Source: a virus
Direction: 5' to 3' (one strand)
IMG/VR virus record: IMGVR_UViG_3300027969_000321
Coordinates: 1 to 29,470 of that record
DNA length: 29,470 bases
Shown: positions 1 through 29,470 of the stretch, piece by piece
Position numbering within the stretch: position 1 is the stretch's first letter
Layout of the letters: every line of letters starts with the position of its first letter
Translations under genes and position numbers: made by a program
The notes under the pieces: generated by a model
Told to the model about the DNA's origin: nothing
The model's input: the letters and a program-made list of their open reading frames with translations, nothing else
The model's database searches: none

Positions 1-1
1 C

Positions 2-1261
2 CGTGTTCGAGTTCTGCCTCTTAATTCATCTTTCTGTTTTCCAGAGTTTCATCCTCACGACCGTGAGCGTCTTATTCGTTTTAAGCTCAAGTATCGTTTC
101 TGGGGTACATCGCTTGAAGGAACACGTCAAGTATTTACTTACACAGAAATCCTAACCGATGATGTCATTGAGGAATATATAAATGATGAACTTATTGACT
201 CTCGCCCTAATCCGCTTGGCGTTATCCCTGTTATTCATATTTCAAACGTTCGTGTTAGTGGCAGTCCTTGGGGTCTCAGCGATTGCAATGACATTATTAG
301 TATTAACCGCACTTATAACGAGACTGCTACTGACGTTGCCGACATTGTTAATTACCATGCTGCACCGGTTACGGTCATCATTGGTGCAAAAGCTTCCCAA
401 CTCGAAAAGGGAGCCAACAAAGTATGGGGTGGATTACCAAAAGAGGCTCGAGTCGAAAATCTTGAGGGTGGCTCACAAGGACTAAAGGGCGCTATGGAGT
501 TCATGGAGTTACTTAAGAAGTCTATGCACGAAATGGTTGGTGTTCCAGAAACAGCTCTTGGTCAAGCAATGCCTGTTTCTAATACCTCAGGTGTGGCGCT
601 TTCTATTATGTTCCAACCCCTGATGAACCGCTACCATCAAAAAATTATTCAATACGCACACGGGCTAGAGCGTATCAACGAACTTATTCTTCTTAACCTT
701 GCTGTTAAAGAACCAGAAATGTTTACTTGGAACCCTACATTTAACACTCCAATTAAACCGGGCCAGACTGCACAGTTAGATCCTAACGACCCACTCACAT
801 ACCGCTCTTACGTAATTTTCCCTCAACCGCTACCATTAGACAAGTTGATTGCTTTAAACGAAGTTCAGTCAATGTTGTCTATGGGACTTGAATCCAAAGA
901 AGGCGCTTTGCGTACACTTGGCGAAGAGTTCCCTGCTGAAAAGATGCAAGAAATTCGCCAAGAGCTCATTGATGATGCCAAGGCTGATGGTGCACTACAG
1001 ATGCTAAAGAATGAAATTGCTGCAGAAATTACTAAGCTGACGGGCTTTATGCCTGGTCCTGATGGGGCCCCAGGTCAACCAGTAATGAACCCAGAGTCTG
1101 GCATGCCTATGGCCGGTCAACCTGGAGCAGCAAGCCCAGTTCTCGATGGGGCACAGGCAATGGTTATGCAAGGAGAACAAGAGATCAGAAACCGTCTGGT
1201 AACAGAGGCATACGGAACTAAACTTCCGATGCGTCGAGTACCAGAAGAATACGAAAAATAA
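2..1261 (+). CDS. Portal protein (5' truncated by window edge)
   Basis: The frame is open from base 2, so the gene begins outside the window; 419 codons are present. The portal ring sits at the capsid vertex, binds the terminase during packaging and later the neck proteins. Visible features fit a portal: a beta-rich segment, then a stretch with SPWGLSDCNDI and SINRTYNE (about residues 75-100 of the visible part), then the long helical stem and crown region, and a Pro/Gly/Met-rich tail (GPDGAPGQP) before a charged C-terminus. Position directly before scaffold and capsid genes supports the call. An internal ATG at 494 in the same frame is only an in-frame methionine. What I infer is the family; the exact portal subfamily cannot be set by eye. 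Confidence 0.85.
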   Translation, partial: RVRVLPLNSSFCFPEFHPHDRERLIRFKLKYRFWGTSLEGTRQVFTYTEILTDDVIEEYINDELIDSRPNPLGVIPVIHISNVRVSGSPWGLSDCNDIISINRTYNETATDVADIVNYHAAPVTVIIGAKASQLEKGANKVWGGLPKEARVENLEGGSQGLKGAMEFMELLKKSMHEMVGVPETALGQAMPVSNTSGVALSIMFQPLMNRYHQKIIQYAHGLERINELILLNLAVKEPEMFTWNPTFNTPIKPGQTAQLDPNDPLTYRSYVIFPQPLPLDKLIALNEVQSMLSMGLESKEGALRTLGEEFPAEKMQEIRQELIDDAKADGALQMLKNEIAAEITKLTGFMPGPDGAPGQPVMNPESGMPMAGQPGAASPVLDGAQAMVMQGEQEIRNRLVTEAYGTKLPMRRVPEEYEK

Positions 1262-1268
1262 TCAGTTT

Positions 1269-1311
1269 AGGCAGTATTTTTCCCTAAATACTAGAAAAAT
1301 TGATACTGCTT
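1269..1311 (+). promoter_or_regulatory. Two mutually exclusive hairpins between portal and scaffold genes
   Basis: AGTATTT (1273-1279) pairs perfectly with AAATACT (1286-1292) around a 6-nt loop. The overlapping AGGCAGTAT (1269-1277) can instead pair with ATACTGCTT (1303-1311; 9 bp with one G-U). The two stems share 1273-1277, so only one can form. No U-run follows, so a simple terminator is unlikely. The place, between portal and scaffold, would suit processing or attenuation, but this is inference. Confidence 0.35.
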
Positions 1312-1385
1312 GAAAATGTTTGGTCATATGTGTTAAGAGCTTTGGCTCATTCGTAAAACGACCCCTAGGATGTAAAGGAATCAAA

Positions 1386-2186
1386 ATGTCAGAAGGTTTA
1401 GAAACGGCTGTAGCAGAAGCATTTGCAACTGACTCAGCAACTGTCCCAGTAGTATCACTGTCTGGTGCTGACGCACCCACTGCTACTAACGCTGTATCAG
1501 ATGATGTGAAGAGTAAGTTCTACACAGAAGAAGATTTAGCAAAAGTTCGTTCCCAAGAAAAAGAGAAACTCTATCCACAGATTGAAAATCTAAAGGAAGA
1601 ACTAAACTCACTTAAGAAAGAACGAGAAGAAGAATCCACTCGTAAGGCCGCCGCGGCAGCAGCTACTGAAGCCGCCGAAGCAGCAAAAGCTAAAGAACAA
1701 GCAGAGTCCGAACTGGAAGTTCGTGAACTACTAAAAGTTAAAGAAGCAGAGTGGCAGGAGCAGTTGGAGCGTGAACGTCATGAACGTGAACGAGCCTTCG
1801 CTCTACTGGAGCAAGAACGTACGTTTACGGACCTTCAGAACTACCGCTCACAGCGGTTAGAACAAGAACGCGAAACAATCATGCCAGAGCTTGTCGATCT
1901 TCTAGCGGGTAATACTCGTGAAGAAATCGAAGCAAGCATTGAAGGATTGAAAGAGCGCTCAAACAGAATTCTCGAATCTGCGCAGCAGGCAATGCAAACC
2001 GCACGTCGAGATATGACGGGGACAAGGGCAACCTTGCCTCCAGCCGGACCACTGGAAAATAATTCGTCGCAACGTAACTTCACCGCAGCGGAAATCGCTG
2101 CAATGTCTGTTCAAGAATACGCACAATACCGAGATAAGCTTATGAGCCCAACGGCTCGTGGCGTATCACAGGGCATGCTCGGCTAG
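1386..2186 (+). CDS. Capsid scaffolding protein (putative)
   Basis: A 266-residue, strongly charged protein. An Ala/Glu/Lys/Arg-rich coiled coil covers roughly residues 45-200, with heptad-like runs such as EEAAAAK-type and ERERHERERAF-type segments. The N-terminus is acidic and Ser/Ala/Thr-rich, and the C-terminus carries SPTARGVSQGMLG. Scaffolding proteins are internal helical proteins that guide capsid shell assembly and then leave; their genes lie between portal and capsid genes, as here. The start at 1386 is chosen because AAAGGA lies just upstream; the frame stays open back to a GTG or ATG near 1320, but that extension reads through the intergenic leader and adds unlikely sequence. No protease motif was recognised. 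Confidence 0.72.
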   Translation: MSEGLETAVAEAFATDSATVPVVSLSGADAPTATNAVSDDVKSKFYTEEDLAKVRSQEKEKLYPQIENLKEELNSLKKEREEESTRKAAAAAATEAAEAAKAKEQAESELEVRELLKVKEAEWQEQLERERHERERAFALLEQERTFTDLQNYRSQRLEQERETIMPELVDLLAGNTREEIEASIEGLKERSNRILESAQQAMQTARRDMTGTRATLPPAGPLENNSSQRNFTAAEIAAMSVQEYAQYRDKLMSPTARGVSQGMLG

Positions 2187-2225
2187 TAACCCATAATCCC
2201 AAATCCAACTAAGGAGCTATAGCTA

Positions 2226-3293
2226 ATGGCATCTGGAATCACGGGTACCGGCAACCTCGCTGCGTCCCCAACCGCTTACAGCGGCACTAACACCCAACTA
2301 ACTCAGGCAATTCAGCAGATCTGGTCAAAGGAAATCCTTTTTCAGGCTCTGCCAATTCTTCGCTTTGAGCAGTTTGCAGTAAAGAAGACAGAACTTGGTG
2401 TTGCACCAGGTCTTCAGATTAACTTCATGCGTTATAACAACCTCGGATACGCTTCAGCTCTTGTTGAAGGTGTTCGTATGCAGACTAACGCACTTACAGC
2501 GCAACAGTTCTCAATCACAGTAACAGAGCATGGTTATGCTCTTGCTGTATCTGAGCTTCTATTGAACGCTTCATTCGATGACGTAATGGCTTCAGCCTCA
2601 CGTCTTCTTGGTCGTAACATGGCTATCTACCTAGATAACCTTTCACGCGACACACTTATGGCTGCATCTTCAACAATTTATGGTGAAGATCGCTCAGATC
2701 TAACAGCAGTTAACAACTGGTACGCAAACGGTGCAACAGGCACTACTCGCGCATCAATGACTGGTAACTACTTCTTGACACCACATACTGTCAAGGACGC
2801 TGTTGAGTCACTAGCCACAAAGAACATTCCTCGCCTTGGTGAGACATATGTTGCTTTCGTTCACCCACACCAGAGCCGTAAACTTCGTGACAACGCAGAG
2901 TTCATCGAAGTAACAAAGTACGCTGCTCCAGGTAACTTCATGCTAGGTGAAATTGGTCGTCTATACGACACAGTATTCATCGAAACAACACAGGTTGAAA
3001 AGGTTGTAGGCGGAGCTGGTTCAGGTTATTCAGCTGACACAGCAGTAACACCAACAATCACAGCTGGTGGTGGATACATCACTCCAGCAACAAAGACAGG
3101 TAACGGAAACAAGGATCGTTATGCAGCTATCTTCATCGGAGATAACGCATTCGGTCACGCAATCTCACTTCCTGTTGAACTTCGCGATGGCGGTATTCTT
3201 GACTTCGGTCGTGAGCACGCTCTTGCTTGGTACTCAATCTTCGGTCTTGGTCTAATCACTGACCAGTCTGTAATCATTGCAGAAACCAACTAA
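2226..3293 (+). CDS. Major capsid protein, N4-gp56-like
   Basis: A 355-residue protein that forms the icosahedral shell. The N-terminal part has TQAIQQIWSKEILFQALP followed by a conserved hydrophobic and basic stretch (FEQFAVKK), then GLQINFMRYNN and TEHGYALAVSELLLNAS. This order is typical of the N4 gp56-type capsid family (HK97 fold). The C-terminal half has FVHPHQSRKLRD and GEIGRLYDTVFIETTQV, also familiar from this family. A strong ribosome site (AAGGAG) precedes the ATG. The protein has no long leader for cleavage that I can see. Codon choice is more uniform than in the accessory genes, as expected for a highly expressed protein, though I did not compute this. Confidence 0.88.
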   Translation: MASGITGTGNLAASPTAYSGTNTQLTQAIQQIWSKEILFQALPILRFEQFAVKKTELGVAPGLQINFMRYNNLGYASALVEGVRMQTNALTAQQFSITVTEHGYALAVSELLLNASFDDVMASASRLLGRNMAIYLDNLSRDTLMAASSTIYGEDRSDLTAVNNWYANGATGTTRASMTGNYFLTPHTVKDAVESLATKNIPRLGETYVAFVHPHQSRKLRDNAEFIEVTKYAAPGNFMLGEIGRLYDTVFIETTQVEKVVGGAGSGYSADTAVTPTITAGGGYITPATKTGNGNKDRYAAIFIGDNAFGHAISLPVELRDGGILDFGREHALAWYSIFGLGLITDQSVIIAETN

Positions 3294-3328
3294 GTTCAAA
3301 AAGGCTTAAAAAAACTTAATAGCAGAGG

Positions 3329-3354
3329 GGAGGGGGGCTTAAAAACCCCCCTTC
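3329..3354 (+). terminator. Hairpin after the capsid gene
   Basis: GGGGGG (3332-3337) pairs with CCCCCC (3346-3351) around an 8-nt A-rich loop, and the stem extends outward by an A-T pair and further weaker pairs. Only a poor T-run follows (TTCTAC). It may be a partial terminator or an RNA-stabilising hairpin that sets capsid mRNA apart from downstream genes. Confidence 0.5.
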
Positions 3355-3388
3355 TACAAATTCACTTTTAAAACTTCGGAGGATACAA

Positions 3389-3754
3389 ATGGCAGGAAAA
3401 GCACCAACAGACGTCACGGGTCGTAAGAGAGATGCTCTCGCAGCGGCTAACGCAGAAGCAATGCAAGAGCGAGCAAATGAAATGTCTCTAGCAACCGCAA
3501 CTGCACAGATCAAATTAGAAACAGAAGTAATTGACGCAACAGTACCTGGTCGCGCAACAGTAGTTGTCGATAAGGTAACAACAGTAGGTAATCAAGATGG
3601 TGAAACCGTAGAAATTCGCGTGATTTCAGACATTGAGAACATGACACTCGGCTCAGGAAATAATTATTCCTTTAAGGCTGGTCAAAAGTATCAGGTTACC
3701 AAAATCGTTGCTCAGCACCTTAAAGAAAAAGGTTATCTAGCTGGCGTTATCTAA
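3389..3754 (+). CDS. Small head-associated protein (unknown)
   Basis: 121 residues, with GGAGG just before the start. Residues 1-45 are an Ala/Arg/Glu-rich helix; residues 46-85 look like beta strands (KLETEVIDATV, TVEIRVISDI); the last 30 (FKAGQKYQVTKIVAQHLKEKGYLAGVI) match the 'F.G..Y.V...A..L..KGY' ending that I recognise in many small phage head proteins. It is flanked by the hairpin after the capsid gene and the terminator at 3772, so it can be expressed with the capsid operon. A capsid decoration or head-completion role fits the place, but I cannot name a family. Confidence 0.6.
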   Translation: MAGKAPTDVTGRKRDALAAANAEAMQERANEMSLATATAQIKLETEVIDATVPGRATVVVDKVTTVGNQDGETVEIRVISDIENMTLGSGNNYSFKAGQKYQVTKIVAQHLKEKGYLAGVI

Positions 3755-3771
3755 TACTGATCTTTAACGTG

Positions 3772-3800
3772 GCGGCGGGTCTTCGGGCCCGCTGTTTCGT
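3772..3800 (+). terminator. Rho-independent terminator closing the head operon
   Basis: GCGGGTC (3775-3781) and GGCCCGC (3786-3792) form a 7-bp stem (one G-U) capped by a UUCG tetraloop. The stem can extend with C3773-G3794 and G-U pairs. TGTTTCGTTT follows. A UUCG loop on a GC-rich stem is very stable. Confidence 0.8.
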
Positions 3801-3818
3801 TTATAAGGACTTTTATTA

Positions 3819-3857
3819 CTAGTGCGTGGGATTATTAATCCCTAGTGCGTTTATATT
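3819..3857 (+). promoter_or_regulatory. Palindrome between direct repeats, with -10-like boxes
   Basis: CTAGTGCGT occurs at 3819-3827 and again at 3842-3850. Between them is the palindrome GGGATTA-T-TAATCCC (3828-3842; perfect 7-bp arms). TATATT (3852-3857) follows the second copy and GATTAT (3830-3835) follows the first, both like -10 boxes. It lies directly after a terminator and before the neck adaptor gene, where a new promoter is expected. A transcript from TATATT would start around 3864 and lose most of the AAGGAG ribosome site; one from GATTAT would keep it. No TTGACA-like -35 box was found. Confidence 0.4.
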
Positions 3858-3869
3858 TAAGGAGCAAGA

Positions 3870-4931
3870 GTGGCCGTTCTTTCAGACCTTGTCTCTAGAG
3901 TTCGTATGGAATTGGGAGACCTTCCAAAGGAATTCTCCTATACAGCCACAGGAGACGGTGTTCGCAAAGACTTTGATATTAAAGTCCGTCCCGTCAATCC
4001 AGGCACCCTAGTCGTTAAGGTTAACGGCACCCCTATTGCTCAACCTACTGGCTACACCGTAGAAGAACAGCACGGCGTAATTCACTTTGTCACAGCCCCA
4101 GCCCTAAACTCTGCTGTTACGGTTTCTGGCACTAACTACCGCTACTTTATTGACGCTGATATTGAACAGTTTGTGTTGGTTGCTGTAGGACAGCACACGT
4201 ACAACCGAACAGATAGCTACGGAAGCGCTGTAACAATTACTAAACTTCCTCTTGTTGAAGAGTATCCTCTTATTATTTTGTCGACTATCGAAGCCTTATG
4301 GACTCTAGCGACAGACGCATCATTTGATATTAATATTATGGCGCCAGACGGGGTAACAATCCCTCGTGACCAGCGCTACTCACAGTTGACCAACATGATT
4401 CAGCAACGCTGGGATCAATACAAGCAGCTATCATCAGCGCTTAACATTGGTCTTTGGAAGATTGAGATGGGCACGCTTCGCCGTGTTTCTCGCATTACCA
4501 ACAAACTTGTTCCTGTCTTTATGCCTCAAGAGATTGATGACTCACGACGTCCGGAGCGTGTTTATATTAACAACGATCTAAATGGACGAACACCGGTTGC
4601 GGTCAACATCGGCACCTATGACATTATTCTTAATCAGGGCGACTCATGGTATGCAATCTTTGACTTCCCAGATAACACTAACTTTGCTGACTTGGTATTT
4701 AAAGCACAGATTAGAACATTCCCTAACTCGCCTTCTATCTGGGCATCGTTTGTTATTACCGTAGAGAACTCCACTACAAAGAAGTTGCGCCTATCCTTAC
4801 CTAAGGATAAGAGCCGTTACATTCCTCGTCGTGCTTTTTGGGATCTTCAAGCAACATCCATTAGCGATCCAGAATTCCAGCAAACTTACATCCGCGGTCA
4901 AGTGTTCCTAAGTGAAGAAGTAACTCAGTAA
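3870..4931 (+). CDS. Head-tail adaptor-like neck protein with C-terminal Ig/BppU-like domain
   Basis: 353 residues, GTG start with AAGGAG 5 nt upstream. Three parts are visible: a short helix ([14 protein letters not shown]) followed by a small beta domain (about residues 20-92, [12 protein letters not shown] and [10 protein letters not shown]); a helical core (about 93-215) with [20 protein letters not shown] and [16 protein letters not shown]; and a C-terminal beta domain (about 235-353) starting ..[17 protein letters not shown]. The helical part suits a portal-bound adaptor. The C-terminal part resembles the BppU-type immunoglobulin-like domains that anchor receptor-binding proteins. The next gene is a fibre, so this protein may dock fibres to the neck. 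Family assignment is by pattern only. Confidence 0.5.
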
Positions 4932-4932
4932 C

Positions 4933-6597
<1,665 letters not shown>

Positions 6598-6933
6598 ATG
6601 GCAGCAATTGAACGTCTTGGTATAACTAAGTTGGCAACATCGGTAGCCTTTGGCTCTGGTGGAACTACTATTTTTACAGCCAATGACAATTACTTATTAT
6701 CTGTAATAGCGGCAAACACTAAATCCACTGACGGAGTAGTATTTGTATACGTTATTCCATCGGGTGCTTCAGTATCTGGCTACGGGGTTATTGCATACTC
6801 TCTTCCTGTATCGGGCTTTAACAGCTACGAAACATTTAGATTTGGCGTTAACGCAACGGACGTAGTAAAAGTTGCAGGATCAGAAGGTATGGCTTTTTAC
6901 ATTCAAGGTATTGACCAAGTAGCTACGGTATAG
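6598..6933 (+). CDS. Small beta-rich virion protein (unknown)
   Basis: 111 residues, ATG directly after the collagen gene stop (TAAATG), so probably translated by coupling. The sequence alternates short beta strands and turns: TKLATSVAF, YLLSVIAANT, GVVFVYVIPSGAS, YGVIAYSLPVS, SYETFRFGVNATDVVKVAG and MAFYIQGIDQVA. The 'YET FRFxVNxTDVxKVxG' pattern is one I have seen in small phage fibre-associated proteins. A fibre-tip or fibre-linked trimeric domain is plausible. No catalytic motif is visible. Confidence 0.6.
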   Translation: MAAIERLGITKLATSVAFGSGGTTIFTANDNYLLSVIAANTKSTDGVVFVYVIPSGASVSGYGVIAYSLPVSGFNSYETFRFGVNATDVVKVAGSEGMAFYIQGIDQVATV

Positions 6934-6941
6934 GAGAAAAA

Positions 6942-7262
6942 ATGCCAGGTTATGCAAATCCAACCGACCTTACGGGAGCAACCGTAATAGGTTATGACTC
7001 GAGAGATACTCTTCCCTTAGCTAGCGCTCTTGGCGGATTCCCAACTATTGAAGAAATTGGGGATAAAACATTCTACGGATGGAAATTAGATCCCGTCACT
7101 GGACGCCTTACTGTTACTAAGATTGACTCAGACGATAACTCAGTAGTTGACCTACCAAAAGAGAACATTTTAAGAGATAATGACTACAAAGTATGGGTTT
7201 GGACCACAAGCTTAATCAAGCTAAGTTGGAACGCTGACCATCTAAATATGGAGGTAAATTAA
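6942..7262 (+). CDS. Small virion-associated protein (unknown)
   Basis: 106 residues with GGAG 6-7 nt before ATG. The text includes an Asp/Thr-rich N-terminus (ANPTDLTGATVIGYDSRDTLP) and a compact beta-like second half (FYGWKLDPVTGRLTVTKID, DYKVWVWTTSLIKLSW). The stop overlaps the start of the 924-aa fibre gene as TAATG, which points to coupled synthesis with that fibre, for example as an adaptor or assembly partner. I do not recognise the family. Confidence 0.6.
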   Translation: MPGYANPTDLTGATVIGYDSRDTLPLASALGGFPTIEEIGDKTFYGWKLDPVTGRLTVTKIDSDDNSVVDLPKENILRDNDYKVWVWTTSLIKLSWNADHLNMEVN

Positions 7263-10036
7263 TGGCACAGATTATTGACCTAGGCAAACTTCGGTTTGTT
7301 TTTAAGGGAACCTACTCTGGCTCAACAACCTACGAGCTAAACGATGTAGTTCGTTACGGTGGTAACCTCTATGTTTACAAGTACGTACTAGAGACAAGCG
7401 CAAACCTCCCAACCAACGCTACTTATTGGGACTTGATGATGGAAGGCATCTCTTTTAAGGGTACTTACAATAACTCCACTGCTTATAAAATTGGCGACCT
7501 TGTAACTGAAGGCGGTAAGGGCTTTATCTGTATCTTGGATTCAACAGCCAATCGTCCACCTAATGGAACCTATTGGACAACTATTGTAGACGGCCTCCAA
7601 TACGAAGGTGAATACTCAGGCTCTACAACTTATCAAGTAAACGACGTAGTTAGCTACGGTGGTTCTGCGTACATTAATATTCTTAGATCAACTGGAAATG
7701 CCCCAACAGATACCACTTACTGGAATCTATTTGTTAACGGTGCTTACCCAGATCAAACTAGTAAAGCAACATTTATTTTAACAACAAACGGCACTGCCGT
7801 TGCTTGGACAGACACGCCAACTTTAACCACTCTTGCAACTCGTGCAGACATCACTGTTGGTGGCGACGTAATAGCTCAGGGAAGCGTTGAAGTAAGCGGC
7901 CGTGCAGTATCTATTACTAACAAGGTAATTTCTTCTAACACAGCAACCGTGACTACTTCTGCAAAACATTATTTTGACGTTGGTGACACTGTTCTTGTTG
8001 CTGGAGTTGGCGCTGGTTGGAACGGCAGTAACATTCTTACTGGCGTAACTGACACTACCTTTAGTTTCTTTACCTCTGCTGCAAACTCAGCATCTGCTGC
8101 TGTATCACCAGCTGGAACTGGAACAGTAGTAGGACACATTGTTAACGGCGGAAATCTTTCAGTAGCGGGTACAACTACCCTTACTGATCTTTTAAACGCT
8201 AACGGCGGAATCGCTGTCAACACAAACAAATTCACAGTAGACGCTACTACTGGAGATACTGTAGTAGATGGCGACTTCCATGTAGAGGGCACCCCTTACT
8301 TTGGAGCAAATGCTGTAACGATTGCAGAGACTAATGGCGCTAACGTAAAATCAACTTCGTTTAAGGCGCGTACTTCAAACGTAGCAACTATTACTACTAC
8401 CGCACCACACAACTTCTACCCATTCCAAAATGTTATTGTTGCAATTGGCGATGCCACATTTGATGGTCCAGCAGAAGTTATTGCTACCCCTACAACCACT
8501 ACCTTTACCTATGCTAACGTTGGTACAAACTTAGCTTCAACAGCAGCCTCTGGCTCTGGAAAGCAAGTAAGCGCCGCAACTGGATTTACTAACCTAATTG
8601 CATTTGCTGAGATTAACGCAGCAGATGACTTCGCTCAGTTCTCAATCCAAAATACAGCCGCTGGAACTAACTCTTCAGCCGACTTCCAAGCATACCCAGA
8701 CAACGGTACAGACTTCTCTGGTTATATTGATATGGGTATCACATCTTCTACCTTTGCTGACCCAGAGTTTACAATCACCGGTCCAAACGATGGTTACATC
8801 TTTATGACTGCACCGGTAGGAACTACTGGTAAGGGAAACCTTGTTCTTGCAACAGGTGGCTACGGATCTCAAAATAAAATTGTTTTTGCAGCAGGTGGTC
8901 TTGATTCTAACTCTTCACAGATGGAGATCACTCCTAACCAAAACGTAAAAATTTCTATCCCTACACCTTCTACAAGCGCTACAACTGGTGCTTTCCAAGT
9001 AGTTGGTGGCGTAGGTATCTCTGGTGACTTGAACATTGCCGGTAACGTAAACATTGTCGGTACTATCGCATTTGGTGGTTCTGGAACAACAGTTACAACT
9101 AACAACCTATCTGTTGGTGAGCCAATGATTTTCTCTGGTGCTGGTAACCAAGCAGATATCCTTGACGAAGGTATGATCTTTGAATACGCCAAGACTGTAT
9201 CTGCCATTACTAATACAGTAACTAATAAGGCTCTTACATCTAACGTAGCAACACTTACTACAGGAACTGCCCACACCTACCGTGCTGGTGACGTTGTAGT
9301 GGTTTCAAGCGTAGATGCAACTTTCAACGGTACCTACTCAATTATTGCGGTACCTACCTCAACAACATTTACCTATGCTAAGACAGCTACTAACGTAACT
9401 TCCGCAGCAGTATCACCAGTTGGTGGAACCTCTGTAGCGGCTCGTCGTGAGTTTGCAGGTATGGTTCGTGACGCAGTCGATGCTGGCGGAAATGGAATCT
9501 TTAAAGTATTTACTGGCGCAACAACTAAGCCAACTACATCAGTTAACTTTGCTGAAGCGGGTCTTACCTACGGAAACGTACAGGTTAACAACTCAATCGT
9601 TGGCGGAACCCTTGCAGTAACTGGCAACTCAACCTTTACAGGTGATGTAACTATTGCTGGTAACCTCAAGGTTCAAGAAATGTCCGAAGATGTTATCGAC
9701 GTAGCGCTTTCTTCTAACGTTGCTGCACTTGACTACGCAACAGGTAATATCTTCTGGATTACCTCAACACCTTCTGCTGCTATGACTTGGAGCATTACAA
9801 ACGCACCAACAGTTAACGGTCGTACATTTACAATCACTGGTTTTGTAACTCAAGGTGCTACTGGATACATCCCATCAACTCTAAACGTTAACGGCTCTGC
9901 TGTTACAATTAAGTGGTTTGGTGGAACATCTCCTACACCAACATCATCTTCAGGCAAGATTGATATATTTAACTTCACACTCATCTATCGTGGATCTGCT
10001 TTTACAGCTCTGGGTAACGCATCAGTTAACTTCTAA
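7262..10036 (+). CDS. Large modular tail/neck fibre protein
   Basis: 924 residues, strong GGAGGT site before ATG. Residues about 10-158 hold three copies of a ~47-aa unit (FKGTYSGSTTYELNDVV..GG.LY..K..T...P.N.TYW), which resembles small carbohydrate-binding-like beta domains in other fibres. A second ~65-70-aa unit occurs three times (about 222-292, 370-440, 658-725): T/SSN.ATVTT...H....GD.V.V......F.G......TTFTY. Around 578-612 is TGAFQVVGGVGISGDLNIAG, a linker motif common in phage fibres. The C-terminal ~130 residues are Thr/Ser-rich beta sequence. The role is most likely host-surface contact. Chaperone-type C-terminal autoprotease residues were not identified. Confidence 0.8.
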   Translation: MAQIIDLGKLRFVFKGTYSGSTTYELNDVVRYGGNLYVYKYVLETSANLPTNATYWDLMMEGISFKGTYNNSTAYKIGDLVTEGGKGFICILDSTANRPPNGTYWTTIVDGLQYEGEYSGSTTYQVNDVVSYGGSAYINILRSTGNAPTDTTYWNLFVNGAYPDQTSKATFILTTNGTAVAWTDTPTLTTLATRADITVGGDVIAQGSVEVSGRAVSITNKVISSNTATVTTSAKHYFDVGDTVLVAGVGAGWNGSNILTGVTDTTFSFFTSAANSASAAVSPAGTGTVVGHIVNGGNLSVAGTTTLTDLLNANGGIAVNTNKFTVDATTGDTVVDGDFHVEGTPYFGANAVTIAETNGANVKSTSFKARTSNVATITTTAPHNFYPFQNVIVAIGDATFDGPAEVIATPTTTTFTYANVGTNLASTAASGSGKQVSAATGFTNLIAFAEINAADDFAQFSIQNTAAGTNSSADFQAYPDNGTDFSGYIDMGITSSTFADPEFTITGPNDGYIFMTAPVGTTGKGNLVLATGGYGSQNKIVFAAGGLDSNSSQMEITPNQNVKISIPTPSTSATTGAFQVVGGVGISGDLNIAGNVNIVGTIAFGGSGTTVTTNNLSVGEPMIFSGAGNQADILDEGMIFEYAKTVSAITNTVTNKALTSNVATLTTGTAHTYRAGDVVVVSSVDATFNGTYSIIAVPTSTTFTYAKTATNVTSAAVSPVGGTSVAARREFAGMVRDAVDAGGNGIFKVFTGATTKPTTSVNFAEAGLTYGNVQVNNSIVGGTLAVTGNSTFTGDVTIAGNLKVQEMSEDVIDVALSSNVAALDYATGNIFWITSTPSAAMTWSITNAPTVNGRTFTITGFVTQGATGYIPSTLNVNGSAVTIKWFGGTSPTPTSSSGKIDIFNFTLIYRGSAFTALGNASVNF

Positions 10037-10046
10037 GGAGCACTAA

Positions 10047-11069
10047 ATGCCTTTGTTTAGCAGCCAGCGCTCCGTAAACGGGGTGTTTAGCGCCCGTAAG
10101 AAGTCGGGCGGTGTTTTGCCCTACCTAACTCGCCAAGTTATTACTACGGGTTTTGTTGCCGGGGGCTACAAAGACTCTGTTGCATGGCAAAATGTTAACT
10201 CGTTTGACTTTGCTACAGAGACCACTACTGGTCGTGGAAACCTTTTAACTCACGCAGGCGGTTACATCGCAGGTGCTATGAACCGCACATATAGCTACAC
10301 AATTGGATCCTCAGGAACTGGATCTTCTGGTATGGCCGCTTCTGGTGGAGTTAATAAATGGAACCATAAAACATACGCAATGGTGACTACTCAGACCGCT
10401 CCAGCTACTGGAATGAGCGATCCGGAAACAGCTGTTGAGTACGACTTGCTAGGCACCGGTAAATTTGCATGGGTGCAAACAAACTCTGCAAATATGAATA
10501 AACTTGACATGACTACCGACACCTGGACAACATCTATATCTACGGGTCTTTCAGCAGGTGGATCTGGAGTTGCCTCGTATTGGAACGAAACAGACGCTAT
10601 TTTTTGGGCAGATACCACAGCCACAGCCGCTGCTGATGGGCAGCGTAAATTTAACTTTGCTACGGTTACTGAAACAAATCCAGGAATTTCTTTAAGTACT
10701 TTTGGTAATCAAAAAGGATTAGCTGGAAAAACAGGGTATGGTTGGGCTGGTAACGAAGGTTCTTACAACGGTGGCAATAATTTTCGTAGATATAACTACG
10801 TAACTAACTCCACATCCGTGCAAGGCGCAAAACCAGTCACTAACTCTGGAGAAGAAAACTACTTTACTGGTCAGGCTATAGGCGTGACGTTGGGTTCTTA
10901 CACTGGAGCTGGACAAGTTTTAGACTCTGGCAAATATACCTACGCAACTGAGTCCGGAACACTGCTCCCCTCAGGGCAGTGGTACCGAGGAACACAGTCT
11001 GGTACAGGATCATCAGCTGGTTCAGCTATTGCAGGAGCATCCTCAGGGTGCGGAACTTGGAGTGACTAA
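10047..11069 (+). CDS. Propeller-like receptor-binding protein, paralog A
   Basis: 340 residues, AAGGAG upstream. A conserved N-terminal anchor (MPLFSSQRSVNGVFSARKK, to about residue 48) is followed by about six ~45-50-aa repeats, each with a strand like 'K-F/Y-N/D-F/Y-x-T-D/E-T' (NSFDFATETTT, MNKLDMTTDTW, QRKFNFATVTE, FRRYNYVTNST, SGKYTYATESG) preceded by a Gly-rich aromatic strand (GYGWAGNEGSY). This fits a six-bladed kelch-like beta-propeller. The C-terminus is a conserved GTQSGTGSSAGSAI..SSG..W.D. The next gene is a paralog. Propellers are a known receptor-binding fold; the assignment here is from repeat pattern only. Confidence 0.65.
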   Translation: MPLFSSQRSVNGVFSARKKSGGVLPYLTRQVITTGFVAGGYKDSVAWQNVNSFDFATETTTGRGNLLTHAGGYIAGAMNRTYSYTIGSSGTGSSGMAASGGVNKWNHKTYAMVTTQTAPATGMSDPETAVEYDLLGTGKFAWVQTNSANMNKLDMTTDTWTTSISTGLSAGGSGVASYWNETDAIFWADTTATAAADGQRKFNFATVTETNPGISLSTFGNQKGLAGKTGYGWAGNEGSYNGGNNFRRYNYVTNSTSVQGAKPVTNSGEENYFTGQAIGVTLGSYTGAGQVLDSGKYTYATESGTLLPSGQWYRGTQSGTGSSAGSAIAGASSGCGTWSD

Positions 11070-12097
11070 TGCCTCTATTTAGCAGCCAACGATCAGTTAA
11101 CGGAGTTTTCTCTGCTCGTAAAAAGTCTGGTGGGCTTCTTCCATACCTAACACGTCAAGTTATTACTACTGGCTATGTAGCCGCAGGGTACAAAGACGGT
11201 GTGGCATGGCGTAACGTAAACGTTCTAAACCAATCTACAGACACAACTACAAACCTTGGCGACCTTCTTCAAGAAGCAGCTAACTACACCAAGGGCGCTC
11301 AGACTAAAAATACAGCATACGTCTTTGCTACTCAGGGCACTGGTAATCAGGGCGTTGGTGCGTTTACTAGTACCTCTTGCTTTAACATGCGTAACAACAC
11401 CACCATGACTAAGAACAACAGCATGAACTCTGGCACAGCTATTGGAGACGCATCAACAATCCAATCTACTGGACCAACTGGTGAGTACCTCTATGCTTAC
11501 GTTAACGGTAACAGCACAGGCGCCTTCAATCAAAAATTTAATATGACTACGGAAGCCTACGTTGGAACTATCTCCTCTTCTATGACCCAAGGAACCGCTG
11601 GGGCTCATTGGGGAGAGAACACAGGGTTCTGGTGGACGGATGACAACACTGGTAGAAAATTTACTTTTGCTACAGAGACTGAGGCTACACCGGGTGCGGC
11701 TCCAGGTTTTCACGGTCAACAAAAGGGAATGGTCGCCAAAACTGGATTTGGATATGGCGGTAATGAAGGAAACTACGGCTCTGGTCGTTATTTCCGTAAA
11801 TGGAACTACACTACTGAAGTAACTGTTTCTACCCCTCAAAAGGGAGTGTGGTGGTGTGGAGAAGAAAACTTTATTGCGGGTCAAACTAATGGCTACATGC
11901 TTGGAGCATACACAGATACTGCTGGTGGCAACGCATCAGCAAGTGGTCAGACAAATGACTCTGCTAAGTTTACTTACGCAACAGACTCTGGAATAAGAGG
12001 AAGCTTTGACCCAACAGGAACACAATCGGGAACAGGCTCCTCGGCTGGTTCAGCAATCGGAGGTCGCTCATCGGGAGTAGGCTTCTGGCGCGACTAA
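11069..12097 (+). CDS. Propeller-like receptor-binding protein, paralog B
   Basis: 342 residues; TAATG overlap with paralog A. The first ~49 residues are almost identical in protein to paralog A while the DNA differs mostly at third codon positions, so the anchor is under purifying selection and the duplication is old. The middle is strongly diverged but keeps the same repeat logic (NQKFNMTTEAY, GRKFTFATETE, FRKWNYTTEVT, SAKFTYATDSG), and the C-terminal GTQSGTGSSAGSAI.G.SSG..FW.D is shared. This is the pattern of two binding proteins that use the same docking ends with different ligand-facing surfaces. Heteromer formation or alternative specificities are both possible. Confidence 0.65.
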   Translation: MPLFSSQRSVNGVFSARKKSGGLLPYLTRQVITTGYVAAGYKDGVAWRNVNVLNQSTDTTTNLGDLLQEAANYTKGAQTKNTAYVFATQGTGNQGVGAFTSTSCFNMRNNTTMTKNNSMNSGTAIGDASTIQSTGPTGEYLYAYVNGNSTGAFNQKFNMTTEAYVGTISSSMTQGTAGAHWGENTGFWWTDDNTGRKFTFATETEATPGAAPGFHGQQKGMVAKTGFGYGGNEGNYGSGRYFRKWNYTTEVTVSTPQKGVWWCGEENFIAGQTNGYMLGAYTDTAGGNASASGQTNDSAKFTYATDSGIRGSFDPTGTQSGTGSSAGSAIGGRSSGVGFWRD

Positions 12098-12112
12098 TGA
12101 TAGGATCACTAC

Positions 12113-12913
12113 ATGGAAAACAAAACAAGCTACGAAATGACCTCAGCAAAAGAGCGGTACGACCAACTTCTTAAAGAGATGTCCAGCACTACGGACGGAC
12201 TTGATGATCGCTCAAAGGAAATCTTAGATTTAGCCCTACACACCGATCACAACACCCCGTACTTTAAGATTAAGCACTTTGTTGGGGATGCTCAAATCAC
12301 TCCGTACGCAAAGTACCGTCAATTTCTCCTTGAAATCCGTTCTCGTGAAGAGATCATTGAAAACTTGCTTATGAACATTGCTAAGCAAGAGGCTCAAATT
12401 GAAGTTACAAGAGAAGAGCTAGCCGAGGCTGAAACCCCCGCACGTGCAAAGCTTAAAGAGTTTGATTTAGTAACAAACCGTAATGATTTGATCAAGATCC
12501 ACCGCAGACTGTCTTCAGCCTACGCTGAGCGTGAGAACTTCTTACGGGCTATGCGAGAGATGTACGATAGCGGTGAGGCCTTCCTTCCAGACGGAACTGA
12601 CCTTAAAGACGTTATGAATAACCCAGAGTTGACTGAAGCACACGAGCGTGACCTATGGCGCAACCGTCTAGGAAAGCAAGCTGCTTTAGATATTCTTACC
12701 ACTGGAAAAATTGGTACGGGCAACATGGACGCCATCACAATGATGGGTGAAGATGATGTTGTATACGCTTTAAACGTAGCTATGGATTGGTCTTTGCGAG
12801 TTAATACCGCACTAGAGACTCTTCAAGCCAACGCAGTTAAAGAGCTAAGTGATGGTAGGGATTTTGATTTGAAGTTAAACAGCCCCGCCGTAACACCAAA
12901 AGAACTACAGTAA
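12113..12913 (+). CDS. Coiled-coil protein of unknown function
   Basis: 266 residues, soluble, acidic and helical. About residues 65-120 look like a coiled coil (IENLLMNIAKQEAQIEVTREELAEAE), followed by another helix rich in Arg (KIHRRLSSAYAERENFLRAMREMYD). No catalytic motif is seen. Upstream there is either a weak ribosome site (AGGA) or TAGGAT 6 nt before the ATG, which could act as a leaderless -10. The stop overlaps the next gene (TAATG). The gene opens the accessory stretch between the fibre paralogs and the U32-like fusion; a chaperone or assembly role for fibres is possible but not shown. Confidence 0.6.
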   Translation: MENKTSYEMTSAKERYDQLLKEMSSTTDGLDDRSKEILDLALHTDHNTPYFKIKHFVGDAQITPYAKYRQFLLEIRSREEIIENLLMNIAKQEAQIEVTREELAEAETPARAKLKEFDLVTNRNDLIKIHRRLSSAYAERENFLRAMREMYDSGEAFLPDGTDLKDVMNNPELTEAHERDLWRNRLGKQAALDILTTGKIGTGNMDAITMMGEDDVVYALNVAMDWSLRVNTALETLQANAVKELSDGRDFDLKLNSPAVTPKELQ

Positions 12914-13365
12914 TGTACGCGGCAGTACACATTGATGACGTAGCTCATTTGCAAGCTAATCCAAAAGTTTGGGATGAACTACAAGTGTGCGGTTCATTTA
13001 TGTTTTGGGTAATTATGCCTATAGATAAAGTTCCTTTATCTTTGCCTTATATTGAACTTACTGAATACGAGGCAATGGGGTGGAAGTTTAAAGGCGTTAA
13101 CCGCGGGTACATAACGGTCTACGAAGAATCAAACATGTTTGATCAAGTGCCTTTTGAAAAATGGGTGAAGCACCCTAAGAAACACAAGGTTACTGGCGAG
13201 CCTATATTGAAACCTATGAGATATAAGTATACGATGACCCTAGAAGACATAGAGCAAGGAATTGCTTTCGGACAAAAGATGGAGCCACATGTTCAGCGTG
13301 CCCTTAAATCCCAAGCTCGACGTGAAAAGCTTAGACGAATTCGTCGCTTTTTTAAGCGAATGTAA
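12913..13365 (+). CDS. Unknown 150-aa protein with basic C-terminus
   Basis: 150 residues, TAATG-coupled to the gene before it. The N-terminal half is hydrophobic/beta-like (CGSFMFWVIMPIDKVPLSLPYIELTEYEAMGW), then a mixed segment, then a basic helix at the end (KSQARREKLRRIRRFFKRM, 9 Arg/Lys in 19). The 3' end overlaps the next gene by 77 nt, so the basic tail may be constrained by the overlapping frame. The basic tail could bind nucleic acid or membrane lipid. I do not recognise a family. Confidence 0.55.
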   Translation: MYAAVHIDDVAHLQANPKVWDELQVCGSFMFWVIMPIDKVPLSLPYIELTEYEAMGWKFKGVNRGYITVYEESNMFDQVPFEKWVKHPKKHKVTGEPILKPMRYKYTMTLEDIEQGIAFGQKMEPHVQRALKSQARREKLRRIRRFFKRM

Positions 13366-14929
13366 AGAAGTAATTTACGACTTTTACTTTACTTGCCGTA
13401 TTGCTCCGTTTACTCAGGACGCTATGGGCGATGTCTTTGTTGAAGGTGAAGAAGATCACGACTACCTAAATAACCTTGCCCTTGAGATTCAAGAGTTTAC
13501 GGGCATTACTGCGTCTGCTGTATTTAACAATATCTACGTAAGGCCTTCTCAGGATAACCTTGACTTATTCATTAAAAACTTCAAGCCCCTATATGACGCC
13601 GGAATCCGTTCTGCAACTATCCCACACACTCATTGGGTCGCTACGGGGCAGATTCAAGCTGCATTCCCAGAGCTGTTTATTAAGAACACCATCCTTAGAA
13701 ATGTAAGCGAGCCTCGTGACATTGAGAAACTATCTAAGGCGGGGTTTAACTATATAAACCTAGACCGAGACCTTATGCGAGATCACGAGAAGCTATTAAG
13801 GTTTAAGAAAGCTAAGGAAAAGTACGGAGTAAAGCTGTCACTGCTTGCTAACGAAGGTTGCATGGGCGGCTGCATTATGATGGACGAGCACTACCACTTT
13901 AATAACGAACGTGGTAACGGACCTCAGTACTTTACAGACCCCATCAGTCGAGTCTCCTGCATGAAGTGGGACTACGAAGATCAAGCTGTGCCCCTTAAGA
14001 CCGCCAACTTTCCTCCCTGGAAGGAAGATTGGGATCAGTTCCTAAACGAACTAGGTATTGACGTAATCAAGATGCACGGCCGTGAGTCTACTAGCCGTCT
14101 TCGTGAGACTATGCAGATTATCCGCAACTACGTCAACAATAAAGAGATACTCTTCCAGCACTTCAAGGACTTTATTGAAGAAACTAATATGGCTGATAAG
14201 CCTATTGATATTTGGCGTAAAAAGATTAAGACCTGCAAATTTGACTGCTGGGATTGTGGATATTGCGACAAGATCATGGCAGCTAAGTACGGGGACAAGC
14301 GTCAGCCACGAACAATGGTTGTAACTAGGGAGCTTGTAGACTCTGTTAATAGAGAGTTAGACATTGATATCCCTGGGCTTACTAGCTCTAGGATCCAAAA
14401 ACTGCTCAACGGTTTAGCCTCGCAATCTAAGGTTTACTTAGAAATTGGCGCTTATTTAGGGGCTACAACTGCCGCTGCGTTGGCAAACAACAAGTTAGAG
14501 GCTTACGTAGTTGATCTATGGGAACAAGACCTTCAACCTGTGCGGGATGACTTGACCCTGCCACCTAATAGTCAAGCCGAGTTTGAAAAGAACATTGCCC
14601 CTTATATTGGGGATAACAACGTACACATCATTAATGAGGATATGTACGAAGTAGATACTTCGGAAATTTCTGAAGTAGACTTATTTTTCTATGATGGGCC
14701 TCACGAGTACGAGCATATATACAAGACCGTGATCCGTTATAGGAACTGCTTTGCTAAGCAGGCAATCCTGGTGTTCGATGACGCGAATTGGACAGACACG
14801 GTGATGGCTGCAGATCAAGCAGTAAAAGATGGGGGACTTACCCCTATCTATTCCAAAAAGATACTAAACAGTATCGAATCACAAAAGGACTGGTGGAATG
14901 GAATTTACATCATCGTTATTGCTTCATAA
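13289..14929 (+). CDS. Fusion: peptidase-U32-like TIM-barrel domain + class I SAM methyltransferase
   Basis: 546 residues. Start 13289 is preferred: GGAG lies 4 nt upstream and the protein then begins FSVPLNPKLD, a natural first barrel strand; the frame is open back to a TTG at 13262. Residues 1 to ~330 resemble the U32/YhbU-UbiU group: alternating strands and helices and LLANEGCMGGCIMMDEHYHFN (C191, C195), then C224. A C316-x3-C320-x2-C323-x2-C326 cluster follows, suitable for an Fe-S or zinc site. Residues ~380-546 are a Methyltransf_24-like domain: VYLEIGAYLGATTAAAL (SAM loop) and LFFYDGPHEYEHI...AILVFDDANW. U32-family proteins act as peptidases or, with Fe-S clusters, in O2-independent hydroxylation (UbiU/V). 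The phage substrate is unknown. The U32 call is moderate; the methyltransferase call is stronger. Confidence 0.65.
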   Translation: MFSVPLNPKLDVKSLDEFVAFLSECKEVIYDFYFTCRIAPFTQDAMGDVFVEGEEDHDYLNNLALEIQEFTGITASAVFNNIYVRPSQDNLDLFIKNFKPLYDAGIRSATIPHTHWVATGQIQAAFPELFIKNTILRNVSEPRDIEKLSKAGFNYINLDRDLMRDHEKLLRFKKAKEKYGVKLSLLANEGCMGGCIMMDEHYHFNNERGNGPQYFTDPISRVSCMKWDYEDQAVPLKTANFPPWKEDWDQFLNELGIDVIKMHGRESTSRLRETMQIIRNYVNNKEILFQHFKDFIEETNMADKPIDIWRKKIKTCKFDCWDCGYCDKIMAAKYGDKRQPRTMVVTRELVDSVNRELDIDIPGLTSSRIQKLLNGLASQSKVYLEIGAYLGATTAAALANNKLEAYVVDLWEQDLQPVRDDLTLPPNSQAEFEKNIAPYIGDNNVHIINEDMYEVDTSEISEVDLFFYDGPHEYEHIYKTVIRYRNCFAKQAILVFDDANWTDTVMAADQAVKDGGLTPIYSKKILNSIESQKDWWNGIYIIVIAS

Positions 14930-15851
14930 TCAGCAATATTTACTACTACTAGCCGTAGTTATGGCTATCTCGTTCTCGGCAAAGAAGAGTCAAATCTTCT
15001 TGCCTTTCTATAGCTGGATTGCTCAGACCGTTAAATCTAAGCGTGCTGTTGTAGCAATCATTTCGTTTGTGTCGGGTATCCTACCGATTTCAGGTCGCGT
15101 CGCTGTATCTGCAGGAGCACTAGACACAATCGCCCCAACCGATACCAAGAAGCGTAAGAACTTTGGAATTATCGACTATCTTTCTACGCATCACTTTTAC
15201 TTCTGGTCTCCTTTAGAGGCTACAGTAATTACCCCTATGGCTGTTCTAGGACTTAGTTATTGGGGCTTCATTGGAAAGATTTGGCCTCTTATCCTTACCT
15301 CCGCGGTAGTTATTTTGTTCTACATCTTTAAGGTGTTGAAGGAAAATGACATTGAAATTGTTATTCCTGAAAAAACAACAAAGAAAAAAGACAAAGAAGA
15401 GTGGCAAAAGAACGCGGATGCTAAAGCAGACCGACGTCAAATTACTGAGTACGCAAAGGTGCTTGTATTTACTGCACTGGTTATTGTTGCCGGTAACGTA
15501 GTTAAGGCAAACTTTGAGACCATTAACGAATGGGTCAAGTCAGCACACGATCACAACTTAATTATCCTTGTGGCTTTGGTAGGGTTCCTAGCAAGCCTTT
15601 CCTTGGGTAGCAGTGGTAAATTTGCTGGTTTTGTTGGCATCTCTACTAGTGTGTTTGGCGTTGGAACTCTCCCGCTGTTCTTTGCGTTTGATTACGCGGG
15701 ATACATGCTTTCTCCTACGCACAAGTGTCTTGTGGTAGGTAAGAGTTACTTTAAGACTCCCTTAAAGGACTACTACAAGGCGATTGCCTCATTAGTGGTG
15801 CCACTCATCCTCGTGGGTTCAGCCCTGTACTTTATGGGGCTAGACTTGTAA
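14898..15851 (+). CDS. Multipass membrane protein, DUF401-like
   Basis: 317 residues; starts inside the end of the methyltransferase gene (32-nt overlap). About seven to eight hydrophobic segments: ~13-28, ~48-75 (AVVAIISFVSGILPISGRVAVSAGALD), ~97-118, ~121-142, ~187-205, ~223-243, ~248-275 and ~292-314. A charged cytosolic-like loop lies at ~143-182 (KKKDKEEWQKNADAKADRR). The motifs SGRVAVSAGALDTIAP, FYFWSPLEATVITP and LSPTHKCLVVGKSYF resemble the DUF401 membrane family, related to the ion-transporter-like permeases. It is unusual inside a virion gene block. It may be a host-membrane transporter acquired by the phage; substrate is unknown. Assignment rests on memory of family motifs. Confidence 0.6.
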   Translation: MEFTSSLLLHNQQYLLLLAVVMAISFSAKKSQIFLPFYSWIAQTVKSKRAVVAIISFVSGILPISGRVAVSAGALDTIAPTDTKKRKNFGIIDYLSTHHFYFWSPLEATVITPMAVLGLSYWGFIGKIWPLILTSAVVILFYIFKVLKENDIEIVIPEKTTKKKDKEEWQKNADAKADRRQITEYAKVLVFTALVIVAGNVVKANFETINEWVKSAHDHNLIILVALVGFLASLSLGSSGKFAGFVGISTSVFGVGTLPLFFAFDYAGYMLSPTHKCLVVGKSYFKTPLKDYYKAIASLVVPLILVGSALYFMGLDL

Positions 15852-15852
15852 A

Positions 15853-16554
15853 ATGAAAAAAATTCAATTTATGGCAATGTCTCAACAAGTTGAAGACATG
15901 TACCCGCACCCTAGACCAGCAAAAGCTTACGTACCAGATTGGTACAAAAGTGCTAAACGTTTTAGAACTGGAAAGATGGAAGTCTTGCCAGAAGGCGCGG
16001 GTATTAACAAAGACTTAAAACTTTGTGTGCCATTTTTGGATGGATTAACAGCAGGGTACGCATTGGAACTCCCCGCTGACCTTCTCGTTCAACGTGACGA
16101 ACGTGGGGTCGGGTTTTTCTGGAATGAGGAACCTGGCCCCATCGAAGTCCGACCTAAAAATATGGCAGTAACTTTGCCAAGACCGCATGGTCACGATCAA
16201 GATTTATATGCTTGGACATTTCACTGGGCTTCGATTACCCCACCCGGCTATAGCCTTCTTGTGGTTCATCCGTTAAACAGATTTGAACTTCCATTTACTA
16301 CGACCGCTGGGATTATGGACTCCGATAACTTTTCCCTTGGCGGACAAATACCTTTCTTTTTACAAAAAGACTTCACTGGAGTTATCCCAGCCGGAACTCC
16401 TATAGCTCAACTTATTCCTATAAAGCGGGACAACTGGCGGTCAGAGGTTATCCCTCATAACCAAGGCTTTGTCCAAAAACAACTCTTTAACGTCTCTCGA
16501 TACCTTTACGGTGGTTACAAAAAACACCTTTGGGTTAAGAAGTCATACGAATAG
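15853..16554 (+). CDS. Conserved phage protein of unknown function (DUF6065-like)
   Basis: 233 residues, starting one base after the membrane protein stop. Recognisable pieces are an N-terminal DMYPHPRPAKAYVPDWYK, then LKLCVPFLDGLTAGYALELPADLLV, HGHDQDLYAWTFHWASITPPGYSLLVVHPLN and PAGTPIAQLIPIKRDNW. This 'YPHP.PA..Y.P.WYK ... C.PFLD..T.GY...LP.D' order occurs in a family of phage proteins that I associate with DUF6065. The fold looks all-beta, and PAGTPIAQLIPI resembles the cupin/dUTPase-like barrel strand, without dUTPase catalytic motifs. Function is not known. It ends 21 nt before a leaderless-type start. Confidence 0.6.
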   Translation: MKKIQFMAMSQQVEDMYPHPRPAKAYVPDWYKSAKRFRTGKMEVLPEGAGINKDLKLCVPFLDGLTAGYALELPADLLVQRDERGVGFFWNEEPGPIEVRPKNMAVTLPRPHGHDQDLYAWTFHWASITPPGYSLLVVHPLNRFELPFTTTAGIMDSDNFSLGGQIPFFLQKDFTGVIPAGTPIAQLIPIKRDNWRSEVIPHNQGFVQKQLFNVSRYLYGGYKKHLWVKKSYE

Positions 16555-16578
16555 CACTGCGCTAAACTGTGGGGTATG
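16541..16578 (+). promoter_or_regulatory. Leaderless promoter-like element before 16576
   Basis: AGTC (16541-16544), an 18-nt spacer, TAAACT (16563-16568), then GTGGGGT (7 nt) and ATG at 16576. TANNNT 7 nt before a start codon is the hallmark of leaderless mRNA in Actinobacteria. No good ribosome site is present apart from the G-run. A matching copy lies at 19047-19084. Confidence 0.5.
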
Positions 16579-16866
16579 CCTATTGATTTTCCAAACTCTC
16601 CGACGCTGAACCAAGAGTTTACAGCGGGGCTTACCACTTGGAAGTGGGATGGAGCTAAATGGGTAATCAAAGAATCGCTTGGACCTGTGGGCCCAACCGG
16701 ACCAACTGGTCCAGCGGGGGCTACTGGTGCAACTGGAGCGGGAGTACAAGGTGCTACAGGACCTACGGGACCTACTGGGCCTATATTTCAAAACGTAGAT
16801 TGCGGAACACCCGTTTCGATTTACGGTGGAGTTATCCCAATTGATGCTGGAGGGGTAACCGAATAA
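16576..16866 (+). CDS. Short collagen-like fibre protein
   Basis: 96 residues. The first 35 (FPNSPTLNQEFTAGLTTWKWDGAKWV) match a beta module that opens many phage fibre proteins. Residues ~38-72 are Gly-X-X triplets ([13 protein letters not shown]). The last ~24 (FQNVDCGTPVSIYGGVIPIDAGGVTE) form a small cap. The gene is preceded by a leaderless-type promoter element rather than a clear ribosome site, and its stop overlaps the next start (TAATG). It is likely a small fibre or an adaptor for the large fibre at 17009. Confidence 0.7.
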   Translation: MPIDFPNSPTLNQEFTAGLTTWKWDGAKWVIKESLGPVGPTGPTGPAGATGATGAGVQGATGPTGPTGPIFQNVDCGTPVSIYGGVIPIDAGGVTE

Positions 16867-17009
16867 TGCACGATCATGAAAACATGATATTAACTATTGG
16901 CGGTGGCATCAGCGAGATGACCGTCATGTGGATTCTTATGGGATTGATGTCCGCACACCACGCATGGATGTGGTGGAAGATGAGAAAGAAAGAGAAGTGT
17001 GACTGCTAA
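16866..17009 (+). CDS. 47-aa Met/His/Cys-rich small membrane protein
   Basis: Reading: MHDHENMIL...KKEKCDC, TAATG-coupled on both sides, so it sits in one translational chain with the collagen-like gene and the cupredoxin-domain fibre. One hydrophobic segment (about residues 8-37) is rich in Met and Trp ([21 protein letters not shown]). It has eight Met, four His (two near the N-terminus, an HH pair in the segment) and a C-terminal CDC after a basic KMRKKEK run, consistent with a positive-inside membrane protein. His, Met and Cys are the usual copper ligands, which is of interest because the next gene carries a type-1 copper-like site. Not a recognised family; function is inference. Confidence 0.6.
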
Positions 17010-18943
17010 TGGCTGTTAAAATTCAATTTAGACGAGGCACTGCCGCAGAGTGGGTTGCTGCAAATCCTATTCTTTCTCAAGGCGAAGCCGGTTACGAATA
17101 CGACACTGGTAAGTTCAAAGTCGGTAACGGAACTTCAGCATGGAACTCTCTTCAATACTCTTCTGGAACAACTGGTCCTACAGGACCGTTGGGCCCAACA
17201 GGACCACAAGGTGTAACGGGTCCAACAGGATCTACAGGACCCACAGGACCAACTGGTCCGCAAGGCGTTACTGGACCTACAGGACCAACTGGACCAATAG
17301 GTGGAATTAATTTTGCTGTAACTAACAGTGGTATGACGTACTTGGTAGATGGTGTTTCAGCACCAACACTTCAACTTGTTCGTGGAGCACGTTACGTATT
17401 TAACGTAAACGCTACTGGTCACCCATTTTGGATTCAAACAACTGGTAACGGTTATGCTTCTGGCAACGTGTACTCATCTGGAGTAACTGGTGCTGGAGTT
17501 GCTGTTGGTCAAGTTGTATTTGAAGTTCCTTTAAACGCACCTAATACTCTTTATTATCAGTGCCAGTTCCACACAATGATGTACGGTCAAATCGACATCA
17601 TTGGATTTGGAGCTACAGGACCTACAGGTCCCCAAGGAGTAACAGGTCCTACTGGTCCTCAGGGAATTACTGGTCCTACAGGTCCACAAGGAAACCTTGG
17701 GCCAACTGGTCCGCAAGGTGTCCCAATTACGTTAAAAGGTTCTAAAGCAACTGTTGGAGCGCTACCTGCTACAGGAAACATCCTTAACGATGCTTGGATT
17801 GTTGATGCTGATGGAGACATCTATGTTTGGAACGGCACTATTTGGTATAGCGCTGGACAAATTGTTGGACCAATCGGTCCTACAGGTGCAACTGGACCTA
17901 CGGGTCCTACAGGCCCAACAGGTCCTACGGGACCAACGGGTCCTTCAGGAGTTATATCTGTAACGGGACCCGTTACAAATACTGGAACATCAACTGCAGC
18001 AGTTCTTAATATTAACCAAGCATCTTTATCTATTGCTAACACACAGGTAACTGGGCTTGGCACATCTTCAGTTAAAGATGTACCAGCAACGGGTGACGCA
18101 ACTACTTCACAAGTGGTTTACGGAACAGACACACGCCTTACTAACACAAGAACACCTACTGACTTAACTGTTACAACAGGGAAAATTGTTGATGCTAATG
18201 TTACTAACGCAAAGTTAGCAAACAGCAGTATCACTATTGGAACTGACGTTGTGGCACTCGGTGGATCTATTACAACCCCAACTTTTACTGGTCTAAACAT
18301 AAACACTAGCGTTGTATTTGAAGGCTCTACCGCTGATGCTTTTGAGACTACTCTTTCAGTAACGGATCCAACGGCTGACAGAACAATTACGCTTCCAAAT
18401 GCTAACGGTACTGTGGCTCTTGCGGAACAAGTTCTTGCTCGTTTTGACTTACAGTCAACTTACGTTGACGTATCCCCTCGCTGGGATAACCGTTCGGCAA
18501 CATTTGAAAGTGGAACTATCTACTGGACATTCTTTACGCCTATGTTTACAACAACAGTAACCAACGTAACGGTGGCATCTGCTGGTACAGCAACTACTGG
18601 AGCAACTCTTGTAAAAATGGGTATCTACTCATTTAACGAAACAACGGCAACCAGACTTGCTAACACCGCGAATGACGCTACAATCTTTTCAACTCGTAAC
18701 ACTGTTTACACACGAAGTCTTGGAAATTCAGTCACCTTAACTGCGGGTACTCGTTATGGTTTTGCGGTACTTGTATTGGCTACCACTCCGGGAACTGGTT
18801 TCCTAGCGTTCGGTTATCCTGCGACACCACTCAATGTACTTAGCCCAATTATGCGTGGCTACCTAGACGGTCAATCAGATCTTCTGGCTACAGCCACTCC
18901 TCTAACTAACACATCTAACGGATACTGGGGTCGCCTAGCATGA
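17009..18943 (+). CDS. Fibre protein with Mtd-like N-terminus, collagen-like rods and a cupredoxin-like domain
   Basis: 644 residues. Residues 1-50 ([41 protein letters not shown]) match the N-terminal module seen in Mtd-type and many fibre proteins. Residues ~52-97, ~198-237 and ~288-313 are Gly-X-X rods. Residues ~98-197 look like a cupredoxin: GHPFWI supplies H138 and [12 protein letters not shown] supplies C185, H188 and M191. The C-x2-H-x2-M spacing is that of amicyanin and the 47-residue H-to-C distance equals that of plastocyanin. A small insert at ~238-287 resembles that at 265-315 of the collagen gene at 4933. Residues ~314-644 are Thr/Val-rich beta sequence with a C-terminal domain likely to contact the host. 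Metal binding is predicted, not shown. Confidence 0.8.
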
Positions 18944-19071
18944 CAGCTATTAACGTAATTAAGACAAGCCTTGGGGTAGAACCCTCTGGTTTTGAAAAGT
19001 TTGAAGTGAAGGATGCGGATACTGGGGAAGTAATTGGGTACGACTTAGTCGCTCCCGCAGAACCTGAGTAG
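18940..19071 (+). CDS. 43-aa hypothetical protein
   Basis: Reading begins [20 protein letters not shown] and ends LVAPAEPE; its ATG overlaps the fibre stop as ATGA, so it is probably translated by coupling. It looks like a tiny soluble beta protein ([17 protein letters not shown] is a strand-turn-strand). The same 'v.d..TGevigYdl' turn is common in small fold units, so no function follows. Its end sits where the TAGACT element of the following gene begins, so the promoter overlaps its stop codon. Confidence 0.5.
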
Positions 19072-19084
19072 ACTGTGCGCTATG
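19047..19084 (+). promoter_or_regulatory. Leaderless promoter-like element before glycosyltransferase gene
   Basis: AGTC (19047-19050), 18 nt, TAGACT (19069-19074), GTGCGCT (7 nt), ATG at 19082. Compared with 16541-16578 the last 16 bases differ at only three positions (TARACTGTGSGSTATG) and AGTC sits at the same distance. The gene has no other ribosome site. The element covers the stop codon of the 43-aa gene. Confidence 0.5.
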
Positions 19085-20131
19085 AAGATAGCCGTATATA
19101 CGATTGCCTTAAACGAAGAACAGTTTGTTGAACGCTGGTACGAGTCGGCTAAAGAAGCTGACTACCTACTTATTGCTGACACTGGTTCTACTGATGGGAC
19201 TATTGCCCTTGCTAAAAGTCTTGGGATAAATATAGTTGAAGTTTCAATTAAACCGTGGAGATTTGATGATGCTCGTAATGCTAGCCTCGCTTGCCTCCCT
19301 AGGGATATTGATTATTGTATTGCTTTGGATCTCGACGAAGTTTTAATATCCGGTTGGCGTGCAAAGTTAGAAGCCATACCAACACAAACAACTAGACCGC
19401 GATATAAATACACGTGGAGCTGGACTGATGATGGAAACCCTGGGCTTCAATACAGCGGAGATAAAATTCATTCTCGCCACGGGTACCGTTGGAAACACCC
19501 AGTACACGAAGTAATGGTTACGGATCGAATTATTCAAGTAGAAGAGTGGACTGAACTTGAGATTCACCACCACCCAGACAACTCAAAGCCTAGGTCTCAA
19601 TACATGCCTTTACTGGCCCAGTCGGTACAAGAAGACCCACACGATGACCGCAACGCTTTCTACTACGCCAGAGAGTTGTATTTCTACGGTGAGTATCAAA
19701 AGTCTACAGAGGAGTTTAAGCGGCACTTAAACCTCCCTACGGCTATCTGGAAACCTGAACGAGCGGCGTCTATGAGGTACCTAGCTAAGATGGATGATGA
19801 CCTACAAGTGAAAGAAGAGTGGCTTAGGAAAGCAGTTAGTGAAGCGCCCAACCGTCGTGAGGCTTATGTAGATCTTGCTGCTCTTTATTATTCAACTCAA
19901 TCTTGGCTTGCTTGCCTAGACTCCGCTAAAAACGCCTTAGGTATAGTTGAGAAACCCTTAGAGTATCTCTGTGAGGAATATGCTTGGGGCTACGCCCCGT
20001 ACGATTACGCAGCCCTTGCCGCATATAACTTAGGGGAAACCTCTGAGGCGTTGGAATACGGCATGAAAGCAGTAGAGCTCAACCCGACAGAAGAACGATT
20101 ACAGCGTAACCTTATGTTCTATAAAGCTTAA
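19082..20131 (+). CDS. Family 2 glycosyltransferase with C-terminal TPR-like repeats
   Basis: 349 residues. The N-terminus has the GT-A fold signature of GT2 enzymes: YTIALNEEQFVERWYESAKEA, IADTGSTDGT (D33) and the metal-binding DLDE (D83, D85). The WKHPVHEVM stretch near residue 140 is the usual acceptor-side motif of SPS/GT2 enzymes of the 'tetratricopeptide' type. From about residue 180 the sequence is helical with TPR-like pairs (AFYYARELYFYGEYQKSTEEF, AYVDLAALYYSTQSWLACLDSAKNAL, AALAAYNLGETSEALEYGMKAVELNP). It probably transfers a nucleotide-sugar glucosyl or similar unit to a protein or surface glycan. In this block the Thr-rich fibres are plausible acceptors, but host envelope glycan is an equal alternative. 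Confidence 0.85.
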   Translation: MKIAVYTIALNEEQFVERWYESAKEADYLLIADTGSTDGTIALAKSLGINIVEVSIKPWRFDDARNASLACLPRDIDYCIALDLDEVLISGWRAKLEAIPTQTTRPRYKYTWSWTDDGNPGLQYSGDKIHSRHGYRWKHPVHEVMVTDRIIQVEEWTELEIHHHPDNSKPRSQYMPLLAQSVQEDPHDDRNAFYYARELYFYGEYQKSTEEFKRHLNLPTAIWKPERAASMRYLAKMDDDLQVKEEWLRKAVSEAPNRREAYVDLAALYYSTQSWLACLDSAKNALGIVEKPLEYLCEEYAWGYAPYDYAALAAYNLGETSEALEYGMKAVELNPTEERLQRNLMFYKA

Positions 20132-20140
20132 AGGGGAGTG

Positions 20141-20680
20141 ATGAGAGCCTATACACCGGGTGGTCGTTTTACCACTGAATTTGAGCTTAACGCTATTGGC
20201 GATGGAATTACCTCAGATCTTACAAATCCAATCGGAACTTTTGCGGATTGGTGGTCTTTTAATAAAGCAGCCTCAACTATAGATCCTGTCTACGACGTAG
20301 ACTCTACGGTCGGTGGTCGTGTCTGGACTGGGCCCAAGCAAATTCACGTACTCAGCGCTAACTGGATGCAGGGAAATGTTCAGTCTAACGAGCGAGGTTT
20401 CTACAATGCCGACATGCTCACCTTCACTGTCAATATTGATGATTTAATTGAAGTTAGCCCAGAGTTATTTGAGTCTCGCGGAGACTATAAAGCAAAAATT
20501 TCAGAAGCCAACCGATACCGAGCGGTCTGGAAAGAGCAGGTTTATCGCCCGTACCACGTACAGCCAGATGGCTACTTGGACGACCGTGGTACTCTGGTTA
20601 CAATTCGAATGATTCAAGTCATGCACGACGAACTTATAAACGACGCACAATTCCAACAATACGCGAATGGAACTATCTAA
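20141..20680 (+). CDS. Head-tail connector (stopper-like) protein, putative
   Basis: 179 residues from ATG 20141; a GTG at 20138 is also possible, and AGGGGAG stands close to both. The protein is beta-rich with a C-terminal stretch (RYRAVWKEQVYRPYHVQPDGYLDDRGTLVTIRMIQVMHDEL). Small connector proteins of the stopper type have this strand-rich layout. The ones before it in the window are fibres and a glycosyltransferase, and after it follow the tail genes, so a neck role follows mostly from gene order. The stop overlaps the next ATG. Other options are a fibre-associated or tail-completion protein. Confidence 0.45.
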   Translation: MRAYTPGGRFTTEFELNAIGDGITSDLTNPIGTFADWWSFNKAASTIDPVYDVDSTVGGRVWTGPKQIHVLSANWMQGNVQSNERGFYNADMLTFTVNIDDLIEVSPELFESRGDYKAKISEANRYRAVWKEQVYRPYHVQPDGYLDDRGTLVTIRMIQVMHDELINDAQFQQYANGTI

Positions 20681-20769
20681 TGACAATTCAAGAAGTAAAG
20701 ATTAGTTCAGAGAAACAAGAAGAAGGCTGCAAATGCGGCAACTGTAACTGCGGAAAAAGGGACGAATAA
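20680..20769 (+). CDS. 29-aa Cys-rich miniprotein with CXCXXCXC motif
   Basis: A short frame, TAATG-coupled at both ends, so it lies in an unbroken chain between the connector-like gene and the Lys-rich gene. Its last third is EEGCKCGNCNCGKRDE with C17, C19, C22 and C24. CXCXXCXC is the kind of short motif used in metallothionein-like or zinc-cluster peptides. It has no hydrophobic segment and no signal peptide. Nothing in the sequence proves translation beyond the exact stop/start overlaps on both sides, but those are unlikely by chance. Function unknown; metal binding is the first guess. Confidence 0.5.
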   Translation: MTIQEVKISSEKQEEGCKCGNCNCGKRDE

Positions 20770-20987
20770 TGGCTAAGGCGTTTGAGAAAGGCAAGTACAC
20801 AGAGTCTAAAGACAAGAAGAAGGACTCTAAGATGCTTAAGAAAGCTGGTTTTGACAAGGACGAAAAAGCTAAGTTTGAGAAGGCCGACAAAGCCCACGGA
20901 GCCAAGAAAAAGCCTAAGACCATGGCGGAAGATAAGAAGATTGATTCCAAGATTATAAAGAAAATTAAGAAGTCCGATAAGGACTGA
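20769..20987 (+). CDS. Small Lys-rich protein
   Basis: 72 residues, 27 of them Lys, with many Asp/Glu and Ala; no hydrophobic core. Local repeats such as KKDSKMLKKAG, KDEKAKFEKADK and KKIDSKIIKKIKK look like a disordered or coiled cationic protein, similar in composition to histone-like tails. It might bind packaged DNA or a negatively charged partner such as the tail. It is the last gene before the strong terminator pair at 20994-21055, and it starts in TAATG overlap with the Cys-rich miniprotein. No family recognised. Confidence 0.6.
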   Translation: MAKAFEKGKYTESKDKKKDSKMLKKAGFDKDEKAKFEKADKAHGAKKKPKTMAEDKKIDSKIIKKIKKSDKD

Positions 20988-20993
20988 TGACTT

Positions 20994-21015
20994 AGCCCCC
21001 GCAAGGGGGCTTTTT
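20994..21015 (+). terminator. Strong Rho-independent terminator
   Basis: AGCCCCC (20994-21000), a GCAA tetraloop (21001-21004), GGGGGCT (21005-21011) and a T-run (21011-21015). It closes the fibre/accessory operon. Confidence 0.9.
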
Positions 21016-21032
21016 CATTTACCATTGGTTTT

Positions 21033-21055
21033 AACTCCCATGCGGGGGTTTCTTT
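21033..21055 (+). terminator. Second, tandem hairpin terminator
   Basis: AACTCCC (21033-21039) pairs with GGGGGTT (21044-21050; one G-U) around an ATGC loop, followed by TTTCTTT. A second hairpin about 20 nt after the first would back up termination. Confidence 0.6.
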
Positions 21056-21098
21056 ACCTTTTGCGTACGTATACCTGCGACTCCGATTGGAGACTGAC
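21056..21098 (+). promoter_or_regulatory. Likely promoter region of the tail operon (boxes not resolved)
   Basis: After two terminators, transcription of the tail genes must restart or leak through. This short AT/GC-mixed stretch has GTACGTATACC with a TATACC box at 21070-21075, but no convincing -35. GGAG (about 6 nt before ATG 21099) serves as ribosome site. Confidence 0.3.
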
Positions 21099-21266
21099 AT
21101 GTCAGATAAACCTTCATGGTTAGACGGCCCTACTGAGGTCGACTTCTATCGTGGCATAACAGGCAATGCTCCTGGCGCAAAAGAATCAGCAATATCTTTA
21201 GCGGCTGTAGGACTTGGGTATATGTACGGTCTTAAAAAGGCAAAGAAAAAGAAGAAGAAGAAGTGA
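21099..21266 (+). CDS. 55-aa protein with hydrophobic segment and poly-Lys tail
   Basis: Begins MSDKPSWLDGPTEVDFYRG and ends in a run of seven Lys (with KKA before it). Residues ~30-45 (SAISLAAVGLGYMYGL) are mildly hydrophobic and could insert in a membrane or bind a helical partner; the poly-Lys tail would lie on the cytosolic or nucleic-acid side. GGAG precedes the ATG. The final codons overlap the next gene start as GTGA. A first gene of the tail operon between terminators and neck genes could be a regulator or a small virion protein. Not a known family. Confidence 0.55.
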   Translation: MSDKPSWLDGPTEVDFYRGITGNAPGAKESAISLAAVGLGYMYGLKKAKKKKKKK

Positions 21267-21577
21267 CCGGTAATTTCCAAGACCGCGCTCCTATTGTTGC
21301 TGGCCATATAGCCAGAGATCTTGATGATGAACTCCAACAGGCTGCTAAAAATGCTAGTTGGGATGCAACAGTATCTGTAGACGCTAAGCGTGGAACAATA
21401 ACGCTTTCCTACCTTGAAGCTGATGAAACAAATATTTTTAACTCAGAGTACGGGCACGAAGGTGTAAGCCCTAACTCTGTAATCCGTCCTTTTATGGTCA
21501 AGGCTGAGCCAGCTATTAAAAACGCTATAGGCGAAGAAGCTCTTGATTATCTTTTCTCACAAGGGATACTCCCATGA
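21263..21577 (+). CDS. HK97 gp10-like neck/tail completion protein, putative
   Basis: 104 residues from a GTG start that overlaps the stop of the 55-aa gene. The N-terminal helix region (HIARDLDDELQQAAKNASW) is followed by beta strands (ATVSVDAKRGTITLSYLEAD) and an ending (EYGHEGVSPNSVIRPFMVKAEPAIKNAI) that resembles the 'EYGT...P.PFLRPAL' ending of gp10-type proteins in the HK97/SPP1 connector set. The next gene overlaps as ATGA. These proteins act at the tail end of the neck. The call is from pattern and position only. Confidence 0.5.
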   Translation: MTGNFQDRAPIVAGHIARDLDDELQQAAKNASWDATVSVDAKRGTITLSYLEADETNIFNSEYGHEGVSPNSVIRPFMVKAEPAIKNAIGEEALDYLFSQGILP

Positions 21578-22200
21578 GCCTAGAAGACGCATTCTTATTT
21601 GCTGAAGATAAAGCCCTAAAAGAGCATCTTCAAGGCATCACTGTTTCGGATTTAAAACAAAGCACCCGACAGGTTAAAGTGTGGTTTGGCTATCCAGACG
21701 TAGAACTTCGAGCACAAGAGTACCCATACTTAGTTATTGATTTGTACGATATTCAACCTGCTAGCGATCGCCAAAGCAGCGGAATTTGGATGGACAACAC
21801 TAACAGAGGGACGCAAGCAGTTGCTGCTGAAAGCACTTATTCATACTATGCCCCAGTTGTGTACGATTTGTACTACCAAGTGAGCTCATACTCACGACAC
21901 CCACGACACGATCGTGGAATTATGCTTTCAATGTTAAATAACAAAATCCCCGGAAAATACGGGCATCTTATGGTGCCACAGGGTAACGGGGTAGGTACGG
22001 TAGCAAGACATATGTTTCTTGAGGGGTTCGTAAAACGCGACTCCATCGAGGATGGAAGACGTCTCTTTAGAAACGTCTTTAGTATCAGAGTGGTTAGCGA
22101 AATGACACCGTTGGTGCCAGATGTAGCAACTCCACAAGTTGAAACAGTAAATCTCGAAACAGAACCAACGAACATCCCTTCGGGCTTAAGATCGGTCTAA
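21574..22200 (+). CDS. Tail terminator-like protein, putative
   Basis: 208 residues; ATGA overlap with the gp10-like gene. It starts with a helix, then strands VKVWFGYPDVELRAQEYPYLVIDLYDIQ and a long mixed part with VYDLYYQVSSYSRHPRHDR. The 'V....P.....E.PYL.I......' and 'Y.L.Y.V..YSR' order matches proteins of the tail-terminator/neck gp12-like type that cap the tail tube. The position directly before the sheath supports this. The last 40 residues (Pro/Glu/Thr-rich) are probably disordered. Confidence 0.5.
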   Translation: MSLEDAFLFAEDKALKEHLQGITVSDLKQSTRQVKVWFGYPDVELRAQEYPYLVIDLYDIQPASDRQSSGIWMDNTNRGTQAVAAESTYSYYAPVVYDLYYQVSSYSRHPRHDRGIMLSMLNNKIPGKYGHLMVPQGNGVGTVARHMFLEGFVKRDSIEDGRRLFRNVFSIRVVSEMTPLVPDVATPQVETVNLETEPTNIPSGLRSV

Positions 22201-22238
22201 CACATGGTCAAACTAGAAACTCTCAAAGGAGATAAATA

Positions 22239-23729
22239 ATGCCTGCATACCTTCGTCCCGGTGTGTTCGTTGAGGAATCCCTCAACTTATCCGCACCAGT
22301 ACAAAGCACCACATCGCAGTCAATTGCTGCCTTTATTGGCTATACGGATCGTGGTCCTATCACTCCAACTCTGGTCACATCCTGGAGCCAATATGTCAGC
22401 CTTTACGGTGGGTGGACAACAAACACAAAAATGCACACAGCGCTTTTGTTGTTTTTTTCAAATGGCGGAAGCCAAGCTTATATTAAACGTGTACCCGGTA
22501 GTGGATCTGACATCTCTACTCGTACACTTAAAGATCGAGCGGGAACACCTTTAAACACGCTTACAATTAATTCAGCAAACGTAGGTTCTTGGGGCAGTCT
22601 TGTAAACATTTCTGTCGCAGCATCTGCAACTGCTGGTTCATTTGATCTTACAGTTTATTACAACGGTATTGCCGACACTAATATTGTTGAGCGTTACACC
22701 GACCTTACAATGACTGTGACAGACGATCGTTACGCTGTAACTTTAGTTAACTCACAGTCTAAGTATATTAAACTAATTGATGAGAATTCTGCAACAACAG
22801 GAGCTCTTCGTATTCCAGTAATAACTACAAATGCTTATCTAATCAGCGGTACAGATGGAACTCTTCCAGCAGATTCAGCTGTTGCTGGAGCCGTATCATC
22901 TTTTGATACTGTAATTAATTCACTAGTTCTAAATGCACCAGGAATTAATGAAGCAACTTCTGTAAACCTTCTTACAGCTTATGCGGCAGCTCGTGGCGAC
23001 GTATTTGTTGTTATTGATCCAATAGCTGGAACTGCGGCAAATCAAATTACTCGTGCTAACTCTTATACAGCAACTTCATACGGTGCTGTATACTTCCCAG
23101 AAATCGTAATTAAAGACCCAACAACTAACACACAAGGAGTAACAAAATCTGTTAGCCCTGGTGGAGCGGTAGTTGGTCTTTACCTAAGCACAGATGCATC
23201 ACGCGGTGTGTTTAAAGCTCCAGCGGGTCTTCAGACCCGTGTCGGAGGCGCTATTTCTGTTGCACCTTTAACTAACTCTGAACTTGATTTGCTAAACAGC
23301 AACAGTGCTGCTGTAAATGCAATTAAGTTTGTTCCGGGTTCTGGAATCGTAGTTATGGGTTCACGCACACTTCAGGGAACATACGTAGATCGTTATGTAC
23401 CTGTACGTCGTACACTTATTTACTTACGTAAATCAATGTCAGACCTTAGCCAGTTTGCAATCTTTGAGCCAAACGATGAAGTATTGTGGCGCTCAATCAC
23501 GGCATCACTGGAAGGTTTCTTAAATAACTTCTGGCGTCAAGGCGGTCTTCGCGGAGCGGTTCCAAGTCAAGCTTTCTATGTAAAGTGTGACGCTGAAACT
23601 AATCCACAGTCTGCAATTGACGGTGGTCAAGTAAACATCGAAGTTGGTGTTGCTCTACAGCGCCCAGCCGAGTTCGTAATCATCAAAATCGGACAGTTTG
23701 ACGGTGGCACCACCGTTACTGTGGCGTAA
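22239..23729 (+). CDS. Contractile tail sheath protein
   Basis: 496 residues, AAGGAG upstream. The start PAYLRPGVFVEE and the following AFIGYTDRGP are classic for tail sheath proteins, as is the C-terminal part RRTLIYLRKSMSDLSQFAIFEPNDEVLWRSITASLEGFLNNFWRQGGLRG. The sheath surrounds the tube and contracts on infection. The length is short of T4 gp18 (659 aa) and near the simple sheaths of phages and injection systems, lacking most surface-exposed insertions. Its neighbour is the tube gene. Confidence 0.93.
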   Translation: MPAYLRPGVFVEESLNLSAPVQSTTSQSIAAFIGYTDRGPITPTLVTSWSQYVSLYGGWTTNTKMHTALLLFFSNGGSQAYIKRVPGSGSDISTRTLKDRAGTPLNTLTINSANVGSWGSLVNISVAASATAGSFDLTVYYNGIADTNIVERYTDLTMTVTDDRYAVTLVNSQSKYIKLIDENSATTGALRIPVITTNAYLISGTDGTLPADSAVAGAVSSFDTVINSLVLNAPGINEATSVNLLTAYAAARGDVFVVIDPIAGTAANQITRANSYTATSYGAVYFPEIVIKDPTTNTQGVTKSVSPGGAVVGLYLSTDASRGVFKAPAGLQTRVGGAISVAPLTNSELDLLNSNSAAVNAIKFVPGSGIVVMGSRTLQGTYVDRYVPVRRTLIYLRKSMSDLSQFAIFEPNDEVLWRSITASLEGFLNNFWRQGGLRGAVPSQAFYVKCDAETNPQSAIDGGQVNIEVGVALQRPAEFVIIKIGQFDGGTTVTVA

Positions 23730-23744
23730 AGGAGACATATAAAA

Positions 23745-24347
23745 ATGGCAACCGATAGCGTAATCAATCGCTTTTCTAGCGTAGCGACCGATCCACTTCG
23801 TTCGTTCCGCTTTCACGTTGAATTCCTTGCGCCTCAGCAAGGAAGCAAGGTGAGCAGCTCAATCACTGGATTCAAGGGCGGATTTACACAAATCTCTGGT
23901 CTTGGAATCAACACACAGTCAATCGCGTACCGTGAAGGTGGCTACAACACCACAATTCACCAAGTACCTGGAATGACAACATTTAACCCAATCACGCTTA
24001 ACCGTGGAGTTATCGTTGGAAACGATCAGGGTATGAAATGGATGCGACACCTATTCGCAGCAGCAGCAGGAGATGGTATTGCCTTAGGCGATAACGATTT
24101 CCGTTGCGACCTTAAGATCTACGTAATGGATCACCCAGCAGCAAGCAACGCAACCGCTACAACTACTGGTGAAGGTGGATCAAACGTTCCAAAGATGGGA
24201 TTCCACGTGCACAACGCATGGATTTCAACTTTGAACTACTCTGACATGGATGCAGGTGGAAACAACCTCATGGTAGAGACCATCGGTCTTGTACATGAAG
24301 GACTTTCAGTATTCTTTACTGGTGCTGATTACACTCGTACCGCTTAA
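23745..24347 (+). CDS. Tail tube protein (T4 gp19-like)
   Basis: 200 residues, AAAGGAG upstream. The N-terminal DPLRSFRFHVEFLAP and FTQISGLGINTQSIAYREGGYNTTIHQVPGMTTFNPITLNRG are the signature of gp19-type tube proteins. It builds the rigid inner tube through which DNA passes. It is followed by a chaperone-like gene and the tape measure, which is the normal order. Confidence 0.9.
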   Translation: MATDSVINRFSSVATDPLRSFRFHVEFLAPQQGSKVSSSITGFKGGFTQISGLGINTQSIAYREGGYNTTIHQVPGMTTFNPITLNRGVIVGNDQGMKWMRHLFAAAAGDGIALGDNDFRCDLKIYVMDHPAASNATATTTGEGGSNVPKMGFHVHNAWISTLNYSDMDAGGNNLMVETIGLVHEGLSVFFTGADYTRTA

Positions 24348-24372
24348 TTTAAACTAATAAGGAGAACAAATC

Positions 24373-25170
24373 GTGACCGAGTCAACAAGCTCAAATCCAC
24401 AACTTATAGCAAAAGCCGCAGCTCAATTTGAAGAAACGCCTAAAGTAGCAGTTGTTACTAAGGCGCCTTCTGACACTGAGGTCGCCCTTCCCGGAGGATT
24501 TATGAACCGGGAGGGTGCCTTAGTTAAGTACGCGGAAGTCCGTGAACTTAATGGCGCAGATGAAGAAGCAATTGCTCGATCTGGTAATACAGGTCGTGCG
24601 TTGAACACCATGCTTCAGCGTGGTTTGGTAAGCCTAGGTATGGAGTCAGCGTCTAAAGAAGATTTAGACACCCTTCTATCTGGAGATCGTGATGCAATCC
24701 TAATTGGAGTACGCATTGCAACATTTGGAAATGAAATTGAATTCAACGGAGCATGTCCTACCTGTGCTGCTGAGCAAGCTCTGGTTTTAGACCTAACTAA
24801 AGATATTCCAATTAAGGAACTTACTGATCCAATGGAAGATCGAATGTGGGATTATGAATCAAAGCTGGGAATTGTAAAAGTTGGTCTTCCTACAGGAAGC
24901 GTTCAGCGCAGACTGCTTGAGAATTCCGAAAAAAGTGCGGCAGAATTGAATACAATTCTATTGGCTGGGTGTGTAGCATCTATCAATGGAAGTCCTTCAA
25001 TTGGCGCTACTGATGTTTTAAGACTTAGTTGGAAAGATCGTGAAGTACTCGTACAGCAAATTCTAGACCGTAACCCAGGCCCACGCCTTGGGGAGGTGAA
25101 GAAGGTATGCGAGGCATGTGGTGAGGATATTCCGATGCCACTGACCTTGGCTGCATTGTTTCGAGTATAA
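24373..25170 (+). CDS. Tail assembly chaperone-like protein (short, 0-frame product)
   Basis: 265 residues, GTG start with AAGGAG. The position between tube and tape measure is that of tail assembly chaperones (lambda gpG/gpGT). The sequence resembles the T4 baseplate-protein family (gp26/gp51 type): DTEVALPGGFMNREG..VKYAEVRELNGADEEAIAR, VRIATFGNEIEFNGACPTC (C128, C131), WKDREVLVQQILDRNPGPRLGEVKKVCEACGEDI (C246, C249). Two CX2C pairs could form a zinc knuckle. The gene stops at 25168, but another frame continues for 48 codons with no start codon near its beginning, which points to a frameshift (see 25159 and 25163). Confidence 0.7.
   Translation: MTESTSSNPQLIAKAAAQFEETPKVAVVTKAPSDTEVALPGGFMNREGALVKYAEVRELNGADEEAIARSGNTGRALNTMLQRGLVSLGMESASKEDLDTLLSGDRDAILIGVRIATFGNEIEFNGACPTCAAEQALVLDLTKDIPIKELTDPMEDRMWDYESKLGIVKVGLPTGSVQRRLLENSEKSAAELNTILLAGCVASINGSPSIGATDVLRLSWKDREVLVQQILDRNPGPRLGEVKKVCEACGEDIPMPLTLAALFRV
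25159..25164 (+). other. Candidate +1 programmed ribosomal frameshift site (UUU_CGA)
   Basis: 0-frame reads GCA TTG TTT CGA GTA TAA. The downstream frame has its last stop at TGA 25142-25144, so the shift must take place between 25145 and 25170. TTT followed by CGA fits: the Phe tRNA can slip from UUU to UUC, giving Glu (GAG, 25163) next. This UUU_CGN set-up is the same type as the known influenza PA-X +1 site. Confidence 0.6.
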
Positions 25171-25309
25171 AGACGAAGACTACGTAAATTTACTGGACCA
25201 ATTTGAACTACTAACTCGGCACTTTACTGGATGGACTTTGACGGATATCCGATCACTGTCCTTTAGAGAACGCAAAAATTGGATTGACCGATCCAGACGT
25301 AGGGGTTAA
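25163..25309 (+). CDS. +1 frameshift extension of the tail chaperone gene (gpGT-like)
   Basis: A 48-codon frame beginning EYKDEDYVNLLDQFELL and ending IDRSRRRG, entered by a +1 shift from TTT 25159. It has no ATG, GTG or TTG near its beginning. The helical pattern (WTLTDIRSLSFRERKNWID) looks like the T part of other tail chaperones, where 'L..R....WI' is common. The fused product would be about 311 residues. In most known phages the shift is -1; here the frame difference is +1 (or -2). Confidence 0.6.
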   Translation, partial: EYKDEDYVNLLDQFELLTRHFTGWTLTDIRSLSFRERKNWIDRSRRRG

Positions 25310-25311
25310 TA

Positions 25312-27618
25312 ATGGCGGGTAAAAACACTAGCTCAGCAATGGGTGTTGGCGGAGGCGGTATCTTCAGTCGTAAGACTGAACTTGTCGCCGATTTAACGAC
25401 CGCTTTTAAAACCCTTAATGCTGAACTTGAAAAAACTAAACGCCTATCTGAAGAAATATCTAAGAACCTTAAAAATGCAAGACCAGGTTCTGGCGGAGGA
25501 AGCAATCTTCTAGGCTCTAGCTTTGGTCCGTCTACTGGAACTCAAGACACCGACACCTCTGGCGGTAATGGTGGAACTGGTGGCGGGGGTGGACCAAGTG
25601 TTGCTTCCCGTGTTATGGGATTCCTTGGTCGTAACGCTTTAAAGCTTGGCGCTATTGGCTTACAAGGTGTTCCTACAGTTGAACAAGCTTTTGAACAAGA
25701 TTTGCTACGTTCACGCTTTGGTTTTTATGGCGGAAAGAACGCTAACGCAACCCAATTAAATATGGCAAGACAGGGTACAACTACTGACCCTATGGATGCC
25801 GCTCGTGCCTCTATGACTGGTGCAAGCATGGGCTTAATGCCCGGACTTAAAAACTTTAGTTCTATTGCAAGTAGCGCAGCAGCAATTTCTAACCTTATGC
25901 CTGGTGTTGGTCTCCAAGGCGGTATGCAAGCAATGGGTGCGCTTAACCAAGGTAAAAATGTAAACATGCTTAAGATGATTGGCGTCAATGTGCGCGGCGC
26001 TGATGGCATGATGCGTCAATTCCAAGACATAGCTAAAGATTTATGGAAAGTATTAAATAGTCAAAAAGCTGGCTCTGGCAGCATCAGCAAAGAAGATATT
26101 TCGTTTTCTTTGCAGCCTGGCAATGCGCTTGATTCTATGATGAATCAGTATTTTGGCAATGATCCAATTCTTCGTCAAACAGTTATCTCTGAACTTATGC
26201 TTTTGGCTGGTACTGGCGGTAAGGGATCGCCTATGAATAAAAAAACCCTTGCTGATCAGGGCGCAACAACAAGCGCTGTTACCTCCATGAGCGATAGAAA
26301 CGCAGCATCGCTTAACGCTACTCAAGCAGTTGCCCCTTCGGTCTTAAAAGGGTTTGAAACAGCAAACGACCTGTTAGCCACGGCAAGTAACAAACTTGCA
26401 GACGTTGCTAGGTCTGCGGGCCTTGTTGGTGATGCACTACGTAAAGCGCTAGAAGTTAAAGGATTTACAGACACCGTAGCTAGCTCTGGTAACGGAGCCG
26501 GTAGCATGCTGACATCCCTTCTTGCTGGTGGTGCTGGAGCGTTTGCTGGCAAAGCATTTAGCGGAATGAAAAATTTCTTTAAGGGAGGTCCTAACGGGGC
26601 TCCTAGTAAAGCATCTAGTTTATTTAAAGGTGTTGGCTCTAAAGCAATGAAACTGGGTGGTCGTGTCTTATCTGGTGCGGCTGTCTACGGTTCAATGGAG
26701 TGGTTGCAAAAGCAATTAAACAGAGCGGATGTTCCTGACTGGCTACGCACTGCTGGAAACGTAGCCTTTGACACCGCACAAGGTGGTTTAACGGCATTAG
26801 CCACAACTAAAAATCCATACGCGGCAATTGCTGGATCTGTTGCAGGTGGTGTTGGAGCGCTTGCTAACCCATACGGCGAAGAGGGTGACGGCTCAGATGG
26901 AGCAGACCCTTCTAGGGTAAACCCACTTAGCGGAGCATTAACGGTAACAAGTCCATTTAATGAAGTTCGACACATTACTTTTTCGGACGGATCAAAGAGC
27001 CCAACTTGGGGTAAAGCGCACGGTGGTGTAGACCTTCGTGCTGCTGAAGGAACAAACGTATTTGCTGCAAGCGACGGAGTGGTTGAAGGAACCCCATTTG
27101 ATGGCGGTGGTTTTGGAAACTACATAAAGACGCTAAACCCAGATGGCACTGAGCATTTCTACGGTCACTTAGACAAAAAAATTGCTGCTGCAGGTAAAGC
27201 AGTTAAAGCCGGTGAACTTATTGGTCAAAGCGGTAAATCTGGTGGTGGGCCCGGTATGGGACCGCACCTTCACTTTGAAGTACGTAAGGGTGGAAACAAG
27301 TTAGACCCAATGCAGTACTTATCTAATGCTGCTGAAGCGGGAAACAACTCTGTTCCACCAGCTAAATCAAGCCTTACTATTAAAAAGGGCGCTGGCGAGT
27401 TAATTCTTCAGCCTATGGGTGGAGAAGGCCACACACCTGCTGCTGGATTTGGTCGTGGAGCTACCCATCAAGACACTGCGCAAACAGTAAATTACGGTGG
27501 AGTAACTATTAACTTCCATATGCCAAAAGAAGGATCAACGGATGTAAAATTAATTGCATCAGAATTGCGAAGAATTCTAAGTGATAGTTCAATCCGTGAG
27601 AAAGCGATGACAAAATAA
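25312..27618 (+). CDS. Tape measure protein with C-terminal M23 (LytM-type) peptidase domain
   Basis: 768 residues. The N-terminal half is Gly/Ala/Ser-rich and helical with hydrophobic glycine-rich segments (SMLTSLLAGGAGAFAGKAFSG), typical of tape measures that fix tail length. Residues ~540-680 are a peptidase M23 domain with HGGVD (H570, D574), YGHLDK (H619) and PHLHFEV (H652, H654), the complete zinc and catalytic set for a peptidoglycan endopeptidase. The domain would help tail penetration of the cell wall. At roughly 0.15 nm per residue (usual family relation) the tail would be in the order of 100 nm. Short AGGGG upstream acts as ribosome site. Confidence 0.88.
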   Translation: MAGKNTSSAMGVGGGGIFSRKTELVADLTTAFKTLNAELEKTKRLSEEISKNLKNARPGSGGGSNLLGSSFGPSTGTQDTDTSGGNGGTGGGGGPSVASRVMGFLGRNALKLGAIGLQGVPTVEQAFEQDLLRSRFGFYGGKNANATQLNMARQGTTTDPMDAARASMTGASMGLMPGLKNFSSIASSAAAISNLMPGVGLQGGMQAMGALNQGKNVNMLKMIGVNVRGADGMMRQFQDIAKDLWKVLNSQKAGSGSISKEDISFSLQPGNALDSMMNQYFGNDPILRQTVISELMLLAGTGGKGSPMNKKTLADQGATTSAVTSMSDRNAASLNATQAVAPSVLKGFETANDLLATASNKLADVARSAGLVGDALRKALEVKGFTDTVASSGNGAGSMLTSLLAGGAGAFAGKAFSGMKNFFKGGPNGAPSKASSLFKGVGSKAMKLGGRVLSGAAVYGSMEWLQKQLNRADVPDWLRTAGNVAFDTAQGGLTALATTKNPYAAIAGSVAGGVGALANPYGEEGDGSDGADPSRVNPLSGALTVTSPFNEVRHITFSDGSKSPTWGKAHGGVDLRAAEGTNVFAASDGVVEGTPFDGGGFGNYIKTLNPDGTEHFYGHLDKKIAAAGKAVKAGELIGQSGKSGGGPGMGPHLHFEVRKGGNKLDPMQYLSNAAEAGNNSVPPAKSSLTIKKGAGELILQPMGGEGHTPAAGFGRGATHQDTAQTVNYGGVTINFHMPKEGSTDVKLIASELRRILSDSSIREKAMTK

Positions 27619-28667
27619 TGGCCTCTTATATGTATGTTGGTTCCACACTTCTTGCGATAACCCCTGCTCAAGCTGCGGCCGCTAAAAAAGCTAAAGATAA
27701 AGCCGATAAAGCCGCTGCCGCTGCAAAGAAAAAGAAAGCAGATGAAGACAAAAAAGCCAAGGCAAAATCTGATGCTGCGGATAAGGCTAGAAAAGCCAAA
27801 GAAAAAGCTGAGTTTGAAAAAAACAAACCTTCTACAGAACCAACCTTAGACTACAAGTGGAACCTACCTCCGCACATGTGGAGCTTGCCTGTAACACCAA
27901 TTCAAGTTGAAGAAGACATGTACAAAGCCGACACAAACTTAGTGGGAGTACCAGAGACCTACCGCCGTGGTCGCATGTGGTGGTACGCAAATACCACTAA
28001 CAACTTTATAACTAGCGATGGAAAAGAAAAACCTCAAACAAAGGGCTCTGATAGACGTTACGGTTTTCAATTTTTGTGGAACCCAGAAAGTTACACAACC
28101 TCTATTTCCCTAAATACGGACGTTACCCCAAGCGTTAACGATCGTTTCGTGGGTGTGGCTGGTGCGTTTCCCAGCGGAGAGACTATCTCTTTCAGCATCC
28201 GTCTAGATCGAACAAACGATTTTGCTTGTTTAAAAAACCTAATTAAAAAAGGCTATACCCTAGGAAACTACGAAGGACCTGTAGCTGACGATAAAAATCT
28301 AGTTGAGATGGTTCAGAAATACTATAACACTGGGTTTTTTAATAACCAGACGGCGGCAGAAAGAGGAAAACAACTAAAAAATTTACTAGATCTTGGAACT
28401 GTTGCTGACCTTGAGTACATCTATACCGCTGTAAACGGTCCGGGATGGAAAAACATTACTGGTCGTAAAACTGGCGACATCGGGTATTTGAGTGCAACTT
28501 TGTTAAGAATTGATATAGGACCACTGTCTTACATCGGCTACATTAACTCATTAAACGTAACCCATATCTCTTTTAGCCAAGACATGACCCCTATTCGTAC
28601 CGACGTATCTATTGCAATGAACTTAATGGCATCTGCGGGTATACCGCCAGAGAAATCGGAGTCATAA
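27618..28667 (+). CDS. Baseplate protein, CIS-tube/LysM-adaptor-like
   Basis: 349 residues, TAATG overlap with the tape measure. Residues ~12-75 are an Ala/Lys coiled coil (AAKKAKDKADKAAAAAKKKK). From ~115 the part GFQFLWNPESYTTSISLNTDVTPS and the later YIGYINSLNVTHISFSQDMTPIRTDVSIAMNLM resemble the contractile injection-system tube/spike adaptor family (Pvc7/gp53-like, CIS_tube). In phages such proteins join tube to hub and often carry or precede a LysM unit; here that unit is the next gene. The N-terminal Lys/Ala coil is an odd extension. Confidence 0.65.
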   Translation: MASYMYVGSTLLAITPAQAAAAKKAKDKADKAAAAAKKKKADEDKKAKAKSDAADKARKAKEKAEFEKNKPSTEPTLDYKWNLPPHMWSLPVTPIQVEEDMYKADTNLVGVPETYRRGRMWWYANTTNNFITSDGKEKPQTKGSDRRYGFQFLWNPESYTTSISLNTDVTPSVNDRFVGVAGAFPSGETISFSIRLDRTNDFACLKNLIKKGYTLGNYEGPVADDKNLVEMVQKYYNTGFFNNQTAAERGKQLKNLLDLGTVADLEYIYTAVNGPGWKNITGRKTGDIGYLSATLLRIDIGPLSYIGYINSLNVTHISFSQDMTPIRTDVSIAMNLMASAGIPPEKSES

Positions 28668-28948
28668 TGGGAATTTTTCAAGGATCACGCTACGAGTACT
28701 CAGTAATTGATTTTGTATCAGTTAAAGAAGACTCTGATTCAAATCCTATTGTTTTTTACGCTTTTGACGATTTGGGAAGCTTTAACTATTTAGAACACAC
28801 GTATATTTTAGGCGAGCGCTTAGACACTATTGCTCATTTGTATTACCGCAGATCCGATCTTTGGTGGACTATTTTAGACCACAACCCAGAGATAACGGAT
28901 CCGCAAAACATAAAGCCCGGAACTGTGCTTAGGATTCCTCGTGTTTAA
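28667..28948 (+). CDS. LysM / tail protein X-like baseplate protein
   Basis: 93 residues, TAATG overlap. The last 50 residues (LEHTYILGERLDTIAHLYYRRSDLWWTILDHNPEITDPQNIKPGTVLRIP) are a LysM-like fold as in gpX-type tail proteins and the gp53-type baseplate link. It may bind peptidoglycan or only serve as a structural joint. It overlaps by 8 nt with the next gene. Confidence 0.75.
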   Translation: MGIFQGSRYEYSVIDFVSVKEDSDSNPIVFYAFDDLGSFNYLEHTYILGERLDTIAHLYYRRSDLWWTILDHNPEITDPQNIKPGTVLRIPRV

Positions 28949-29470
28949 CTTTGTAAAGGTTGCGTTTCCTGCTGCAAATGTAACACCATCTCGCGTTTCT
29001 GACATGACCCTTTGGCAAGAGCGATACAAACATGAGTTTGGTTATTTTCAATTTCGTGATTCAGGTGTAGATTTTGATGATATTAGACCGGGAACCCCTA
29101 TTGAGTTTACAATCAATGGTGACAACGGTACTCGTGATTACAACGCGTACGTGCACCACGTTGAGCCTGTAATAAGCCCAGGTGTAGATTTTGTAAGAGT
29201 TCATTTTATTGGTGCTTCTTATTACTTAAAACAAACCTCCCAACAAGTTTACAAAAAATTAACCGCTGATCAAATTGTTGTAAAAATTGCTAAAAGGAAC
29301 AACTTTTCTTACAGCGCTGAGCCACACCCACGTGTGTACGATCAAGTTTCACAGGCTGGTCTAACCGATATGGAAATGATGCAAAAATTAGCCAAACAAT
29401 GTGGGTACTCTTTACGCATTACAAACTCAGAAATTCATTTTCAACCTGTGACAAAGTTGTTTGACCAAGA
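28941..29470 (+). CDS. Baseplate hub protein, gpD/gp27-like (3' truncated by window edge)
   Basis: Starts at GTG 28941, overlapping the LysM gene by 8 nt, and stays open to the end of the window (176 complete codons). Visible sequence: NFVKVAFPAANVTPSRVSD, GYFQFRDSGVDFDDIRPGTPIEFTI, YNAYVHHVEPVISPGVDFVRVHFIGASYYLKQ and TDMEMMQKLAKQCGYSLRITNSEIHFQP. The order of beta domain plus 'Y..I...G...D..ML.KLA...G' pattern matches late-control gpD/VgrG-N/gp27-like hub proteins. No RBS better than the upstream overlap was seen. Confidence 0.7.
   Translation, partial: MFNFVKVAFPAANVTPSRVSDMTLWQERYKHEFGYFQFRDSGVDFDDIRPGTPIEFTINGDNGTRDYNAYVHHVEPVISPGVDFVRVHFIGASYYLKQTSQQVYKKLTADQIVVKIAKRNNFSYSAEPHPRVYDQVSQAGLTDMEMMQKLAKQCGYSLRITNSEIHFQPVTKLFDQ

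Follow-up and report, generated by a model that had tools for sequence, protein, structure and literature searches.

Evidence for a very probable programmed +1 frameshift at UUU_CGA in the tail assembly chaperone gene of a contractile-tailed phage

At the 3′ end of one tail gene in a virus record from IMG/VR, the reading frame closes at a TAA, and a second frame, displaced by +1, remains open almost as far as the next gene. The question raised by this locus is how ribosomes could enter that second frame. The record is metagenome-derived, and its whole stretch of 29,470 bases is referred to here as the window. The answer favored below is a programmed +1 frameshift at UUU_CGA within a tail assembly chaperone gene. 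We give this reading a probability of roughly 0.93 on sequence evidence alone, as there are no protein, ribosome-profiling or reporter data, and the phage would then very probably make two versions of its chaperone. An initial annotation of the window had proposed a +1 shift at UUU_CGA, joining the chaperone to a 48-codon extension, and comparison of relatives now lends that proposal strong support.

The tail gene region and the overlapping frame

The window is from a contractile-tailed phage, and the gene in question lies between those for the tail tube and the tape-measure protein (Table 1). Its product matches PF12322, a family of T4 baseplate proteins, with 35.2 bits, above the curated cut-off of 24.5, and the same family is matched by all 30 of the chaperone relatives in one comparison set (A4). 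AlphaFold gave a pLDDT of 33 for the short form when run on the single sequence and of 86 when supplied with 30 relatives. In a Foldseek search, the latter model matched T4-like baseplate hub assembly proteins with E-values down to 9e-22; the HK97 chaperone 2ob9 was its second match in the PDB, but was not significant. Because position and PF12322 family point the same way under the established gene order of phages, the ORF is identified as a tail assembly chaperone of the T4 gp26/gp51 type, a function inferred from these two lines of evidence. The T4 proteins belong to the same sequence family and predicted-fold family as the short form of the window, but they are encoded by two separate genes on opposite strands, whereas the window has one gene and a putative frameshift. 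We take gp26 and gp51 to be the proteins meant in the published chaperone assignment for this family. That assignment covers T4-like members of the PF12322 group and is due to Vladimirov et al. 2022, as cited in PMC12846349.

Elsewhere in the window, three long genes resemble those for tail fibers (4933–6597, 7262–10036 and 17009–18943); collagen-like families match the first and the third, and the third begins with an Mtd N-terminal (major tropism determinant) domain. A glycosyltransferase-like gene (19082–20131; phrog_13126, E 3e-116) lies within the structural region, just ahead of the tail genes.

The 0-frame of the chaperone ORF ends in GCA TTG TTT CGA GTA TAA. The +1 frame is open from position 25145, following a TGA at 25142–25144, to a TAA at 25307–25309. 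The initial annotation had placed the end of the 0-frame at the TAA beginning at 25168 and the open downstream frame at 25145–25309, and these coordinates are correct. It had also noted the lack of a start codon near the beginning of the downstream frame. This too holds, as the first ATG, GTG or TTG in that frame is a TTG at 25238, which is 79 nt past the TTT and within the conserved part of the extension. A +1 shift at the TTT, with TTTC read as a single Phe, would yield a fusion of 311 residues, comprising 263 residues shared with the short form plus 48 from the extension.

Table 1. Positions of the tail genes, the putative shift site and the associated sequence elements in the window.
Feature	Coordinates	Strand	Basis or remark
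Tail sheath protein	22239..23729	+	phrog_23 E=1.9e-49, PF17482
Tail tube protein (T4 gp19 family)	23745..24347	+	PF06841 E=2.2e-23
Tail assembly chaperone, short form, 265 aa; zinc-finger protein of T4 gp26/gp51 type	24373..25170	+	PF12322 E=1.4e-8, phrog_150
Synonymous block CCCAGGCCCACGCCTTGGGGAGGTGAAG, function unknown	25074..25101	+	Strongest synonymous-site conservation of the chaperone gene
RNA stem-loop GUGGUG-(12)-UGCCAC, candidate 5′ stimulator	25118..25141	+	Coupled base changes; -8.4 kcal/mol
Putative shift site TTG TTT CGA; P-site codon TTT at 25159-25161	25156..25164	+	TTT then C in all readable relatives
+1-frame extension, 48 codons plus stop	25163..25309	+	Homologous extensions in all 154 readable loci
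0-frame stop TAA, two codons past the shift codon	25168..25170	+	Sequence
Tape-measure protein with peptidase M23 domain	25312..27618	+	Start 2 nt past the stop of the extension

Conservation of the junction and selection on the extension

Related loci were gathered from two scans of viral contigs, one scan of genomes and annotated Streptomyces phages, yielding 158 in total, with some contigs fetched twice. Both parts of the gene were readable in 154, some of which are from the same contig, and 70 representatives were chosen that are <95% identical to each other. One arrangement holds without exception across the 154 readable loci, even at protein identities of only about 35%: the extension occupies the +1 frame, and a TTT followed by C stands at the junction. 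A +1 extension in all of these loci is far beyond chance.

The codons around the junction differ in how strictly they are kept. Among the representatives, the P-site codon is TTT in 70/70, as compared with 80% of Phe codons elsewhere in the same genes, and the E-site codon is TTG in 68/70, as compared with 14% of Leu codons elsewhere. The A-site codon is CGT in 34, CGC in 26, CGA in 8 and CAA in 2, so that 68 of the 70 have CGN; outside CGN, other relatives have CAG, CCG or CTC. Since a few relatives carry CAA, CAG, CCG or CTC, CGN in the A site is a preference and not a rule, and UUU followed by C is the constant element of the putative shift site. The initial annotation had suggested a comparison of related phages for TTTCGA at this place; TTT C is invariant and CGN nearly so, with CGA itself in eight of the 70 representatives. 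Traced on a tree of other regions of the chaperone gene, TTT shows no change at all, as against a minimum of 12 changes in the third base of the A-site codon and of 17 in the stop codon.

Further evidence was obtained from loci of unusual composition or more distant relationship. For example, five GC-rich loci (L088–L092), of which four are from actinobacterial genomes and the fifth was binned as proteobacterial, have exactly one TTT in the gene as against 4–10 TTC, and in 5/5 the sole TTT is the shift codon. Eighteen further Borockvirus-like loci, 17 of which reach the junction, have TTT CGN or TTT CAG, and in Borockvirus-like Streptomyces phages the extension is again in +1. Several relatives (e.g. 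L059, L062, L067) have a +1-frame stop immediately upstream of the site, and the shift would therefore be confined to TTG-TTT-CGN-NTA, a stretch in which only TTT can re-pair at +1.

Differences among the 70 representatives within the extension fall on codon positions 1, 2 and 3 of the +1 frame in proportions of 30/18/51%, like those of the upstream 0-frame (29/19/52%), and the median dN/dS of the extension is 0.19. Downstream of the junction, the 0-frame has stops in 70/70, and in 68/70 a stop closes the -1 frame within 40 codons. Because of this codon-position pattern, the low dN/dS and the stops in the other frames, the extension is judged to be selected as a protein, and in the +1 frame only; comparison thus demonstrates conserved coding on both sides of the junction. 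A chaperone frameshift calls for such an extension, conserved and in a second frame, where the first ORF ends, and the locus has one. The extension was also compared with that of phage SP-15, with a clear similarity for one relative of the window (0/500 shuffles) and a weak one for the window itself (P 0.02). Similarity to the C-terminus of T4 gp51 was borderline at best (P 0.02 and 0.16 in pairwise shuffles) and is not claimed.

The proposed slip, upstream RNA elements and other readings

The tRNA for phenylalanine pairs with UUU by wobble and with UUC perfectly, and a +1 slip would be favorable because its pairing improves in going from UUU to UUC. In the proposed mechanism, most ribosomes would read the chaperone ORF to its TAA and release the short form. 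A minority would slip by +1 while UUU occupies the P site and CGA the A site; tRNA-Phe (anticodon GAA) would re-pair with UUC as the better codon, and decoding would resume at GAG to give the long form. The slippage itself, its rate and the ratio of the two products are inferred. By analogy with gpG and gpGT of lambda, the short form may coat the tape-measure protein and the long form may recruit the tail tube subunit through its extension; these roles and partners are likewise inferred. The stem-loop upstream is envisaged to refold behind the ribosome and stimulate the shift.

Slow decoding of CGA, which the initial annotation had invoked as an aid to slippage, finds no support in the relatives. 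CGA is uncommon in the A site, and CGT, the Arg codon that the window uses most, is still the most frequent A-site codon among the relatives, so a slow CGA is not needed. A rare-codon pause at CGA was rejected on these A-site counts and on codon usage. Neither the window nor two long relatives were found to encode a tRNA for Phe or Arg.

The stem-loop is under selection, as judged by coupled changes among the aligned genes. It comprises six pairs and a 12-nt loop and ends 17 nt before the TTT. Among 3081 third-position pairs in the last 240 nt of the gene, two of its pair columns come first and fourth for excess pairing, and its pairing counts were equaled in 0/500 shuffles. At the pair 25119/25140, a switch from U-A to C-G is coupled in ~9 of 11 independent contrasts (sign test with phylogeny, p about 0.004). 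It is likely to be a stimulator of the shift. A hairpin adjoining the E site stimulates +1 shifting on 70S ribosomes (PMC6321510), and the present stem-loop, at 17 nt from the P-site codon, is farther away than the E-site-adjacent hairpins tested in that work, for which reason its effect remains an inference.

The strongest synonymous-site conservation in the gene is located 58–85 nt upstream of the shift site and not at the site itself. In this block, GGG and GAG are each kept in 68/69, GTG in 69/70 and CGC in 67/70. The block contains GGAGGTGA, in its sole copy in the window, without a conserved start codon after it. A hairpin at 25074–25092 was considered and rejected, as no covariation is left once phylogeny is controlled for (p about 1). 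In Borockvirus-like Streptomyces and soil phages (L082–L085, L160–L176), a possible CCCAC/GUGGG hairpin is found at -22 to -8, adjoining the E site, together with conserved GTC and GTG codons.

It is quite possible, though somewhat less likely than not, that the stem-loop and the synonymous block serve some other purpose, such as mRNA stability, a binding site or a folding pause, and have no effect on frameshifting. The block is too far upstream to touch a shifting ribosome, the stem-loop stands off by its 17 nt, and neither is present in that form in Borockvirus-like and GC-rich relatives, which nonetheless retain TTT C. However, with UUU in the P site the stem-loop would lie near the point at which the mRNA leaves the ribosome, the Borockvirus-like phages can form their own, different hairpin nearer the site, and stimulation of +1 shifting on 70S ribosomes by upstream hairpins has precedent (PMC6321510). 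Neither a signal of downstream (3′) RNA structure nor, at -25 to 0 in the 70 loci, any Shine-Dalgarno-like string was found, and since both kinds of stimulator appear to be lacking, the efficiency of the shift may be low.

Readings of the frame change other than a +1 slip fare less well. A shift of -2 leads to the same frame, as the initial annotation pointed out, and is known for the tail chaperone of phage Mu, as quoted in PMC3498833. It is not an equal alternative, however: at TTG TTT CGN, tRNA-Phe would land on UGU with a mismatch in the middle, and the invariant TTT and C would go unexplained, whereas +1 re-pairing on UUC needs both. The -2 shift is thus disfavored and regarded as improbable.

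Even less credible is a separate small gene with its own start or with re-initiation, as suggested by public records in which a small ORF inside the extension is listed for BRock (NC_048650 gp135), LuckySocke (OR725497 gene 91) and GiJojo (PP725410 gene 83). The +1 ORF of 16/70 representatives contains no ATG, GTG or TTG at all. Many others, among them the window, have their first such codon only within the conserved part, and conservation in the +1 frame begins at the TTT codon. An independent start is very unlikely on these grounds, and the entry of the extension in these three records as a separate hypothetical protein starting inside it is probably a misannotation.

A -1 frameshift at X_XXY_YYZ was rejected on the early stops in that frame, and transcript slippage would have only a run of three T, which is too short. 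Finally, loss or gain of one base through sequencing error or gene decay, conceivable in a metagenome-derived record, is refuted by the comparison: all readable relatives change frame identically at this codon, and the sequence before and after it is under purifying selection.

Relation to known frameshift systems and distant chaperones

Programmed +1 shifting on bacterial ribosomes is known from Listeria phage PSA, SPP1 and the RF2 gene (prfB). PSA shifts on the proline codon CCC, in contrast to UUU in the window. RF2 shifts on CUU before a stop with the help of a Shine-Dalgarno element, whereas the window lacks such an element and has CGN in the A site. The tail assembly chaperones gpG and gpGT of lambda and their frameshift have been reviewed (PMC5009743). 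As in the window, the lambda gene lies between those for the tail tube and the tape measure, but it is of another sequence family and uses a -1 shift on a slippery heptamer rather than +1 at UUU_CGN.

Parallels to the proposed +1 slip exist in RNA viruses of eukaryotes, the signal being known from influenza and from further viruses that infect animals, plants and fungi. For influenza PA-X, a P-site slip at UCC_UUU_CGU was shown by mass spectrometry (PMC3498833). UUU_CGN is also prevalent in plant amalgaviruses, which use each of the four CGN codons in a way that tRNA supply does not explain by itself (PMC5052127). This class has in common with the window the P-site re-pairing from UUU to UUC (putative here), CGN in the A site and a preference that codon rarity does not explain. 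By its sequence, the window qualifies as a member, with UUU in the P site followed by C, the extension in +1, and CGN, as CGA, in the A site. It lacks the influenza-type UCC in the E site and has TTG there; TCC is present in the haloarchaeal virus HSTV-2 and in some relatives. The known members act on 80S ribosomes, whereas those described here are dsDNA tailed viruses of bacteria (and archaea). No report of UUU_CGN in a phage was found in the open-access literature. UUU_CGN is described as a class in viruses of eukaryotes; by genome comparison, it is here conserved in bacterial viruses and, within another chaperone family, in archaeal viruses.

More distant PF12322 chaperones seem to be extended in +1 likewise. 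They carry TTT CGT in Streptococcus phage vB_SagM-GXN1, TTT CAC in SP-15 and TTT TTT A in Listeria phage LIS04. The PF12322 chaperone of the jumbo phage LR756508 (L087) ends in TTT CTA. In the group of loci found through it (L178–L191, L194–L195), the chaperone ends in TTT TGG, with an extension in the +1 frame where readable. This suggests that a +1 shift where UUU precedes U or C could be a general trait of the family.

Haloarchaeal Hafunaviridae carry TTT CGC at the end of a chaperone gene of their own, one that is not recognized by PF12322. The site was found in HSTV-2, HRTV-7, HRTV-5, Serpecor1 and three metagenomic relatives, several times as TCC TTT CGC and each time with a long open +1 extension. 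For HSTV-2 (joined CDS in NC_020159), in which the junction is TCC TTT CGC, a +1 shift in the tail chaperone has been called very likely (PMC5009743). It has a +1 extension in common with the window, although its chaperone has no PF12322 match and its extension cannot be aligned with that of the window. This haloarchaeal myovirus site and the upstream stem-loop are new beyond the initial annotation.

A broader proposal, on which we are evenly divided, is that UUU_CGN works on bacterial, archaeal and eukaryotic ribosomes alike, and that it arose independently in PF12322 phage chaperones, haloarchaeal myovirus chaperones and eukaryotic RNA viruses. In the phage clade, a boost would come from a naturally evolved hairpin upstream, which would drive the ribosome forward on refolding in its wake. 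If phages and archaeal viruses share the four-base slip and the CGN preference, the cause would have to be sought in features common to all ribosomes. Candidates are the re-pairing of tRNA-Phe and something about the decoding of CGN, not codon rarity, and the cause of the preference would be testable in ordinary laboratory bacteria. For annotation, a rule for PF12322 chaperones is suggested, namely TTT C near the stop plus an open +1 frame ahead of the tape-measure gene; the public records of BRock and LuckySocke have the two parts entered as separate proteins.

In the window and two long relatives (L214–L223), Phe-Arg pairs tend to avoid TTT CGN and to favor TTT AGR. The avoidance of TTT CGN is clear in one relative (3 seen vs 12.9 expected) and absent in another (15 vs 19.2). 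It is weak in the window, with 2 seen vs 6.4 expected, one being the shift site and the other a TTT CGT at 10782.
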